DNA of 64,000 nt from Thermovibrio ammonificans HB-1 (lineage in GTDB: Bacteria; Aquificota; Aquificia; Desulfurobacteriales; Desulfurobacteriaceae). The notes beneath the pieces were generated by a model that ran no database searches, was not told the DNA's origin, and saw only the letters and a program-made list of their open reading frames with translations. The stretch is from positions 514,418-578,417 of the forward strand of contig NC_014926.1 of the NCBI RefSeq assembly GCF_000185805.1, given 5' to 3'. Of the stretch, positions 1-64,000 are shown one piece after another (position 1 is the first letter of the stretch; the number at the start of each line of letters is the position of its first letter). Made by a program: the position numbers and the translations under genes.

Positions 1-360
1 CAGCTCAAGGGCTCCCGGCGAAAGGTAGGCGAGCTCTATCTGATCCTTTACCTGTTGAATTACCGCAGGGCTCACGAGCTTCTCTGCTTCCCTTTCAACC
101 CGCTTCAGGTACTCCCTCATCTCCCTCTCGAGGTCAACCTCCAGACAGAAGAGTCCCGGTAGAACTTCCGTAGGCTCCGCCCCTATCTTCCGCTCAAAGA
201 GGGGAGAGAGGGAGTGGGCAGGGTCGAGGGAGACGAGCAGCGTTTTAAAGCCCTTCCTCGATAGGGCCGCCGCCAGCGCCGCAGAGAGGGTGGACTTCCC
301 CACGCCCCCCTTACCGGACAGGAAAAATGTCTTGAACTCTTTAAGGTTCACCGCACTCAC
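1..360 (-). CDS. ArsA/Get3-like ATPase, N-terminal part (runs off the window)
   Basis: The first 120 residues of a P-loop ATPase are present and the rest lies beyond base 1. Near the N-terminus is the deviant Walker A motif GKGGVGKST, followed by LVSLDPAHSL, the switch-I-like stretch typical of ArsA/Get3/TRC40 ATPases rather than ParA or MinD. The family uses ATP-driven dimer closure to handle a cargo (arsenite, or tail-anchored membrane proteins in eukaryotes); bacterial single-domain members mostly have unknown cargo. The GTG at 360 is preferred because a GGGAGG ribosome site lies about 8 bases upstream; a GTG at 351 is possible. It overlaps the 87-residue gene upstream by 20 bases, so the two are probably translationally coupled at the end of the lipid A operon. 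Confidence 0.8.
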   Translation of the reverse strand, partial: MSAVNLKEFKTFFLSGKGGVGKSTLSAALAAALSRKGFKTLLVSLDPAHSLSPLFERKIGAEPTEVLPGLFCLEVDLEREMREYLKRVEREAEKLVSPAVIQQVKDQIELAYLSPGALEL

Positions 361-604
361 CGAGGGCCCTCCCCAGTATCGTCTCCTTTTCGCTTCTCCT
401 CCAGACCTCAAGCTGTGGGGCAAGGTAGGGCAGAAGCTCTACCGTGTGGTAGAAGAGGGGGTTGGGGATTCCGAGCTCGTGGCTCAGCACTACGCTCAGG
501 AGATCCAGGTTGAGGTAGTGGGCCCTTTTTTCGAGCTTCTCCGTTGCGCCCTCGGCCACGGCGCCTTTGAAGAACAGCTTAACTCCGTTGAGGAACTTTC
601 TCAC
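341..604 (-). CDS. small protein of unknown function, 87 aa
   Basis: I do not recognise this family. The protein starts at a GTG that overlaps the 3' end of lpxL by 26 bases, and its own stop overlaps the start of the ArsA-like ATPase. It has a basic N-terminus and a fairly hydrophobic middle (LNLDLLSVVLSHELGIPNP), but no convincing membrane helix or signal peptide. The overlap at both ends, and a reading frame open exactly between two recognised genes, support it as real. A role linked to the ATPase (partner or regulator) is an inference from position only. Confidence 0.6.
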   Translation of the reverse strand: MRKFLNGVKLFFKGAVAEGATEKLEKRAHYLNLDLLSVVLSHELGIPNPLFYHTVELLPYLAPQLEVWRRSEKETILGRALGECGEP

Positions 605-1451
605 CTTTCCACTCCTTAAACTCGGGGGAGTTTTTCCACCGGCGGTGGAACCAGAACCACTGCTCCGGGTGTTTCCTCACCGCCCTCTCTATGGCTTCGG
701 TGTAGAGCTGTGTGAGCTCCTCTACCGAGCGGTTTTGGGGGTATATGGGCTCGTAAACTTCTATGCGGTACCTCTCCCCTTCTGCAAAGCAGAAGGCCGG
801 TATTACCGGTTTTCCGGTTTTCACCGATATGAGGGCGGCCCCTTTGTTGGTGTAGGTTTTCCTGCCGAGAAACGTTGTGAGCACCCCTTCTTTGACTTTC
901 GGCCGCTGGTCCAGGAGTATCCCTACAAACCGCTTCTTCTTGAGCTCCCTGATAATCTCTATCCCCCTGCCTGTGGGTATCACTTTCACGCCCCACTTCT
1001 GCCTTATGCCGTTTATGAGGCGGTCGACTCTTTTGTTCTTCATGGGCTTTGCCACAACCGAGAGCCTTCCCCCCGAGAGTTTTGAAAAGAGCGCTCCCAT
1101 AAGCTCCCAGTTGCCTATGTGGGCCGTGAGGAGTATTCCCCCTTCCCGGGGCACAACTGAGGGGTCTACCGGGAGGAAGAGCTCTTTTAGCTCCTGGAAG
1201 GTGTAGGTTTTGAGCCGAAGGAAGTCTGCTGCGCAGGCGAGGAAGTTTTTGAAGCTCTCCTTCCCGACCGAGGGGGGAAAGCCTGTGAACTTTAAGTTCT
1301 CCTCGGTTACCCTCTTTACACGGGGAACGTTGTAAAAGAGCTCGCCCAAGCCCCTTGCCGTTTTGAGGGCCAAGCTCCTGGGAAGGGCGTTTACCAACTC
1401 AACCGAGCCTCTCATAAGTAGATATTCCAGAAGGTGCAAGCTCTCCTTCAA
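579..1451 (-). CDS. lpxL: lipid A biosynthesis acyltransferase (LpxL/HtrB family)
   Basis: The gene encodes a 290-residue lysophospholipid acyltransferase of the LpxL/HtrB/LpxM family. It adds a secondary acyl chain to Kdo-lipid A at the inner face of the cytoplasmic membrane. The catalytic H-x4-E motif is visible as HIGNWE near residue 112, and the usual later block with GILLDQRPK follows. Length agrees with the family (about 290-310). The start is TTG with a strong AGGAGG site just upstream. It overlaps the end of lpxK by 53 bases and follows waaA and lpxK, the enzymes that act just before it. Which chain (lauroyl, myristoyl or other) cannot be told. Confidence 0.9.
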   Translation of the reverse strand: MKESLHLLEYLLMRGSVELVNALPRSLALKTARGLGELFYNVPRVKRVTEENLKFTGFPPSVGKESFKNFLACAADFLRLKTYTFQELKELFLPVDPSVVPREGGILLTAHIGNWELMGALFSKLSGGRLSVVAKPMKNKRVDRLINGIRQKWGVKVIPTGRGIEIIRELKKKRFVGILLDQRPKVKEGVLTTFLGRKTYTNKGAALISVKTGKPVIPAFCFAEGERYRIEVYEPIYPQNRSVEELTQLYTEAIERAVRKHPEQWFWFHRRWKNSPEFKEWKGEKVPQRS

Positions 1452-2478
1452 CTTCCTCCTCTGGCGCCTTCTCTACGTTCTTTATGTTTGCCAGAATAAA
1501 CTCCTTAAGGCCGTAAGCGTCAAGCCTTAAAACCGGGGCCTTTACGCCCTTTAGTTTACCTTTAAGCTTTATGAGGTCCTTTTCGGTTGTTACGGGGTTC
1601 CGGAGCCGTGATAGCTCTTTTAAGTCCTCCTCGGTGTAGGTGTGGTGGTCGTTGAAAACCCTCACGCTCCGTATTTTGTAGCCGAGGCTCTGAACCATCT
1701 TGATGAACTGGGACGGGTTGCCTATGCCGCAGAAGAGGTCCACCTCCCCTTCCGGCGGTTGGGTGGGTTTAAACTCCTCGTTTACCCACCCTTTGAAGCT
1801 CTGTTCCGCCAGGAAAACGGGTTTTTTGAAGCTCCTTAAGTAGAGCTCGATGGATTCGACCCTTTTGGGGTTTACCAAGTTGCTCCTTGTTATGACGAAG
1901 GCGTCGGCCCTGTTAAAGCCTCTGAGGGGCTCTCTCAACAGGCCTAAGGGGAGGCAGTGGCCGTCGCCGAAGGGGTTAAAGGGGTCAACTGCAACTATGT
2001 TGAGAGTAGGTTTTACTTTTCTGTGCTGGAAGCCGTCGTCTACAACAACCGACTTTGCCCCCTGTGAAAGGGCAAAGGAGACCCCTTTGAACTTTTTCTT
2101 CGAAACAACGCACCTGTATCCCTTTAAAGCGTAAACCGCCCCTTCGTCTCCGTAGAGCTTCGGGTCTGTGCCCGCCCAGCAGGGTCCTTTCTCCTTTCCC
2201 CTGTAGCCCTTGGCCACTATCACGGGGGAGAAGCCGGCCTCTTCAAGGTAGCCGTAAACCGTTTCAACAAGCGGCGTTTTGCCGCTTCCTCCCGCCGTTA
2301 TGTTCCCTACCGACACAACGGGAACGGGGTACTCCCACGAGCTCAGGATTCCCCAGTCGTAAAGGGCATTCCTTACAGATGCCCCGAGGCAGTAGAGCTT
2401 CGACAGAAGCCACAGCGGCGGGTATAAAAGTGTGTAGGCTCCTTCCCTCCGTATGACTTTCTTCCTTAGCGCGTCCAA
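1399..2478 (-). CDS. lpxK: tetraacyldisaccharide 4'-kinase LpxK
   Basis: LpxK phosphorylates the 4' position of the lipid A disaccharide precursor, giving lipid IVA, at the inner membrane. The sequence has the membrane-associated N-terminus (LLYPPLWLLSKLY), the conserved VVSVGNITAGGSGKTPLVE block containing the P-loop, and VDDGFQHRK with the catalytic Asp pair. I place the start at TTG 2478: AAGGAG lies 5 bases upstream and the conserved part begins right after, giving 359 residues. A longer reading frame to 2526 exists but lies inside waaA. It overlaps waaA by 13 bases and lpxL by 53. Confidence 0.93.
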   Translation of the reverse strand: MDALRKKVIRREGAYTLLYPPLWLLSKLYCLGASVRNALYDWGILSSWEYPVPVVSVGNITAGGSGKTPLVETVYGYLEEAGFSPVIVAKGYRGKEKGPCWAGTDPKLYGDEGAVYALKGYRCVVSKKKFKGVSFALSQGAKSVVVDDGFQHRKVKPTLNIVAVDPFNPFGDGHCLPLGLLREPLRGFNRADAFVITRSNLVNPKRVESIELYLRSFKKPVFLAEQSFKGWVNEEFKPTQPPEGEVDLFCGIGNPSQFIKMVQSLGYKIRSVRVFNDHHTYTEEDLKELSRLRNPVTTEKDLIKLKGKLKGVKAPVLRLDAYGLKEFILANIKNVEKAPEEEVEGELAPSGISTYERLG

Positions 2479-3632
2479 CCTATCTCCTTGAGAATGCGGC
2501 GGCTTACGCCCCTTTCCCTCTCCCACCGGGAGAAGGAGTCTCGGGCTTGTCTCTCTCTAAAATTATGGTCTGTGAGCAGCTCTTTAGCCAGCCGGGTTAG
2601 CTCTTCCGGCGAAACCGTGGGAACGTTCAGCTTCCTGCACACCTCTTTAAATGCCCAGGCGTTTTGGCCCGTAACCGTTGCAACTTTGAGGGCTACCGGT
2701 TCTACCGGGTTGTGCCCCCCCACCTTTGCCGTGAAGCTGCCCCCCACAATAGCAAGGTGGGCGTGGCCGTAGAGGCCTGCCAGCTCCCCCACTGTATCTA
2801 CAAGGTAGAACTCTGCGTTTTGCGGCACTTTAACCGTTTGGCTGCGTTTGACCGTTTTTCCCGGCAGGGTTACGTTCCTCTTAACGTGTCTGGGGGCGAT
2901 AACCGTAAGGAGGTTCTTCACCGTTCCCTTGAGGGCGGCGTGGAGTTTTGCCGCAAGCTCCTCTTCACCCGGGTGGGTGCTTCCCCAGATTACAACGGTT
3001 CTTCCCGGGGCCTCAAAGTGGGGAAGCTCCTTCGGAGGCGTGTAGTCGAGCTTCAAGTCCCCCACAACCGCAACCCTTTTAAAGCCGAGTTGCCTGGCCC
3101 TTTCGGCGTCCTCCTCCCACCTTGCCAGGAAGGTCACCTCCCTAAAGAGGGGTTCAAGGAACCCCTTGAAAGCCTTAAGCCTTTTAAAGGCCCTCTCGGA
3201 GATTTTCCCGCTTACGAAGAAGGTGGGTACCTTCAGCCGGGCCGCCGCCGTAAGGAGCGAGGGCCACACCTCCGACTCGTATATGAGCAGCCCCTTTGGG
3301 GAGGCGCTCTCAAGGAACCTTTTTACAATCGGGTAGAAGTCTAAGGGGAGTACCCTTGAAGGAACGTTGGGATAGAGCTTTTTCACCCTTTCCAGGCCGT
3401 AGTCGGTAAAGGCTGTAACGGCCACTTCCCCCTTTAACGCCTCTACAAGGGGCCTAACGCTCGATGCCTCCCCAACGCTTGCAACGTGGAGCAGGAACTT
3501 TCCCCGGGCCTCTTTAAAGCCGGGGTTGAGCCTGGGAAGCAGGTGAACCTCTCCCCTTTTGGCCGCTTTCGCCTTAATCAGCGGAAATAGCGGAACCGAA
3601 AGGAGGGTTAGAAGGTTGTAGAGCCAGAACAT
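2466..3632 (-). CDS. waaA: 3-deoxy-D-manno-octulosonate (Kdo) transferase WaaA
   Basis: The gene encodes a 388-residue GT30 enzyme that transfers Kdo from CMP-Kdo to lipid IVA, starting the LPS core. An N-terminal hydrophobic anchor (FWLYNLLTLLSVPLFPLI) is followed by a two-domain GT-B fold. Hallmarks are HVASVGEASSVRP, the YESEVWPSL block and GSFTAKVGGHNPVEP near the C-terminus. The ATG at 3632 shares bases with the stop of queE (TGATG), so the genes are coupled; a GTG one codon earlier is an alternative. Whether one or two Kdo residues are added cannot be judged. Confidence 0.95.
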   Translation of the reverse strand: MFWLYNLLTLLSVPLFPLIKAKAAKRGEVHLLPRLNPGFKEARGKFLLHVASVGEASSVRPLVEALKGEVAVTAFTDYGLERVKKLYPNVPSRVLPLDFYPIVKRFLESASPKGLLIYESEVWPSLLTAAARLKVPTFFVSGKISERAFKRLKAFKGFLEPLFREVTFLARWEEDAERARQLGFKRVAVVGDLKLDYTPPKELPHFEAPGRTVVIWGSTHPGEEELAAKLHAALKGTVKNLLTVIAPRHVKRNVTLPGKTVKRSQTVKVPQNAEFYLVDTVGELAGLYGHAHLAIVGGSFTAKVGGHNPVEPVALKVATVTGQNAWAFKEVCRKLNVPTVSPEELTRLAKELLTDHNFRERQARDSFSRWERERGVSRRILKEIGWTR

Positions 3633-4291
3633 CACTTCAGCCCTATCAGTTTGTGAACTTGCGGTATAACCCTGAAGGGGAGCTTTCTGAGCTCTCCGTC
3701 TGAGAGGAGCATCTGGGCAACTCGCTTGCAGGTTTTGCCGTAGTCTTCAAGGGGGGTTTCGAGGGGCTGGAAAACCACCGGGCTCGGCAGTAGCCCCTCT
3801 GACTCCTCTATGAACTCCTTTATTCTCTTGAGGTCTTCGCCGTTGAAGAGGGTGAACTTCAGCTCCACTTCCCGGTAGTGTTTCAGAAAGGCCTTAACGC
3901 TTTCGAAGGGGAAGGGAACTCCCATAGAGGGGGGCTTGGGCGACAGAACGAGCCTTACGTTACGGGGGAGGTCGTCTCTGAAGGTGTGGCCGCAGGTTTC
4001 CACTATGACCTGCTTTACCGGCTTTGCCCTTTTAAGGGCAGTTAGGAGGTGGGGAAGCTCCTCCTCTTCCAGTGGTTCCCCGCCGGTTACTATCACCGTT
4101 TGGAATCCCGCCCTTTCGGCCTCTGCAACGAGCTCCTCAACGCTTTTTCTCTCTCTGCTGCTCCAGGAGTACTTGGTGTCGCAGAACCTACACCCTACCG
4201 AACACTTTCCGGTTCTTATGAAAAAGGCCGGCGTTCCTACGGTAAGCCCTTCTCCTTGAACGGAGACGAAAGTCTCGCATATGGTTATCAC
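3632..4291 (-). CDS. queE: 7-carboxy-7-deazaguanine synthase QueE
   Basis: This radical SAM enzyme converts 6-carboxy-tetrahydropterin to 7-carboxy-7-deazaguanine in queuosine precursor synthesis. The N-terminus reads FVSVQGEGLTVGTPAFFIR, typical of QueE, followed by the cluster motif C-x3-C-x2-C (CSVGCRFC) and the TGGEP motif. I use GTG 4291 (219 aa): GAGGGAGAA precedes it and the family's conserved N-terminus begins at once. The long in-frame extension upstream is rejected because a separate lipoprotein gene fills that space in another frame. The GTGA overlap with that gene couples them. The queH gene for the last queuosine step is also in this window at 43.9 kb. Confidence 0.92.
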   Translation of the reverse strand: MITICETFVSVQGEGLTVGTPAFFIRTGKCSVGCRFCDTKYSWSSRERKSVEELVAEAERAGFQTVIVTGGEPLEEEELPHLLTALKRAKPVKQVIVETCGHTFRDDLPRNVRLVLSPKPPSMGVPFPFESVKAFLKHYREVELKFTLFNGEDLKRIKEFIEESEGLLPSPVVFQPLETPLEDYGKTCKRVAQMLLSDGELRKLPFRVIPQVHKLIGLK

Positions 4292-4446
4292 TTCTCCCTC
4301 TTGACCTCTACAGGAGATTTCACCTTTATGTCGTAGTGTTTGCCCACGTAGTAGCCTCCTGCCGCTCCTGCGCCTGCGGCCACCAGAAGGGGAACGCAGC
4401 CTGTAAGTAGAGTTCCGCACAGGGCGAGCGCCGCCAGCTTGAGCAT
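4288..4446 (-). CDS. small lipoprotein, 52 aa
   Basis: This is a short gene between cobO and queE. It starts at ATG with AGGAGG 5 bases upstream and encodes MLKLAALALCGTLLTGC, a signal peptide ending in the lipobox LTGC with Cys17 as the lipidation site. A glycine/alanine-rich stretch follows (AAGAGAAGGYYVGK), like the glycine-zipper of small outer-membrane lipoproteins, and then a basic tail. The stop TGA overlaps the GTG start of queE in a GTGA arrangement, typical of real genes here. It is predicted to be anchored in the periplasmic leaflet of a membrane; its role is unknown. The good ribosome site, lipobox and coupling make it convincing despite its size. Confidence 0.8.
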   Translation of the reverse strand: MLKLAALALCGTLLTGCVPLLVAAGAGAAGGYYVGKHYDIKVKSPVEVKREK

Positions 4447-4454
4447 GGTTCCTC

Positions 4455-4967
4455 CTAAAAGTCCACTCCTTCCCTTGCCCTCTCCCCTTTGTAGAAGGGG
4501 TGTTTTATAAGTTGGAAGTAGGTGACGTAGTCGGCAACCTCTATCAGCCTTCCCGTTGCGTACCTGCCGGTGAGGACCAGCTCGAGCTTCTCCGGCTTTC
4601 CCTTTACGAACTCTACTACCGCCTCTTCCGGTAGGAGTTTAAGGTGAACCGCAACCACAACTTCGTCGAGGACTAAGAGGTCTGCCTCCCTTGCCTTCTC
4701 TGCGGCGAGCTTCAACCCCCGTTCCGCGTAGGTTTTGTCGGCCGGCGTAGGTTTAAAGTCGTATCCGGGCCTTCCGGTCTGGAAGAACTCAAAGTTGGGA
4801 AGCTCCTTGGCCGCAAACAGCTCTCCCGTTGGTGCTCCCTTTACGAACTGGATAAAGCAGCACTTGAGTCCCCTGCCCACAGCCCTGAGGCACAGCCCCA
4901 AGGCCGCAGACGTCTTTCCCTTGCCGTTGCCCGTGTACAGGTGAACGAGTCCTTTCCTCAGAGCCAC
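4455..4967 (-). CDS. cobO: cob(I)yrinic acid a,c-diamide adenosyltransferase (CobO/BtuR)
   Basis: A 170-residue CobA/CobO/BtuR-type adenosyltransferase that attaches the 5'-deoxyadenosyl group of ATP to reduced corrinoid. The phosphate loop GNGKGKTSAALG lies near residue 14, followed by the family blocks FIQFVKG and LLVLDEVVVAVHLKLLP. Length matches the family (170-200). GTG start, overlapping the 3' end of dxr by 10 bases. It fits with the B12-dependent MetH at 44.6 kb, which needs methylcobalamin from the same corrinoid pool. Confidence 0.93.
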   Translation of the reverse strand: MALRKGLVHLYTGNGKGKTSAALGLCLRAVGRGLKCCFIQFVKGAPTGELFAAKELPNFEFFQTGRPGYDFKPTPADKTYAERGLKLAAEKAREADLLVLDEVVVAVHLKLLPEEAVVEFVKGKPEKLELVLTGRYATGRLIEVADYVTYFQLIKHPFYKGERAREGVDF

Positions 4968-6049
4968 TTTGCCACCTGCCTTGCGAGCTCCCTGGCCCGC
5001 TTGTCTATCTGAACCACCTCCTCAACGGAGGCGGGCTCTTTAAAGTTTGAAGACTCTAAGGTCTTTTCTATCAGGCGGGGAATCTTGGTAAAGGCGATTT
5101 TGCCCTCGAGGAAGAGCTCTACGGCCACCTCGTCGGCGGCGTTCAAGATTATCGGGTAGGGGTAGCCCTCTTCAAGGGCCCTGTAGGCGAGCTTCAGGCA
5201 GGGAAACCTCTCCGTGTCGGGCTCGTAGAACTCCAGTTTCTGCCCTACGAGGTTGAGCTTGAGCTCCTCCCCGAGCGGTAGCCTTTCCGGGAACGAGAGG
5301 GCATAGGCTATCGGCACCCGCATATCGGGCACTCCCAGCTGGGCCTTTACCGACTGGTCGGTAAACCTTACGAGGGAGTGAACAACGCTTTGAGGGTGAA
5401 CCACAACCTTTATCCGCTCCGGAGAGAGTTTAAAGAGCCAGAAGGCCTCTATAACCTCGAGCCCCTTGTTCATAAGGGTTGCAGAGTCTACGGTGACTTT
5501 GGGGCCCATCTTCCAGTTGGGGTGTTTTAGGGCCTCTTGGGGCGTTACCGACTCCAGGTCTTCCCTCTCCCTGAAGGGGCCGCCGGAGGCGGTTAGGATT
5601 ATCTCCTCCACCTCTCTTTGCTTTTCGCCTACTAAGCACTGGAATATTGCCGAGTGCTCGCTGTCTACCGGGATTATCTCCCTTGCCGCTTCGGTAATGA
5701 ACCTGCCGGCGCAGACCAGCGACTCCTTGTTGGCAAGGGCCAGTCTTGCCCCTTTAAGGGCCGCCCAGTAGGTCGGCAGTATTCCGGCGGAGCCGGTTAT
5801 GGCACACACCGCTACGTCGAACTCCACCTCTTCTAAGGCCCTTTTAACGGCCTCAAGCCCCTCTTCCGCTACTAAAACGCTCCTTTCCGGCCCGAACTTT
5901 TCGGTTTGAAGCTGCAGGGCCTCTCTGTTCCTGCCGGCTACGAGCCCAACAACTTTGAACCTGTCGGGGAATTGCTCGATAACCTTTAGGGTGTTGCGCC
6001 CTATTGAGCCGGTAGAGCCGAGGATGAATACCCTCTTACAGTCTCGCAA
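4958..6049 (-). CDS. dxr: 1-deoxy-D-xylulose-5-phosphate reductoisomerase
   Basis: Dxr converts DXP to 2-C-methyl-D-erythritol 4-phosphate using NADPH, the first committed step of the MEP isoprenoid pathway. The Rossmann motif ILGSTGSIGRNTL is at the N-terminus. Active-site blocks ALANKESLVCAG, PVDSEHSAIFQC, LTASGGPF and MNKGLEVIEA follow in order. The 363-residue length is close to the family norm. TTG start with GGAG upstream, overlapping the end of hisS by 14 bases. Two further MEP genes, ispG and ispF, lie elsewhere in this window. Confidence 0.97.
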   Translation of the reverse strand: MRDCKRVFILGSTGSIGRNTLKVIEQFPDRFKVVGLVAGRNREALQLQTEKFGPERSVLVAEEGLEAVKRALEEVEFDVAVCAITGSAGILPTYWAALKGARLALANKESLVCAGRFITEAAREIIPVDSEHSAIFQCLVGEKQREVEEIILTASGGPFREREDLESVTPQEALKHPNWKMGPKVTVDSATLMNKGLEVIEAFWLFKLSPERIKVVVHPQSVVHSLVRFTDQSVKAQLGVPDMRVPIAYALSFPERLPLGEELKLNLVGQKLEFYEPDTERFPCLKLAYRALEEGYPYPIILNAADEVAVELFLEGKIAFTKIPRLIEKTLESSNFKEPASVEEVVQIDKRARELARQVAKWL

Positions 6050-7268
6050 GGAGCTCCTCCGGGGTTTCCACCTTCTCCTGTTTGCCGGTTTCCAGCTCTT
6101 TCAGGGAGAGGAAGTCGTTTTGAAGCTCTTCCTCCCCTATTATTACGGCGAACTTGGCCCTGCACCTGTCGGCAGCCTTCATCTGGGCTTTGAAGCTCCC
6201 TTGCCTGTGGTCTATTTCCGCCTTTACTCCTTTCTCCCGCAGGAACTTAACAAGCTCGAGGCCTTTTCTGTAGCCCTCCTCGCCCCTGGTAACCACGAAC
6301 ACCCCTTCCCGCTTCCGGTCGGGGCTCTCTATGAGGAGCATTATCCGGTCTATTCCCATTGCGAAGCCCAGGGCCGGCGTTTTCGGCCCTCCCAGCTGCT
6401 TTACAAGGTTGTCGTAACGGCCGCCGGCAAGGACCGTGCTCTGGGCTCCGAGTTTATCGCTTTTAAACTCGAAAACGGTTCTGGTGTAGTAGTCCAGCCC
6501 CCTTACAAGTAGTGGGTTCTCCTTAAAGGGAACTTCCATAAGGTTCAGAAGCTCCTTTACCTTCTCGTAGTGCTCTTTACACTCCCTACACAGGTAGTCT
6601 GTGATTTTCGGAGCCTTCTCAACTACGGCTCTGCACTGCTCTTCCTTACAGTCGAGCACCCTCAGGGGGTTCCTTTCAAAGCGGGAGAGACAGTTTTCAC
6701 ACAGCTGCCCCTTGTTCTCCTCTAAGAACTCCAGGAGCTTCCCCCTGTATTCAGGACGGCAGCTGCTACACCCTATAGAGTTGAGCTCCAGCTCGGCCTC
6801 AACTGCCAGGGCTTTCAAGAGGGAGTGGGCAAGGTATATCACTTCTGCGTCTGCCCCGGGCTGCTCCAGGCCGAAAACTTCGCACCCTGCCTGGAAGAAC
6901 TGCCTCCTCCTTCCCGCCTGGGGCCGCTCAAAGCGGAACATCGGCCCTACGTAGAACCACTTTGTAAACGGCTCTTTGGCAAAAACTCCGTGCTCTATGT
7001 ACGCCCTTACCGCCGATGCCGTTCCTTCGGGCCGGAGGGCTATTGTTCTGCCCCCCTTGTCCTCGAACACGTACATCTCCTTCTGGACTATGTCGGTCGT
7101 CTCCCCTACGCTTCTTGTAAAGAGCCTCACGTCTTCAAATATCGGCAGAATAACCTCTTTAAACCCCGCCCTTTTGACCACCTTTTTAAAGGTGTCTACA
7201 ACCTTTTCGAACTTCTCGCTCTCGGGCGGGAGAAGGTCTTCAACACCCCTGATTGCCTTGAACTCCAT
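6036..7268 (-). CDS. hisS: histidyl-tRNA synthetase
   Basis: Class II aminoacyl-tRNA synthetase charging tRNA-His. Motif 1 is near the N-terminus (AIRGVEDLLPPE). Motif 2 is FYVGPMFRFERPQAGRRRQFFQ, the histidine-specific motif LVRGLDYYTRTVFE follows, and motif 3 is ALGFAMGIDRI. A C-terminal anticodon-binding domain ends the protein. I choose ATG 7268 (410 aa): GGAGGT lies 11 bases before it, whereas it is only 2 bases before the in-frame TTG at 7277. A Cys-rich insertion (CSSCRPEY, CENCLSRF, CKEEQC, CREC) between motifs 2 and 3 could hold zinc, as seen in some bacterial HisRS. Confidence 0.96.
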   Translation of the reverse strand: MEFKAIRGVEDLLPPESEKFEKVVDTFKKVVKRAGFKEVILPIFEDVRLFTRSVGETTDIVQKEMYVFEDKGGRTIALRPEGTASAVRAYIEHGVFAKEPFTKWFYVGPMFRFERPQAGRRRQFFQAGCEVFGLEQPGADAEVIYLAHSLLKALAVEAELELNSIGCSSCRPEYRGKLLEFLEENKGQLCENCLSRFERNPLRVLDCKEEQCRAVVEKAPKITDYLCRECKEHYEKVKELLNLMEVPFKENPLLVRGLDYYTRTVFEFKSDKLGAQSTVLAGGRYDNLVKQLGGPKTPALGFAMGIDRIMLLIESPDRKREGVFVVTRGEEGYRKGLELVKFLREKGVKAEIDHRQGSFKAQMKAADRCRAKFAVIIGEEELQNDFLSLKELETGKQEKVETPEELLARL

Positions 7269-7905
7269 AGCTTTCAAATACCTCCACCTCTTCTGTTTGA
7301 CAGTACCTATCTCCGGCGTCGCCCAGGCCGGGAACTATGAACCCTTTGTCGTTTAAGTGGCTATCTACCGCAGCTGTTATAAGGGTTACGTTAAGCCCTT
7401 CAAGGGCTCTGAGCCCTTCCGGTGCGCTTACGGCGCAGCAAAATATTACTCTCTCCTGGGGCACTCCTCTCAGAGAGAGGAGCTCTATAACGGCCCGGGC
7501 GGTTCCGCCCGTTGCCAGCATCGGGTCGAGCACTATGTAGTGGTCGTCTGTAATCGGGATTTTCGCGTAGTATATAAACGGTTTTAGGGTCTCTTCGTTT
7601 CTCTTAACGCCTATGAACCCCAGCCGCGCATTGGGCATCAGCTCCACCGCCGGAGGCAGAAAGCCCAGTCCCGCCCTTAGAACCGGCAGGAAGGTTACCC
7701 GGGAGCTAAAAGTTGCGGCCTCTGCCGCGGCTACGGGCGTTTCTACCTTCACCCTCTTTACCGGCAGGGTGTTGAGGGCTCTCTCTATCAGCAGGAGGCC
7801 GAGTTTGTGGAGGGCCTCTTTAAACGTGCCGGAAGGGGTGTTGCGGTTTCTGAGCTTGAGTAGTAGCTCCTCTTTCAGCGTACCCTGAAGCTCTATCAGC
7901 TTCAC
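7240..7905 (-). CDS. upp: uracil phosphoribosyltransferase
   Basis: Upp salvages uracil to UMP with PRPP. The PRPP-binding loop is IVLDPMLATGGTA, and the uracil-binding C-terminal region is FIVPGLGDAGDRY, both characteristic of Upp rather than PyrR. Length 221 is normal (about 208-215). GTG start in a GTGA overlap with the upstream TPR gene; the 3' end overlaps hisS by 29 bases. It is a cytoplasmic enzyme, with no visible pyrimidine attenuator nearby. Confidence 0.96.
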   Translation of the reverse strand: MKLIELQGTLKEELLLKLRNRNTPSGTFKEALHKLGLLLIERALNTLPVKRVKVETPVAAAEAATFSSRVTFLPVLRAGLGFLPPAVELMPNARLGFIGVKRNEETLKPFIYYAKIPITDDHYIVLDPMLATGGTARAVIELLSLRGVPQERVIFCCAVSAPEGLRALEGLNVTLITAAVDSHLNDKGFIVPGLGDAGDRYCQTEEVEVFESYGVQGNQGC

Positions 7906-8579
7906 TTCAGTAGCCTCTCTGCAACTGCGGTTATCGGTAGGTTACCAAAGTCCCCTTTGAGCCTGTCGAGGTAGTTCCTGGCCGCCGCTTTGTCCCCTTT
8001 CAGGAGGGATATGACCAGACCCTCGTAGAGGGCCTCCGGGTAGGTCCAGTCTTCGTCCCTTCGGGCAGTAGAGATGATTTTCTGGGCGGATTGAAGCTCT
8101 TTTCTGTCGATTTTCAGCGCGGCAAGTGACGTTTTTGAGGGTGGACTCACGAGGAAGTCGTTTAACTTTGCCTCTTTACTCAGGAGCTTCCCGTCTTTTT
8201 CAAGTTTTGCCAGCAGAAATCCTGCAACTTTGCTCGAGGGAGCGTTCGGGTACTCCTTTACCGCCTCTTTAAAGAGCTGTAAGGCCTTTTTTTCCTCTCC
8301 GCGGTTGAGGAAGTAGATTCCTTTATCTACAATTAAAGAGGCCTTGCTTTCGAGGTTTGAGAGGTATAGCCTATAACCGAGGAAGGAACCGCCGATAATT
8401 ATGGCGAGTCCTACAAGGGCGGCAAATTTCTTCCAGTGTGAGAGGAGAAACTGGTAGACGGAGTAGATGTCCGATGCCAGCTGTTCGGCTTCCGGGGTGT
8501 CTACCTTCTCGGGGAGGTGAACAGGTGGTTTCTGCTTCTCCTCTTTCCGCCTGTAGGCTTTGTAAGGTGGCTTTTTCAC
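7902..8579 (-). CDS. TPR-like membrane-anchored protein (YfgM-like)
   Basis: A 225-residue protein with a basic cytoplasmic N-terminus (about 1-47), one membrane helix around residues 50-70 (FAALVGLAIIIGGSFLGYRL) and a periplasmic part with TPR-like repeats (YFLNRGEEKKALQLFKEAVKEYPNAP). This architecture matches the YfgM/TPR_21 group, which in Escherichia coli assists at the SecYEG translocon; that function is only an analogy here. GTG start with a strong AAGGAGGAA site. It is the first gene of the long minus-strand operon and is divergent from the GGDEF-EAL gene, with only 48 bases between. Confidence 0.75.
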   Translation of the reverse strand: MKKPPYKAYRRKEEKQKPPVHLPEKVDTPEAEQLASDIYSVYQFLLSHWKKFAALVGLAIIIGGSFLGYRLYLSNLESKASLIVDKGIYFLNRGEEKKALQLFKEAVKEYPNAPSSKVAGFLLAKLEKDGKLLSKEAKLNDFLVSPPSKTSLAALKIDRKELQSAQKIISTARRDEDWTYPEALYEGLVISLLKGDKAAARNYLDRLKGDFGNLPITAVAERLLK

Positions 8580-8627
8580 GCTTCCTCCTTGAGGCTTTTG
8601 GGGAATTTTACCAGCTCGGGTGTTTAA

Positions 8628-10949
8628 GTGGCTAAGGATTCGGTGAAGAGCCTTGTAGGTAAGTATGAACGCGGACTCTACCTTCTACTCGGCCTTGTAG
8701 GGCTGGTGGGGCTTTTCTGCATTATCTACATAATGTTCTTCAGGCATCAGATAGAGGATGCGGTATACACCTCCGTTTTGAACCAGTCCAGGACCCAGCT
8801 CGAGAACCAGGTTTCCCAGATAATCTCCCTTATAGAGAGGGAGGAGCAAGACGGTATCAACTACTTCAAGTCGGAAGTAAAACAAGAGGTTGAGAACGCC
8901 TGGGCCGTAGCGCAGGCTATTTACCTTTACGGCAAGGCCCACCACTTTAGAGACTCCACAATTAAAGAGCTCATAAAACAGGTCCTTTCAAAGTACAGTT
9001 ACTTCAACGGTCAGGGTTACATCTTCATCGACAGCGTTAAAGGAACAGTGATTCTCAATCCAAAATTCCCCCAGATTGAGGGGAAGAACTTCTGGAACTG
9101 GAAAGACCTAAAGGGGCAGTTTGTTCACAGGAAGTTCGAGGAGATTGACCTTTACGCTCCCAACAACGAGGGGTTTGTTACCTACTACTGGTATCTGCCC
9201 GGCACGAAAAAGCCCGACGAGAAGATAGCCTTTGTGAAGCTCTTTAAACCCTACAACTGGATTATCGGTGGGGGCGTTTACCGCTCTTACATTAACGACT
9301 GGGTTATGCACCACGTTCTCACCATCTCCAACTCCTTTAACGTCTTTATCCTCGATAACGGAAAGCGCATCCTTAGGGAAAAGGAGTACAAGTTCTTAAA
9401 GGGCCTCACCTTAGACCAGCTTAAAGAGGGCGTTCTGATAAAAACTCCGGAGAAGTTCTACTATCTCAAGTACTACCCGGAGTGGGACTGGATTGTAGGC
9501 GCCTACATTACCGGTAACGAGATACTCCGCAAGGTTTTCTACCTGAAGGAGCAGTTCCTCTCCACAGCCAACAGGATTGTTATATTCCTCACTTTGGGAA
9601 TCTTCGTCTTGGTAGTTATAGTTTCCGGCGGGCTTTACCACTACTACACTAACCTTGTGAACGCCATTAAAGAGCTGGCCGCAAAGCGTAGGGACCTTCT
9701 GAAGATGGCCCGCTCCCTCAGGATTGTTGCTTACAAAGACGAGATAACCGGGCTTGCCAACAGGCGGAAGTTTTTTGAAGACCTGAGGAACCTCGAGGGG
9801 CACAACCTCCACTTTGCCATTGTGAACATTAGGAACTTTAGGGACTTAAACGAGCTCTTCGGCTTTGAGGGGGGTAACAGGATACTTGCCGAGTTTGCCT
9901 CTACCCTCAGGCGGGTTGTTAAGGCAAGGAGTAAGGGGGACTGTAAGCGGTGCAGGGTTTACAGAATCAGGGGGGATAAGTTCGGGGTTCTCGGCTGCGA
10001 CTTTAACGACAGTGGGTTTCTGGACTTCATTAAAAAGGTCATTAAGAACCTGGAGAGCAAGGACTTCAGTTACAACAACGTAAACTTTAAACTGGACGTT
10101 GTGGCCGGTATCTCAAAGAACAAGGACAACATGCTCATAGAGGCGGAGATAGCCGAAGAAGAGGCCAAGAAGCGGGGGCTCGACGCCTTTATGTTCGATG
10201 AAGACCTCAACGTTATATTCAAGCAGCTCGAGGAGAACATAAAAGTAGCAACCCAGCTTAAAAAGGCCCTTGCGGAAGACGGCGTTGTTCCCGTGTTTCA
10301 GCCGATAGTTGACCTTAAAACGGGAGAGCCCGTTAAGTACGAAGCCCTTATGCGTATTAAGGTAGACGGTGAGGTCCTCTCTCCCGGCGTTTTCCTTCCC
10401 GTTGCCAAGAAGATTTCGATTTACAGGCGCCTATCCCGGAAGATGATGGAGAAAGCCTTTGAGGTTGCCAAGGAGAGGGGGGTGAGGATTTCGGTTAACC
10501 TCTCTTCGGAGGACCTTGCAGGCGGCTCTATGGTTAACTGGATACTCACCGCTTTAAAGCAGTACGGAATAGCCGACCGAATCACCTTTGAGGTTGTTGA
10601 AACCGAGGCTTTCAGCGACATAAAGGCCCTTGAGAACTTCTACTTCAAGATAAAGGAGATTGGGGCCTACCTTGCCATAGACGATTTCGGCAGCGGTTAC
10701 TCCAATTTTGAGTACCTGGCCACTGTTAAGCCCGACTTTATAAAAATCGACGGCAGCCTTATTAAGAAGATTCCCCAGTCGGAGGAGGTTGAGAAGCTCA
10801 TTAAGTACATTGTTGCCTACTGTAAAGACCTTAACATAAAGACCGTTGCCGAGTTTATCTCGTCGGAGGAGATTCTGGAGAAGGTTAAGGAGCTGGGCAT
10901 AGACTACGGTCAGGGCTTTTACCTCGGTAAGCCGGTAGAGGAGATATGA
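8628..10949 (+). CDS. membrane Cache sensor with degenerate GGDEF and intact EAL domain
   Basis: A 773-residue signalling protein. A membrane helix near residues 16-38 and a second near 310-335 bracket a periplasmic Cache domain (GQGYIFIDSVKGTVILNPK and IIGGGVYRSYIND). A GGDEF domain follows at about 365-515; its signature is RGDKF instead of GGDEF, so cyclase activity is unlikely. The C-terminal EAL domain (about 530-773) keeps the expected phosphodiesterase residues: YEALMRI, ISVNLS, FEVVETE, IDDFGSGYS, FIKIDGSLI, VAEF and GQGFYLGKP. Predicted role: ligand-controlled cyclic-di-GMP hydrolysis. GTG 8628 has a weak ribosome site; GTG 8643 is an alternative. It overlaps the next gene, so cyclic-di-GMP may act on the polysaccharide cluster behind it. 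Confidence 0.9.
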   Translation: MAKDSVKSLVGKYERGLYLLLGLVGLVGLFCIIYIMFFRHQIEDAVYTSVLNQSRTQLENQVSQIISLIEREEQDGINYFKSEVKQEVENAWAVAQAIYLYGKAHHFRDSTIKELIKQVLSKYSYFNGQGYIFIDSVKGTVILNPKFPQIEGKNFWNWKDLKGQFVHRKFEEIDLYAPNNEGFVTYYWYLPGTKKPDEKIAFVKLFKPYNWIIGGGVYRSYINDWVMHHVLTISNSFNVFILDNGKRILREKEYKFLKGLTLDQLKEGVLIKTPEKFYYLKYYPEWDWIVGAYITGNEILRKVFYLKEQFLSTANRIVIFLTLGIFVLVVIVSGGLYHYYTNLVNAIKELAAKRRDLLKMARSLRIVAYKDEITGLANRRKFFEDLRNLEGHNLHFAIVNIRNFRDLNELFGFEGGNRILAEFASTLRRVVKARSKGDCKRCRVYRIRGDKFGVLGCDFNDSGFLDFIKKVIKNLESKDFSYNNVNFKLDVVAGISKNKDNMLIEAEIAEEEAKKRGLDAFMFDEDLNVIFKQLEENIKVATQLKKALAEDGVVPVFQPIVDLKTGEPVKYEALMRIKVDGEVLSPGVFLPVAKKISIYRRLSRKMMEKAFEVAKERGVRISVNLSSEDLAGGSMVNWILTALKQYGIADRITFEVVETEAFSDIKALENFYFKIKEIGAYLAIDDFGSGYSNFEYLATVKPDFIKIDGSLIKKIPQSEEVEKLIKYIVAYCKDLNIKTVAEFISSEEILEKVKELGIDYGQGFYLGKPVEEI

Positions 10950-11779
10950 TAGGGCCGTTTATAGTAATCGGAATGCACAGGAGCGGAACCTCTCTCGTTA
11001 CCGACCTCCTTGAGAGTTTCGGCGTTTTCATGGGGGCCAACAAGGATTCAAACGCCGAAGCCCTTGCCTTTCAGGAGCTCAACAGGTGGGTTCTCTCTCA
11101 GGTTAACGGCTCTTGGGATTTTCCGGAGGCTTTAAAGTTCCTTCAGGGTAGGCATAAGGCCTTGATTTTAGAGTTTCTGAAGAGGGCTTTGGCCTCTGAG
11201 TGGTTTGCAGAGCTTTTCTTCGGTGGCCGGAGCGGTTTTGAGCGTTGGGGCTGGAAGGACCCGCGGAATACTCTGCTCCTTGAGTTCTGGCTCTCGCTCT
11301 TTCCGGACGCAAAGGTGATTTCGGTGTGCCGCCACCCTTTAAGCGTTGCCCTGAGCCTGCGAAACAGGCAGAGAAGGCTTCTTAAAGAGGTGAGCAGGCG
11401 TTTGAAGTCCCTTGAGGGCTTCTCTCCGGAGTACCTCGGTTTTAAGTTTTTCGGCTCTCCCAGGGTTGAGTCGGTTGTTGAAGGTGCCAAGCTGTGGGCC
11501 CTTTACGAGGAGGAGGCACTCGGGTGGCGGGAGAGGCTCGGAGACAGGTGTCTCTTTGTGAAGTACGAGTCTTTGCTCTTGCAGCCTGAGCGGGAGCTTC
11601 ACCGCCTTGCCTCTTTCGTGGGAGCCCGGGTAACAGAAGAGACCATAGCTACCCTTTCTGAAAAGTTTAATACAGATAGGGTAAAACCCTTTACCGAAAG
11701 CGACGAAGAGCGCTTTTGGGCGGAAGCTCCCGAGCGTGTTATCTCTTTAGCTTCCCGGTTGGGGTACTACAATGGCTAA
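10946..11779 (+). CDS. sulfotransferase family protein
   Basis: The N-terminus FIVIGMHRSGTSLVTDLL is the PAPS 5'-phosphosulfate-binding loop of the sulfotransferase family. A later block (DAKVISVCRHPLSVALSL) matches the 3'-phosphate-binding region with its Arg and Ser. The 277-residue length fits soluble bacterial sulfotransferases. The ATG overlaps the stop of the EAL gene (ATGA), and the 3' end overlaps the triple GT2 by 8 bases. Next to glycosyltransferases and rml genes, the substrate is probably a cell-surface glycan; that is inference. No PAPS synthesis genes are seen in this window. Confidence 0.85.
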   Translation: MIGPFIVIGMHRSGTSLVTDLLESFGVFMGANKDSNAEALAFQELNRWVLSQVNGSWDFPEALKFLQGRHKALILEFLKRALASEWFAELFFGGRSGFERWGWKDPRNTLLLEFWLSLFPDAKVISVCRHPLSVALSLRNRQRRLLKEVSRRLKSLEGFSPEYLGFKFFGSPRVESVVEGAKLWALYEEEALGWRERLGDRCLFVKYESLLLQPERELHRLASFVGARVTEETIATLSEKFNTDRVKPFTESDEERFWAEAPERVISLASRLGYYNG

Positions 11780-14684
11780 GGTCAGCCTTCTCATTCCCAC
11801 TTACAACCGCCCCCTCTTCCTAAGGAGGGCCTTAGAGTCTGCCCTTAACCAGACCCGCCTGCCCGACGAGATTCTGATATTTGACGACAACCCCGACTTT
11901 GATGAGAACTACCGGGCAGTAAAAGACCTTGTAGAGACCCACAAGGACAGGGTTTTCTACAGGAAAAACCCCGAGAACCTCGGGGTTGTGGGCAACTACC
12001 GGGTCCTCTTAGAGAGCGCCTCCGGTGAGCTCGTAAAGTTCCTCTCCGACGACGACTTCCTCCACCCGGAAGCCATAGAGCGGATGGTTGAGCCTTTTGA
12101 AAAAGACGATTCCGTTGGCCTTGTGGCCTGTGGAAGGGCCGCAGTAGACCTTGAAGGAGAGGTTGTAAACGGCCTGCCCGCCTATCTACCCCTTGTTGAC
12201 AGGGAGGGAAGTGTAGATGTTGAGTGGGCCGTTAAGCTCACTCTAAAAGAGCTCTCAAACAGGGTTGGAGAGTTCTCGGCCTACATGTTCAGAAAAGAGC
12301 TTCTCGACTTCAACCCCTTTAACGTGGCCGGTGTCCCTTTCCACGCAAACGCCGACTGGGTTCTGTGGATGGGGCTCCTTTTAAGGAGCGGCAGTAAGCT
12401 TCACTACATTCCCGATAGGCTCGTAGCTTACACGGTTCACCCCCAGCAGGACCAGAGCTCCCTTAAAACGGTTGTTGAAGGGGTGTTTGAGCTTGCCAAC
12501 CTCCTCTTAAATAGAGAGGTGTGGTCGTTCCTCGGCTATAGTCTTTCAAGGGAAGAGGTAGCTCGCGGTTTTGAGAAACTTTTGCAGCGAGAGATTCGTC
12601 TTGTTCCAGTGGAAGAAGTTATTTATCCCCTCTACAGGCTTTACAGGCGCTACATAGAAGGCTTCTCTAAGCCTAAACCTTCAGCCTCCTCCAACGGGCT
12701 TTCAGTTGTTATCGTCACCTATAACAACGAGGAGACCCTTAGGCCGCTTTTTGAAACCCTTCTGCCCTCCCTTTCGCCTTCCGACGAAGTTATAGTTGTT
12801 GACAACGCCTCAACCGACTCCACCCCTTACCTTTTAAAGGAGCTTGCTTCTGAAGACTCGCGGGTTAAAGTCGTTTTAAACAAAGAGAACCGCGGTTACG
12901 CTCCCGCTGCCAATCAGGGGGCCGATTTGGCCTCTAAACCTTTGCTCCTCTTTCTGAACCCCGATACAGCTCTCCCTCCCGGCTGGCGCAGCAGGTTAGA
13001 GAGGGCTTTTAAAGATAGAAGTGTAGGCGCCTTGAGTGTCCTGGGCGTGGGAGTTTACTTTACCCAGCATGTGGGCAAATTCTCGGCGGTTGACCTTTTT
13101 ACCGGGCTTAAAGAGGTAAAGGAGGCAGAGCTCATAGAGACCCTCGACTTTCACGTAAGTAGTCTTTTCGGTAGCGGGCTTGAAGAGAGGAAGTTCCTTT
13201 CGGGCTTCTTCCTTGCAACGCCGAAAGAGCTCTTTGAAGAGCTGGGGGGCTTCGACGAAGAGCTCATCCTGGGTATGGACGACCTTGACTACTGCCTGCG
13301 CGTTAGAGAGAGGGGCTTTAAGCCAGTTCTCCTTAAAGGCCTTGCAGTTTCGCACAACTGGCACCACTCCTTCAAAAAATCCCCCTCGGAAAGTAACAGG
13401 CTGAACGAGCTCAGCGTTAACAGGTTCGCCGATAAACTCGTTGAAAAGTACGGATACGGCAGGGTGCCTCCGCCGGAGGAGCTGTGGAGCTCCCACCTCG
13501 ACAGACACCTTTTCTACCCCTTTGTTCCCACAAAGGAGAAGTTTCGCTTTATGTTCCGTTACGGCAGGGAGCCGGTCGATTTCCCCTCTGCCGCCCGAAC
13601 CCTCTTTAGAGGGCCGAAAGTTGCCGTTGTTACGGTCTGCTATTACTCCAGCGGCGTAATCGGCAAGCTTGCAGAGAGTTTAAGCCGCCAGAGTTACGGA
13701 AACTTTACCTGGATTCTCATAGACCACTCCGAAAGCGAAGAAGAGCTTGAGAAACTGAAGAATACCGTTTCTTGCTACCTACCTCCCGATAAATTCTGCG
13801 TAATTCCTCGGGAGAACAGGGGCTTTGCCGCCGGGGTAAACAGCGGGGCCTCCGTATCCCTCTCTCTCGGGGCCGAGTTTGCCTGGTTCCTCAACCCCGA
13901 CGTTGAACTTCCCTCCCGGAAGACCCTCTTTGAGATGCTGAAGAACTTCCTCTACACCGGGGCCGACCTTTTAACCTGTGAGATAAGGGATTCTCGGAAC
14001 CCGGAGCTCCTTCAGTACGATGGCCTGAAGTGCTCCTTTATCCCCTTTAAAGACCCCTTCAGGCGCCTTAAACGGGTTGCCTTTCTGACCGGTTCTGCCT
14101 TTTTCTGCCGGCCCGAGCTCTTAAAACGGATTCCTATGGCCGAACACTACTTCCTTTACTTTGAGGATAACCGCTTTAAGCTCGACCTTGAGGCTGCCGG
14201 TTACTCCCTTATTTACACGCCTTTTGTCTCAATCGTCCACAGGGGCAGGGAAGTTTTCCCCGAGAACCCCGTTCAGTACTACTACTTTATAAGGAACGAA
14301 ATACTTTTCCGCTTCCACGAAACAGAAGAGTTTATAAAAAACGGAGAGAAGGGGGCGCGCTTCTTCCTTGAGGTGTTGGGTTATTACCTTTCAAACGTAA
14401 GAGACAGAAAAGTTCTGAGGGCTCTAACTCTGGCCGTTCACGACGGAGTCGACCGAGTGAGCGGGAGGCGCCGGAATCTGGATGAACTGCTCCGCTTTAA
14501 GGGTAGAGGCTCAAGAAGGGAGTTGAAGGAGCGCTTTATGTCGCTTAGGCGTTTCTCAAAGCGGCTCGCCCTAAAGGCGGGACTCGAGTACCTGCTTACC
14601 TTCCCAAAAGACAAAGAGGCCTTTACCCTGTACCTTAAAGATGCCCACACGGTTTTGAGGGAGGGGAGCTGTGGAGTTAAGTGA
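11772..14684 (+). CDS. three-domain family 2 glycosyltransferase
   Basis: A 970-residue protein carrying three GT2 (GT-A fold) modules in a row. Module 1 begins at residue 4 (VSLLIPTYNRPLFLRRALES, then FLSDDDF). Module 2 begins near residue 309 (LSVVIVTYNNEETLRPLF, VVDNASTDST, LFLNPDTALPPGW). Module 3 begins near residue 616 (VAVVTVCYYSSGVIGKL, ENRGFAAGVNSGA, FLNPDVELP). Modules 2 and 3 resemble rhamnosyltransferase-type GT2 enzymes. Module 3 has DHSES where a DxSxD-like nucleotide motif is usual, so it may be altered. With rmlACBD just downstream, dTDP-rhamnose is a likely donor for at least one module. Cytoplasmic or membrane-peripheral; no membrane helix is evident. Confidence 0.88.
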   Translation: MAKVSLLIPTYNRPLFLRRALESALNQTRLPDEILIFDDNPDFDENYRAVKDLVETHKDRVFYRKNPENLGVVGNYRVLLESASGELVKFLSDDDFLHPEAIERMVEPFEKDDSVGLVACGRAAVDLEGEVVNGLPAYLPLVDREGSVDVEWAVKLTLKELSNRVGEFSAYMFRKELLDFNPFNVAGVPFHANADWVLWMGLLLRSGSKLHYIPDRLVAYTVHPQQDQSSLKTVVEGVFELANLLLNREVWSFLGYSLSREEVARGFEKLLQREIRLVPVEEVIYPLYRLYRRYIEGFSKPKPSASSNGLSVVIVTYNNEETLRPLFETLLPSLSPSDEVIVVDNASTDSTPYLLKELASEDSRVKVVLNKENRGYAPAANQGADLASKPLLLFLNPDTALPPGWRSRLERAFKDRSVGALSVLGVGVYFTQHVGKFSAVDLFTGLKEVKEAELIETLDFHVSSLFGSGLEERKFLSGFFLATPKELFEELGGFDEELILGMDDLDYCLRVRERGFKPVLLKGLAVSHNWHHSFKKSPSESNRLNELSVNRFADKLVEKYGYGRVPPPEELWSSHLDRHLFYPFVPTKEKFRFMFRYGREPVDFPSAARTLFRGPKVAVVTVCYYSSGVIGKLAESLSRQSYGNFTWILIDHSESEEELEKLKNTVSCYLPPDKFCVIPRENRGFAAGVNSGASVSLSLGAEFAWFLNPDVELPSRKTLFEMLKNFLYTGADLLTCEIRDSRNPELLQYDGLKCSFIPFKDPFRRLKRVAFLTGSAFFCRPELLKRIPMAEHYFLYFEDNRFKLDLEAAGYSLIYTPFVSIVHRGREVFPENPVQYYYFIRNEILFRFHETEEFIKNGEKGARFFLEVLGYYLSNVRDRKVLRALTLAVHDGVDRVSGRRRNLDELLRFKGRGSRRELKERFMSLRRFSKRLALKAGLEYLLTFPKDKEAFTLYLKDAHTVLREGSCGVK

Positions 14685-15483
14685 ACTTCTCGGCACTGTT
14701 GCAAACGCCGCTAAAAACCTCCTTGCGGTTCCGAAAGAGCTGGAGGAGATTGCAGAAAACCGCTACACCTTGGCCTTCTCCGCTTTAAAGGCGAGTTTGC
14801 CTCCCGGCTCCACCTACGCTCAAGTTCTGAACATGGTAAAGGGGGGGAAGATTTTAGAGCTCGGCTGTTCCTCCGGCTACTTTGGCCTCCACCTGAAGAG
14901 GCGCTATCCGGAGGCAGAAGTTGTCGGCGTAGACATAGACAATAGTGCCCTTAAAGAGGCGGAGAGGCTAAAAGTTTACAGAGCCCTCTACCGGCTCGAC
15001 CTTGATACAGAGCCCCTTGAGGAGGTGTTTTGCAAGCACGGTCCCTTTAAAACGGTTCTTGCCATGGACGTTGTAGAGCACCTGAAGAACCCCAACTTCC
15101 TTATGGAGCAACTCCTTTCGGCCCTTGAAGGGGAAAGCGAAATAATCGTTTCAATTCCCAACGTGGGTCACTTAGACGTTATCTACAACCTCCTCATCGG
15201 CAGATTTAACTACTCTCTCTTGGGAATTCTCGATAACACCCACCTGCGGTTTTTCACAGAAAGCTCGTTTATCCAGTGGGTCGAAACGGTGGCCGCCAAC
15301 GGGGGAGTTGACGTTAACGTTGAGACCGTAGGTAGAGTGGAAGCTCCCTCTGTTTTACTTGGTGACTCACTTCCCAGAGAGCTTCAAGAGAAAGTCGTAG
15401 CCCAGCTCAGGCGTCTTGCGAAAAAGGTGGATAACCCAAACCTTCTAACCTCCCAGTTTATTTTCAGAATTACCCGGAGGTAG
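14671..15483 (+). CDS. SAM-dependent methyltransferase
   Basis: A class I methyltransferase of 270 residues. An N-terminal helical region is followed by the SAM motif [15 protein letters not shown] (about residue 61), motif [16 protein letters not shown], and a catalytic-region block [13 protein letters not shown]. The start GTG has GGGAGGGGAGC just upstream and overlaps the triple GT2 gene by 14 bases. It sits between glycosyltransferases and rmlA, so it probably methylates a sugar or caps a glycan chain; the acceptor cannot be read from sequence. Confidence 0.85.
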
Positions 15484-15485
15484 CG

Positions 15486-16373
15486 GTGAAAGCCGTAATA
15501 CTTGCAGGAGGCAGGGGAACCAGGCTCTACCCGGTTACCAAAACCGTTAATAAACACCTGCTTCCCGTTTACAATAAACCAATGATTTACTACCCCCTCT
15601 CACTTGTCATGCTCATCGGGATAAGAGAGGTAGTTTTTGTTATAAACCCCGAAGACTTCGTTCACTTTAAGAGGCTGCTCGGAAACGGCTCTCACCTGGG
15701 TATGACCTTCCACTACGTTGCCCAAGAGGAAGCCAGGGGGCTTGCAGAAGGGCTATTGCTTGCCGAACCTTACGTTCACGGCTCTCCGGTCTGTCTTACC
15801 CTCGGCGACAACATCTTTTTCGGCCACAACCTTCCCCTTGTTCTCCGGCGGGCAGCAGAAGAGGTTGAAAACAGAGGCGGTGCCTACGTGTTCGGCTACG
15901 CGGTTAAAGACCCGGAGCGGTTCGGCGTTGTTGAGTTCGACTCTTCGGGGAAGGTTGTCTCGATAGAGGAGAAACCCAAGAATCCCAAGTCCAATTACGC
16001 CGTTGTAGGGCTTTACCTATACGACAGCAAAGTTTTCGACTTTGCCAGGTCTGTTGAACCTTCCGGGCGCGGAGAGCTAGAGATAACCGATGTTAACAGG
16101 CTCTACCTGGAAAGGGGAGAGCTCAAAGTGGAGCTCCTCGGTAGGGGGTTTGCCTGGTTTGATGCCGGAACCCACGACAGCTTCCTTGAGGCCGGAGAGT
16201 TCGTTGCCACAATAGAGAAAAAGACCGGTCTCCTGATTGGTTGTGTTGAAGAGGTAGCCTTCAGAAACGGCTGGATAACCAGAGAGCAGCTTCTTTCAAT
16301 AGCCGAACCCCTTTCAAAAACCGACTACGGCAAGTACCTTATCGAACTTGCGGAGGGAAAAGTTGCCCTTTGA
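15486..16373 (+). CDS. rmlA: glucose-1-phosphate thymidylyltransferase RmlA
   Basis: RmlA makes dTDP-glucose from dTTP and glucose-1-phosphate, the first step to dTDP-L-rhamnose. The nucleotide motif [17 protein letters not shown] is at the N-terminus, and LGDNIFFGH and [17 protein letters not shown] follow as in the family. Length 295 is typical. GTG start two bases after the methyltransferase stop. The order rmlA-C-B-D is continuous with overlapping genes, so all four are probably one transcription unit with the upstream glycan genes. Confidence 0.96.
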
Positions 16374-16926
16374 TTTTAAGGAGCTTCCCATCCCCGGTCT
16401 TCTCCTTGTTGAGTCCAGGCTCTTTAAAGACGGCAGGGGCTTCTTTATGGAGCTTTTTAAGCTCCCCGACTTTGAAGCGGCGGGTATAAAGGGGCCATTC
16501 GTTCAGGATAACCTCTCCCTTTCCAGGAAGAATGTCTTAAGAGGGCTTCACTACCAGGTTGAGCCTGCCGCCCAAGGTAAGCTTGTAACCTGCCTCCGGG
16601 GGAAGGTTTTCGACGTTGCCGTAGACCTGAGAAAGGGCAGCCCCACCTTCGGCAGGTGGTTCGGCACAGAGCTTTTCCCCGGGAAGATGCTCTACATCCC
16701 AGAAGGGTTTGCCCACGGATTTCTGACCCTTTCAGAAGAGGCCCTCGTTTTCTATAAAGTTACGGGAAGCCCCTACTCGCCCGAGCACGACAGGTCTTTA
16801 AAGTGGAACGACCCCCAAATCGGTATAGAGTGGCCCCTCGACGGTGAGCCTATCCTTTCCGAAAAAGACCGGAACGCTCCTTCCCTCTCTGAAGCCGAGA
16901 TAAACTTTAGGTGGAGGGAGCAGTGA
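16363..16926 (+). CDS. rmlC: dTDP-4-dehydrorhamnose 3,5-epimerase RmlC
   Basis: RmlC epimerises dTDP-4-keto-6-deoxyglucose at C3 and C5. The family landmarks are [30 protein letters not shown] with the catalytic His, and [16 protein letters not shown] place the start at TTG 16363 (187 aa): GGAGG lies 7 bases upstream and the length matches the family. An in-frame TTG at 16348 has no such site. The gene overlaps the end of rmlA by 11 bases and the start of rmlB by 4. Confidence 0.95.
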
Positions 16927-17918
16927 AGCTACTCGTAACCGGAGGTGCAGGCTTTATAGGGAGCGAGTTTGTCAGGCAGGCCGTTGAGAGGGGATACGAC
17001 GTCTGCGTTCTCGATGCCCTTACCTATGCAGGAGACCTTGAAAGGTTGCACTCCGTTGAGGGAAGATACCGCTTTTACAGGGTAGACCTTACCGACCGCT
17101 CTCGGGTATTTAACGTGCTGAAGGAGGAAAAGCCCGACGTTGTTGTCCACTTTGCCGCAGAGAGCCACGTAGACCGCTCAATCGTTGAGCCTACCGTTTT
17201 TGTCACAACCAACGTTCTGGGAACTCAGAACCTCCTTGATGCCGCCGTTGAGGCGGGCGTTGAGAAGTTCGTGAACATCTCAACCGACGAAGTTTACGGG
17301 GAGATTGCTCAGGGCCGCTTCACCGAAGAGAGCCCGCTGAACCCGAGCTCGCCCTACTCGGCCTCTAAGGCTGCCGCCGATATGTTGGGGAGGGCCTACC
17401 ACAGGACTTTCGGCCTACCGGTGGTTACCGTTAGGCCCTCTAACAACTACGGCCCGTGGCAGTACCCCGAGAAGCTGATACCGGTGGTTGTTCTCAAGGC
17501 CCTATTAAACGAGCCGATTCCCGTTTACGGCGACGGCTCAAACGTTAGGGAGTGGCTCTTTGTCTCCGACTGTGCAAGGGCGGTTTTTGCCGCAGTTGAA
17601 AAAGGGGAGCCCGGAAGGGTCTATAACGTGGGGAGCTCACAGGAGAAGAGGAACATAGAGGTTGTGAAGGCGATTCTATCTATCCTCGGTAAGCCCGAGA
17701 GCTTGATAACTTTTGTAAAAGACAGGCCCGGCCACGACTACAGGTACGCCCTCGACTGGGAGAGGGCAAGGAGGGAGCTCGGCTGGGAGCCCGCCGTTAA
17801 GTTTGAAGAGGGGATTGAGCGTACTGTAAAGTGGTTGGTTGAGAACAGGGATTGGCTTGAGAGGAAACTCTCTGAGCTTCGCTCCTTCTGGAACAGGGTT
17901 TACGGAGGGAACGGTTGA
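16923..17918 (+). CDS. rmlB: dTDP-glucose 4,6-dehydratase RmlB
   Basis: A short-chain dehydrogenase that dehydrates dTDP-glucose to the 4-keto-6-deoxy sugar. The NAD-binding motif VTGGAGFIGSEF is at residue 5. The catalytic region has NISTDEVYGEI and YSASKAAADMLGRAYH (Tyr-x3-Lys), then RPSNNYGPWQYPEKLIP, diagnostic for RmlB. Start GTG 16923 (331 aa) is chosen because GGAGGGAG precedes it and its GTGA overlaps the rmlC stop. The next gene rmlD starts within its last codons. Confidence 0.96.
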   Translation: MKLLVTGGAGFIGSEFVRQAVERGYDVCVLDALTYAGDLERLHSVEGRYRFYRVDLTDRSRVFNVLKEEKPDVVVHFAAESHVDRSIVEPTVFVTTNVLGTQNLLDAAVEAGVEKFVNISTDEVYGEIAQGRFTEESPLNPSSPYSASKAAADMLGRAYHRTFGLPVVTVRPSNNYGPWQYPEKLIPVVVLKALLNEPIPVYGDGSNVREWLFVSDCARAVFAAVEKGEPGRVYNVGSSQEKRNIEVVKAILSILGKPESLITFVKDRPGHDYRYALDWERARRELGWEPAVKFEEGIERTVKWLVENRDWLERKLSELRSFWNRVYGGNG

Positions 17919-18760
17919 AGTTCCTCGTGCTGGGAGCTTCGGGCCAACTCGGAAGTGAGTTTGCCCTTAGGCTCGGCAACAGCTGCGTTGCCCTGAGTAG
18001 CCGGGAGTGCGACGTTACAAACTTGAAAGCCGTTTTGGAGGCTGTAGAGACCTTTCGTCCGACCGTTATACTCAACTGTGCCGCCTACAACCTTGTTGAC
18101 TCTGCCGAGTCCGACTTTGTATCCGCCTTTAAGGTTAACGGGCTCGGCGTTAGAAACGTTGCCCACGCTGCGAGCCGCTTCGGGATCTTTGTGGTTCACT
18201 TCAGCACCGACTACGTTTTCAACGGTAAGAAAGAGGAGGGCCCCTACACCGAGAACGACTCCCCCGACCCGGTTAACGTTTACGGCAGGAGCAAGCTGTT
18301 CGGAGAAGAGTTTCTCAGGGAAGAGCTTCCCCACCGCCACCTCATCTTCAGGGTGAGCTGGCTCTACGGCAGGGGCAGGCAGAACTTCGTCTGGAAACTG
18401 CTGAACTGGGCGGGCGAGAGGCCCTACCTGAAGGTTGCCTGCGATGAGTTCTCTGTTCCCACCTCTACCCGAACCGTTGTTGACTATACGCTACTTGCCC
18501 TAAAAAAGGGGCTTACCGGCCTGTTCCACCTTGTAAACACGGGCTTTACCTCCAGGTTTGAATGGGCAAGGGAGGCGCTGAAAACCCTCGGACTTAAAAA
18601 GTTTGTAAGGCCCGCCTATATGGCCGAATTCAACCTTCCCGCGAAAAGGCCCGGTTTTTCCCCAATGTCAAACGGTAGGCTCTCCGGTGAGCTCTCGGTT
18701 GAAATTCCCCACTGGCTCGAAGAGCTTCGCTCCTTCCTCCCCGTGGCCTTCAACCGCTGA
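17915..18760 (+). CDS. rmlD: dTDP-4-dehydrorhamnose reductase RmlD
   Basis: The last enzyme of dTDP-L-rhamnose synthesis. FLVLGASGQLGSEFALRL is the NAD(P)-binding start. The conserved blocks VILNCAAYNLVDSAE, VHFSTDYVFNGKKEEGPYTE and YGRSKLFGEE (the Tyr and Lys pair) identify RmlD. TTG start after a GGAGGG site, overlapping the rmlB stop. It ends the plus-strand cluster and its last 11 bases overlap the convergent HDAC-family gene. Confidence 0.95.
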   Translation: MKFLVLGASGQLGSEFALRLGNSCVALSSRECDVTNLKAVLEAVETFRPTVILNCAAYNLVDSAESDFVSAFKVNGLGVRNVAHAASRFGIFVVHFSTDYVFNGKKEEGPYTENDSPDPVNVYGRSKLFGEEFLREELPHRHLIFRVSWLYGRGRQNFVWKLLNWAGERPYLKVACDEFSVPTSTRTVVDYTLLALKKGLTGLFHLVNTGFTSRFEWAREALKTLGLKKFVRPAYMAEFNLPAKRPGFSPMSNGRLSGELSVEIPHWLEELRSFLPVAFNR

Positions 18761-19655
18761 GCAGGGTCTCAAAAGTTATCCTGCTGCACCGTTTAAGGGC
18801 GTTTAGGTTGTAGCCCCCTTCAAGGGTGAAAAGGAGGGGTGCACCTACCTCCTTTGCCCCCTCAACCACCTGTTCTACAACGGCTCTAACCCCTTCGTCG
18901 GTAACGTTGAGCCCCGTGAGGGGGTCGTCCCTGTGGAGGTCGTAGCCGGCAGATACTAAAACTACGTCGGGAGAGAAGCTCCTCAGTGCCTCCCTGAAGG
19001 TGATGGAGTAAACCCTCTTAAACGTAGAGTCGCCGCTTCCCTCCCTTAGGGGAACGTTAAGGACGTGGCTGTTGTTCTCCCTCTCGCTGCCGGTTCCCGG
19101 GTAGAAGGGAAATTGGTGGGTGGAGAAGTAGAAGACCTCCGGAGTGCTGTAGAAGGCGTGCTGGGTGCCGTTTCCGTGGTGGGCGTCAAAGTCCACTATG
19201 AACACCCTTTTTGCCCCGAGGCTCAGGGCCTTAACTGCGGCAACCGCAACGTTGTTGAATATGCAAAAGCCCATTGCCCTGTCTCTCTCTGCGTGGTGTC
19301 CCGGAGGCCTTACCGCACAGAAAACGGCCTCAAACTCCCCCGATGAGAGCAGCTCCACCCCGAGCTCACAGGCCCCCGCTGCGGTAAGGGCGGCGTTGCA
19401 GGTGTAGCTGTTGTAGTAGGTGTCGGGGTCGAAAAAGCCCGGGGCGTTCTCCCTGCAGGCAATCAGAACGTCTTGGATGTAGTTCTCGCTGTGGATGGTT
19501 TTTAAGAGTTCGTAGGAGACCTGTTTCGGAGGTATAACGGGGAGCTGAAGCTCCCCCACAGGCTCCATGAAGTACTTTAGCCTCAGGGCGTTCTCCGGGT
19601 GCGTAGGTAGGTCGTGCTTTAAGAAGATGTCGCTGTAAATAACGGCGCTTCTCAC
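18750..19655 (-). CDS. histone-deacetylase-family hydrolase
   Basis: A zinc-dependent amidohydrolase of the HDAC/AcuC/acetylpolyamine amidohydrolase family, 301 residues. Visible catalytic elements are the tandem His motif RPPGHHAERD, the zinc ligands VDFDAHHGNGTQ, the DP of HRDDPLTG, and the C-terminal LEGGYN. In bacteria these enzymes remove acetyl groups from polyamines, acetoin-linked proteins or unknown substrates, so no specific symbol is given. GTG start. Eight bases separate it from the rnr stop, so they may be cotranscribed. Confidence 0.9.
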   Translation of the reverse strand: MRSAVIYSDIFLKHDLPTHPENALRLKYFMEPVGELQLPVIPPKQVSYELLKTIHSENYIQDVLIACRENAPGFFDPDTYYNSYTCNAALTAAGACELGVELLSSGEFEAVFCAVRPPGHHAERDRAMGFCIFNNVAVAAVKALSLGAKRVFIVDFDAHHGNGTQHAFYSTPEVFYFSTHQFPFYPGTGSERENNSHVLNVPLREGSGDSTFKRVYSITFREALRSFSPDVVLVSAGYDLHRDDPLTGLNVTDEGVRAVVEQVVEGAKEVGAPLLFTLEGGYNLNALKRCSRITFETLLSG

Positions 19656-19662
19656 TCCGCCC

Positions 19663-21813
19663 TCACTTTAACTTCTTTACCACCTCAAACTCGGCCTTCC
19701 TGTTCTCTATATCTACGGCCAGGAGCTTCACGAGCACCCTGTCGCCGATTCTGAATACCGTTCCGCTCTTTTCACCTACCAGACAGTACTGCTTGGGAAC
19801 GCAGATGTAGTAGTCGTTTTTAAGGTTTGTAACGTGCACAAAGCCGGGGATTACCTGCTCTATGGTCTCCACAAAGAGCCCCTGCTCGGTTACGCCGGTA
19901 ACAATGGCCTCGAATACCTCCCCTATGTGGTTTGCTGCAAACTGGAGCTTCTTCAGCTCTACAACGTCCCTTTCCGCCTCGTCTGCAAGGATTGAGCGCT
20001 CTGTAACGTGTTTACAGATAACCTCCAGCTTCTCCTCCCAGGCGGGAATGCTCTCGGGCTTAAACATCCCCTTCAGGGCCATCTTTACGAGCCTGTGGAG
20101 CTGCAGGTCTGCGTATCTCCTGATGGGGGAGGTAAAGTGGGTGTAGTAGGTAGAGGCAAGGCCGAAGTGGCCTATGTTGTCGGGGGAGTACTTTGCACGG
20201 GCCATAGTCCGGAGCATCAGGTAGTTGACCAACTTCTCCTCCGGTTTACCCTCCACCTGCTCCAGTATCTTCTGCAGGAGCTTCGGCTGTATATCGTTCT
20301 TAACGGCCGGCACCCTGATTCCCAAAGACCTTACAAAGTTCAGGAACTCCTGGAGCTTCTCCCTGTCGGGGGATTCGTGAACCCTGTAGATGCTCGGGTA
20401 GTCGGTCCAGAACATATACTCTGCAACCGTTTCATTTGCGGCTATCATGAACTCCTCTATAATCCGGTGGCTCCACAGCCTCTCGGCCTTGTAGATATCA
20501 ACTGGCTCCCCTTCTGCGTTGAGCACAACCACCGGCTCGGGTAGGTCGAAGTCCAAGGAGCCCCTCTTGTAGCGCTTTTTGTTGAGGATTTTGGCAAGCT
20601 CCAGCATCGTCTTCAGGGACTCTACAACGTGGGGAAACTGCTCAATGGCCTCCCTGTCGCCGTCGAGGATTCTCTGGGCTATCGTGTAGGTGAGCCGGGC
20701 CTTACTGTGGATTATGCTCTCGTAGATTTTGTAGTCTACAACCATTCCCTTCTTGTTAATCTCCATCTCGCAGGTGAAGGTGAGCCTGTCTACGTTGGGG
20801 TTCAGGGAGCAGATGCCGTTTGAGAGCCTCTCGGGGAGCATCGGGATGCACCTGTCGGGGAAGTAAACGCTGGTTCCCCTCCTGTAGGCCTCCCTGTCGA
20901 GGGCACTGCCCGGCTTAACGTAGTGGGAAACGTCGGCTATGTGAACAAAGAGCCTGTAGTTGCCGTTGGGCAGCTTCTCTATGGCGACTGCGTCGTCAAA
21001 GTCCCTTGCGTTTTCGCCGTCTATGGTGAAGCAGAGCTGCTGTCGCAGGTCTACCCTGCCCTTTACTTCCTCCTCCGAAACTTCAAGGGGTATCTGCTCG
21101 GCCTCTTCAAGGACTTCCGGCGGGAACTCTGTAGGCAGGTCGTACTTCCTTATAATCAGCTCTATGTCCAGCTTGGGACCGGTTTTCCCGAGGTTCTCAA
21201 CGACCTTGCCCACCGGTCCCCTGGTCTCCGAAGGGTAGGAGACTATCTCAACCACCACGTAATCGCCGTTCTCCACGTTTTTACAGTCGCCGTGGGTGAG
21301 GATTACGTCGTACCTGATTCTCTTGTCTTCCGGAACTACAAAGCACTGCCCTTTGTGCTTTTCTACCCTTCCTACAACTTTCTTAACGGCCCTCTCTATT
21401 ACCGAAACAATCTTCCCTTCCCTGCGGCCCTCTCTCCCTTCTTTCACTATCTCTACGGCAACTATGTCGCCGTTCATCGCCCCGGCCATGCTCCTTCCGG
21501 GGACGAACACTCCCTTACCGCCGTCTATCGGGTCCACAAACCCGAAGCCTTCCCTGTAAACGCAGAGCTTCCCTACAACGAGCCCCATCTTCTCGGGCAG
21601 GGCGAACTTGCCGCCCCGGAGCTTCACGAGCTTCCCGCTCCTTGCGAGCTCTTTCAGCTTCGCCCTCAGCCCTTCCCTCTCTTCCGGAGGTATGCCGAGG
21701 AACTTCGCTATCTCCCTCGCTTTAAGGGGTTTATTAAAGTGGTGGAGGGCTTTGAATATTCCCTCCTCCAGAGCTTTCTCCCTCTCAAACTCCTTTTCGA
21801 TGTTAGCGTCCAT
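19663..21813 (-). CDS. rnr: ribonuclease R
   Basis: A 3'-5' exoribonuclease that degrades structured RNA. Order of domains: an N-terminal winged-helix-like segment (LHHFNKPLKAREIAKFLGIP), cold-shock-like OB domains (about 70-230), the RNB catalytic domain with DGENARDFDDAVAIE (metal-binding Asp cluster), and a C-terminal S1 domain (about 630-710). The 716-residue length fits RNase R better than RNase II. It lacks the long basic tail of the enterobacterial enzyme. The ATG has AGGAGGAGAG upstream and overlaps the toprim gene by 11 bases. Confidence 0.95.
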   Translation of the reverse strand: MDANIEKEFEREKALEEGIFKALHHFNKPLKAREIAKFLGIPPEEREGLRAKLKELARSGKLVKLRGGKFALPEKMGLVVGKLCVYREGFGFVDPIDGGKGVFVPGRSMAGAMNGDIVAVEIVKEGREGRREGKIVSVIERAVKKVVGRVEKHKGQCFVVPEDKRIRYDVILTHGDCKNVENGDYVVVEIVSYPSETRGPVGKVVENLGKTGPKLDIELIIRKYDLPTEFPPEVLEEAEQIPLEVSEEEVKGRVDLRQQLCFTIDGENARDFDDAVAIEKLPNGNYRLFVHIADVSHYVKPGSALDREAYRRGTSVYFPDRCIPMLPERLSNGICSLNPNVDRLTFTCEMEINKKGMVVDYKIYESIIHSKARLTYTIAQRILDGDREAIEQFPHVVESLKTMLELAKILNKKRYKRGSLDFDLPEPVVVLNAEGEPVDIYKAERLWSHRIIEEFMIAANETVAEYMFWTDYPSIYRVHESPDREKLQEFLNFVRSLGIRVPAVKNDIQPKLLQKILEQVEGKPEEKLVNYLMLRTMARAKYSPDNIGHFGLASTYYTHFTSPIRRYADLQLHRLVKMALKGMFKPESIPAWEEKLEVICKHVTERSILADEAERDVVELKKLQFAANHIGEVFEAIVTGVTEQGLFVETIEQVIPGFVHVTNLKNDYYICVPKQYCLVGEKSGTVFRIGDRVLVKLLAVDIENRKAEFEVVKKLK

Positions 21814-22177
21814 CTCTCCTCCTCTTAATCTCCTGTGGTATTTTCTCTACAAACTTAACGCCGCTAACTCCCAGCCTCTCTCTAAATGAAGAATCAACCT
21901 TAAGGCCGTAGCTGGGCAGCACCTTCTGGAGCTTCTTGAAGATTTCCTCCCCCTGCCTGTCCAGGTCGGTGAGGATTACGGCTCCCTTAAACAGCTCCGA
22001 CAGCTCCTGTGCTGCGTCGTGGAAGGGCTTCCCCTTCAGGGCGTAAACGTTGTCTACCCCGAGTATCTCAAGGGCGTGCTGGTCCCGCTTCCCCTCTACC
22101 ACCACCGCCCAGTCGGGGTTCTCGGCTGTGAAGCTCCTCAGGTCCGATAGGAGCCTCCTTAACTCTTCCCTGTCCAT
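21803..22177 (-). CDS. small toprim-domain protein (RNase M5-like)
   Basis: A 124-residue protein made almost entirely of one toprim fold. The motif VVVEGKRDQHALEILG supplies the catalytic Glu, and ILTDLDRQGEEI supplies the DxD metal site. Such stand-alone toprim proteins include RNase M5 (5S rRNA maturation) and small primase-like nucleases. Its placement directly before rnr makes an RNA-processing role attractive but not proven. Start ATG 22177 is chosen because conservation begins there; the open frame upstream lies inside the next gene. Confidence 0.75.
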   Translation of the reverse strand: MDREELRRLLSDLRSFTAENPDWAVVVEGKRDQHALEILGVDNVYALKGKPFHDAAQELSELFKGAVILTDLDRQGEEIFKKLQKVLPSYGLKVDSSFRERLGVSGVKFVEKIPQEIKRRRDGR

Positions 22178-22185
22178 CCTACACC

Positions 22186-23103
22186 TTAAAAGAGTTTCAT
22201 CAGGAGGAGGCCTACGGTGAAATTGTAAATTATCGGCAGTCCGGCCTGCAGGGCCAGCAGCGCGGCGGTAATCCTCAGCGGGTAGAGGCCCACATAGTAG
22301 GGAAGCAGGTAGGCCCACCAACTCCTCAGGAGCGAAAACATCGCGTTGCCTACCGCCATTGTTGCCAGTATATGGGGAATCGGTATCCCCTCCTTAACCA
22401 TTACCTTTATGAGCCCGTATGCAACCGGCGGGCTGATTGCCGCCGTTGTTATGTAGGTGATTTCCAGTGAGTTGAAGCCTACGCCACCCAGGAAGGGCTG
22501 AAGCTTCTGAGTCAACCACTTCATGGCCCCCGCCTTTATCAGGAAAACGACCAAAAGGAACATGGGGGTAAACTTCACCGTGAACAGGGCGGCCTCCTTC
22601 AAGCCCTTAAGAAGTCCCTCCTTCAGAACCTCCTTTGAAAAGGTCACCTTAACGCTGCTCTGGGGGAGCTCTACCTTCTGCCCCCTGTACCTTACCCTGC
22701 CTATAGCAGTAACTGCCAGGAATACGATAACGTCGAAGGCCAGCCGCAGCAGGGCGTAGTAAACTGCTATAACCCCTATCAGGGGGAGCAGAACCGGCAG
22801 GTAGTAGCGGTAGAGAAACATCAGACGCATGGGCAGGTTAGAGGCCAGAATCGCAAGGTAGAGGTCGGCGGGCTTTATCTTGCCCTCTTTGAGGAGTTTG
22901 CTCGCGTGGAGGTGTGCCGCCCTCGGCGTTACAAGGTAGAGAACCGGCACGTTTGTGAGTAGCGGGTGGAGGCCGAACTTGGCGAGCTTTACAGTTTTAA
23001 GACCCAGCCAGTTTACAAGCTGGGTCTCTACAAGGAGCGACGCTGCTGCGTAGCCGAAGCCTATTGCCCCTACTATTACAAAGTAAAGCTCTGTGAAGTT
23101 CAT
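22186..23103 (-). CDS. nucleoside-recognition (Gate) family membrane protein
   Basis: A 305-residue integral membrane protein with about seven to eight hydrophobic segments. It has two related halves, each with the small-residue patterns seen in Gate/nucleoside-recognition domains (LLTNVPVLYLVTPRAA; ITTAAISPPVAYGLIKVMVKEG). Related proteins include SpmA/SpmB and FeoB-type gates; the transported molecule is unknown. ATG start overlapping the stop of the C_GCAxxG-like gene. A role as a small-molecule gate or transporter is family-level inference. Confidence 0.65.
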   Translation of the reverse strand: MNFTELYFVIVGAIGFGYAAASLLVETQLVNWLGLKTVKLAKFGLHPLLTNVPVLYLVTPRAAHLHASKLLKEGKIKPADLYLAILASNLPMRLMFLYRYYLPVLLPLIGVIAVYYALLRLAFDVIVFLAVTAIGRVRYRGQKVELPQSSVKVTFSKEVLKEGLLKGLKEAALFTVKFTPMFLLVVFLIKAGAMKWLTQKLQPFLGGVGFNSLEITYITTAAISPPVAYGLIKVMVKEGIPIPHILATMAVGNAMFSLLRSWWAYLLPYYVGLYPLRITAALLALQAGLPIIYNFTVGLLLMKLF

Positions 23104-23654
23104 TCCCTAATCAGCTGGCCTGCAAGGGAGCTGACGAGCTCTGCACACTTCCCGGCCACGTCTGCCGTTATGGCCGCACACCTTTCGGCCCTTTCGAGGC
23201 TCCTGGGGTTTATCCCGGTTGCCCTGCACCAGTTTACTATGGAGTCCCTGCATAGAACCGAGCCTACGGCAACTTTCGGAAGCTCGGGAACTCTCCTACC
23301 TTTAAACAGGGGCAGGGGTGTTTCGTTGTGGAAGGCTATCAGTTCCTTTACTCCCCTTTCCAGCTCCTCTTCCGGCAGAGTGGTTGCAAGAACGAAGAAG
23401 GCTCCGGTAACTGCGCCGCACACGGCGTTCCACCTGTGGGGCAGTCCTTTGGATACCTCCCTTACCTGCTGGTATGTAAGGGGGTAGCCGGCGGCTTCGT
23501 TAAAGGCGGTTATAACGCCGTACTCGCAGTTGTAGTCCCAGTAGTAGTTGTAGGCGAGCTCTGCCACCTTCTCGGGCTCTGCCTTCTGGCAGCCGAGCTC
23601 CCCTACGGTCTGCCTTATGAAGTAAACGTTCTCCATTACCTTAGAGAGCTCCAA
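23100..23654 (-). CDS. C_GCAxxG_C_C-like cysteine protein
   Basis: A 184-residue protein resembling the C_GCAxxG_C_C family of putative redox or metal-binding proteins. Cys residues stand in conserved-looking blocks: GELGCQK, NCEYGVITAFNEAAG, WNAVCGAVTGAFF, VLCRDSIVNWCRATG and AERCAAITADVAGKC. The usual GCA triplet reads NCEYG or CGAV here, so it is a divergent member. I place the start at TTG 23654: a full AGGAGG lies 6 bases upstream. An ATG three bases into the helix at 23636 has no good site. It follows eno after a hairpin and overlaps the Gate gene. Confidence 0.6.
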   Translation of the reverse strand: MELSKVMENVYFIRQTVGELGCQKAEPEKVAELAYNYYWDYNCEYGVITAFNEAAGYPLTYQQVREVSKGLPHRWNAVCGAVTGAFFVLATTLPEEELERGVKELIAFHNETPLPLFKGRRVPELPKVAVGSVLCRDSIVNWCRATGINPRSLERAERCAAITADVAGKCAELVSSLAGQLIRE

Positions 23655-23736
23655 TCCGTACCTCCTGAGGGGGGTTTTCGGTTTGGAGGGGAAATTTAGA
23701 CTGGAGTCTGAAAATTGCAATATTAGAATCGTGTAA

Positions 23737-23752
23737 GGCCCCCGAAGGGGCC
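23737..23752 (-). terminator. hairpin after enolase
   Basis: A 6-bp GC stem (GGCCCC / GGGGCC) closes a 4-base loop six bases beyond the eno stop. On the transcribed strand the loop reads TTCG, a stable tetraloop. The downstream side is only moderately T-rich, so termination may be partial or the hairpin may protect the eno mRNA end. It separates eno from the following gene set. Confidence 0.55.
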
Positions 23753-23757
23753 CGAGG

Positions 23758-25491
<1,734 letters not shown>

Positions 25492-25511
<20 letters not shown>

Positions 25512-25881
25512 CGAGTGCCACCTTCCTGAAACCGGCTTTTCTCAGAGTGTCAAGGAGCGTGAATACGAACTGGTAGGGCGTTTCCCTGTCGGCCTTTATG
25601 AACACCTCCCTGCCCTTCGGGAGGGCCCGGGCGAGCTGCAGGGGGTCTTTAAACACCTTTCCCTTGTAGTAGATTCTCCCCTCCTTGTCCATAACCACTT
25701 TTACAACCTCTCCGGTTGCCTCTATTGCGGCGCCCCCTTTTGGAACCTGGACCTTTATCTCGCCGCCCGAGATAAACTCGGTGGTAACCGCAAGGAAAAT
25801 AATCAACATCAGCGAGAGGTCCAGTATCGGAGAGAGGTTGATGTCGGCTATGAGGGGTTTCCTCTTCTCCCTTATTCTCAA
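25492..25881 (-). CDS. ExbD/TolR-type biopolymer transport protein
   Basis: A 129-residue protein with a short basic cytoplasmic tail, one membrane helix (about residues 16-38, LSPILDLSLMLIIFLAVTTEF) containing the proton-path Asp in ILDLSLMLIIF, and a periplasmic domain (VFIKADRETPYQFVFTLLDTLRKAGF). It would work with an ExbB/TolQ motor and TonB or TolA to energise the outer membrane. No exbB/tolQ or tonB partner is adjacent, which is unusual. TTG start overlapping the aminotransferase stop. Confidence 0.88.
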
Positions 25882-27041
25882 CGTCTCACCCTCTCAAACT
25901 CTGCGTGTGCTCTGCGCCACACCTCTACGGCCTCTTTACACTCCGAAAGAGTGGGAACGAGGGCTATCCTGAAGAACCCTTCTCCGCCCCTGCCGAAGAA
26001 CTCACCCGGAGATACCACTATGCCGTACTTAAGCAGGTGGAGTGCGTACTTCTCCCCCGAAACCCCTTTGGGGGTTTTAACCCACAGGTAGAAGGTTGCT
26101 TCGGCCGGTAAAAACTCTAAGCCTATCTCTTTGAAGAACTCGGAGAAAACTTTGGCTTTCTCCTTGAATATCCTCCTCCTCTCCTCAACGTGACCGTCGT
26201 CGCTCCAGGCCGCTGTTGCCGCCGCCTGAACGAAGTCCTGAGAGGCCACCCCGAAGGAGGAGCGGTACTTCAGGTACTCCTGAACGAGCTTCCCGTCTCC
26301 CGCGACGAACCCGGAGCGGTAGCCGGTCATCCCGCTTCTCTTGGAGAGGGAGTGGAACGCCAGAACCCCCTCCTTCCCCACCTGGAGCACCGACGGAGGG
26401 GGCTCGGTAAAGTAAATGTCTACGTAGCACTCGTCCGAGCACAGTATTATCCCGTGCTCACGGCATATGCCGTAAACCTCTTCAAAGTAGCTTAACGGTG
26501 CCGATGCCCCCGTGGGATTGTGGGGGTAGTTAATCCAGACTATCCGCGTCTCCTCAAGGAGCGAGCGGGGGAGCTTGTCGAGCCTCAGCAGGAAGTTCTC
26601 CTCGAACTTTAACTCAACCGGGTGGGGCTCCCCGCCTGCAAACAGAGTCCCCCGCAGGTAAACCGGGTAGGCCGGAGTCCCGAACACAACTTTCCGCTTG
26701 TCGCTTTCGGCCTCTATAAAAACGAGGGGTAGGTGGAATATCGCCTCTTTTGAGCCGGCCGTTGGAATCACCTCCGCTTCGGGGTTGAGCTCAACCCCGA
26801 AGCGCCTTTTTACCCAGCCGGCTGCCGCCTCCCGAAGCTCCTTCCTTCCCTTAACCGTCGGGTACTGGCTCACCTCGGGAACGGCCCTTATGAGGGCCTC
26901 TCTGATAAAGGAAGGAGTGGGCTCCTTTGGGTCTCCGGTTCCGAAGTCGAACAGCTTAAGTCCCTTTCTCTTTATCTCCTCTTTGGCCCTGTTGAGCCTG
27001 TCCATCGGGTAGCTTTTAAGCTCCCTTATCGCCCGGTTCAT
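25878..27041 (-). CDS. PLP-dependent class I aminotransferase (DapC-like)
   Basis: A 387-residue fold-type I aminotransferase. Landmarks are the substrate-side FDFGTGDPKEPTPSF, the cofactor block NYPHNPTGA, DECYVDIYF (Asp and Tyr of the PLP site), the Schiff-base lysine in FHSLSKRSGMTGYRSGF and the Arg of FFRIALV. The N-terminus and overall pattern are closest to succinyldiaminopimelate aminotransferase (lysine/peptidoglycan pathway), but LL-diaminopimelate or aspartate aminotransferases are not excluded. ATG start; the outer membrane protein gene lies 11 bases upstream in transcription order. Confidence 0.85.
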   Translation of the reverse strand: MNRAIRELKSYPMDRLNRAKEEIKRKGLKLFDFGTGDPKEPTPSFIREALIRAVPEVSQYPTVKGRKELREAAAGWVKRRFGVELNPEAEVIPTAGSKEAIFHLPLVFIEAESDKRKVVFGTPAYPVYLRGTLFAGGEPHPVELKFEENFLLRLDKLPRSLLEETRIVWINYPHNPTGASAPLSYFEEVYGICREHGIILCSDECYVDIYFTEPPPSVLQVGKEGVLAFHSLSKRSGMTGYRSGFVAGDGKLVQEYLKYRSSFGVASQDFVQAAATAAWSDDGHVEERRRIFKEKAKVFSEFFKEIGLEFLPAEATFYLWVKTPKGVSGEKYALHLLKYGIVVSPGEFFGRGGEGFFRIALVPTLSECKEAVEVWRRAHAEFERVRR

Positions 27042-27052
27042 AGGCCTCCTCT

Positions 27053-27835
27053 TTAGAAGTAGAATCCGGCTTCGGCAAAGGCACCCTTAACCTTGAGGTC
27101 GGAGGAGACGCCTCCGATATCGTCTATTTTCAAGCGCTGATACCTGTAGCCTACACCCACAAATCCGTGGGGTATCGGGTAAACCTTTGCCTCAAGGGTG
27201 TACTCGTAGAACTGGTTACCGCTGTAACCTATCCAGTTGCCGCTTGCAGACACTCCGATGAGGTCTATCGGCCTGATTTCGCCGTCCAGGTGGAGCATCG
27301 GGACGGGAATGGTTTTAGACTTTGAGTCCTCTCCCGTTCCGGCTGTAGGGTTTGTATACCTCACCTTGATGTAGCCGTCTATGATTTTCAGGTTGAGACC
27401 AAAGTTTGCCTTAACCTTTCCGGCGGTAACCGTGCTCAGGAAGGGCACTCCGTAGGTTAAGGTAGCGTCCACCTGGTTTGCCCGGAGCTTAGACTCAACG
27501 TAAGACTTTGTGGGAACTGTGATTTTTCCGAAGGTAAACGATGAGTTAACGATTCCGCTGCCGGAGAACTTCATCTGTGTGTAGCTCACCTTTATGTCTG
27601 GCAGTAGCGGGATGCCGGAGATTTTAAACCACCCCTCTCCTCTTGTCTTCGTGCTCAGATTAAGGTCGCTGTCTACGTCTACTTTGGTCTTTGTGGTGCC
27701 GTAGGTGTTTGTGTCTACGTACTCAACCCAACCGCTGGGGTTTTCGCGCCAGGCGCCGACTCCCGCAGATATCTCTATTGCGTTTGCCGCTGCGGGAACG
27801 GCCAGAAGTGCCGTGAGTACCAGCAGTTTTCTCAT
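27053..27835 (-). CDS. outer membrane beta-barrel protein (TIGR04219-like)
   Basis: A 260-residue exported protein. A signal peptide (RKLLVLTALLAVPAAANA, cleavage near residue 20) is followed by alternating beta-strand patterns. It ends in GAFAEAGFYF, with a C-terminal aromatic as in BAM-inserted barrels. The start of the mature part (IEISAGVGAWRENPSGW) resembles the TIGR04219 outer membrane family. Function unknown. ATG 27835 overlaps the bcp stop as TGATG, so it is coupled to the peroxiredoxin gene. Confidence 0.75.
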   Translation of the reverse strand: MRKLLVLTALLAVPAAANAIEISAGVGAWRENPSGWVEYVDTNTYGTTKTKVDVDSDLNLSTKTRGEGWFKISGIPLLPDIKVSYTQMKFSGSGIVNSSFTFGKITVPTKSYVESKLRANQVDATLTYGVPFLSTVTAGKVKANFGLNLKIIDGYIKVRYTNPTAGTGEDSKSKTIPVPMLHLDGEIRPIDLIGVSASGNWIGYSGNQFYEYTLEAKVYPIPHGFVGVGYRYQRLKIDDIGGVSSDLKVKGAFAEAGFYF

Positions 27836-28311
27836 CACTCCTCCCTCTCTTTAAGTTCTTTCAGTTTTTTAAGAACCGACTCGGCGTGGTCTTTCACTCT
27901 TACCTTTTTCCACACGTGGGCAACTTTCCCTTCCGGGTCTATCAGGTAGGTGCTCCTTACAACCCCCATAAACTCCCTGCCGTACATCTTTTTCTTCTGC
28001 CACGCTCCGTAGGCCGATATCACTTCCTTCTCCGGGTCGCTTAAGAGGGTAACCTTAAGCCCCTTTTTCTCCTTGAACTTTTTGTGGCTCTCTACAGAGT
28101 CGGGGCTGACGCCCAGAACAACCGCTCCCTCCTTTTCAAATTCCGGCAGCAACTGGGTGAAGCTTTCGGCCTCTTTTGTGCAGCCTGGGGTGTTGTCTTT
28201 GGGGTAAAAGTATAGAACAACCCACTTCCCTCTGAGCTCTTTAAGGCACACCTGTGTGCCTGAATCGCTGGGTAGGCAGAAATCCGGCGCTTCTGTTCCC
28301 GGTTCCAGCAC
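27835..28311 (-). CDS. bcp: peroxiredoxin of the Bcp/PrxQ family
   Basis: A 158-residue thiol peroxidase that reduces hydroperoxides. The peroxidatic Cys44 sits in PKDNTPGCTKEAE. The resolving Cys normally five residues later is absent (Glu at that place); the only other cysteines are Cys12 and Cys22. It may therefore be a 1-Cys enzyme or use an N-terminal Cys. GTG start with AGGAGAAAG upstream. It is the first gene of the minus-strand run and has a clear sigma-70-like promoter. Confidence 0.93.
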   Translation of the reverse strand: MLEPGTEAPDFCLPSDSGTQVCLKELRGKWVVLYFYPKDNTPGCTKEAESFTQLLPEFEKEGAVVLGVSPDSVESHKKFKEKKGLKVTLLSDPEKEVISAYGAWQKKKMYGREFMGVVRSTYLIDPEGKVAHVWKKVRVKDHAESVLKKLKELKEREE

Positions 28312-28351
28312 CTTTCTCCTCCGAAATTTCCTTTGTTAGAGAGCGGTTTCC

Positions 28352-28380
28352 ATTATAAAACAGTAGGGCTTGCCTTTAAA
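28352..28380 (-). promoter_or_regulatory. sigma-70-type promoter for bcp
   Basis: On the minus strand TTTAAA (28380-28375) and a perfect TATAAT (28357-28352) are separated by 17 bases. The start of transcription would fall near 28345, about 34 bases before the bcp GTG. It lies in the 123-base divergent gap shared with rpsT. Confidence 0.65.
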
Positions 28381-28396
28381 CACTCTTTGCTATAAA
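28370..28396 (+). promoter_or_regulatory. possible promoter for rpsT
   Basis: TTGCCT and TATAAA are separated by 15 bases on the plus strand, shorter than the ideal 17. The position, 39 bases before the rpsT ATG and divergent from the bcp promoter, makes it plausible. Low confidence because of the spacing. Confidence 0.35.
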
Positions 28397-28434
28397 CTTC
28401 ACTCCGCAAACAAAAGAGGGTTTGGAGGAGCGGA

Positions 28435-28722
28435 ATGCCAAACACTAAGTCTGCTAAGAAGAGGCTCCGTCAGAGCATAAAGCGCAGGCAGAGGAACAGG
28501 TACTACGTGCGCAGGATGAAGACAGAGGCTAAGAAGGTTCTCCAAGCAGTTGAGGAGAAGAACCTTGAGCTTGCCAAAGAGCAGCTCAAAGTTGCTATGA
28601 AGTGGATAGAGCGTGCCGCCGCAAGGGGAGCGATTCACAAGAACGAAGCTGCCCGCAGGCAGTCCAGGGTTGCTTCTGCAGTTGCCAAGCTTGAGAAGGA
28701 GCTTGCAGCTCAGGCCCAGTAG
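28435..28722 (+). CDS. rpsT: 30S ribosomal protein S20
   Basis: A 95-residue basic, helical protein that binds 16S rRNA. The N-terminus MPNTKSAKKRLRQSIKRRQRN and the later GAIHKNEAARRQSRVASAVAKL are diagnostic of S20. The ATG follows TTTGGAGGAGCGGA, a strong ribosome site. Its stop codon lies inside a hairpin that also holds the tRNA-Val promoter. Confidence 0.97.
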   Translation: MPNTKSAKKRLRQSIKRRQRNRYYVRRMKTEAKKVLQAVEEKNLELAKEQLKVAMKWIERAAARGAIHKNEAARRQSRVASAVAKLEKELAAQAQ

Positions 28723-28741
28723 GGGTTGACACTGGGCCTTT
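28713..28741 (+). terminator. hairpin terminator of rpsT, overlapping the tRNA promoter
   Basis: GGCCCAGT (28713-28720) and ACTGGGCC (28731-28738) form a perfect 8-bp stem with a 10-base loop, followed by TTT. The stop codon of rpsT lies at the top of the left arm, and the loop holds the -35 element of the tRNA promoter. Confidence 0.6.
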
Positions 28742-28755
28742 GGCTTACCTATATT
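28726..28755 (+). promoter_or_regulatory. promoter of tRNA-Val
   Basis: A consensus TTGACA (28726-28731) and TATATT (28750-28755) are 18 bases apart. Transcription would start near 28762, about 10 bases before the mature tRNA. The -35 lies in the loop of the rpsT terminator. Confidence 0.75.
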
Positions 28756-28771
28756 AGGCACCGACGTACGT

Positions 28772-28846
28772 AGGGCCGTAGCTCAGCGGGAGAGCGCCAC
28801 CTTGACGCGGTGGAGGTCAGGGGTTCGAAACCCCTCGGCCCTACCA
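28772..28846 (+). tRNA. tRNA-Val (anticodon GAC)
   Basis: A full cloverleaf can be drawn: acceptor stem AGGGCCG/CGGCCCT, D-arm GCTCAGCGGGAGAGC, anticodon stem CCACC/GGTGG with loop TTGACGC giving anticodon GAC, T-arm AGGGG/CCCCT with TTCGAAA, then A and an encoded CCA. It reads GUC and GUU valine codons. Confidence 0.97.
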
Positions 28847-28874
28847 TTAACATAACCCGCCGGAGTAGAGTCCA

Positions 28875-29519
28875 GTGGTTGAGTTCCCTCCCGAAACTCC
28901 CTTCCTCTACGGAATTACCGACGAGCGCTTCCTCAACCCTTTTAATATAGTTGAAGCCGTTGAGAGGGCGATTCTCGGCGGTGCAAAGGTAATCCAGTAC
29001 AGGGCCAAGAGGAAGAGTGCCCGGGAGATGTACGAGGAGGCCCTGCTTGTGCGGGAGGCCACCCGTAACCACGACGCCGTTTTTATAGTGAACGACAGGC
29101 TCGACCTTGCCCTTGCAGTTGAAGCAGACGGCGTTCACTTGGGCCAGAGCGACCTTCCCTTCGAGCTTGTTAAGGGAATAGCCGGTGAGGAATTTATAGT
29201 TGGGCTCTCTACCCACAACTTGGAGCAGGTAAGGGAAGCCAACGAAAAGAAGGAGTTTCTCGATTATATCGGTTTCGGCCCGGTTTTCCCTACCACCACT
29301 AAAGAGAACCCCGACCCGGTAACCGGCGTAGAGCTTCTGTGCAGGGCCGTGGAGCTTTCGGAGCTTCCGGTTGTCGCAATCGGCGGTATTAACCCCTCGA
29401 ACCTTGAAGATGTGTGCAGGTGTAAACCTGCAGGGGTTGCCGTTGTGAGGGCACTTTTTGAGAAGGGGGACCCCTTTGTCAACGCAAGGGAGATTAAAGA
29501 GCGCCTCTCCGGCTGCTGA
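28875..29519 (+). CDS. thiE: thiamine phosphate synthase
   Basis: ThiE joins the pyrimidine (HMP-PP) and thiazole phosphates to thiamine phosphate. The (beta/alpha)8 landmarks are LYGITDERFL, VIQYRAKRKSAREM with the phosphate-binding Arg and Lys, VNDRLDLALAVEADGVHLGQSDLP, GFGPVFPTTTKENPDP and VAIGGINPSNLEDV. Length 214 is normal. GTG start, 28 bases after the tRNA. No TPP riboswitch is visible before it. Its end overlaps the O-antigen ligase gene. Confidence 0.95.
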   Translation: MVEFPPETPFLYGITDERFLNPFNIVEAVERAILGGAKVIQYRAKRKSAREMYEEALLVREATRNHDAVFIVNDRLDLALAVEADGVHLGQSDLPFELVKGIAGEEFIVGLSTHNLEQVREANEKKEFLDYIGFGPVFPTTTKENPDPVTGVELLCRAVELSELPVVAIGGINPSNLEDVCRCKPAGVAVVRALFEKGDPFVNAREIKERLSGC

Positions 29520-30750
29520 GCGCTTTGGAGAGCTCCTGGTTAAGGTTTCTGCCCTTCTTTTCGCGGTTGCAATTCCCACCTCTGTTGCGCTGGACAACGG
29601 TGCCGCTGTTTTGGGCCTTTTGGGCTTTCTTCTGCTTGCCTTCTCGGGCGCACTTTCACCGTTACCTCCCCTTAGGCCTCTCGGCTTCCTGCTCGCTGCG
29701 GAAGTTTGGCACTACTTGTTGAACCTGGGCAGGATTTTTAAGGCAACGGATTTGAAGCTCTACCTCCTTTCCTACTTTGTCGGTTTTAGGTGTGCTCTGG
29801 ATAGGGACTTTCTGAAAAAGGTGGGATACCTTCTTGGCTTTTCAACGGCCTTAATGGTTCTATCCCAGCTCTTTGAGGCTGTTACCTGGCAGAACGTTAA
29901 ACACGTTGATTTCTCGCACCTTCAGCTGCATACTGCCCTTATAAGGGCCAAAGGGCTTCTTAATCACCCCCTTACAACCGGTGGGGTTTTGTTTACCCTC
30001 TTTTTCCTGCACCTTGCACTCTACCGACTCTTTAAAAACAGGCTTTTCTCCATCTTCTCTGCCCTTGCCCTTCTGGGGGTGGTTCTGAGCCAGAGCAGGT
30101 CTTACTGGGTCGGTACTTTCGTCTTTTTCGCCGTCCTTTTCCTCGTTTCCCTTCTAAAGGCGAAGTACAGGAGGTTTGCGGTTGTTTCGCTTGTTCTCTT
30201 TGGGCTTTTTGCCATTTCCCTTTTCTCGATTCCCCAGCTGAGACACCGGTTTGAGAGCATAGGCAACACAACAACCAACGGCAGCAACACCGATAGGCTT
30301 GCGATATGGACGGCCTACCTAACCGCCTTTAAAAGAGACTACACCCTGCCCGACCTGCTACTCGGCACCGGCGACAGGGCAGAGGAGATTGCCCTTAAGG
30401 AGGGGTATGAGGCCTGTTTGAAGTTCTACCCCCGTAAGGTGTGTGAAGGTAACGGCTACGTAAGGAGGCTCCATAACGGACTCTCCCATAACATATACCT
30501 GAAGTTCCTGTCGAAGTACGGTTTGCTCGGGCTTTTGGCCTACCTGTACTTTTGGGGTTACGCCCTTTTTGAGAACTTCCGTGCATTCTGGCAGAGGGAG
30601 AAAATTATCTACCTTGTGTTTGCAGCCGGTTACCTTGGCTTCCTTGCCGCCGGCTTCTTCGAGAACAACTTTACAGATGCCGAGGTCCAAACGGCGGTTC
30701 TCTTTAGCCTCGGGATAAACTACGCTCTCCTAAGGAGACGTAGCGACTGA
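29476..30750 (+). CDS. O-antigen ligase/polymerase-type membrane protein (Wzy_C)
   Basis: A 424-residue protein with about ten to twelve membrane helices. A large loop follows the central LSQSRSYWVGTFVFF motif and contains RLAIWTAYLTAF and HNGLSHNIYLKFLSKYGLLGLLAYL, the WaaL/Wzy_C signature region. It would either ligate O-antigen to the lipid A core on the periplasmic side or polymerise it. No ATG exists near the start. TTG 29476 inside the thiE end is the best candidate after a G-rich stretch. The 3' end overlaps the convergent glycosyltransferase by 47 bases. Confidence 0.8.
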   Translation: MSTQGRLKSASPAAERFGELLVKVSALLFAVAIPTSVALDNGAAVLGLLGFLLLAFSGALSPLPPLRPLGFLLAAEVWHYLLNLGRIFKATDLKLYLLSYFVGFRCALDRDFLKKVGYLLGFSTALMVLSQLFEAVTWQNVKHVDFSHLQLHTALIRAKGLLNHPLTTGGVLFTLFFLHLALYRLFKNRLFSIFSALALLGVVLSQSRSYWVGTFVFFAVLFLVSLLKAKYRRFAVVSLVLFGLFAISLFSIPQLRHRFESIGNTTTNGSNTDRLAIWTAYLTAFKRDYTLPDLLLGTGDRAEEIALKEGYEACLKFYPRKVCEGNGYVRRLHNGLSHNIYLKFLSKYGLLGLLAYLYFWGYALFENFRAFWQREKIIYLVFAAGYLGFLAAGFFENNFTDAEVQTAVLFSLGINYALLRRRSD

Positions 30751-31810
30751 ATACCTCTTCGTCTGTGGGCAGTTTCACGTTGAAGTCCCATTTTTTCGGC
30801 AGTGCGGCCTCCACTTTTTCCGCTATCTCCTCGGGCGTTATCTCCTTGAGGATGAAGCCCGAAACCCCTTCCGTTATGAACTCTGCGGCCCCCGTTTCCC
30901 GGGAGCAGATTACCGGCGTTCCGGTTGCAAGGGCTTCGGTGACCACGTTTGCGAAGGTGTCGTAGAACGACGGGTGGACGAGCAGGTCTATGCCGGCGTA
31001 GAAGGTCTCCATTCTGTTCACTTTGCCGAGGAAGTGGACTCTATCGGCTACGTCCAGTTTCTCTGCCAGTTTTAGGAAGCTCTTGGGGTTTCTTCCCCCT
31101 GCTACTGCAAGGGTTACATCTTTCGGCAACATGGCAAGGGCTTCTATGAGTTGTTTCAGCCCCTTTAGTGTAAAGTTTGAGGATGCAAACCCGAGGACGA
31201 AGCGCCCCTCTCTAAAGCCTACGAGTTCCCTTCCCGATTTTCGCAGTTTCTCCTTTGCTTCCCTGTTGAACCGGTTTAGGTCTACCGGGTTGGGAACGGT
31301 GTAGATTTTGTTAAGGAGCTCTCTGCCGTAGAACTTGATAACTTCCTCTTTTACTTTTGAGGAGATGGCTATTATCACTTTTGAGCTTCTGAATATCTCT
31401 CCCTCTAAGATGGGGTTGAAGTAGTTAACGGGGTTTAGGCTTCGGGTGAGTTTTTTTATTAGCCTTCTTGCCGGAGGAAGGGCCTTCAGAGAGCCCTCTA
31501 AGAACCCCAGGTGGGTTCCTCCTCCGTTCCTGTAGACGTGGCAGTGGGGAACTTTGGAGAAGGCGAAGTTTACGGTCTCTTTGGTTTTCAGGTATTTAAC
31601 TGCTCTCTTCTGGAAGGAAAGAGTTTTTAAAAACCTACCCGGTTTTAAGTAACCGAGCTCGGTTACTTTGAAGGGGACTTCTACCTCCTTGACGCCGCAT
31701 ACAACCTCTTCCAGGAGCCCCCTTTTGTGTAGGTAGTTTGCGAACCTCAGCGCTATGAACTCGGCTCCGCCGTAGCTGCTGAGCCTTCTAACGACCACCC
31801 TGAACTTCAT
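30704..31810 (-). CDS. GT4-type glycosyltransferase (WaaG-like)
   Basis: A 368-residue GT-B glycosyltransferase. The N-terminal domain opens with FRVVVRRLSSYGGAEFIAL. The C-terminal donor domain has FVLGFASSNFTLKGLKQLIEAL, HFLGKVNRMETFYAGIDLLVHPSFYDTFANVV and EALATGTPVICSRETGAAEFI, the E-x7-E pattern of GT4. The HVYRNGGGTHLGFLEGSL block resembles WaaG, which adds glucose to LPS heptose. The donor and acceptor are not determinable. It is alone on the minus strand here, divergent from the next glycosyltransferase. Confidence 0.85.
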   Translation of the reverse strand: MKFRVVVRRLSSYGGAEFIALRFANYLHKRGLLEEVVCGVKEVEVPFKVTELGYLKPGRFLKTLSFQKRAVKYLKTKETVNFAFSKVPHCHVYRNGGGTHLGFLEGSLKALPPARRLIKKLTRSLNPVNYFNPILEGEIFRSSKVIIAISSKVKEEVIKFYGRELLNKIYTVPNPVDLNRFNREAKEKLRKSGRELVGFREGRFVLGFASSNFTLKGLKQLIEALAMLPKDVTLAVAGGRNPKSFLKLAEKLDVADRVHFLGKVNRMETFYAGIDLLVHPSFYDTFANVVTEALATGTPVICSRETGAAEFITEGVSGFILKEITPEEIAEKVEAALPKKWDFNVKLPTDEEVFSRYVSLGERSLSRG

Positions 31811-31865
31811 TTGCCCCCGCGCTCTTTTGGGTTAAGTTAACTGTAGCAAACAATCCGGAGGGTCG

Positions 31866-32981
31866 GTGAGGATTCTCTACGTTGTAGGCGGTTTGCCCTT
31901 TGGCGGTATAGAGAATTTACTCTTTGACATCTGCCGGCGGCTGCAGGAGCTCGGGGTTCGGTTTAAGGTTGTTAACCTTTCCGGAACCGGGCAGAAGCTC
32001 CCCGAGTTCATGGAGGCCAGAATCCCGATTGTTAACCTCGGCTCGGGGTTAAAGGATATAAAAACCTTCTCCCTCCCCACTGCGGTGAGGCTGAAGAGGC
32101 TTGTCGAGGAGGAGGGAGCTTCCATCGTCCACTCTATGCAGTTCTCAGGGGATTACTTTTCCCGGCTTGCCCTCCTTTTCAACCGTGGCGTAAAGGTGGT
32201 TACTCACATTCACAACATAAAACGGGAAAAGCGATTTGAACGCAGGCTCTTCAACAGATTACTCTCTTATAGAACCGACGCTTTCCTCTCGGTTTCAAAA
32301 GCCGTTTACGACTACGTTGAGCGGGAGCACAACCTCTTTAAGAGGCCCAACTACGTTTTCTACAACTGTATCAACCCGGAAAGGCTCAAGCCCCGTCCTT
32401 CCCCTGAGCTTGCTTTCCTTAAGGGCAAGAGGGTTTTCCTCTGTTTGGGCAGGCTCGTTCCTCAGAAGCGTTACGATGTTGCCATTAGGGCATTAAAGTT
32501 GATATCCGGTAAGCATCCGGATGCGGTTCTCGCAGTTGTGGGTGAGGGCGGCGAGATGGATAGGCTCAAGGAGCTTACCCGGAGTCTCTCCCTGGAAGGG
32601 AGGGTCTTTTTCCTCGGCTACAGGAAAGATGTGGCCTCTGTTTTGTCCCTTTCCTACGCTCTGCTCGTTCCTTCCGAGTATGAAGGGCTGTCGATTGCCC
32701 ACCTTGAGGCTGCCTATTTCGGCCTGCCGGCCGTTATTACGCCCGCCGTTCCCAGTAAGGAGATATTGTCTGAAGCTTCGATAGTTGTCCCTTCGGAGGT
32801 TGACTCCTTCGCCCGGGCTATGGATAGGCTGCTTTCGGAGCCGAAGCTCTACTTTGAGCTCTCGGAGCGGGCAAGGGCCGTTGCTTCCGGTTTAACTGTT
32901 GACCGCTACGTCGGCAGGCTTTTAAACTTCTACGACTCTCTTCTGTCGGGTAAACTGCCCCGAGAGAGGGTGCTGTTTTGA
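31866..32981 (+). CDS. GT4-type glycosyltransferase
   Basis: A 371-residue GT-B enzyme. The N-terminal acceptor domain begins RILYVVGGLPFGGIENLLFD. The donor domain shows FLCLGRLVPQKRYDVAIRAL, GEGGEMDRLKEL, FLGYRKDVASVLSLSYALLVPSEYEGLSIAHLEAAYFGLPAVIT. GTG start with GGAGGGTCG upstream. The stop overlaps the start of the deacetylase gene as TGATG, so it opens a three-gene plus-strand unit ending with the MsbA-like exporter. Confidence 0.87.
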   Translation: MRILYVVGGLPFGGIENLLFDICRRLQELGVRFKVVNLSGTGQKLPEFMEARIPIVNLGSGLKDIKTFSLPTAVRLKRLVEEEGASIVHSMQFSGDYFSRLALLFNRGVKVVTHIHNIKREKRFERRLFNRLLSYRTDAFLSVSKAVYDYVEREHNLFKRPNYVFYNCINPERLKPRPSPELAFLKGKRVFLCLGRLVPQKRYDVAIRALKLISGKHPDAVLAVVGEGGEMDRLKELTRSLSLEGRVFFLGYRKDVASVLSLSYALLVPSEYEGLSIAHLEAAYFGLPAVITPAVPSKEILSEASIVVPSEVDSFARAMDRLLSEPKLYFELSERARAVASGLTVDRYVGRLLNFYDSLLSGKLPRERVLF

Positions 32982-33790
32982 TGGGCTGTACGGTTCTCCT
33001 TTACCATAGGGTCCACCCCCGTTTCGGTGTTCATCCGAGGCTGTTTGAGGAGCACCTGAAGGTAGTTACCAGGGTGTTCAGGCCTTTGAGCTTCGATGAG
33101 TTTTTGTTTGGTAGGTGGCCATTTTCTTCCTTGCTGGTGACCTTCGACGACGGCTTTTACGACTTCTACCGTTACGCCTTTCCCCTCCTTAAGCGTTACG
33201 GGGTTCCCTCTGTGCTCTTTGTGCCTCCCGGAAGGGTTTACGGCTCCGATGAGGTAAGGGACCTCTCGTCTGATTCAGAGGTTTCAACTGTAGAAGCTTA
33301 CAGGCGCTCTTTTAAAGAGGGAGATAACTCTGCTTTTCTGTCGTGGGGAGAGCTTCGCCGCCTAACGGCCTCGGGCCTTGTAAGCGTTCAGTCCCACGGT
33401 TACAGCCACAGGGCGGCATTAGGTGGCGGTAAGCCCTTTAAGCCTCCCGGAGACTGGAGGGTCTTCTCTTTGAGCCGGGAGGTTTCTCCGGGTACGCCGC
33501 TGACAAGTCTGCTCGTTGAAGACCTTGAGGAGGCCCGGAGGGAACTGAAGCTCTCAAGAGAGCTCCTCGAGAGCAAGCTCGGCACTAAGGTCGAGGCCGT
33601 TGCCTGGCCTTGGGGTATCTACAGCGAGCAGTTGGTTAAGCTTGCCCGGACTTTGGGCTACAGGGCGTGCTTCACCACCGAGAGAGGGTGGAACAGGCCG
33701 GGTAACCTCTGCCGTGTTAAACGGCTTGCCGTCGGGGATACAAAAGGCCCCGTGTGGCTCTTGAGCCGCTCTCTCCTTTACGCACTTTAA
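32981..33790 (+). CDS. polysaccharide deacetylase (NodB domain)
   Basis: A 269-residue NodB-type carbohydrate esterase 4. Visible catalytic parts are LLYHRV near the start, LVTFDDGFYDFYRYAFPLL (catalytic Asp and metal Asp), and VQSHGYSHRA (H-x3-H metal ligands), then VAWPWGIYSEQ. It would remove N-acetyl groups from a glycan or glycolipid precursor. No signal peptide is evident, so it may act in the cytoplasm on a lipid-linked or nucleotide sugar. An insertion of about 70 residues separates the TFDDG and HGYSH motifs. Confidence 0.85.
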   Translation: MGCTVLLYHRVHPRFGVHPRLFEEHLKVVTRVFRPLSFDEFLFGRWPFSSLLVTFDDGFYDFYRYAFPLLKRYGVPSVLFVPPGRVYGSDEVRDLSSDSEVSTVEAYRRSFKEGDNSAFLSWGELRRLTASGLVSVQSHGYSHRAALGGGKPFKPPGDWRVFSLSREVSPGTPLTSLLVEDLEEARRELKLSRELLESKLGTKVEAVAWPWGIYSEQLVKLARTLGYRACFTTERGWNRPGNLCRVKRLAVGDTKGPVWLLSRSLLYAL

Positions 33791-33800
33791 GGGGGTTGAG

Positions 33801-35534
33801 ATGAGAGACTTTCCCACCTGGCTTTTTAAATACCTGAGACCTTTAAAGCTGCTCGTTCTCGTGGCGGTTGTTACGCTTCTGCTCAACGCCGCGATAACCT
33901 CCTACCTTGCCTACTTCGTTAAGGTGGTTATCAACACCGTTTTTGTGGAGCGCGACGCCCACATGGTTAGACTGATTCCCCTGATTCTGTTCCTGCTTGT
34001 TCTTTTTAAAGGGGTTGTTTTCTTTGTGAACTACTACACAATGGCCTACCTGGGCCAGAGGGTTGTTGCCTCCCTCAGGGAGGAGCTCTACGAAAAGGTT
34101 GTAAGGCTTCCCCTTGAGTACTTTCTGAAGGAGCCTCCGGGCACTTTCGTCTCAAAAGTTATAAACGACACATCTCTCCTTCAGGACTTCACCTCCCGCC
34201 AGGTAGCCACGTTCGTGCGGAACCTGCTCACCGCCTTGGGGCTCATAGGGATTGTCTTCTACCAGGACTACAAGCTCGCCTTTATAGGCTTTGTCGGGTT
34301 GCCCCTTATAGGCTTTGTTATCTCCCGGATAGGGAAGAGGATTAAGCGATACACCGACAGGATGCAGGATAGACTTGCCGTTGTTACGAATCACCTTTTT
34401 GAAGCCGTCAGGAACGCCCGGGAGATAAAGCTGTTCGGCCTGGAGGAGAGACTCTCTGAACTCTTCAGGAAGGATAACGCCCGCTACCTCAGGGAGTTTA
34501 TGAAGATAAAACTGGTCGAGGGGATTTACCCTCCCGTGGTTGAGCTTACCGGGGCTGCGATTGTAGGTTTCCTCATCTTCTACGGCGGTAGAGAAGTTGT
34601 TCTCGGCCACACAACCCCGGGGGCCTTTTTCTCCTTTATAGTTGCCCTTATTATGGCTTACGAGCCCATAAGGAAGCTCGGCCAGAACTACAACAAGATT
34701 CAGCAGTCGGTTGCCGTTGCAAAGAGGGTAAAGAGAATACTCGACCTTCCCGACGAGTATTCTGTAAAAGACGGGGCCGTTGAACTTAAAGGTCCGGTAG
34801 AGTGGCTGAAGTTTGACTCCGTTTCCTTTAAGTACCCCGGCTCTTCAAGGGCGGTTTTAAAGGGACTCTCCTTTGTCCTTGAGAGGGGCAAGAAGTACGC
34901 CGTTGTGGGCCGCTCCGGGAGCGGTAAATCTACGCTGGTGAACCTGATTCCCCGCTTCTTCGACCCAACGGAAGGTAGGGTTCTCGTTAACGGCACCGAC
35001 TATAAAGAGCTAAAGCTTGTTCCCTACAGGAAACGGATAGGTATGGTCTCGCAGGAGGTTGTTCTCTTCAGGGGAACCATCTTTGAAAACATTGCGGTTG
35101 GCAAGCCCGGAGCCACCTTGGAAGAGGTGATAGAGGCAGCCAAAATCGCCCAGATTCACGACTTTATAGAGAGCCTTCCCCAGAAGTACTACACCCTCAT
35201 AGGTGAAGGGGGAATTGAACTTTCGGGCGGACAGCGTCAGAGGATTGCAATAGCGAGGGCCGTTTTAAAAGACCCAGACCTTCTGATTCTCGATGAGGCG
35301 ACAAGTGCCCTCGACTCTGAAACCGAGAAGGCCATACAGGAGGCCATAGACGAGAAGTTTAAGGACCGGATACTCCTCACCGTTGCCCACAGGCTCTCTA
35401 CCGTTTTAAACAGCGACGAGATACTCTTTTTAAAGGAGGGGAAGCTGGTTGCAAGGGGCAGCCACGAAGAGCTCTACAGGGAGCTTCCCGACTACAGAAA
35501 GCTTGTAGACCTTCAGTTCTCAGCCGTTCAGTAG
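33801..35534 (+). CDS. msbA: MsbA-like ABC transporter (fused permease and ATPase)
   Basis: A 577-residue half-transporter. The N-terminal domain (about 1-310) has six membrane helices. The nucleotide-binding domain has Walker A VGRSGSGKST, Q-loop GMVSQEVVLFRGTI, signature ELSGGQRQR, Walker B LLILDEATSALD and the H-loop AHRLST. Size and pattern match MsbA, the lipid A-core flippase; its place among LPS glycosyltransferases supports this. Other lipid exporters of the same family are possible. It follows the deacetylase by 10 bases and converges on the GT9 gene with a 15-base overlap. Confidence 0.87.
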   Translation: MRDFPTWLFKYLRPLKLLVLVAVVTLLLNAAITSYLAYFVKVVINTVFVERDAHMVRLIPLILFLLVLFKGVVFFVNYYTMAYLGQRVVASLREELYEKVVRLPLEYFLKEPPGTFVSKVINDTSLLQDFTSRQVATFVRNLLTALGLIGIVFYQDYKLAFIGFVGLPLIGFVISRIGKRIKRYTDRMQDRLAVVTNHLFEAVRNAREIKLFGLEERLSELFRKDNARYLREFMKIKLVEGIYPPVVELTGAAIVGFLIFYGGREVVLGHTTPGAFFSFIVALIMAYEPIRKLGQNYNKIQQSVAVAKRVKRILDLPDEYSVKDGAVELKGPVEWLKFDSVSFKYPGSSRAVLKGLSFVLERGKKYAVVGRSGSGKSTLVNLIPRFFDPTEGRVLVNGTDYKELKLVPYRKRIGMVSQEVVLFRGTIFENIAVGKPGATLEEVIEAAKIAQIHDFIESLPQKYYTLIGEGGIELSGGQRQRIAIARAVLKDPDLLILDEATSALDSETEKAIQEAIDEKFKDRILLTVAHRLSTVLNSDEILFLKEGKLVARGSHEELYRELPDYRKLVDLQFSAVQ

Positions 35535-36413
35535 CTGGGCAACCGCCTCTTTCACCTGCTCAACCTCGGGGAAGGAGTTGTTACCGTGAACTTCCCTTAC
35601 CCTCTCGATGGGCGGGAACCAGCCCGAACGCTTTTTATCGATAACAACCACCTTGCTGCCCACCGCCACCGCAAGGTGGGGGGCAAAGGAGTTGTTGCCG
35701 ATAACTACGCCGGCTCCCTTCATAACGGCTGCTGCCGCCTTTATGGGGAAGGGGCTCTCGGGAACTGTGAGTCCTCCCCCTGCAAGTTCGTTTACCTTAA
35801 GGGCCGCTTCCCTCTCTCCCGGACCGAACAGAACGATAACTTCCATCTCTTTTCTGAGCTCTGCCGCGAGCTCCGCAAACTTCTCGGCCGGCCACATTTT
35901 GTGGCTCTTTCTGGCGGTAGGGACTATAACGGCGTATTCCCTTCCCTTAAAGGGGTTTTCCGGTATCTTGTAAATTTCCGGCAGGTAGTTACGGTAGCTC
36001 TCTAATTTTAGGCCTAAACCCTCAAGGAGCTTCAGCCTCTCCCAGGCGGTATACCCCCTGTTTTCCCACTCTACGAGCCTGTTGTAAAAGAGGTTTCCCC
36101 TCTCCTTCCGAAAGGCCACCCTAAGGGGAGCTCCCGATAGCAGTGTTATGAGCCTTGAACGTCCGGTTCTCTGAGCGTCTATAACGGCGTCGAAGCCCTC
36201 TTTTCTGAGGGCCAACGCTGTTTTGAGAAGCTCTCTGCTCCCCTCCTTTAGCGTTTCAATGCCGTCTATGAACGGGTTCCCCTCTACTATATCCCTTCCC
36301 ACCTCCGAGGTTAAAAAGTGAACCCTTACCCCTTTCTCTTTTAGTGCCCTTGCAAGGGGAGTGGAAAGGAGAACGTCTCCGAGCTGCCTCAGCTGGATTA
36401 TCAGAACCTTCAT
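35520..36413 (-). CDS. heptosyltransferase-family (GT9) glycosyltransferase
   Basis: A 297-residue GT9 enzyme. The N-terminus VLIIQLRQLGDVLLSTPLARAL is the hallmark of WaaC/WaaF heptosyltransferases. Later blocks include VIVPTARKSHKMWPAEKFAELA and GAGVVIGNNSFAPHLAVAVGSKVVVI; the canonical DTG is GNNS here, so donor binding may differ. It would add a heptose or similar sugar to the inner core next to Kdo. Single minus-strand gene, ATG with GGAGAG upstream. Confidence 0.85.
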   Translation of the reverse strand: MKVLIIQLRQLGDVLLSTPLARALKEKGVRVHFLTSEVGRDIVEGNPFIDGIETLKEGSRELLKTALALRKEGFDAVIDAQRTGRSRLITLLSGAPLRVAFRKERGNLFYNRLVEWENRGYTAWERLKLLEGLGLKLESYRNYLPEIYKIPENPFKGREYAVIVPTARKSHKMWPAEKFAELAAELRKEMEVIVLFGPGEREAALKVNELAGGGLTVPESPFPIKAAAAVMKGAGVVIGNNSFAPHLAVAVGSKVVVIDKKRSGWFPPIERVREVHGNNSFPEVEQVKEAVAQLLNG

Positions 36414-36465
36414 CTCTCCTCCGCTGCTATACTACCGGTTAAGTTTAAATTGAAAGGGAGCTTCT

Positions 36466-37545
36466 ATGAAAGTTCTCCAGGCCACAACGGCAAGGGGCTG
36501 GAGCGGCGGCACCGAACAAGCCCTGCTCCTTGCAAAGTACATGAACAGGCTGGGAGTTGAGACCCACCTGCTTACCTACCCGGGAACCGAGCTCGACAAA
36601 AGGGCGGAGAAGCTCGGGATAAAGAGGGTTTACTTTCCCAACACCGTAAAGTTCAGCCTCAAAGAGGCGAAGGCCCTTGCCTCTATTTTGGCCGGTTACG
36701 ATGTTGTAAACACCCACATTTCAAAGGCACACTGGTTCGTGTGGAGTGCCCTTCCCTTTACGGGCAGGAGGCCGAAGGTGGTTTACAGCAGGAGGGTTCC
36801 CTATAAGCTCTCCCCCTTCTCGCTCCTTACAAAGTACAACCTCTTTACAGATGCGATTATTGCCGTTTCCCCGGCCATCTTCGACTACCTCCGCTCCGTC
36901 CCCCTGATTGGGAAGAAGGTGCACTACATACCTTCGGGAGTGGAGCTGGACAGGTTTAACCCGGCCGTTGAGTCCGGTTTCAGAGAGGAACTGGGCCTTC
37001 CCCCGGATGCTCTCCTGTTTGTCAACGTGGCAAACTTCTCCTCCGTTAAAGGGCAGCACGTTCTGCTGCCGGCTTTCAGGGAGTTTCTGAATAAAACGGG
37101 CCTTAACGCCTACCTTGCGTTGGCCGGCAGGGATACAGACTCTCGGCAGGCAAGGGAGCTTACAGAGAGCTTGGGGCTTGTGGGCAGGGTGTTTCACCTG
37201 GGCTTTCGCCGTGATATCCCTCAGGTGCTTAAAGGGGCAGATGTCTTTGTTTTCCCCTCACTCAACGAGGGAATTGCGGGCTCTCTGCTTCAGGCTATGG
37301 CCATGGAAAAGGTTGTTGTTGCCTCTTACGTTGGCGGAATAAGAAGCTACCTGAAGCACCTTGAAAACGGTATAGCCGTTGAGCCTTCAAGCGTAAAGTC
37401 TCTCGTTCGGGGTCTTGAGCTGGCGGTGGAGAACTTGCGTAACCGGAAGATGAAAGAGAGGGCCAGGCAGACGGCCTCCGAGTTTGATATAAAGCGAATA
37501 GCAGAAAAGACCCTTAAACTCTACAGGGAGTTGTTAGATGGTTGA
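36466..37545 (+). CDS. GT4-type glycosyltransferase
   Basis: A 359-residue GT-B glycosyltransferase. It starts VLQATTARGWSGGTEQALLLAKYMN and continues with IIAVSPAIFDYLRS, YIPSGVELDRFNP, FVNVANFSSVKGQHVLLPAF, FHLGFRRDIPQVLKGADVFVFPSLNEG and GSLLQAMAMEKVVVAS (E/L-rich donor motif). ATG with GAAAGGGAGC upstream. It overlaps the sugar dehydrogenase by 8 bases; the two are likely made together. A TATACT lies about 38 bases upstream in the divergent gap. Confidence 0.86.
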   Translation: MKVLQATTARGWSGGTEQALLLAKYMNRLGVETHLLTYPGTELDKRAEKLGIKRVYFPNTVKFSLKEAKALASILAGYDVVNTHISKAHWFVWSALPFTGRRPKVVYSRRVPYKLSPFSLLTKYNLFTDAIIAVSPAIFDYLRSVPLIGKKVHYIPSGVELDRFNPAVESGFREELGLPPDALLFVNVANFSSVKGQHVLLPAFREFLNKTGLNAYLALAGRDTDSRQARELTESLGLVGRVFHLGFRRDIPQVLKGADVFVFPSLNEGIAGSLLQAMAMEKVVVASYVGGIRSYLKHLENGIAVEPSSVKSLVRGLELAVENLRNRKMKERARQTASEFDIKRIAEKTLKLYRELLDG

Positions 37546-38851
37546 GTTTCCTACTTTTGAAGATTTCCTCTCGGGAAGGGAAAAGGTTGCGGTTGTAGGC
37601 TTAGGTTACGTGGGTCTTCCCTTGGCGGTTCTCCTGGGTAGAAAGTTTAAAGTTGTCGGTTTTGACGTAAACCCGGAGAGGGTTGCGCAGCTGAAGGCCG
37701 GCATCGATAAAACCGGTGAGGTTTCCCGCGAGGCCATAGAGGAGGCCTCGGTAGAGTTTACAACCGAGCCGGAGGAGCTTTCAGGGTGCCGCCTCATTAT
37801 CGTTACCGTTCCGACTCCCGTGGATAGGCACAACATACCCGATTTAAGACCTGTGAAACTTGCAACGAAAACAGTTGGCAGACACATGGTTCCCGGGACG
37901 GTGGTTGTTTACGAATCTACGGTTTACCCGGGTCTTACCGAGGAGGTGTGCGTTCCGCTCCTGGAGAAGGAGTCGGGGCTGAAGTACATGGAAGAGTTTA
38001 AAGTTGGCTACTCCCCGGAGAGAGTTAATCCCGGAGATAAAAAACACACCATAGAGAAAATAGTTAAGGTGGTTGCCGGCTGCGACGACGAAACGGCAGA
38101 CCTCCTTGAAAAGGTTTACGGTTCCGTTATAGAGGCGGGCGTTTACAGGGCTCCCAACATTAAAACTGCAGAGGCCGCAAAGGTTATAGAGAACACCCAA
38201 AGGGACTTAAACATAGCCCTTATGAACGAACTCGCCCTCATATTCCACAGAATGGGAATAGATACTCGAGACGTTATAGAGGCGGCGGCTACCAAGTGGA
38301 ACTTCCTGAAATTTGAGCCGGGCCTTGTGGGAGGGCACTGTATAGGCGTTGACCCCTACTACCTTACCTTTAAGGCCCAGGAGCTCGGCTATCACCCCGA
38401 AGTTATTCTTGCCGGCAGGCGGATTAACGACTACATGGGTAAGTTTGTTGCCGAACAGACCGTTAAGCAGATGATAAAAGCCGGTAAGCAGGTTCTTAAC
38501 GCCAAAGTTCTGGTTATGGGCGTAACGTTTAAGGAGAACGTGAAGGATGTAAGGAACAGTAAGGTTATAGATATCTATAACGAGCTCAACTCCTACGGTG
38601 TGAAGGCTTTCCTTTACGACCCCGTTGCCGACGGAGAGGAGTTTAAGCGGGAGTACGGCGTTGAGCTTATAGAGTCGGTGGAGGCGGAAGCTCCTTACGA
38701 CGCCGTTGTTGTTGCGGTTAAGCACGACAGCTTTAAAGAGCTTCCCCCCGAGTTCTTCCGCTCCATTCTCGGGGAGCCTCCGATACTCATAGACGTAAAG
38801 GGCATTTACAACAGGGAGCGGTTTAAGGATTTCCTTCTGTGGAGACTCTAA
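37538..38851 (+). CDS. UDP-sugar dehydrogenase (WbpA/TviB-type)
   Basis: A 437-residue nucleotide-sugar dehydrogenase that oxidises the C6 hydroxyl to a uronic acid with two NAD+. The NAD fold is VAVVGLGYVGLPLAVLLG. The centre has VTVPTPVDRHNIPDL, YESTVYPGLTEEV and the catalytic Cys in GGHCIGVDPYYLTFKAQELGY. This pattern and the ENTQRDLNIALMNELALIF helix match the UDP-N-acetylhexosamine subgroup (WbpA, WbpO, TviB) rather than UDP-glucose dehydrogenase. It would supply an acidic sugar to the surface glycan. Confidence 0.9.
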   Translation: MVEFPTFEDFLSGREKVAVVGLGYVGLPLAVLLGRKFKVVGFDVNPERVAQLKAGIDKTGEVSREAIEEASVEFTTEPEELSGCRLIIVTVPTPVDRHNIPDLRPVKLATKTVGRHMVPGTVVVYESTVYPGLTEEVCVPLLEKESGLKYMEEFKVGYSPERVNPGDKKHTIEKIVKVVAGCDDETADLLEKVYGSVIEAGVYRAPNIKTAEAAKVIENTQRDLNIALMNELALIFHRMGIDTRDVIEAAATKWNFLKFEPGLVGGHCIGVDPYYLTFKAQELGYHPEVILAGRRINDYMGKFVAEQTVKQMIKAGKQVLNAKVLVMGVTFKENVKDVRNSKVIDIYNELNSYGVKAFLYDPVADGEEFKREYGVELIESVEAEAPYDAVVVAVKHDSFKELPPEFFRSILGEPPILIDVKGIYNRERFKDFLLWRL

Positions 38852-38916
38852 GCCAGGGCAAGGGCTCCACTTGATAAAATAGAAACCGCTTTCATCAAAC
38901 CGTTAGGGGAGGTAGT

Positions 38917-39858
38917 GTGGACAGAAAAAAGATAACAATAGTAGGTGCAGGTAACATCGGGGCAACTCTGGCCCTTCTCCTTGCAAGGAGAGAAACCGCC
39001 GACATCACCCTCATAGACATCAACGAAGGCGTTGCCAAGGGTAAGGCCCTTGACATAATGGAGGCCTCTCCGATTCTGGGCTTTAACGCTCACGTCCACG
39101 GAACCGGAGACTACGCCGAGACTGCAGGCTCCGATGTAGTTATCATCACCGCCGGCTTCCCCAGAAAGCCGGGGATGAGCCGAGACGACCTTCTATTTAA
39201 AAACTTCGAAGTTGTTAAGAGCGTTTCCGAGCAGATTAAGAAGTACTCTCCCGACGCTTTCGTTATTGTCGTTACCAACCCGCTGGATGCAATGACCTAC
39301 ACCGCTTTAAAAGTTACCGGCTTCCCGAAGAACAAAGTGATGGGAATGGCCGGAGTTCTCGACTCGGCCCGCTTTGCCTACTTCATCTCCGAAAAGACGG
39401 GCATCTCGGTTGAGAACATAAACGCCTTCGTTATAGGCGGTCACGGCGACGATATGGTACCCCTGAGGAAGTTTACAACAGTGGCCGGAATGCCGGTTAC
39501 CAAATTCCTCTCTAAGGAGGAGCTCGAGGAGGTTATCCAGAGGACCCGTTTCGGCGGCGGAGAGATAGTTCGGCTCCTCAAAACAGGAAGTGCCTTCTAT
39601 GCGCCGGCTGCCTCAATCCTTGAGATGGTTCTTGCAATCCTCTGGAACAAGAGGAAGATTCTCTCTGCCAGCGTTTACCTCGACGGAGAAGCCGGAGAGT
39701 ACTACGGTGCAAGCGGCCTCTGTGTAGGCGTTCCGATAATCCTCGGAAAAGAAGGCGTAGAGGAGATAATCAAGCTCGACCTTACAGATGAGGAGTGGGC
39801 AGACTGGAGGAAGTCCGTTGAGTCGGTTAAGAGACTCGTTGAGAAGCTGCCCCTTTAG
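38917..39858 (+). CDS. mdh: malate dehydrogenase
   Basis: A 313-residue NAD-dependent dehydrogenase of the LDH-like MDH group. It has ITIVGAGNIGATLALLLA, the coenzyme Asp in LIDINEG, the substrate loop GFPRKPGMSRDDLL (two Arg, malate-specific), TNPLDAMTY, the catalytic Asp-His pair as LDSARFAYFI and GGHGDDMVPL. GTG start after TTAGGGGAGGTAGT. It sits directly before a fumarase subunit; together they cover oxaloacetate-malate-fumarate, steps that run reductively in autotrophs using the reverse TCA cycle. Confidence 0.96.
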   Translation: MDRKKITIVGAGNIGATLALLLARRETADITLIDINEGVAKGKALDIMEASPILGFNAHVHGTGDYAETAGSDVVIITAGFPRKPGMSRDDLLFKNFEVVKSVSEQIKKYSPDAFVIVVTNPLDAMTYTALKVTGFPKNKVMGMAGVLDSARFAYFISEKTGISVENINAFVIGGHGDDMVPLRKFTTVAGMPVTKFLSKEELEEVIQRTRFGGGEIVRLLKTGSAFYAPAASILEMVLAILWNKRKILSASVYLDGEAGEYYGASGLCVGVPIILGKEGVEEIIKLDLTDEEWADWRKSVESVKRLVEKLPL

Positions 39859-39866
39859 GAGGAGAG

Positions 39867-40712
39867 ATGCGCGAAATTCACGTAGATAAGGTCAGGGAAA
39901 CCGTTAAAAGGCTCTGTATGGAGGCCAACTACTTCCTTCCCCAAGACGTTTTAAACGCTTTCAAAGAGGGGAAGGAGAAGGAGGTATCCCCCGTAGGTAA
40001 GAACGTTTTTGACATCCTGCAGGAGAACGCAGAGATTGCCGCCAGGGAGCAGATTCCCTACTGTCAGGATACCGGCTTTGCCGTTGTTTTTCTTGAAATC
40101 GGCCAAGACGTCCGCTTTGTCGGCGGCTCCCTTGAAGAGGCCGTTAACGAAGGGGTTGCCCAAGGCTACACGGAAGGGTACCTCCGGAAGTCTATCGTTT
40201 CCGACCCCCTCTTCGACAGGAAGAACACCAAGAACAACACACCTGCCGTTATCCACTACAGCATAGTCCCGGGCGATAGGGTGAAAATCACCGTTGCCGC
40301 AAAGGGAGGCGGCAGCGAGAACATGAGCAGGCTTGCCATGTTAAAGCCTGCAGACGGCGTTGAAGGGGTGAAGAAGTTCGTCCTGAAGACCGTAAGCGAG
40401 GCCGGCCCCAACCCGTGTCCGCCCATAACGGTTGGGGTGGGCATAGGGGGAACCTTTGAGAAAGTTGCCTTCCTTGCCAAAAAGGCCCTCCTCAGGCCTA
40501 TAGGCCACAGGAACCCCGACCCCCGCTACGCTGCGCTGGAGGAGGAGCTTCTTGAGGAGATAAACAAGCTGGGCATCGGGCCTTCGGGCTTCGGCGGTAG
40601 GGTAACCGCCCTGGACGTGAAAATCGAGTGGTACCCGTGTCACATAGCCTCCCTTCCCGTTGCCGTCAATATCCAGTGTCACGCTTCCCGCCACAAAGAG
40701 GCAGAGCTTTAG
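39867..40712 (+). CDS. fumA: class I fumarate hydratase, alpha subunit
   Basis: A 281-residue N-terminal-type subunit of the two-part oxygen-sensitive [4Fe-4S] fumarase. Landmarks: IPYCQDTGFAVVF with a cluster Cys, AAKGGGSENMSRLAML, GPNPCPPITVGVGIGG with a second Cys and VNIQCHASRHKEAEL with the third. The beta subunit that usually follows is not here; after this gene there is a terminator and a convergent gene. It overlaps nothing and starts 8 bases after mdh with AGGAGAG. Confidence 0.94.
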   Translation: MREIHVDKVRETVKRLCMEANYFLPQDVLNAFKEGKEKEVSPVGKNVFDILQENAEIAAREQIPYCQDTGFAVVFLEIGQDVRFVGGSLEEAVNEGVAQGYTEGYLRKSIVSDPLFDRKNTKNNTPAVIHYSIVPGDRVKITVAAKGGGSENMSRLAMLKPADGVEGVKKFVLKTVSEAGPNPCPPITVGVGIGGTFEKVAFLAKKALLRPIGHRNPDPRYAALEEELLEEINKLGIGPSGFGGRVTALDVKIEWYPCHIASLPVAVNIQCHASRHKEAEL

Positions 40713-40713
40713 A

Positions 40714-40740
40714 AGGGGCAGGTCGGCTCCTGCTCCTTTT
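40714..40740 (+). terminator. terminator after fumA
   Basis: AGGGGCAGG and CCTGCTCCT form a 9-bp stem (one G-T pair) with a 6-base loop, followed by TTTT. It starts two bases after the fumA stop and ends at the last base of the convergent bioC-like gene. It closes the mdh-fumA unit. Confidence 0.75.
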
Positions 40741-41441
40741 CAATCCTTTACCGCAGTTATAGCGAGAACCCTGTACTCAATTAGGGGCGTTTTTTCAAAG
40801 AGCTCTCTGAACTTCAGCAGGGTGGCCCTGTTGGGCTTTGCCAGGGGGCTCTTTGCCCCTATTGCGTTTACCGCTTTCAGGGCCTCTTTTGCACAGTTAA
40901 AACGCTTTTTAAGGTACAGCCTGCTGAACTCCACCGGTTTGAACTCCTTCCGTATCAGCTCCATCAGCTCCTTCTCTTCTGGGAACTTAAAGAGCTTCCC
41001 GCCCCCTGCCGCCTCCCAGCACTCAAAGAGCGTTCTGAGGCTTCCCTCAACGGGAACCGTGACTATCAAGGCCCCTCCGGGCTCTAAAACCCGGCTGCAC
41101 TCCCTTAGGCTCTTTTCAAGGTCTGTCCACTGGAGGGCAAAGTTGGATACTACGGTTCTGAACGAACGCTCTTTAAAGGGCATCTCTTCGGCGTCGGCGC
41201 AGACTGCTCTGTTCCCCCTGCTTTTGCAGGTACGGCACATCCCCAGCGCTATATCTAAGCTGACAACCCCTTTACCTTTTAACAGCCACCCGGTTCCTGC
41301 GCCAACGTCCAGGAGCGGGTAAGGGTGGGGAAAGAGGCGTAACCTCTTCAGGATTTCCCGGCCTGCGGCCTGCTGGAGGGCGGCGTGAAGCTCGTACCTG
41401 TCGGCGGCCCTCGAGAAGTTCTTCCTAATCTGCTCCTTCAT
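40740..41441 (-). CDS. bioC: BioC-like SAM methyltransferase
   Basis: A 233-residue class I methyltransferase. It starts with KEQIRKNFSRAADRYELHAALQQAAG, the helix pattern typical of BioC, followed by the SAM motif LLDVGAGTGWLL and VSNFALQWTDLEKSLRECSRVLEPGG (the ALQW block of BioC). BioC methylates malonyl-ACP to start pimelate synthesis for biotin. No other bio gene is adjacent, so the assignment rests on sequence pattern. I start at ATG 41441; the frame upstream overlaps ispG and lacks this homology. Confidence 0.8.
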   Translation of the reverse strand: MKEQIRKNFSRAADRYELHAALQQAAGREILKRLRLFPHPYPLLDVGAGTGWLLKGKGVVSLDIALGMCRTCKSRGNRAVCADAEEMPFKERSFRTVVSNFALQWTDLEKSLRECSRVLEPGGALIVTVPVEGSLRTLFECWEAAGGGKLFKFPEEKELMELIRKEFKPVEFSRLYLKKRFNCAKEALKAVNAIGAKSPLAKPNRATLLKFRELFEKTPLIEYRVLAITAVKD

Positions 41442-41486
41442 TGCAGGGGTTAAAATATGGAAAGTTTTACCCGATGTGGAGAGCTT

Positions 41487-42557
41487 ATGGGCTGGATAGA
41501 GCGCAGAAAGACGAGAACCGTTTGGGTAGGCTCCGTTCCGGTGGGGGGCAGCCACCCGGTAGTCGTTCAGTCTATGACCAACACCTACACCGAAGACGTT
41601 GAATCGACGGTAAAGCAGATTAAAGAGCTGGAGAGGGTCGGCTGTGAGCTTGTAAGGGTCGCCGTTCCAACCCCGGAAGCCGCTCGGGCCGTTAAGGCGA
41701 TAAAGGAGAGGATAGGAATTCCCCTGATAGCCGATATCCACTTCGACCACAGGCTTGCCCTCCTTGCCATTGAAAGCGGAGCAGACTGCGTGAGGATAAA
41801 CCCCGGGAACATCGGGAGCCGGGAAAAGGTGAAGGAGATTGTAGAGCTTGCCCGGGAAAGGGGCGTTGCCATAAGGGTGGGCGTTAACTCCGGCTCCATC
41901 CCTAAAGAGCTCCTCTTTAAGTTCGGAGCTCCCGTTCCCGAAGCTCTTGCAGAGGCCGCCCTTAGCTACGCCAAGATGTTTGAAGACTGGGGTTTTACCA
42001 ACCTAAAGTTCTCATTAAAGGGTTCCGAGGTTAAAAGCACCGTTGTCGCCAATAAAATTTTTGCCGAGCAGACCGACTACCCGCTCCACATAGGGATAAC
42101 CGAGGCGGGAACTCTCCTTTCGGGGGCGGTAAAGTCGGCGGTGGGCGTGGGAATCCTCCTCTATCAGGGTATAGGGGATACGGTGAGAATCTCGCTCTCT
42201 GCCGACCCGAAAGAGGAGGTTAAGGTGGCCTACAAAATACTTTCGGCCCTGGACCTGCGCCACAGGGGAGTTGAAGTTATCTCGTGCCCCACCTGCGGCA
42301 GGTGTATGGTGAACGTTGAAAGCCTTGCCAGAGAAGTGGAAAAGCGCTTAGAGCACGTTGAAAAGCCCCTAAAAGTAGCGGTTATGGGGTGCGCCGTGAA
42401 CGGCCCCGGAGAGGCCAAGTTTGCCGACGTGGGCATTGCCGGTGCGGGAGAGCACTTCATCCTCTTTGTGAAGGGGAAGGTTGTAGGTAAGCTCTCTCAG
42501 GAAGAGGCCCTTAACAGGCTCGTTGAGGAGGTAGAGAAAGTTGCAGGGGAAAGTTGA
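41487..42557 (+). CDS. ispG: 4-hydroxy-3-methylbut-2-enyl diphosphate synthase IspG
   Basis: IspG (GcpE) reduces MEcPP to HMBPP in the MEP pathway using a [4Fe-4S] cluster. Key parts: VVVQSMTNTYTEDVEST near the start, ADIHFDHRLAL, RINPGNIG, GVNSGSIP, and the C-terminal cluster region SCPTCGRCMVNVE plus VMGCAVNGPGEAKFADVGIAGA. I use ATG 41487 (356 aa), with GGAG 4 bases upstream; ATG 41457 would add ten residues. It overlaps the folB-like gene by 17 bases. Confidence 0.96.
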   Translation: MGWIERRKTRTVWVGSVPVGGSHPVVVQSMTNTYTEDVESTVKQIKELERVGCELVRVAVPTPEAARAVKAIKERIGIPLIADIHFDHRLALLAIESGADCVRINPGNIGSREKVKEIVELARERGVAIRVGVNSGSIPKELLFKFGAPVPEALAEAALSYAKMFEDWGFTNLKFSLKGSEVKSTVVANKIFAEQTDYPLHIGITEAGTLLSGAVKSAVGVGILLYQGIGDTVRISLSADPKEEVKVAYKILSALDLRHRGVEVISCPTCGRCMVNVESLAREVEKRLEHVEKPLKVAVMGCAVNGPGEAKFADVGIAGAGEHFILFVKGKVVGKLSQEEALNRLVEEVEKVAGES

Positions 42558-42876
42558 GAGAAGCGTTTTTATAGAGGGAATGAGGCTGCACCTGAAGTGC
42601 GGCACCTACCCCGAGGAGAGGAGCTTAGGAGTTCAGGTGAAGCTCAGCGTGAAGCTTACCGGTGAGTTTGTAGATTACCAAGAGCTTCACAACCTCATCC
42701 TTCGCCTCTCCCGCAACACCTACACCTACCTTGAAGAGTTTCAGGAAGCCCTGCTTAAAGAGGTTTTGAACCGCTGGAATATTGATTCAGCTATAATAGA
42801 GACCGTTAAGCTGAGCGTTCCCTTCCAACACAACTTCGAGAGGGTGGGGGTGGAGCTGAGATGGAGAAGAAAATAG
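42541..42876 (+). CDS. dihydroneopterin aldolase-like protein (FolB family)
   Basis: A 111-residue protein of the tunnelling (T-fold) FolB type. FIEGMRLHLKCGTYPEERSLGVQVKLSVKL matches the family start, with Glu and Tyr near the pterin site. DYQELHNLI and TYLEEFQEALLKEVL follow, and ETVKLSVPFQHNFERVGVEL ends it. It would convert dihydroneopterin to hydroxymethyl-dihydropterin for folate. It is divergent, so a related epimerase or non-folate function is possible. TTG start inside the end of ispG; its 3' end overlaps the diguanylate cyclase by 16 bases. Confidence 0.7.
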   Translation: MQGKVERSVFIEGMRLHLKCGTYPEERSLGVQVKLSVKLTGEFVDYQELHNLILRLSRNTYTYLEEFQEALLKEVLNRWNIDSAIIETVKLSVPFQHNFERVGVELRWRRK

Positions 42877-43937
42877 AGTGCAAACTCCTGAAGAAGGTGC
42901 GCCAGAAGAAGAAACTTACCCCTTCGGAGCTTCAGGAAATTACTCAAATAGCCAAAGAGGAACTGAAGTTCTTGGCCAGGAACAACATACCCCTCATACC
43001 GGAGAACTACATCCTCTGGTTTGAGATATTCTGCTACCTCCACGAAAACGGCCTGGAGCTCTCCGACCTTGAGATAATGGGCCTCTTTAAGGAGAAGTAC
43101 CCGACCGTAGACAACGTAGAGGCCGTTCTGCTTCAAGTTGAAGATGAAGACAGAGAGCTCCTAAAGAGCGTGGCCCAGGAGATAGTCACCGAGATAGAGA
43201 AGCTCATAGAGGTTATAGTAGACCACAACAACACCTTGGAGGAGAAGGAGAACTCCTTCAAGGAGATACGGAACAGGGTTGCCGACAGCTCCGTAAAAGA
43301 CCTCCTCGGTCAGGTTCTCGAGGAGCTCTGCGTAATCAGGCAGCAGAACGAGGAGCTTAAGAACAAGCTCGAGGAGGCCAATCAGCAGATAAAAAAGCTG
43401 ACACAGGAGCTTGAGCAGACTAAGAAAGAGGCCTCCATAGACTTCCTCACCCAGGTTGCCAACAGGGCCAGCTTCGACAGGGCCATAACCGACATGGTGA
43501 ACGACTTCTACCGCAGGAACTACCCCTTCGCCCTTCTCATGATAGACATAGACAACTTCAAGAAGATAAACGACACCTACGGCCACCAGGCGGGAGATTA
43601 CGTCCTCAGGGAGCTTGCAAGGCTCCTTAAAAGCCAGCTCAGGGCCAGGGACATTATAGCCCGTTACGGCGGAGAAGAGTTCGCAATCCTGCTTCCGGGC
43701 GTTACCTTCAGCCAGGCGATAAGAGTTGCCGAGCGCCTTAGGAAGTCGGTAGAAAAGCACCTGTTCAAGTACAACGACCAGGTCATACCTGTTACAATTA
43801 GCGTTGGCGTTGCCATGATGAGAGACGGGCTCGATGAAACGGCTCTCGTTGAAAAGGCCGATAAAGCCCTTTACCTTGCAAAGCGTTCCGGTAAAAACCA
43901 GGTGAAAACCGACCTGGACGTGGAGCTCGAAGAGTGA
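42861..43937 (+). CDS. diguanylate cyclase (GGDEF) with coiled-coil sensor part
   Basis: A 358-residue cytoplasmic protein. The N-terminal half is helical (KKLTPSELQEITQIAKEELKFLARNNIPLIPENY) and leads into a long coiled coil (about 150-195: QQNEELKNKLEEANQQIKKL). The C-terminal GGDEF domain has DFLTQVANRASFD, LMIDIDNFKKINDTYGHQAGD and an active-site GGEEF. An RARD inhibitory site lies exactly five residues before it, so feedback by cyclic-di-GMP is expected. The N-terminal block resembles helical regions of other GGDEF proteins with unknown ligand. The end overlaps queH by 4 bases. Confidence 0.92.
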   Translation: MEKKIECKLLKKVRQKKKLTPSELQEITQIAKEELKFLARNNIPLIPENYILWFEIFCYLHENGLELSDLEIMGLFKEKYPTVDNVEAVLLQVEDEDRELLKSVAQEIVTEIEKLIEVIVDHNNTLEEKENSFKEIRNRVADSSVKDLLGQVLEELCVIRQQNEELKNKLEEANQQIKKLTQELEQTKKEASIDFLTQVANRASFDRAITDMVNDFYRRNYPFALLMIDIDNFKKINDTYGHQAGDYVLRELARLLKSQLRARDIIARYGGEEFAILLPGVTFSQAIRVAERLRKSVEKHLFKYNDQVIPVTISVGVAMMRDGLDETALVEKADKALYLAKRSGKNQVKTDLDVELEE

Positions 43938-44542
43938 AGGTTCTCCTTCACATCTGCTGTGCCCCGTGTGCCTGCTACCCCCTTGAGCTCCTACTGAGCA
44001 GGGGCTACCAGGTGGTAGGCCTGTGGTACAACCCCAACATTCACCCCTGCACCGAGTTTGTGAAGCGGATGGAGAGCGTTAGGAAGCTCTCCTCCGTTTA
44101 CGGAATTAAGGTCATCTACTTCGACACCTACGAGCCCGAAAAGTGGTTCAGGGCCGTTGCCTTCAGGGAGGAAAAGCCCGTAAGGTGTCAAATCTGTTAC
44201 TCAATGCGCCTTGAAATGGCGGCTGCCGTTGCCAAAAAGGGCAAGTTCGATGCCTTCACCTCCACCCTCTTTTACAGCAAGTTCCAGAGCAGAGAGCTAA
44301 TGGTGCCCCTTGCCGAAAACGCCTCGGAGAAGTTCGGAATCCCCTTCCTGAACATCGACTTCAGGGAGGGCTGGAAAGAGGGGATAGAGCTCTCCAAGGA
44401 GCACGGCCTCTACCGGCAGCAGTACTGCGGCTGTCTCTACTCGGAGAAGGAGCGTTACTGCCCCAAGGGTAAGCCCAAGTCGGATTGGGTTGTGGGACAG
44501 ATTCTTCAGGAGGCCGAGCGGGTTAAAGAGCACTTTGGTTAA
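43934..44542 (+). CDS. queH: epoxyqueuosine reductase QueH
   Basis: A 202-residue QueH (DUF208) enzyme that reduces epoxyqueuosine to queuosine in tRNA without cobalamin, unlike QueG. Cysteine sites LHICCAPCACYPLE near the start, RCQICYSMRLE in the middle and QYCGCLYSEKERYC near the end match the [4Fe-4S] and metal ligands of the family. GTG start in a GTGA overlap with the diguanylate cyclase. With queE at 3.6 kb, the organism probably makes queuosine de novo. Confidence 0.93.
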   Translation: MKVLLHICCAPCACYPLELLLSRGYQVVGLWYNPNIHPCTEFVKRMESVRKLSSVYGIKVIYFDTYEPEKWFRAVAFREEKPVRCQICYSMRLEMAAAVAKKGKFDAFTSTLFYSKFQSRELMVPLAENASEKFGIPFLNIDFREGWKEGIELSKEHGLYRQQYCGCLYSEKERYCPKGKPKSDWVVGQILQEAERVKEHFG

Positions 44543-44549
44543 CCGCTGT

Positions 44550-44555
44550 TATAAT
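44550..44555 (+). promoter_or_regulatory. possible -10 element for metH
   Basis: A perfect TATAAT lies 31 bases before the metH start, in the short gap after queH. No convincing -35 hexamer is found 16-18 bases upstream, so this is a weak call. No cobalamin or SAM riboswitch is visible in the 44-base gap. Confidence 0.3.
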
Positions 44556-44586
44556 TTGCCCTCCGATAACCCCATCTGGAGGAGCC

Positions 44587-47112
44587 TTGCCGACCAACCC
44601 TTTCAAACAAGAGGAGAAAATCTGGGTTTTAGACGGCGGTATGGGCACTATGCTCATGGCCAAGGGGGTAGACGTTAACTTTGCCCCCGAGCTTTTAAAC
44701 GTTGAAAAACCCGAAGTTCTCAAGGAGATTCACTCCGAGTACGTAGAGGCCGGAGCAGATATCATAGAGACCAACACCTTCGGCAGTAACAGGATAAAGC
44801 TCTCCCACTACGGCCTTGAAAACAGGGTAAAGGAGCTCACCGCCGCCGGCGTGAAGCTTGCCAAGGAGGCTGCCCGGGGTAGAGCCCTTGTTGCCCTTTC
44901 TGTAGGCCCGACCGGAGTTTTCGCTGAGCCTGTGGGAGACTACACCTTCGATGAGCTGGTAGACGTTTTCAAGGAGCAGATAGAAGCGGGAGCCGAGGCC
45001 GGTGCCGACCTTGTCCTGATAGAGACCATGTCCGATATAAAGGAGGCGAAGGCCGCAGTTTTTGCCGCAAGGGAGGTGTGCGACCTTCCCGTTCTCGTCT
45101 CCATGACCTACCAGGAAGACGGGAGAACCCTCCTTGGAACGCCTCCGGAGGTTGCGGCCGCCGTTTTTGAGGGGTTCAACGTTGCCGCCGTTGGAGCAAA
45201 CTGCTCCCTCGGCCCGGAGAGCTTCGTCGAGATAATAAAGAGAACCGCCTCCGTTACCACCACCCCGATTATCGTTTACGCAAACGCCGGCCTTCCGGTT
45301 CTTGAAAACGGCAAAACGGTCTATCCCGAGCCTCCCGAAACTTTCGAAAAGTACGCGGTTGAGTTTGTAAAGGCCGGAGCCAATATAATTGGCGGCTGCT
45401 GCGGAACAACCCCCGACCACATAAGGGCCATAAAACGGGCCGTTGAAGGGTTAAAGCCGGTAGAGAGGAACCCCGTTAAAGGGGTGAAAGTTGCCAGCAG
45501 GACGAAGCTCGTTCTCATAGGAACCGGACACCCTACGAGGATAATAGGGGAGAGGATAAACCCTACCGGCAAGAAAAAACTCCAAGAAGCCTTAAAAGCC
45601 AAAGACTTCTCGCTGGTTAAGCAGGAGGCAAAAAAGCAGGTGGAAGAGGGGGCCGACCTTCTCGACGTTAACGTAGGCGTTCCGGGAGCCGACGAACCCT
45701 CCCTTATGAGGGAGGCGGTTAAAACGGTTATGGAGGCCGTAGACGTCCCCCTCGTTATCGATACCAAAGACCCTAAGGCCGTTGAAGAGGCCCTTAAGAT
45801 GTGCGACGGCAGGCCGGTGGTAAACTCGGTCTCCGGTGAGAAGAAGGACGTTGAACAGATACTCCCCGTTGCCGCCAAGTACGGCGCAAACGTCCTCCTG
45901 CTTGCCATAGACGACGAAGGCCTTAAGGAGAAGGCCCAGGAGCGGGTAGAGATAATAGAGCGCCTCCTTAAAGAGTGCGAGAAGGTGGGAGTGGATAGAA
46001 GCTCCACAGTTGCCGACGTTTTAAACCTTGCGGTCAGCGCAATGCCCGACTCTACGGTTGAAACCCTAAAGGCCATAAGGCTCGTTAAAGAGCGTTTCGG
46101 CATTGCCACAACATTGGGAGTCAGCAACGTCTCTTTCGGCCTTCCGTCCCGTTCCCTCATAAACTCGGCCTTTATGGCTATGGCCATTTACGCCGGGCTC
46201 GACTCCGGCATTGTTAACCCCGGCGACTCCCGTATGGTTGAAACCATATTCGCAAGCGACGTTCTCGTAGGGAAGGACAGGGGAGCCGAAAGGTTCGTCT
46301 CTCGTTTTCAGAACTACTCTCCTAAAGGCGAAGATGCCGAGTGTAGGAAGGCCCTTGAGAGGATATGCCAGATAGCCGGCGCAGTTCTCGGAACTGTTCC
46401 TCAGGCCTTCTCCCACGAAGCGGAGGAGAAAGCCAAAGGGGAGACTACAGAGGAGGCTTCCGACTCCGAGGCTCCGGCCGGTATACTGGGAACCATCTTT
46501 AAGAAGGTTCTTGAGGGCGACAGAGAGGGGATAGTAGGGCCTACCGAAGAGGCCCTGAAGGAGTTTGACCCTGTTGAGGTGAGCGATAGGGCCCTTATTC
46601 CCGCCCTCGACGTTGTAGGTAAACGGTTTGAAAAAGGGGAGATATTCCTGCCCCAGATGCTCCGCTCGGCACAGGCCGTTCAGGCCGCCTTCGAGGTTTT
46701 AAAGAGGGAGATGAAAAAGAAAGGGGGCAACCTGAAGCTGGGCGGCAAGATAGTTATGGCCACCGTTCACGGAGACGTCCACGAGATAGGGAAGAACATC
46801 GTTATAACTATGCTCGAAAACAGCGGCTTCGACGTTATTGACCTGGGAACCAACGTTCCCCCCGCCGAAGTTGTTAGGGCGGCAAAGGAGCACAACGCCG
46901 ATATAGTAGGGCTTAGCGCCTTAATGACCACCACTTTACCGGCAATGGAGGAGACCATTAAGGCCCTGAGGGATGCCGGAGTAGAGGTTCCGGTTATAGT
47001 CGGTGGTGCCGTTGTTACCCCGGAGTACGCCGAGTCCATAGGAGGAATTTACGGAGGAGACGCTCAGGAAGCTGTTAAAATTGTCAAAAAACTGCTCAAG
47101 GTGGAGGAGTAA
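44587..47112 (+). CDS. metH: cobalamin-dependent methionine synthase, short form
   Basis: An 841-residue MetH that moves a methyl group from methyl-tetrahydrofolate to homocysteine by way of cobalamin. Domains: homocysteine-binding (about 1-290) with zinc Cys in GANCSLGP and GGCCGTTP; a pterin-binding barrel (about 310-570, GERINPTGKKKLQEAL); a cap helix region; and the B12 domain with GDVHEIGKN, whose His732 is the lower cobalt ligand. The C-terminal SAM-dependent reactivation domain of the 1200-residue enterobacterial enzyme is missing. TTG start with TGGAGGAG upstream. apt follows with an overlapping stop and start. Confidence 0.95.
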   Translation: MPTNPFKQEEKIWVLDGGMGTMLMAKGVDVNFAPELLNVEKPEVLKEIHSEYVEAGADIIETNTFGSNRIKLSHYGLENRVKELTAAGVKLAKEAARGRALVALSVGPTGVFAEPVGDYTFDELVDVFKEQIEAGAEAGADLVLIETMSDIKEAKAAVFAAREVCDLPVLVSMTYQEDGRTLLGTPPEVAAAVFEGFNVAAVGANCSLGPESFVEIIKRTASVTTTPIIVYANAGLPVLENGKTVYPEPPETFEKYAVEFVKAGANIIGGCCGTTPDHIRAIKRAVEGLKPVERNPVKGVKVASRTKLVLIGTGHPTRIIGERINPTGKKKLQEALKAKDFSLVKQEAKKQVEEGADLLDVNVGVPGADEPSLMREAVKTVMEAVDVPLVIDTKDPKAVEEALKMCDGRPVVNSVSGEKKDVEQILPVAAKYGANVLLLAIDDEGLKEKAQERVEIIERLLKECEKVGVDRSSTVADVLNLAVSAMPDSTVETLKAIRLVKERFGIATTLGVSNVSFGLPSRSLINSAFMAMAIYAGLDSGIVNPGDSRMVETIFASDVLVGKDRGAERFVSRFQNYSPKGEDAECRKALERICQIAGAVLGTVPQAFSHEAEEKAKGETTEEASDSEAPAGILGTIFKKVLEGDREGIVGPTEEALKEFDPVEVSDRALIPALDVVGKRFEKGEIFLPQMLRSAQAVQAAFEVLKREMKKKGGNLKLGGKIVMATVHGDVHEIGKNIVITMLENSGFDVIDLGTNVPPAEVVRAAKEHNADIVGLSALMTTTLPAMEETIKALRDAGVEVPVIVGGAVVTPEYAESIGGIYGGDAQEAVKIVKKLLKVEE

Positions 47113-47669
47113 TGGCTCAGATTACCGACCTTAACGTAGAGGCCGAAATAAACCAGCTTAAGGCCCTTATCAGAGATGTTCCCGACTTTCCCAAGCCCGG
47201 AATCGTTTTTAAAGACATAACGCCGCTCCTTGGAACCCCTTGGGCGTTTCAGAAAGTTATAGACTACATGGGAAACAGGTATGTAGGCTCCGGCGTTGAA
47301 GTGGTTGTCGGTATAGAGTCCCGGGGCTTTATACTGGCCTCTGCTCTGGCCTATAAACTCGGTGCCGGCCTTGCGATAATAAGGAAGCCGGGGAAACTAC
47401 CCTACAAAACCGTTAGCGCTTCCTACACCCTTGAGTACGGAGAGGACTCCATAGAGATTCACGAAGATGCCGTTAGAAGGGGAACGAAGGTCGTTCTCGT
47501 AGACGATGTTCTTGCAACCGGCGGAACCATGAGCGCCGCCATAGACCTTGTTGAGAAGCTCGGAGGCGACATCGTAGGTGTCGATTTCCTCATAGAGCTC
47601 ACCTTCCTGGGAGGGAGGGAGAAGATAACCTCTCGGGGATACCCGGTATTTTCACTCATAAAGTTCTAA
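47112..47669 (+). CDS. apt: adenine phosphoribosyltransferase
   Basis: Apt converts adenine and PRPP to [21 protein letters not shown] near residue 20 is diagnostic of Apt, with [15 protein letters not shown] and the PRPP loop [17 protein letters not shown] following. The 185-residue length is normal, with a slightly extended N-terminus. The ATG shares a base with the metH stop. Adenine released from methyl-cycle by-products could be salvaged here. Confidence 0.96.
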
Positions 47670-47688
47670 AACAAGAAGGAGAGGGAGA

Positions 47689-48930
47689 ATGGCAAGGAGA
47701 GTAGTTATTACCGGACTTGGAGTTGTTTCGCCTGTTGGGAGCAACCTTGAGACTTTCTGGGAGAACATTACGGCAGGCAAGTCCGGTATAGGTAAGATAA
47801 CCAAGTTCGATGCCTCAAACTACCCGGTTCAGATAGCCGCCGAGGTTAAGGACTTCAACCCGGCAGACTACTTCGACAAGCGGGAAGTAAGGAGGCTCGA
47901 CCCGTTTATCCAGTTCGCAGTGGCCGCCGCTCAGCAGGCCGTTGATATGGCCGGCCTTGAAACCTCCGGCGTAGATAAAGAGAGGGTCGGCGTTGTAGTG
48001 GGTTCCGGTATAGGGGGCCTTACCACCATAGAGCAGCAGCTTAAAATCCTCTGGGAGAAGGGGCCGAAGAGGGTTTCCCCCTACTGTGTTCCCATGGAGA
48101 TAATAAACATGGCCTCCGGAATGATATCCATAAGGTTCGGATACAAGGGCCCCAACATCTCGGTTGTTACCGCCTGCGCTACTGGTACTCACGCCATAGG
48201 AGAAGCCTTCAGAACTATACAGTACGGCGATGCAGATGTGGTTGTGGCCGGAGGTGCAGAGAGCTGCATCACCCCTCTTTCCGTTGCCGGTTTTGCCGCT
48301 GCAAGGGCCCTTTCCACCCGAAACGACGAGCCGGAAAAGGCCAGCCGTCCCTTTGAGAAGAACCGCGACGGCTTTGTTATGGGTGAAGGTGCCGGTATCG
48401 TTGTCCTTGAGGAGCTTGAACACGCAAAGAGGCGCGGTGCGGAGATTCTTGCCGAGGTTGTGGGCTACGGAACGAGCGGCGACGCCTACCACATGACGGC
48501 TCCTGCTCCCGAAGGGGAAGGTGCAGCAAGGGCTATGGCGAACGCCATTAGGGACGCCGGTATATCACCCGAGGATATAGACTACATCAACGCCCACGGT
48601 ACCTCTACCAAGTTCAACGACCTGTTTGAGACTATGGCCATTAAGAGGGTATTCGGCGACTACGCTTACAAGGTGAAGATAAGCAGCATTAAATCTATGA
48701 TAGGTCACCTTCTCGGGGCTGCCGGAGGGGTTGAGACCGTTGCCTCTGTTATGACCCTTCAGACGGGGGTTATACCTCCCACCATTAACTACGAAGAGCC
48801 CGACCCCGAGTGTGACTTGGATTACACTCCCAACGAGGCCGTTAAGGCCGACGTTAAGTACGTGCTCAAGAACTCTTTCGGCTTTGGCGGAACCAACGCC
48901 TGCCTTGTTTTAAAGAGGTATGAAGGTTGA
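47689..48930 (+). CDS. fabF: beta-ketoacyl-ACP synthase II FabF
   Basis: FabF condenses malonyl-ACP with growing acyl-ACP. The catalytic triad is visible: Cys in [15 protein letters not shown], His in [12 protein letters not shown], and His in [16 protein letters not shown] with the conserved Lys. The start [20 protein letters not shown] is typical. Length 413 fits FabF. The ATG follows AAGGAGAGGGAGA. No acpP is directly upstream, as is otherwise common; rnc follows with a 4-base overlap, a frequent fab-rnc arrangement. Confidence 0.96.
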
Positions 48931-49637
48931 TAGAGGGTGATAAACTGGTAGCGCTTGAGAGGTTGCTGGGTTACTCCTTTAAGGATAAGGAGCTTCTCAA
49001 GAGGGCGCTGATTCACCGCTCTTTTGCCTTTGAGAAGGATACCGGCGAGAACTACGAGGTTCTCGAGTTCCTCGGTGATGCCGTTATAGGCCTTATAGTC
49101 AGCGAGGAGCTTATAAAGCGTTTCCCCGAAAAGAGTGAGGGTGAGCTCTCCCAGATTAGGGCCTTTCTCGTGAGCGAGCCTTCACTCTCTAAGCTGGCCC
49201 GAACGATTAACTTGGGCCAGTTCTTATACCTGGGTAAAGGTGAAAAGAGGACGGGCGGCAGAGAGAAAGACTCTATTCTGTGTGACGTTTTTGAATCGGT
49301 TTTCGGCGCCCTGTACCTTGATGCGGGCTTTGAAAAGGCCAAGGAGATTTTTAAGAACAAGTTCCTAAAGAAGCTCTGGGAGATTCTCGAAAACGCCGTT
49401 ACCTACAAAGACTTTAAGAGCTACCTTCAGGAGATTACCCAGAGGGAGTATAAGGTCCTTCCCAAGTACAGGGTTGTTAAGGCCGAGGGGCCGGAACACG
49501 ACAAGACTTTTACCGTTGAGTGTCAGGTAAACGATATTACCACCTACGGTAAGGGCAAGTCCAAAAAGGCCGCGGAGCAGGACGCGGCCCGGGAGATGCT
49601 CAAGGCCCTGGGGGTGATAGATGGTGGAAAAAGTTAA
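48927..49637 (+). CDS. rnc: ribonuclease III
   Basis: A double-strand-specific endoribonuclease that processes rRNA and structured mRNA. The catalytic signature is [16 protein letters not shown], with [18 protein letters not shown] as the second acidic site. A C-terminal double-stranded-RNA-binding domain (about 160-230) has [21 protein letters not shown] and [21 protein letters not shown]. Length 236 is normal. TTG start in overlap with the fabF stop; its own 3' end overlaps maf by 17 bases. Confidence 0.96.
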
Positions 49638-50187
49638 ACTGGCCCTTGTCTCTTCCTCACCCAGGAGGAGGGAAATCCTCCAGATGGCCGGCTTTAACTT
49701 CAGGGTGGTGAAAGTTTCTGTAGAGGAAGAGCTTCACCCCTCTTCCTACAAAACCGCCACTTTAAACGCAGAAAAGAAGGTTCTGGCGGCGAAGGAACAG
49801 CTGCTTCCGGGCGAGGTGGCCCTTGCCGCCGATACAATCGTTGTTCTCGGAGACGAAATTCTTGGGAAACCCAAAAACTCCCAGGAAGCCCGCCTCTACC
49901 TAAAGCGTCTTTCCGGCAGGTGGCACAAGGTAATTACCGGCTTTTCGCTGCTTATAAACGGCAGAGTTGTAACCGACTACGAAGAGAGCCTTGTAAAATT
50001 TAAAAGGCTGACTCCTTCGGAGATAGAGTGGTACATCTCCACCGGTGAGCCTCTGGATAAGGCCGGAGCTTACGGAATTCAGGGGAAGGGGGCACTCTTT
50101 ATCGAGCGTATAGATGGGGATTTCTTTACAGTTATGGGCTTACCGGTAAGTAGAATATACGATATACTTACCGTAGAGCTTGAATAA
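49621..50187 (+). CDS. maf: Maf-like nucleoside triphosphate pyrophosphatase
   Basis: A 188-residue Maf/Ham1-superfamily house-cleaning enzyme that hydrolyses non-canonical or methylated nucleotides. LVSSSPRRREILQMAGF (substrate loop), ALAADTIVVLGDEILGKPKN and RWHKVITGFSLL are the family landmarks. YSTGEP-like motif IEWYISTGEPLDKAGAYGIQGKGA points to the dTTP/UTP-preferring subgroup. ATG start inside the end of rnc. Confidence 0.93.
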   Translation: MVEKVKLALVSSSPRRREILQMAGFNFRVVKVSVEEELHPSSYKTATLNAEKKVLAAKEQLLPGEVALAADTIVVLGDEILGKPKNSQEARLYLKRLSGRWHKVITGFSLLINGRVVTDYEESLVKFKRLTPSEIEWYISTGEPLDKAGAYGIQGKGALFIERIDGDFFTVMGLPVSRIYDILTVELE

Positions 50188-50206
50188 ATAAAGGGGAAGT
50201 AGGACA

Positions 50207-50929
50207 ATGAACTGGGAGCTTATCACAGTCGTTGTAGCTGCCGTTTTCGGGGCCATCGGCCTTGTTTTCGGCTTCATCATTGCCAAATCCTTGGGGGGAA
50301 GGAAAAAGGAAGAAGAAGAGCGCCTTGCCATTCTTGAGGAGCGCCTCATAGGTGTATCCGAGCGAACCATCTCAATGGCCGAGGAGCTCAAGTCGAAAAT
50401 CAAGGAGCTCCGCGAGGACAAGCTGAAGGATATCCGTCAGGAAATCGAGGCTCTCCAGCTCGAAATCCACAAACTCAAAAAAGAGCTTGCAACCCTGCCC
50501 GTTAGCCTCTCTCCCAGCAGTTACGAAGCCCTTGAAAAGAGCGAGGAGATTTTAAAAGAGATAGAGTTCAACCTTCCCTCCATAGATAACTCCCTCCTGA
50601 CCCAGGTTAAAGACTCCCTTCTTATACTCCGTAACGACGTTCAAAACCTTGCCATAGAGGCTCAGAAGTCTAAGGAGCCTGCTGTTGACCCTGTCTTCTT
50701 AAAGGACCTTTTGGATACTGTTGAGTCGGCAGTTTCCATCTCGAGGAACATAAACGCCTCCCTTGTGAAAGACGAACTTCTCGCCCTTGCCCACTCTATA
50801 AAGCTCGACGACGGCTCGGAACTGACAAAGGACTTAGACGCTCAAGCCCTTAATGCCAAGGAGCTTGTGGTTTTACTTGAAGAACTGAAAGAGCGCATCA
50901 AAAAAGAGCTGGAAGGAGTAGCCAGATGA
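50207..50929 (+). CDS. membrane-anchored coiled-coil protein
   Basis: I do not recognise the family. The 240-residue protein has one N-terminal membrane helix (about 7-28, VVVAAVFGAIGLVFGFIIA), followed by a basic patch (GGRKKEEEERL) and a long coiled coil (about 32-100). Further amphipathic helices run to the end. N-out/C-in topology is expected from the basic patch after the helix. It overlaps the next gene, a response regulator, by 4 bases, so the two probably act together, perhaps as a scaffold and signal protein. Confidence 0.65.
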   Translation: MNWELITVVVAAVFGAIGLVFGFIIAKSLGGRKKEEEERLAILEERLIGVSERTISMAEELKSKIKELREDKLKDIRQEIEALQLEIHKLKKELATLPVSLSPSSYEALEKSEEILKEIEFNLPSIDNSLLTQVKDSLLILRNDVQNLAIEAQKSKEPAVDPVFLKDLLDTVESAVSISRNINASLVKDELLALAHSIKLDDGSELTKDLDAQALNAKELVVLLEELKERIKKELEGVAR

Positions 50930-51642
50930 GGGTAGTCTACGGCGACGACAAAAAAACCTGGCACGAACTTTTCGATAAAGTCCTCTCTTTACGGGGTATA
51001 GAGGTTGTCCACGCCTACACGCCCAAAGAGGTTATAAACCTGACCGTAGAGAAGAAGCCCGACGTTGTGATACTCGACGTTACCCTCTCCCACGGCACTG
51101 CCTATGAGGTTATAGAGAAGGTCAAAGACCGGGGCGTTCCCGTTGTGGTTATAGGCCACCGTGCAGAGGGGTTCGACCCCGAAAAGGCCCTCTCTTTAGG
51201 GGCGTCTGCCGTTCTCGAGAAGCCCTTCACGGTGGAAGAGCTTGTTGAGCTTCTGAGGAACATAAAGACCCACAAGCCTCAGCTTGAGGAGAAGCTCGAA
51301 ATTGTTGCTCCCTCCGCCGGCGAGATGGTAGAGATTCCGGTTATTGAGGAGCCCCAGGAGGAGCTTCAAGTTCTGCCCGTTGAAGAACACGTTGAAACCA
51401 TAGAGCTTGAACCGGTTGAGCTTCAGCCGGAACCCGTTGAAGAGCCAGTTAAACCGCAATCTACGGAGTCTAAGGTAGTGGAGGAGGCTAAGAAGGAGAT
51501 TGCCAAGAAGGTAGAGGCAGGTCTGCCCGAGGAGAAAGTTGAGCAGATAATAAGGGAAATAGCCTGGGAAGTAATACCCGAAATAGCCGAGAAGGTAATA
51601 AGGGAAGAGGTAGAGAAGCTCATAAAGAGCAGGCTCGCCTGA
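50926..51642 (+). CDS. response regulator receiver protein with C-terminal helical domain
   Basis: A 238-residue protein. The receiver domain (1-~118) has VVYGDDKKTWHELF (acidic pair), phosphoacceptor Asp in PDVVILDVTL and the Lys in AVLEKPFTVEEL. A low-complexity acidic linker (about 130-185) is rich in Pro-Val-Glu. A C-terminal helical block (EEKVEQIIREIAWEVIPEIAEKVIREEVEKL) resembles the tail of some delta-proteobacterial response regulators, where it serves protein contacts. There is no DNA-binding domain. It is coupled to the upstream coiled-coil membrane protein; no kinase is nearby. Confidence 0.82.
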   Translation: MRVVYGDDKKTWHELFDKVLSLRGIEVVHAYTPKEVINLTVEKKPDVVILDVTLSHGTAYEVIEKVKDRGVPVVVIGHRAEGFDPEKALSLGASAVLEKPFTVEELVELLRNIKTHKPQLEEKLEIVAPSAGEMVEIPVIEEPQEELQVLPVEEHVETIELEPVELQPEPVEEPVKPQSTESKVVEEAKKEIAKKVEAGLPEEKVEQIIREIAWEVIPEIAEKVIREEVEKLIKSRLA

Positions 51643-51645
51643 GAG

Positions 51646-52140
51646 ATGTTTAGAGTAGGAATAGGCTACGACGCCCACAGGCTCGAAAGCGGCTACAGGC
51701 TTGTCTTGGGCGGTGTAGAAATCCCCTACCATAAGGGCTTAAAGGGCCACTCCGACGCCGACGTTCTCGTTCACGCCGTGTGCGACGCCGCCTTAGGTGC
51801 CGCCGCCCTCGGCGATATAGGAGAACACTTCCCCGACACAGACCCGAAGTACAGGGGAATCTCCAGCTTGAGGCTCCTTGAAAAAGTGGCCCAGCTCCTC
51901 CGGCTGGAGGGCTTCACAGTTGTTAACGTAGATACTGTGGTGGTTGCTCAGGCCCCGAAGCTCAAACCCTACAAGCGGCAGATGGCCGAGAACATAGCTC
52001 GTGCACTTGGTATACTTCCCTCTCAAGTTTCCGTAAAGGCCACAACCACCGAAGGAATGGGCTTTGAAGGCCGAGGAGAGGGCATATCTGCCCAGGCGGT
52101 GGTTCTAATACGGGAAGTCGGAGGTATAGAGCGTTGGTAA
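51646..52140 (+). CDS. ispF: 2-C-methyl-D-erythritol 2,4-cyclodiphosphate synthase
   Basis: IspF makes MEcPP, the substrate of IspG, also in this window. The zinc ligands are in [11 protein letters not shown], and [35 protein letters not shown] contains the substrate loop and catalytic Asp. The C-terminal [22 protein letters not shown] is characteristic. Length 164 is normal. Its stop overlaps the fabZ ATG by one base. Confidence 0.96.
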
Positions 52141-52571
52141 TGGACATAGTGGAGATTATGGAGACCATTCCCCACAGATACCCCTTCCTCCTTGTAGACA
52201 AAATCGTTGAGTTTGAACCGAAAAAACGGATAGTCGGCATCAAAAACGTTACGATGAACGAGCCCTTCTTCCAGGGCCACTTCCCCGGCCATCCCATATT
52301 TCCCGGGGCGCTCCTCGTAGAGGCAATGGCCCAAGTGGGCTGCATTCTCATGTTCAAGTCCTTCGACATCTCCCCCAAAGAGTACGTTGTCTACTTCATG
52401 GGAATAGACAAAGCCCGTTTCAGAAAGCCGGTTCGCCCGGGAGACACGGTAAAGTTCGTCCTTGAACCTACCGTTATAAAGAGCAGGCTCTCCAAGATGA
52501 AAGGAGAGGCCTACGTAGGCGATGAGCTCGTTTGCGATGCCCAAATAATGGCGATGATTACGAGGAAGTGA
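52140..52571 (+). CDS. fabZ: 3-hydroxyacyl-ACP dehydratase FabZ
   Basis: FabZ dehydrates 3-hydroxyacyl-ACP in fatty acid synthesis. The hot-dog fold landmarks are [13 protein letters not shown] and the catalytic His and Glu in [23 protein letters not shown] use ATG 52140 (143 aa), whose first base is the last of the ispF stop. fabZ directly before lpxA is a widespread arrangement: both use hydroxyacyl-ACP, balancing phospholipid and lipid A synthesis. Confidence 0.95.
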
Positions 52572-53347
52572 TGGCTCAGGTTCACCCCCTTGCGGTTGTG
52601 GAAAAAGGTGCAGAGCTCGATGAGGGCGTTATCGTTGAACCGTTTGCCTATATCGGTCCCCGCGTTAAAGTGGGTAGGGGAACGGTTGTAAAAAAGGGTG
52701 CGGTTATAGAGGGAAGAGTTACCATAGGTGAGAACTGTACAATATACGCCTCCCACATAGGCGTTGAGCCTCAAGATTTAAAGTACAAGGGAGAGGATAC
52801 AGAAGTTATCATAGGTAACGGTGTAAAAATCAGGGAGTACGTGACAATCCACCGAGGAACTGCCGGCGGAGGCGGAGTCACAAAGGTGGGCAATAACGTG
52901 CTCCTTATGGCCTACGTCCACGTTGCCCACGACGTTATCATCGGGAATAACGCCATAGTTGCAAACGCCGTTCAGATAGCCGGCCACGTAGAAATAGGTG
53001 ACTTTGCCGTTATCGGCGGCTTAACGGGGATTCACCAGTTTGTCCGTATAGGTAAACACGCCATGGTAGGAGGGGCCTCCGCCGTTCACAGAGACGTGCC
53101 CCCTTTCCTCTTGGCTCAGGGAAACAGGGCGCGTCTTGAGGGAGTAAACATAGTGGGCCTTAAAAGGCGCGGTTTCTCCCGGGAGGCCATAAGAACCCTA
53201 ACGGCCGCCTTTGAGGTCATCTTTAAGTCCGATGAGCCCATTCAGAAGGCCCTTGAAAGGGCCCTTGAGGAGTTCGGAGACTCTCCGGAAGTGAGAGAGC
53301 TTGTAGAGTTCGTCAGAAACAGTAAGAGAGGTATCTGTCCGGCTTGA
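52571..53347 (+). CDS. lpxA: UDP-N-acetylglucosamine acyltransferase LpxA
   Basis: LpxA adds a 3-hydroxyacyl chain to UDP-GlcNAc, the first lipid A step. A left-handed beta helix is built from hexapeptide repeats (VIVEPFAYIGPRVKVGRGTVV and onward). The catalytic His is in YVHVAHDVIIGNN. The C-terminal part LEGVNIVGLKRRGFSREAI is diagnostic of LpxA. ATG 52571 shares a base with the fabZ stop (258 aa). The rest of the lipid A pathway (lpxK, lpxL, waaA) is at 0.6-3.6 kb. Confidence 0.96.
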   Translation: MAQVHPLAVVEKGAELDEGVIVEPFAYIGPRVKVGRGTVVKKGAVIEGRVTIGENCTIYASHIGVEPQDLKYKGEDTEVIIGNGVKIREYVTIHRGTAGGGGVTKVGNNVLLMAYVHVAHDVIIGNNAIVANAVQIAGHVEIGDFAVIGGLTGIHQFVRIGKHAMVGGASAVHRDVPPFLLAQGNRARLEGVNIVGLKRRGFSREAIRTLTAAFEVIFKSDEPIQKALERALEEFGDSPEVRELVEFVRNSKRGICPA

Positions 53348-54156
53348 AGCTGACAAGGGAGTCACTCCAGAACCGCCTTGTTTTCCTTGGAACTGCCGGT
53401 GCCCGTTACGTTGCCTTCGGCTTCATGCGTCAGGCCGGAGGCCTTTACTGGAACTTCGGCGGCTACAACCTTCACGTAGACCCGGGCCCCGGAGCCTTTG
53501 TCCACGCCCACAGGAAGGGAATAGAGCCCTTCTGGACAGACGCCGTTCTGCTTACACACCGCCACCTGGACCACTGTGCCGACGTAAACCACATACTTGA
53601 AGCCATGACCTTGGGCGGTAAGAGGAAGAAGGGGAAGCTCCTTTGTCCTTCCGATGCGGTTAACCAAGACCCCGTAGTTCTTGAGTATACCCGTCAGAAC
53701 ATAGAAGAGACGATTCTAATAGAAGAGAAAAAAGAACTTATGCTGTTTGAAAACCTTAAACTCACTTTCCCGGTTCGCCACGTTCACGGCGTTGAAACTT
53801 ACGGCGTTATCTTTAATTGGAACGGCAAACACTTCGGTTACCTAACCGACACAAAATTCTTCCCCGAACTCCTCGAGGCCTACTCCCCTGCCAAAGACCT
53901 CCTCATAATCAATACAACCCTCTACTCTCCAAATCCAAAAATAGACCACCTAAGCGCAAAAGACGCAAAGGAAATCATTGCATTCGTTAAACCTACCCTT
54001 GCCGTTCTGACCCATTTTGGCAAAACGATGCTCTCGGCAAAACCTTGGGAAGTTGCTGCTTCCATAGAAAAAGAGACCGGCGTTAAAACTCTGGCCGCCT
54101 ACGATAACATGATTATCGACCTTAACATCCTTGAAGTTGTGAGGCAGCGCCGTTGA
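53344..54156 (+). CDS. metallo-beta-lactamase-fold hydrolase
   Basis: A 270-residue MBL-fold enzyme. The metal site reads LLTHRHLDHCADVNH (H-x-H-x-D-H), with further ligands in FPVRHVHGVETYG, GYLTDTKFF and LTHFGKTM. An N-terminal FLGTAGARYVAFGFMRQAGGLYW resembles RNase Z or PhnP-like phosphodiesterases, but the usual start of RNase Z is altered. Substrate unknown; a phosphodiesterase or nuclease role is the best guess. TTG start, overlapping the lpxA stop by 4 bases. Confidence 0.82.
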   Translation: MKLTRESLQNRLVFLGTAGARYVAFGFMRQAGGLYWNFGGYNLHVDPGPGAFVHAHRKGIEPFWTDAVLLTHRHLDHCADVNHILEAMTLGGKRKKGKLLCPSDAVNQDPVVLEYTRQNIEETILIEEKKELMLFENLKLTFPVRHVHGVETYGVIFNWNGKHFGYLTDTKFFPELLEAYSPAKDLLIINTTLYSPNPKIDHLSAKDAKEIIAFVKPTLAVLTHFGKTMLSAKPWEVAASIEKETGVKTLAAYDNMIIDLNILEVVRQRR

Positions 54157-54698
54157 TGAAAATTGCCCTAACCGGAAGACCGGGAATAGGTAAAACCACC
54201 TGTGTTAAAAGGGCAGTTTCTCTTCTTTCCGTTCCCGCTGTGGGTTTCTGGACCGAAGAGATAAGGAAAAACGGCCGCCGCTGGGGTTTTAAAGTTGTAA
54301 GAACCGACGGCAAAGAGGCTCTGCTTGCAAGTGTAGAAGGCCGTTCACCGTATAAAGTGGGCCGTTACAAGGTTTTCGTTCGGGAGTTCGAGGCCTTCCT
54401 TTTCCCATTTCTCAACTCTGCGTTAAACCCAACCTCTGTAGCCGTTATAGATGAAATAGGTAAAATGGAGCTGCTTTCCCGCCGGTTTGCTCGCTTTGTT
54501 GAGCAACTTATTCTCAGCGAAGGCCCGGCCCTTGTTACCATTCCCCAGAAAGACGTTCACCCGCTGGTTGCCCAAATCCGCTCATCAGGTAGATTTAAAG
54601 TTATTACAGTTACGCTTCAAAACAGAGATAAACTGCCGGAGAAAATAGTAAACCTGTTGGAGGGTAGAGATGGAGAAGAAGGAGCAGAAAAACCTTAA
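54156..54698 (+). CDS. THEP1-type nucleoside-triphosphatase
   Basis: A 180-residue NTPase_1 (THEP1) protein. Walker A is IALTGRPGIGKTTCVKRAV, then VGFWTEEIRKNGRRWGFKVV, Walker B VAVIDEIGKMELLS and a sensor Q in TIPQKDVHPLV. This family is mainly archaeal and thermophilic, with known members in Aquifex. It hydrolyses ATP and GTP slowly; its cellular role is unresolved. ATG 54156 overlaps the preceding stop; the 3' end overlaps hslO by 29 bases. Confidence 0.88.
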   Translation: MKIALTGRPGIGKTTCVKRAVSLLSVPAVGFWTEEIRKNGRRWGFKVVRTDGKEALLASVEGRSPYKVGRYKVFVREFEAFLFPFLNSALNPTSVAVIDEIGKMELLSRRFARFVEQLILSEGPALVTIPQKDVHPLVAQIRSSGRFKVITVTLQNRDKLPEKIVNLLEGRDGEEGAEKP

Positions 54699-55674
54699 AG
54701 TCCTTCCCCAAAGGGAACAGCTCGTAAAGGAGCTAACAGACCAGGTAAAAGAAGACCTCAAGAACTACTTTAAAGACCGAGACTACGGCGTTATAGCGGT
54801 AACCAGGGAAGACGCTCTCAGGGCCTTCATTGTGAAAACAACCAACCTCTGTGAGATAGCGCGCCTCAGACATAAACTCTCTCCTATGGCAACGGCGGTT
54901 CTCGGCCGTGCCTTAACAGGAGCGATTCTGTTAACCTCTCTCCTCAAACACGGGACCAACCAGAGGGTACTCCTCAGAATAGAGGGAGATGGCCCTATAG
55001 GCCTTGTTGTAGCGGAGGCGAATGCCAAGGGAGAGGTAAGAGGGTTTGTCCAGAACCCGAACGTAGAAACCTTCATAAAAGAGGAGAACGGCAGGAAGAA
55101 GTTCGATATAGCCAAAGCGGTCGGTAAAGGCACCCTGACCGTTGTTAAAGACCTCGGCTTTGGAACTCCCTACGAGAGCTCCGTTCCCCTTGTTTCCGGA
55201 GAGATAGCCCAAGACATTGCCTACTACCTGCTTAAATCGGAACAGATTCCCTCTGCTGTGGCTATAGGCGTTCTTGTGGGTGAAGACGGAAAAGTGGAAG
55301 CTGCCGGAGGTTTCCTTGCCCAACCTCTTCCCGGCGCTTCCGAGTCTGCTGTAGAGAAGCTCGAGAAAAACGTTACCTCTTTACCCCCTGTAAGCACCCT
55401 TATAAAAGAGGGTAAAAGGCCCGAAGAGATTGCAGAACTTATATTCAAAGGCTTTACTACTGAACTGCTTGCCCTTAAAGAGCTCTCTTTCCGCTGTAGG
55501 TGTAGTAAGGAAGTTGCCAAGGGCGGTATAGTTGCAATGCCGGAAGAGGAGATAAAATCCCTGATTCAGGAAGGCGGTGCCTCCGTTAAGTGCAAATTCT
55601 GCGGTGAGGAGTATCACTTCTCCAAAGAAGAGCTTGAGGAGATACTTAAAGAGAAACAGCAGGGGAACAACTGA
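54670..55674 (+). CDS. hslO: redox chaperone Hsp33
   Basis: Hsp33 is a holdase activated by oxidation. The core has KLSPMATAVLGRALTGAILLTSLLK, RIEGDGPIGLVVAEANAKGEVRGFVQNP, and the C-terminal zinc switch FRCRCSKEVAKGG (C-x-C) and VKCKFCGEEYHF (C-x2-C), all four Cys kept. It is longer than usual (334 against about 290) because of an N-terminal extension of about 35 charged residues (KVLPQREQLVKELTDQVKED). ATG with GGAGGGTAG upstream. Confidence 0.94.
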   Translation: MEKKEQKNLKVLPQREQLVKELTDQVKEDLKNYFKDRDYGVIAVTREDALRAFIVKTTNLCEIARLRHKLSPMATAVLGRALTGAILLTSLLKHGTNQRVLLRIEGDGPIGLVVAEANAKGEVRGFVQNPNVETFIKEENGRKKFDIAKAVGKGTLTVVKDLGFGTPYESSVPLVSGEIAQDIAYYLLKSEQIPSAVAIGVLVGEDGKVEAAGGFLAQPLPGASESAVEKLEKNVTSLPPVSTLIKEGKRPEEIAELIFKGFTTELLALKELSFRCRCSKEVAKGGIVAMPEEEIKSLIQEGGASVKCKFCGEEYHFSKEELEEILKEKQQGNN

Positions 55675-56195
55675 TGGCTTTAGCGTCCCTTTACACGGTG
55701 GGAGTAGCCCTTCCCTTTGTAGAAGAAGAAGCCGAGAAGGTCCTTAAGGAAAAGTTTAACCTGAGCCCCCGTTTCGAGGGGGCCTTGCCTCCCGATTCTA
55801 CCGGAGCCAGAGGCTCTCAGCTTCTTGCCGAGGTTCAGCTTCAGCATGCCCTTGCCCTAAAACCTTCCGACTCTCTCTTTGTCGTTGTTTTAACGCCTTA
55901 CGACCTCTACTCCAATGGCTTAAACTTCGTTTTTGGGGTTGCTTACCCTTTTAAAGGCTGCATAGTCTCGTATGCACGTTTAATCTCTGAAGACGACAGC
56001 CTCTTCCTTTCCCGTTTCAGGAAAGAACTGACCCATGAAATGGGGCATGTTTTCGGTCTGCCTCACTGTCCGAATCCCAGCTGTGTTATGCACTTTTCAA
56101 ATAGCTTGGCAGATACCGACGCTAAAAGCGAAAATTTTTGCCAGCTCTGCTCAGAAAAGCTCCGTAGAGTCATGGTAGAACTCGGTCTAATTTGA
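55674..56195 (+). CDS. archaemetzincin-family zinc metalloprotease
   Basis: A 173-residue putative metalloprotease. The metzincin motif HEMGHVFGLPHC is followed by PNPSCVMHFSNSLADTD and FCQLC, giving the archaemetzincin pattern of HExxH, a third His, four cysteines for a second zinc, and the Met of the Met-turn. The family is widespread in archaea and rare in bacteria. ATG shares a base with the hslO stop. It ends the plus-strand operon just before the CRISPR leader. Physiological substrate unknown. Confidence 0.9.
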   Translation: MALASLYTVGVALPFVEEEAEKVLKEKFNLSPRFEGALPPDSTGARGSQLLAEVQLQHALALKPSDSLFVVVLTPYDLYSNGLNFVFGVAYPFKGCIVSYARLISEDDSLFLSRFRKELTHEMGHVFGLPHCPNPSCVMHFSNSLADTDAKSENFCQLCSEKLRRVMVELGLI

Positions 56196-56676
56196 CTTAA
56201 GTTGTATGGTTTTATGGTCTTACCCTATCAAATTGGAAAAGTAAGTTAGTTGTTTTTCTACCGTTTATCAACCATGTTATGGTGATTTCTTCTTAATACG
56301 TGGAGCATTTGGATTCACTTGTTTCAGTAGGAGAAGGTAAATTAGCAGAAAATAATTCTGTTTATTGCAAAAACTTGTCTTCTAATTTGCGGCTATTCTG
56401 TTCTTTTGCCTGTGCTGGCAGCTAACAAACACCGGTAAGCTGTTATTTAATTAACATTAATGTCGGCCGATTTCCTGCTTTATGGTTAATTTACGGGTTA
56501 ATTTGCTTCAGGTGAGAAATCTGCTAAAATTAGCGGTAGAAGTGGTCTTTCAAAACCGGATAGGCCTTTTGTTAGGGCTTGCTAACTTGTACTGGACCAA
56601 GCCTTTAGAAATTAATGGTATGAAGATTGAGCATGAAATGAATACCTTGATTTATAAGGATTATTACCCATCAAGG
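56196..56676 (+). other. AT-rich CRISPR leader region
   Basis: About 480 bases with no supported gene and visibly richer in A and T than the neighbouring operons. It directly precedes repeat 1. A candidate promoter is TTGAGC (56627-56632) and TTTATA (56651-56656), 18 bases apart, which would start transcription about 14 bases before the first repeat. A 78-codon frame (56482-56718) runs into the first repeat and spacer and is not accepted. Confidence 0.6.
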
Positions 56677-57481
56677 GTTGAAATGCCCGAAAAAATCGGC
56701 GGGATTGCGACGGTCTAAAGAAATCTAAAGGTTCATGAATTGCAAGTAAAGCTTTGTTGAAATGCCCGAAAAAATCGGCGGGATTGCGACGATCCTCCAT
56801 CAGCTGGGATCGTCTGTCTCTATAGTAATTGTTGAAATGCCCGAAAAAATCGGCGGGATTGCGACGGGGGCCCTAGCCCCCGTAGTTTTCCTCGTACCAA
56901 CGGGTTGAAATGCCCGAAAAAATCGGCGGGATTGCGACAGGCCCGTAAGCTGCATAATCAGTTTTCCGTTAATAGGTTGAAATGCCCGAAAAAATCGGCG
57001 GGATTGCGACCTAGCTGCTCGTCAGTTGCAGATTCAGGGTCTGAAAAATCAAGTTGAAATGCCCGAAAAAATCGGCGGGATTGCGACGAGGGGCCCAGAG
57101 GGCCGCGCACCACCCAGGTTACTTTATTATTAGTTGAAATGCCCGAAAAAATCGGCGGGATTGCGACACATTGATGGAGCTACTGGGATAACAACTTGCT
57201 GGTCAATCACGAGTTGAAATGCCCGAAAAAATCGGCGGGATTGCGACGTCACCGGTACTCCTCCGAGTGACCCGACCACCTCTTCCTTCTGGTTGAAATG
57301 CCCGAAAAAATCGGCGGGATTGCGACACTCCCGCCCTTCTCTTATCTTAATAATCTTCTCAATTTTTAGTTGAAATGCCCGAGAAAATCGGCGGGATTGC
57401 GACCTCGCACCTCCTCTTTTAGAGTTTTCGGGGGAGGAGGCGCGCCGTTGAAATGCCCGAAAAAATCGGCGGGATTGTGTT
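56677..57481 (+). CRISPR. CRISPR array, 11 repeats of 35 bases, 10 spacers
   Basis: Repeats start at 56677, 56756, 56831, 56904, 56976, 57053, 57133, 57213, 57292, 57369 and 57447. Each is 35 bases, beginning GTTGAAATGCCCG and ending GGCGGGATTGCGAC. Repeats 1-9 are identical; repeat 10 has one A-to-G change (GAGAAAATC). Repeat 11 loses its 3' end (GTGTT for GCGAC), marking the trailer end, so the leader is on the left and transcription is rightward. Spacers are 37-45 bases. CCGA and TCGG in the repeat form a small stem with an A5 loop. Cleavage after GGCGGG would leave an 8-base ATTGCGAC handle, as in type I and III systems. No cas genes are in the window. Confidence 0.97.
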
Positions 57482-57567
57482 TTTTTCTTTGTATTCTTTT
57501 TGATGAATTGATTCCCGATTTTTGGTAGTTTTTCAAGTTAAGATTGCTGTTTTGTGGGGAAACTTGA

Positions 57568-58389
57568 ATGAAGCTGTTTAGCCGGATTCGGGTTGTTTAT
57601 ACTAAGGCTTTCTCTTCACAGTTTGGCCCGATATTTTCTGATTGGCCTTCTATTGTTTTGCTTTTTTTTATATTTCTCTTGCTTTCACTGATAACAGGTT
57701 GGATACCCGACGGCTTAACTGCCCTTTTTGAAGGTGAAAGGTTAAAAGGTCTCTTTATGCTCGGGGGCTCTTGTTCCATATTGCTTTTCCTTCTTGTTGC
57801 TGCCAAGTATCTTTTCGTTAACGTGAGGTTCTACGCGGTAGAGCGAACGCCTCTGAAGAGAAAAGCACTGATTCTTTTCTTAAGCGTTCCGGGTAAAGGG
57901 GGAAATTCCCGAGAACTTTTGGATGCCCTAAGAAAGGCCGAGACGATTGAAGAGAAACTGGAGTTAGTAAACGGTTCATTTATTCGAAGCTGGAGAATGC
58001 CCTTTGAAGCTATGAAGTTTCATTTACCGGAGCTTCGTTCCGTTGTTGTTATATCTTCTTTGGAGAGCTCTAATTATTACCCGCTCTTCCTTAAAGTAGC
58101 TAAGTTGCTTTTCCCCGAGTCCCAGATTCAGTTTAAAGAAATTCCCATAACTTCTTTTGAGAGCTTCAACCAAGTTCAGGAAGCAGTAGAGAAGGCTTAC
58201 TCTTTTCTAAAAGAACAGGGTTTTAGAGAAAAAGAGGTCATTCTTGATGTAACCGGTGGCAAGAAGATAGTGTCTATAGTAGGAGCTCTACTCTCCTTGC
58301 AGCCTTTTCGGGAGTTCCAATACGTTTCTACAGAACAGGGTAGTTACTCTGTGAAGTCTTACGACTTAGAGGCCCTTAAAGATGAATAA
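57568..58389 (+). CDS. two-helix membrane protein with C-terminal CARF-like domain
   Basis: A 273-residue protein 86 bases beyond the last repeat. Two membrane helices lie at about 27-46 (PSIVLLFFIFLLLSLITGWI) and 62-84 (LFMLGGSCSILLFLLVAAKYL), with a short loop between. Basic residues before helix 1 and after helix 2 place both ends in the cytoplasm. The soluble part (about 97-268) has a Rossmann-like pattern: KALILFLSVPGKGGNS at the start and VILDVTGGKKIVSIVGALLSL near residues 224-244. The DxTGGK-type motif is the ring-nucleotide signature of CARF domains in Csm6, Csx1 and relatives. Predicted role: cyclic-oligoadenylate-sensing membrane effector. Base composition is more AT-rich than its neighbours. 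The 3' end overlaps the convergent phosphorylase gene by 14 bases. Confidence 0.8.
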   Translation: MKLFSRIRVVYTKAFSSQFGPIFSDWPSIVLLFFIFLLLSLITGWIPDGLTALFEGERLKGLFMLGGSCSILLFLLVAAKYLFVNVRFYAVERTPLKRKALILFLSVPGKGGNSRELLDALRKAETIEEKLELVNGSFIRSWRMPFEAMKFHLPELRSVVVISSLESSNYYPLFLKVAKLLFPESQIQFKEIPITSFESFNQVQEAVEKAYSFLKEQGFREKEVILDVTGGKKIVSIVGALLSLQPFREFQYVSTEQGSYSVKSYDLEALKDE

Positions 58390-59161
58390 GGGCCTCTCCT
58401 ATGAGCTTACCGAGCTTTGCCGACCTTTCGGCCGCTTTCTCTAAAACCTCTTCATGGGAAGCTTCCGGGTTTAAAGTATCGTTTGTGAACACGGTGAGAG
58501 CAACGCACTCCATTCCGTAGAAATTTGCCGCTATAACCTCTGGAACCGTAGACATACTCACGCAGTCTACACCTAAAACCTCAAGCAGTCTAATTTCCGT
58601 GTAAGTTTCGTAGTTAGGACCGAGGTTTGCGGCTAAAACCGCCGGAACGGCATCTATCCCGAGCTCTAAGGCCTTTTTTAGAAAAGCGTTAACCAACCTT
58701 TTGCTGTAAAACTTTTTGCCGTTTACAAAAACTCTTGCTCCGTAACTCTTTATCAGTCCGACAAGCGGGTTCCTTCCGAGCAGGTTAATATGGTCGTAGA
58801 TAACTCCTATTTCCGACTCTGCAGCCTTTCTCGACACGGCTCCCGAAGCGCAGGTTGGTATGAAAACCCTTACGCCCAGTAAACTGCAGAGCTCGGGTAT
58901 AAACCTTATTTCCCAGTCCTCCCTTCCCTCGTAGTAGTGGAACCTTCCCTCAAAAAAGAGGACCTTTTTACCGTTTAGAGAGAGCAGCTTTACCACCCCT
59001 TTATGTCCCGGAACCGCTGGCAGGGGCATATTGGGAATTTCCGAGTAGGGAATCTCTCTCTCCACTCCCGGTAGCTCTATACCAGAGCCGCCCACAACTG
59101 CTGCGAAGAACTCTTCCTCTTTCAGTAGCTCTTTAATCTTTTTTGCGGCCTCTTCAACCAT
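58376..59161 (-). CDS. purine nucleoside phosphorylase (PNP/MTAP family)
   Basis: A 261-residue trimeric-type PNP. Landmarks: VVGGSGIELPGVE at the phosphate site, VPGHKGVVKLLSLNGKKVLFFEGRFHYYEG, TCASGAVSRKA, GPNYETYTEIRLLEVLGVDCVSMSTVPEVIAA and the base-binding VFTNDTLNP. It cleaves purine nucleosides (or methylthioadenosine) to base plus ribose-1-phosphate. Substrate choice between inosine/guanosine and MTA is not clear. It would feed the apt step downstream in purine salvage. GTG or ATG start near 59161, three bases after the upstream lipoprotein stop. Confidence 0.88.
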   Translation of the reverse strand: MVEEAAKKIKELLKEEEFFAAVVGGSGIELPGVEREIPYSEIPNMPLPAVPGHKGVVKLLSLNGKKVLFFEGRFHYYEGREDWEIRFIPELCSLLGVRVFIPTCASGAVSRKAAESEIGVIYDHINLLGRNPLVGLIKSYGARVFVNGKKFYSKRLVNAFLKKALELGIDAVPAVLAANLGPNYETYTEIRLLEVLGVDCVSMSTVPEVIAANFYGMECVALTVFTNDTLNPEASHEEVLEKAAERSAKLGKLIGEALIHL

Positions 59162-59163
59162 TT

Positions 59164-60843
59164 CTACTCCTTGGGCTTAATAATCAGCAGTTTAGAGCGG
59201 GGAGGTTTAAAAATGCTCACCGATGTAAATACGGCCACAAAGGCGTCGAGTTCCGGTGAGTAGCTGAAAGCCTCTATACCTCCCAGTTTGTAAATAGGAG
59301 ATGTCGCCTCCTCCCAGTCGAAGCCGCCGGCGCCGTAGTAGAGCATTAAAATCCTGCCGCCGTCGAAGGTATAGATGTTTCTGAGTATGCCGGGAACGGC
59401 GTTTTTGTTCTGGGAGAAGTAAACCTCTTCGTTTCCGTCTCCGTCTACATCTGTAGGCTCGGGTTTGGGAGTTATGTAGTAACTCACCATCATATCGTTG
59501 CTGTACCAGTAGAGGGAGTTCGGAGAGGCGCCTATTTGTATAGGAGAGCGCCATACGATTTTCGTTCCCTGGGCAACGTTGAAGTAGTAGTTGAGGTCGT
59601 AGTAGGCCATAAACTGCTTTCCGTGGTTTTTAAAGAGCTGAGCGCTTGTAACCTGGAAACCTTCGGGAACATTCACCCTTGAAATCTTCACAAAGCGGCC
59701 GTTTTGAACCTTTAACTTCCATACCTTTTTACTGAAGAGCTTATCGCTTATGCGGCTTACCTTCTGACCCCAAACTGTGTCGTTTACGCCGTCGCCGTTT
59801 TCGTCAAAACAGGAGAGTATGAGGTCTGACTCTGCAAGCTTTACAAGCTTACCCTGTTTTATGGTGAAAAGCCCCGAACGGACGCTTTTGGAGTTCTGGA
59901 AGAACCCGTCTATAACGAAGGCCGACTGTCCGTTTACCGTTACGGGGCAAGTGTGGAACAGGTAGGAACCCCTGAGCGGGTTTTTGAAACGGTAAATTTT
60001 TTTAACCGTTAAAGTGTTGGGGATTAATCTATAAACCCTTACGTCGTTCTCGGTTGTAACGAGGAGCTCGGGCTCCGGGGTGGAGTCGAGGTTCTTCAGG
60101 AAGAGGCTGGTTGCGTGGGCTTTGAAGTCTAAAACAACCTTGTAGTTCTTGCCCGGAGATAACGTTACAGAGGTAACGGGAGTTCCCTCCCAGGGAAACA
60201 GCCTTATCAGCTTCTTGGTGGCATCGTAAACGGCTGCTCCGGCATCTGATACCACTATGAAGCCGTCGTAACCTGTAAGTTGTGTAACCGGGACTCTCCT
60301 TCTGAAGTCAGAAGGGTACTTCAGGTGGAATTTCTCTTTAAACGCTTCCCCTTCCTTGTAGGGGGCAAGGTTTAGGGAGGGAACCTCTTTTTTCAGTTCC
60401 CTGTAGAGCTCTAAGCCCTTTTTGCCGGCGAAGTTTATAAATAACGCCCTGTTGAAGGTGAGCCTTTGAACCTTCTCACCTATTACCGGCTTACCTAAGG
60501 TTGGAAGGGCGGTTGAGTACTCTTTGCTTACCGATGTGATCTTTAAAACCGCGCCGCTTTGGGATATGAACCTATCTCCAACGGACACTCCCTGTTCTCT
60601 GCCTACGTCTATTATGTAGCCGTCGTAGCTGTTTAAAACAACCTCTCCTTCAACGGGAGAGAAGGCCTTTTTCATGTAGTAAACAACGTTTTTAACCCCG
60701 TGAAATTTGCTCTTTTCGATTCCCACCCCTTCCTGGGACTGAACGGGCGGCGGTGTATACTGAGGCTCCTTTGAGGCAAAGGGGTTGAGTGCGCAGGATG
60801 CAGAGAGCGCGGGAATCAAAAGCAGAAGGGAAGCTTTTTTCAT
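59164..60843 (-). CDS. large lipoprotein with calcium-binding-like repeats
   Basis: A 559-residue exported protein. The signal peptide MKKASLLLLIPALSASC ends in a lipobox, with Cys17 lipidated. The mature part is beta-rich. It contains FDENGDGVNDTVWG and DVDGDGNEEVYFSQN, D-x-D-G-D-G loops of the FG-GAP/VCBS type that may bind calcium. A central beta-propeller fold is possible. Function unknown; outer-membrane or periplasmic placement is expected. It is divergent from amt, so it is separate from the nitrogen genes. Confidence 0.8.
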   Translation of the reverse strand: MKKASLLLLIPALSASCALNPFASKEPQYTPPPVQSQEGVGIEKSKFHGVKNVVYYMKKAFSPVEGEVVLNSYDGYIIDVGREQGVSVGDRFISQSGAVLKITSVSKEYSTALPTLGKPVIGEKVQRLTFNRALFINFAGKKGLELYRELKKEVPSLNLAPYKEGEAFKEKFHLKYPSDFRRRVPVTQLTGYDGFIVVSDAGAAVYDATKKLIRLFPWEGTPVTSVTLSPGKNYKVVLDFKAHATSLFLKNLDSTPEPELLVTTENDVRVYRLIPNTLTVKKIYRFKNPLRGSYLFHTCPVTVNGQSAFVIDGFFQNSKSVRSGLFTIKQGKLVKLAESDLILSCFDENGDGVNDTVWGQKVSRISDKLFSKKVWKLKVQNGRFVKISRVNVPEGFQVTSAQLFKNHGKQFMAYYDLNYYFNVAQGTKIVWRSPIQIGASPNSLYWYSNDMMVSYYITPKPEPTDVDGDGNEEVYFSQNKNAVPGILRNIYTFDGGRILMLYYGAGGFDWEEATSPIYKLGGIEAFSYSPELDAFVAVFTSVSIFKPPRSKLLIIKPKE

Positions 60844-60888
60844 CGGACCTCTCCGCCGGAGATTTTCCAGAATAATACCAAAAGAGTA

Positions 60889-60905
60889 TTGGCACGGAAC
60901 TTGCT
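60889..60905 (+). promoter_or_regulatory. sigma-54 promoter of amt
   Basis: TTGGCACGGAACTTGCT matches the -24/-12 consensus (YTGGCACGrNNNTTGCW) with the correct 4-base gap and no mismatch. Start of transcription near 60917, 26 bases before the amt ATG. It implies control by an NtrC-type activator under nitrogen limitation. Confidence 0.9.
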
Positions 60906-60942
60906 AATAGCTCTGGCGTGACAAAAGGAACGGGAGGTTGCG

Positions 60943-62166
60943 ATGGCCGTTGAAGAGGGCATTAAGCACCTTGTCCAGTCGCTTAACGTTTTCTACCTGC
61001 TTGCAGGCGCCGTGATGATTCTCTCTATGCACGCGGGTTTTGCCTTTCTGGAGGCGGGAACCGTTAGGAGAAAAAACCAGGTTAACGCCCTTGTGAAAAT
61101 CATAGTTGACGTTGCTGTGGCCACTGTAGCTTACTACTTTATAGGCTATCCCCTTGCACACAAAGTGTGCTTCATTAAGCCTGCGTCGGCCCTTGTTTCC
61201 GACCAGGGCCTTGAGCTTGTCAGGTTCTTCTTCCTGTTGATGTTTGCCGCGTGTATATCGGCGATAGTGTCCGGAGGTGTTGCCGAACGTATGAAATTTA
61301 GGCCTTACGTTATAGCCGGCTTCTTCTTGGCCGGCGTTATCTACCCGATTTTCGAGGCCCTTATTTGGGGTGAGCGCTGGTCTCCGGCTTTCCAGGGCTG
61401 GGTAGAGCACATTTTCGGTGCACCCATTCACGACTTTGCCGGTTCTATGGTTGTTCACGGGCTCGGCGGCATTATAGCCCTGCCGGCCATTTTGCTTTTG
61501 GGACCCCGTATGGGCCGTTACGTTCGCGGGAAGTCTAAGCCCATACCCGTAAGTAACATTCCTTACCTTGCACTCGGCAGCTGGATTCTCATAATAGGGT
61601 GGTTCGGCTTTAACGTAATGAGTTCCCAGAAGTTAACGGATATCTCCGGACTTGTTGCCGTTAACTCTTTAATGGCAACTGCCGGGGGTATAATCGGAGG
61701 CCTGCTCTTTGGTAAGAACGACCCGGGATTTATCCACAACGGCGCTTTGGCGGGCCTTGTGGCCATATGTGCAGGCTCCGATATAGTTAACCCCGTGGGA
61801 GCTTTCGTTATAGGCGTTGTTGCCGCTTACATCTTTATAAAGTTCTTTGTAATCTTCCAGGAGAGGCTGAAAATCGACGACGTTCTCGGTGTTGTTCCTC
61901 TCCACGGCTTTAACGGTATATGGGGAGGAATAGCTGCCGGAATCTTCGGTCAGAAGTTTCTCGGGGGGTTAGGCGGTGTCTCTCTTGCGGCCCAAATTTT
62001 CGGTGCGGTTCTGATGGTTGTTTACGCCCTTGTAGCCGGCTTTATACTCTACGGCTCCCTTAAGGCGGTGTTCGGACTCCGTCTGAGTGAAGAGGAGGAG
62101 TTCAACGGAGCCGACCTTTCCATTCACAAGATTACTGCTTACCCGGAAGAGAAGTTCAGAGTTTAA
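60943..62166 (+). CDS. amt: ammonium transporter Amt
   Basis: A 407-residue membrane protein with about eleven helices that conducts ammonium across the inner membrane as a trimer. The pore histidines are visible in HDFAGSMVVHGLGG and PLHGFNGIWGGIAAG. FLEAGTVRRKNQVN near the N-terminus and SQKLTDISGLVAVNSLMATAGG are family blocks. ATG with GGGAGGT upstream. The PII gene glnB, which usually blocks Amt when nitrogen is plentiful, lies 0.7 kb downstream. No signal peptide is evident. Confidence 0.95.
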   Translation: MAVEEGIKHLVQSLNVFYLLAGAVMILSMHAGFAFLEAGTVRRKNQVNALVKIIVDVAVATVAYYFIGYPLAHKVCFIKPASALVSDQGLELVRFFFLLMFAACISAIVSGGVAERMKFRPYVIAGFFLAGVIYPIFEALIWGERWSPAFQGWVEHIFGAPIHDFAGSMVVHGLGGIIALPAILLLGPRMGRYVRGKSKPIPVSNIPYLALGSWILIIGWFGFNVMSSQKLTDISGLVAVNSLMATAGGIIGGLLFGKNDPGFIHNGALAGLVAICAGSDIVNPVGAFVIGVVAAYIFIKFFVIFQERLKIDDVLGVVPLHGFNGIWGGIAAGIFGQKFLGGLGGVSLAAQIFGAVLMVVYALVAGFILYGSLKAVFGLRLSEEEEFNGADLSIHKITAYPEEKFRV

Positions 62167-62212
62167 GGCCGACCCCCCTCTACCTCCTTTCCCCTCGGTT
62201 TCCCTCCTTAGG

Positions 62213-62242
62213 CCCCTCCCGAAAGGGAGGGGTTCTCTTTTT
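62213..62242 (+). terminator. terminator after amt
   Basis: CCCCTCCC and GGGAGGGG form a perfect 8-bp stem around a GAAA tetraloop, followed by TTCTCTTTTTT. It lies 46 bases after the amt stop and closes the amt transcript. Confidence 0.9.
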
Positions 62243-62248
62243 TCTCGG

Positions 62249-62266
62249 TAATGATTATTATTAATT
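62249..62266 (+). promoter_or_regulatory. possible Fur/PerR operator
   Basis: TAATGATTATTATTAATT, 28 bases before the regulator gene, is an AT-rich imperfect inverted repeat resembling Fur and PerR boxes (alternating ATAAT/ATTAT). It suggests autoregulation. Not a perfect match, so moderate confidence. Confidence 0.45.
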
Positions 62267-62293
62267 GGTGCCAAACCATTACGGAGGAAAACT

Positions 62294-62704
62294 TTGGACG
62301 GTGTAAAGCAGAAGAGGAAGAGGAATACAAGGCAGAAGGCTGTTGTGTATCAAGTGGTTATGGATTCTCACGACCACCCTACCGCCGAGAAGGTTTACGA
62401 ACGGGCCAAGAGGGAGCTTCCCACCATCAGCCTCGGAACCGTTTACAGGGTGTTAAAGGAGCTCGCATCCGAGGGCAAGATAAGGGAGATAATTGTCAAC
62501 AAACAGTCCCACTTCGACCGCAGAACCGACTTTCACCACCACTTTATCTGTAAAAAGTGTGGCCGTATAGAGGACGTTGAGACCCCCCTTTGCCGCTACA
62601 CCTGCAGGAAAGTTGAGCAGAAAGGTTACGTTGTTGACGAAATCGAGTACAAGTTCTATGGCCTCTGCAGTAAGTGTGCACAGAAAGAGGGCATCTCTCA
62701 GTAA
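62294..62704 (+). CDS. Fur-family regulator, PerR-like
   Basis: A 136-residue metal-dependent repressor. The N-terminal winged helix has TRQKAVVYQVVMDSHDHPTAEKVYERAK and SLGTVYRVLKELASEGKI. The metal site shows HPTAE (His of the regulatory site) and SHFDRRTDFHHHFICKKCG. SHFD places an Asp as in PerR, unlike Fur. Structural zinc is held by ICKKCG and LCSKCAQ. PerR proteins sense peroxide through iron-driven His oxidation and control peroxidases; targets here could include bcp, but this is inferred. TTG start with GGAGGAAAA upstream. Confidence 0.88.
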   Translation: MDGVKQKRKRNTRQKAVVYQVVMDSHDHPTAEKVYERAKRELPTISLGTVYRVLKELASEGKIREIIVNKQSHFDRRTDFHHHFICKKCGRIEDVETPLCRYTCRKVEQKGYVVDEIEYKFYGLCSKCAQKEGISQ

Positions 62705-62705
62705 G

Positions 62706-62735
62706 GGGTGCACAAGAAGTGTGCACCCTTTCCCT
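62706..62735 (+). terminator. palindrome after perR: terminator and/or NtrC-type enhancer
   Basis: GGGTGCACA and TGTGCACCC form a perfect 9-bp stem with loop AGAAG just after the perR stop. The following bases (TTTCCCTTTCTC) are only a weak T-tract. The core TGCAC-N7-GTGCA also fits the NtrC enhancer pattern and lies about 75 bases before the glnB sigma-54 promoter. Either or both functions are possible. Confidence 0.6.
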
Positions 62736-62780
62736 TTCTCCTCCCGTTAAATTCCTTGTTTCTCTTAGGATAAATCCACT

Positions 62781-62797
62781 TTGGCACGCTCTTTGTT
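62781..62797 (+). promoter_or_regulatory. sigma-54 promoter of glnBA
   Basis: TTGGCACGCTCTTTGTT matches the -24/-12 consensus at the correct spacing, with one mismatch (TTGTT for TTGCW). Transcription would start near 62808, 24 bases before glnB. Same promoter class as amt. Confidence 0.8.
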
Positions 62798-62804
62798 AAA
62801 ATAG

Positions 62805-63170
<366 letters not shown>

Positions 63171-63185
63171 ATAAGGAGGGTACCT

Positions 63186-64000
63186 ATGAGGCCGCAAAAC
63201 GCTAAAGAGGTTGTAGAGCTTATCCAGCGAGAGGGGATTAAGTTCGTAGACCTTCGCTTCACCGACATGTTCGGAACGTGGCACCACATCACGTTCCCTG
63301 CCCACGAAATCAGCGAGGAGAGCTTCGAGCAGGGACTCTTCTTCGACGGCTCTTCCATTAGGCAGTGGCAGCCCATCAACGCCAGCGACATGATGTTTAA
63401 GCTCGACCCCACAACTGCAACTGTGGACCCGCTTTCCGAAATTCCCACCCTTGTAGTTATTGCCGACATTGTAGACCCCGTTACAAAAGAGCCCTACCAC
63501 AAGGACCCCAGGAACATAGCCAAGAAGGCCCTTGAGTACCTGAAGTCCACCGGCATCGGCGATGCCGTTTACTGCGGACCCGAGCCCGAGTTCTTCGTTT
63601 TCGACGACGTTCGCTACGACGTAGGTATGAACTACGGCTTCTACGAAGTTGACTCGGTAGAGGGTATCTGGAGAACCGGTGCCGACGAGAGCCCCAACTT
63701 GGGCCACAAGGTAAAGGTTAAGGGCGGATACTTCCCGGTTCCTCCCAACGACCAGCTCGACCACATCAGGAAGATTATGGCCCTTAAGATGGAGGAGGCC
63801 GGACTTGTAGTTGAGGCCCTCCACCACGAGGTTGCTACAGGCGGCCAGTGTGAAATCGACTTCAGGTTCGGCACCCTCATAGAGGCCGCAGACAACATCC
63901 AGTGGGCCAAGTACATCGTTAAGAACGTTGCCAAGATGTTCGGCAAAACCGCAACCTTTATGCCCAAGCCCCTCTTCGGGGACAACGGTTCCGGTATGCA
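63186..64000 (+). CDS. glnA: glutamine synthetase, N-terminal part (runs off the window)
   Basis: The first 271 residues of type I glutamine synthetase, which makes glutamine from glutamate, ammonia and ATP. VDLRFTDMFGTWHHITFP, FDGSSIRQWQPINASDMM, YCGPEPEFFVFDDV (metal Glu pair) and HEVATGGQCEIDFRFG with MPKPLFGDNGSGMH are conserved. The ATG has AAGGAGGGTACCT upstream. The C-terminal half with the adenylylation loop lies beyond the window. Confidence 0.96.
   Translation, partial: MRPQNAKEVVELIQREGIKFVDLRFTDMFGTWHHITFPAHEISEESFEQGLFFDGSSIRQWQPINASDMMFKLDPTTATVDPLSEIPTLVVIADIVDPVTKEPYHKDPRNIAKKALEYLKSTGIGDAVYCGPEPEFFVFDDVRYDVGMNYGFYEVDSVEGIWRTGADESPNLGHKVKVKGGYFPVPPNDQLDHIRKIMALKMEEAGLVVEALHHEVATGGQCEIDFRFGTLIEAADNIQWAKYIVKNVAKMFGKTATFMPKPLFGDNGSGM

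Follow-up and report, generated by a model that had tools for sequence, protein, structure and literature searches.

In Myxococcus xanthus, RomR (MXAN_4461) is described as the base scaffold for polar MglA, MglB and RomX, and one account states its own route to the pole to be unknown (PMC10329633). Keilberg et al. 2012 (PMC3441718) describe its C-terminal region, RomR-C, as rich in Glu and as carrying an invariant Trp and Pro, with a linker that is not conserved between it and the receiver. In Bdellovibrio bacteriovorus, whose RomR has a RomR tail as well, the Asp mutants D55A and D55E are reported to localise as wild type, and the phosphorylation of RomR is disputed in print (PMC6428892); partners given for this RomR include uncharacterised coiled-coil and TPR proteins (PMC11025332). 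RomR is also already known in the lineage studied here: ‘Aquificales’ stand among the RomR carriers in a figure legend of 2012, with neither Thermovibrio nor Desulfurobacterium named in the main text (PMC3441718).

What is new here is PP, a membrane partner gene of romR, our name for a membrane-anchored helical partner protein. The two genes lie in a 64,000-nt window (the whole stretch of DNA that was analysed; G000:C2:514418-578417) of the Thermovibrio ammonificans HB-1 genome, which comprises 1,759,526 bases in two contigs. The regulator resembles M. xanthus RomR and its homologues in having a receiver, a variable disordered linker and a helical RomR-C that is rich in Glu and has the invariant Trp and Pro, and MglA, MglB and PilT-family proteins are likewise encoded in the Thermovibrio genome. 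It differs from M. xanthus RomR in that romR of its family, the Desulfurobacteriaceae, is paired with a membrane protein gene, that 5/19 orthologues are without the phospho-acceptor Asp, and that it is shorter, as judged by published description (238 aa against 420; PMC3441718). In the parts of the RomR literature available to us, we met no description of a membrane partner and altered docking face of the kind reported below.

The regulator and its RomR-type tail

The regulator gene (50926..51642; all features of the pair are on the forward strand) encodes 238 aa in which a receiver, an acidic Pro-Val-Glu linker and a helical tail are all present, as the preliminary description had it. The receiver (50926..51270) matches PF00072 over residues 7–110 (E 5.1e-16; 59.3 bits, cut-off 30.2), is modelled by AlphaFold2 with a pLDDT of about 96, and has D7, D8, D51 and K99, with Gly at the Ser/Thr switch position (G77); the solved structures matched by the regulator are receivers. 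The linker (51286..51525) is unconserved in the alignment and mostly disordered, with pLDDT mostly below 50; in the protein as a whole, residues 121–189 and 193–200 fall below that value. Three tail helices are predicted, at residues 181–196, 202–215 and 218–237, and the RomR-C tail itself (51529..51636; ...IIREIAWEVIPEIAEKVIREEVEKLIKSRLA) carries W214, P218 and E222. No DNA-binding domain is among the Pfam matches up to E 10, which agrees with the earlier claim that the regulator has none.

A profile made from the family tails matches 20/22 Desulfurobacteriaceae genomes and 0/114 other Aquificota genomes, the two misses being 83% and 62% complete. Over wider genome contigs, the best 80 of at least 350 loci matched by this profile include 72 outside the family, from records named Deltaproteobacteria, Myxococcales, Bdellovibrionales, Acidobacteria, Nitrospirota and others, and 56 of these 72 have a receiver at E ≤ 1e-4. 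A second profile, built from outgroup tails only (64 of the 72 outside tails, those with the Trp, again from the best 80 of at least 350 loci), matches a single one of the 757 window ORFs, the regulator (E 1.5e-12), and all 19 family orthologues (E 1.7e-15 to 1.9e-11). W214 and P218 are invariant in those 19. By spacing, W214 and E222 correspond to the published positions W394 and E402 of M. xanthus RomR; MglC binding in vitro requires W394, and E402A is not among the binding-loss variants given (PMC12719032). Judged by its sequence, the regulator is a member of the RomR family. The preliminary description had guessed at a polarity or motility scaffold rather than a gene regulator, and this guess is supported, because RomR is a known polarity scaffold of the MglA/MglB system in Myxococcus.

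In a receiver tree of the family and the 56 outside rows with E ≤ 1e-4 (from the best 80 of at least 350 loci), the family forms its own clade (100/99), and the fork to 55 of the 56 outside rows is weakly supported (27/22). For site comparisons, 59 outside proteins were aligned, 11 of the 72 outside loci (from the best 80 of at least 350) having been excluded because they were truncated or short and a further 2 because they gave no receiver hit. One genome holds two copies, L012 and L031, the partner of L012 having a shortened start; alignment A1 includes L012 and omits L031, A2 includes L031 and omits L012, and A3 contains 12 of the 19 tails.

Two features of the outside loci were seen in passing. 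Six Syntrophales or other Deltaproteobacteria records (L124, L128, L140, L141, L143 and L145) hold short proteins with a RomR-C-like tail that is without the Trp; five of them are under 130 aa, and the sixth, L128, has a receiver match of only E 0.16. Among 66 loci between L075 and L146, about 20 have a putative valyl-tRNA synthetase gene after romR, recognised by eye from a PPPNVTGSLHMGHAL-like stretch that we take to be a valyl-tRNA synthetase motif.

PP, the membrane protein gene overlapping romR

PP (50207..50929; 240 aa) and romR overlap by the 4 bases claimed earlier, ATGA. In all 20 pairs examined (19 genomes, one of them with two copies), PP is the gene immediately upstream of romR and overlaps it, by 4 bases in 13 pairs, 20 bases in one and 23 bases in six. 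A lack of adjacency in relatives had been set beforehand as grounds for refutation and was not seen: PP precedes romR in 19/19 checkable genomes, all Desulfurobacteriaceae. PP orthologues were found in 19 of the 22 family genomes, including 16/16 with a completeness of 90% or more and a contamination of 5% or less. The three others are G008, where a contig start cuts romR, and G015 and G017, where neither gene was found. The order FabF-Rnc-Maf-PP-RomR-IspF-FabZ-LpxA holds in 13 of 14 laid-out genomes, one with Rnc in two pieces, and in the 14th the contig starts at PP and so cuts the locus just before it (gene names were assigned by similarity to window ORFs, themselves named by reading translations). 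The claimed absence of an adjacent kinase stands as well: we recognise no kinase gene between 43934 and 56195, where the 13 other genes were named from their translations and 3 of them were family-scanned, and CheA, the only kinase type searched for, is encoded elsewhere in the genome, away from the pair.

Two other genes of the window may be recorded here. Downstream in the same gene run, 55674-56195 (+) encodes a Peptidase_M54 protein (E 8.7e-26), presumably archaemetzincin-type. Beyond it, 57568-58389 (+) encodes a 273-aa protein with two hydrophobic stretches (by eye), no Pfam match up to E 0.01 and a DVTGGKK motif that, to us, recalls CARF-type sensors.

Among 136 Aquificota genomes, PP is matched at E ≤ 1e-70 in the 19 family genomes, and no strong match was found outside them or apart from romR. 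A wider presence in Aquificota was rejected: 105/136 genomes match at a loose E ≤ 1, and the best match outside the 19, which is also the next best overall (E 1.5e-7), was taken as long-helix background. At the 72 romR-type loci outside Desulfurobacteriaceae (from the best 80 of at least 350), six of which have romR cut at its start, the PP profile has no match, and RomR therefore does not generally need PP. The search for PP beside romR in other phyla likewise returned the family alone, with profile matches at 7 of the 80 loci (the best 80 of at least 350), all Desulfurobacteriaceae; the eighth Desulfurobacteriaceae locus of these 80, L073, starts inside or near romR.

The first protein had been described as membrane-tethered with a long coiled coil. 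The tether is borne out by a single hydrophobic N-terminal segment in 19/19 orthologues, beginning at residue 3–8; in the window protein it spans residues 3–28 (50213..50290) and is helical in the model. Across the 19 orthologues, no Lys or Arg precedes this segment and 1–5 fall in the 15 residues after it, so that by the positive-inside rule PP is predicted to lie N-out/C-in. The coiled coil survives in part. AlphaFold2 predicts a 63-residue amphipathic helix (residues 34–96; 50306..50494), but a heptad coiled coil as such is unsupported: the heptad period (3.5) lacks significance both in the window protein (P = 0.29) and in the alignment average (P = 0.106), and reaches P < 0.05 in only 4/19 orthologues. 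The alignment-averaged period is about 3.65, near an 11-residue (hendecad) repeat, and is reached by 0/2000 shuffles at 3.6 and 0/2000 at 3.67. The C-terminal region (residues 103–239; 50513..50923) is helical in the model and holds the invariant residues P124, D136, I140, R142, N183, K188, D211 and K218.

The PP model is weak (pTM 0.40), and Foldseek gave no PDB match with E ≤ 0.001, the rows listed being mostly other long-helix proteins. Assignment to any Pfam or NCBIfam family was rejected, as no curated cut-off was reached by the window protein (best DUF6779, 19.3 bits against 28.1) or by the eight orthologues scanned with scores. The closest likeness met was to DUF948 (PF06103), a membrane helix followed by a long helix, which 9/19 PP orthologues match at E ≤ 0.01, always within residues 8–96 (best E 1.1e-6, corresponding to an estimated 29 bits or so). 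PP differs from it in that only 3/8 score-scanned orthologues match, none of them reaching the curated cut-off of 37.2 bits (best 28.2), and the window protein has no DUF948 match up to E 10.

Since gene order ties it to romR, PP, as a membrane protein, suggests itself as an anchor. On balance we lean towards reading romR as the scaffold of an MglA/MglB polarity module and PP as a lineage-specific inner-membrane protein that works with RomR, most likely by anchoring it, and PP is a good candidate for holding the RomR scaffold at the membrane. A romR locked to one membrane-protein gene would also offer a definite candidate, and a compact system for tests, to the question of how RomR is localised. 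The pair does lie between maf and ispF, in a stable housekeeping locus whose gene order could by itself keep the two genes together, and the pairing could thus be inherited gene order; the two genes would then be co-transcribed neighbours whose products make no contact, with PP in an unrelated envelope role. We consider this improbable, because overlap and order are kept across all seven genera while the genes at the locus edges vary, and because PP has no strong match apart from romR in the 136 genomes.

The receiver and its helix alpha-1 face

The phospho-acceptor D51 is present in the window protein and is Asn in 5/19 orthologues (all four of genus g4, plus G014), the same five having lost the second acidic residue. 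CheA (PF02895) was found in all five of these genomes, and loss of CheA was therefore rejected as the cause of the Asp loss; CheA was missed in 4/22 genomes, among them G021, which is 99% complete and retains the Asp. Because five relatives without the Asp still have CheA, the family is a natural experiment on the need of RomR for phosphorylation. Gly replaces the Ser/Thr switch residue in 19/19 family receivers, compared with Gly in 9 and Ser or Thr in 23 of the 59 aligned outside proteins (from the best 80 of at least 350 loci).

The signature K9-K10-T11-W12-H13 (50950..50964) lies in helix alpha-1, the kinase-docking helix, and K9, W12 and H13 are invariant in 19/19 family RomRs, including the five without Asp51. 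Outside RomRs differ here: at the same three sites, the 59 aligned RomR-type proteins (from the best 80 of at least 350 loci) mostly have Ser (56), Ile (49) and Gln (46), with Lys in 0/59, Trp in 0/59 and His in 2/59. Counted from the acidic pair, K9, T11 and W12 fall at D13, R15 and L16 in a published list of OmpR kinase-specificity sites, where Bdellovibrio RomR has Ser, Thr and Ile (PMC6428892); those three residues are also found in most of the outside set (from the best 80 of at least 350 loci). Alpha-1 sites that stay fixed while the phosphorylation site is lost would be expected if that face binds a constant protein. The invariant Lys-Trp-His and the Asp loss together hint at such a fixed protein partner, for which PP would be the obvious candidate; alternatively, W12 may have a buried structural role.

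The bolder form of the anchor reading makes PP a dedicated membrane receptor for RomR and turns the receiver from a phosphorylation switch into a PP docking module, via the Lys-Trp-His face, so that polarity would be set by a membrane protein and not by a kinase. We put this forward tentatively and regard it as rather doubtful. An argument against anchoring through the receiver comes from M. xanthus, where the tail or the linker of RomR can each reach the pole by itself but the receiver cannot (PMC3441718, PMC10329633), although we know of no PP in that species.

The alpha-1 sites also bear on the idea that PP is a membrane sensor that takes over the role of a histidine kinase by passing a signal to the receiver, with RomR relaying to MglA. 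One membrane helix followed by long cytoplasmic helices is a signalling layout, and K9 and W12, which by our own counting coincide with D13 and L16 among the OmpR kinase-specificity sites (PMC6428892), are both changed and fixed here. PP would nonetheless make an unlikely sensor, as it has no recognisable sensing domain and, with its segment starting so near the N terminus in every orthologue, few residues outside the membrane.

MglA, MglB and PilT-family proteins in the genome

The genome of the window encodes an MglA and an MglB, each of which matches PDB chains of its own name from end to end (E 8.8e-76 for MglA, E 1.7e-25 for MglB); we take these chains to be from M. xanthus. Both proteins are below curated NCBIfam cut-offs (59.5 against 200 bits for the MglB model, 26.6 against 42.5 for small_GTP). 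The genes are neighbours in an mglB-mglA operon (L172), and the same pair was seen by eye in 4/4 other genomes read. Roadblock (PF03259) matches occur in 22/22 family genomes, with five in the genome of the window at E ≤ 0.001, and two further roadblock proteins among those five matched no PDB chain named MglC. PilT-family proteins over the cut-off are likewise found in 22/22 family genomes, and the genome of the window has two such genes. Our literature search found no paper that treats Thermovibrio ammonificans together with MglA.

As an anchor, PP would be inserted in the inner membrane, extend its helices into the cytoplasm and hold RomR at the membrane, perhaps via the receiver domain. 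The RomR tail would gather a roadblock protein, either MglB or one resembling MglC, and in this way control the sites of action of MglA-GTP and the type IV pilus machinery. The scheme draws support from the assignment to the RomR family, from the conservation of the gene pair and from the presence of MglA, MglB and PilT-family proteins. It would further entail direct binding between PP and RomR, with the receiver as a possible contact face, as well as a polar location and a pilus output. That PP instead fills the function of RomX, loading MglA with GTP together with RomR as a co-exchange factor, deserves little credence: RomX alone has exchange activity in M. xanthus and RomR/RomX has more (PMC7332107, PMC10329633), but PP is membrane-anchored and helical and has no family or fold match to an exchange factor.

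Further genes of these types lie elsewhere. A second MglA-like GTPase, with PF00025 over its cut-off, is encoded at L171:9204-9809 (-), near a roadblock protein at 10713-11066 (-), both apart from the mglBA operon. In L194, L196, L197 and L198 (genera g3 and g4), a gene for a PilT/PilB-like ATPase lies second upstream from fabF, on the opposite strand and about 4 kb from the romR pair; a similar gene lies about 100 kb from the pair in the genome of the window.
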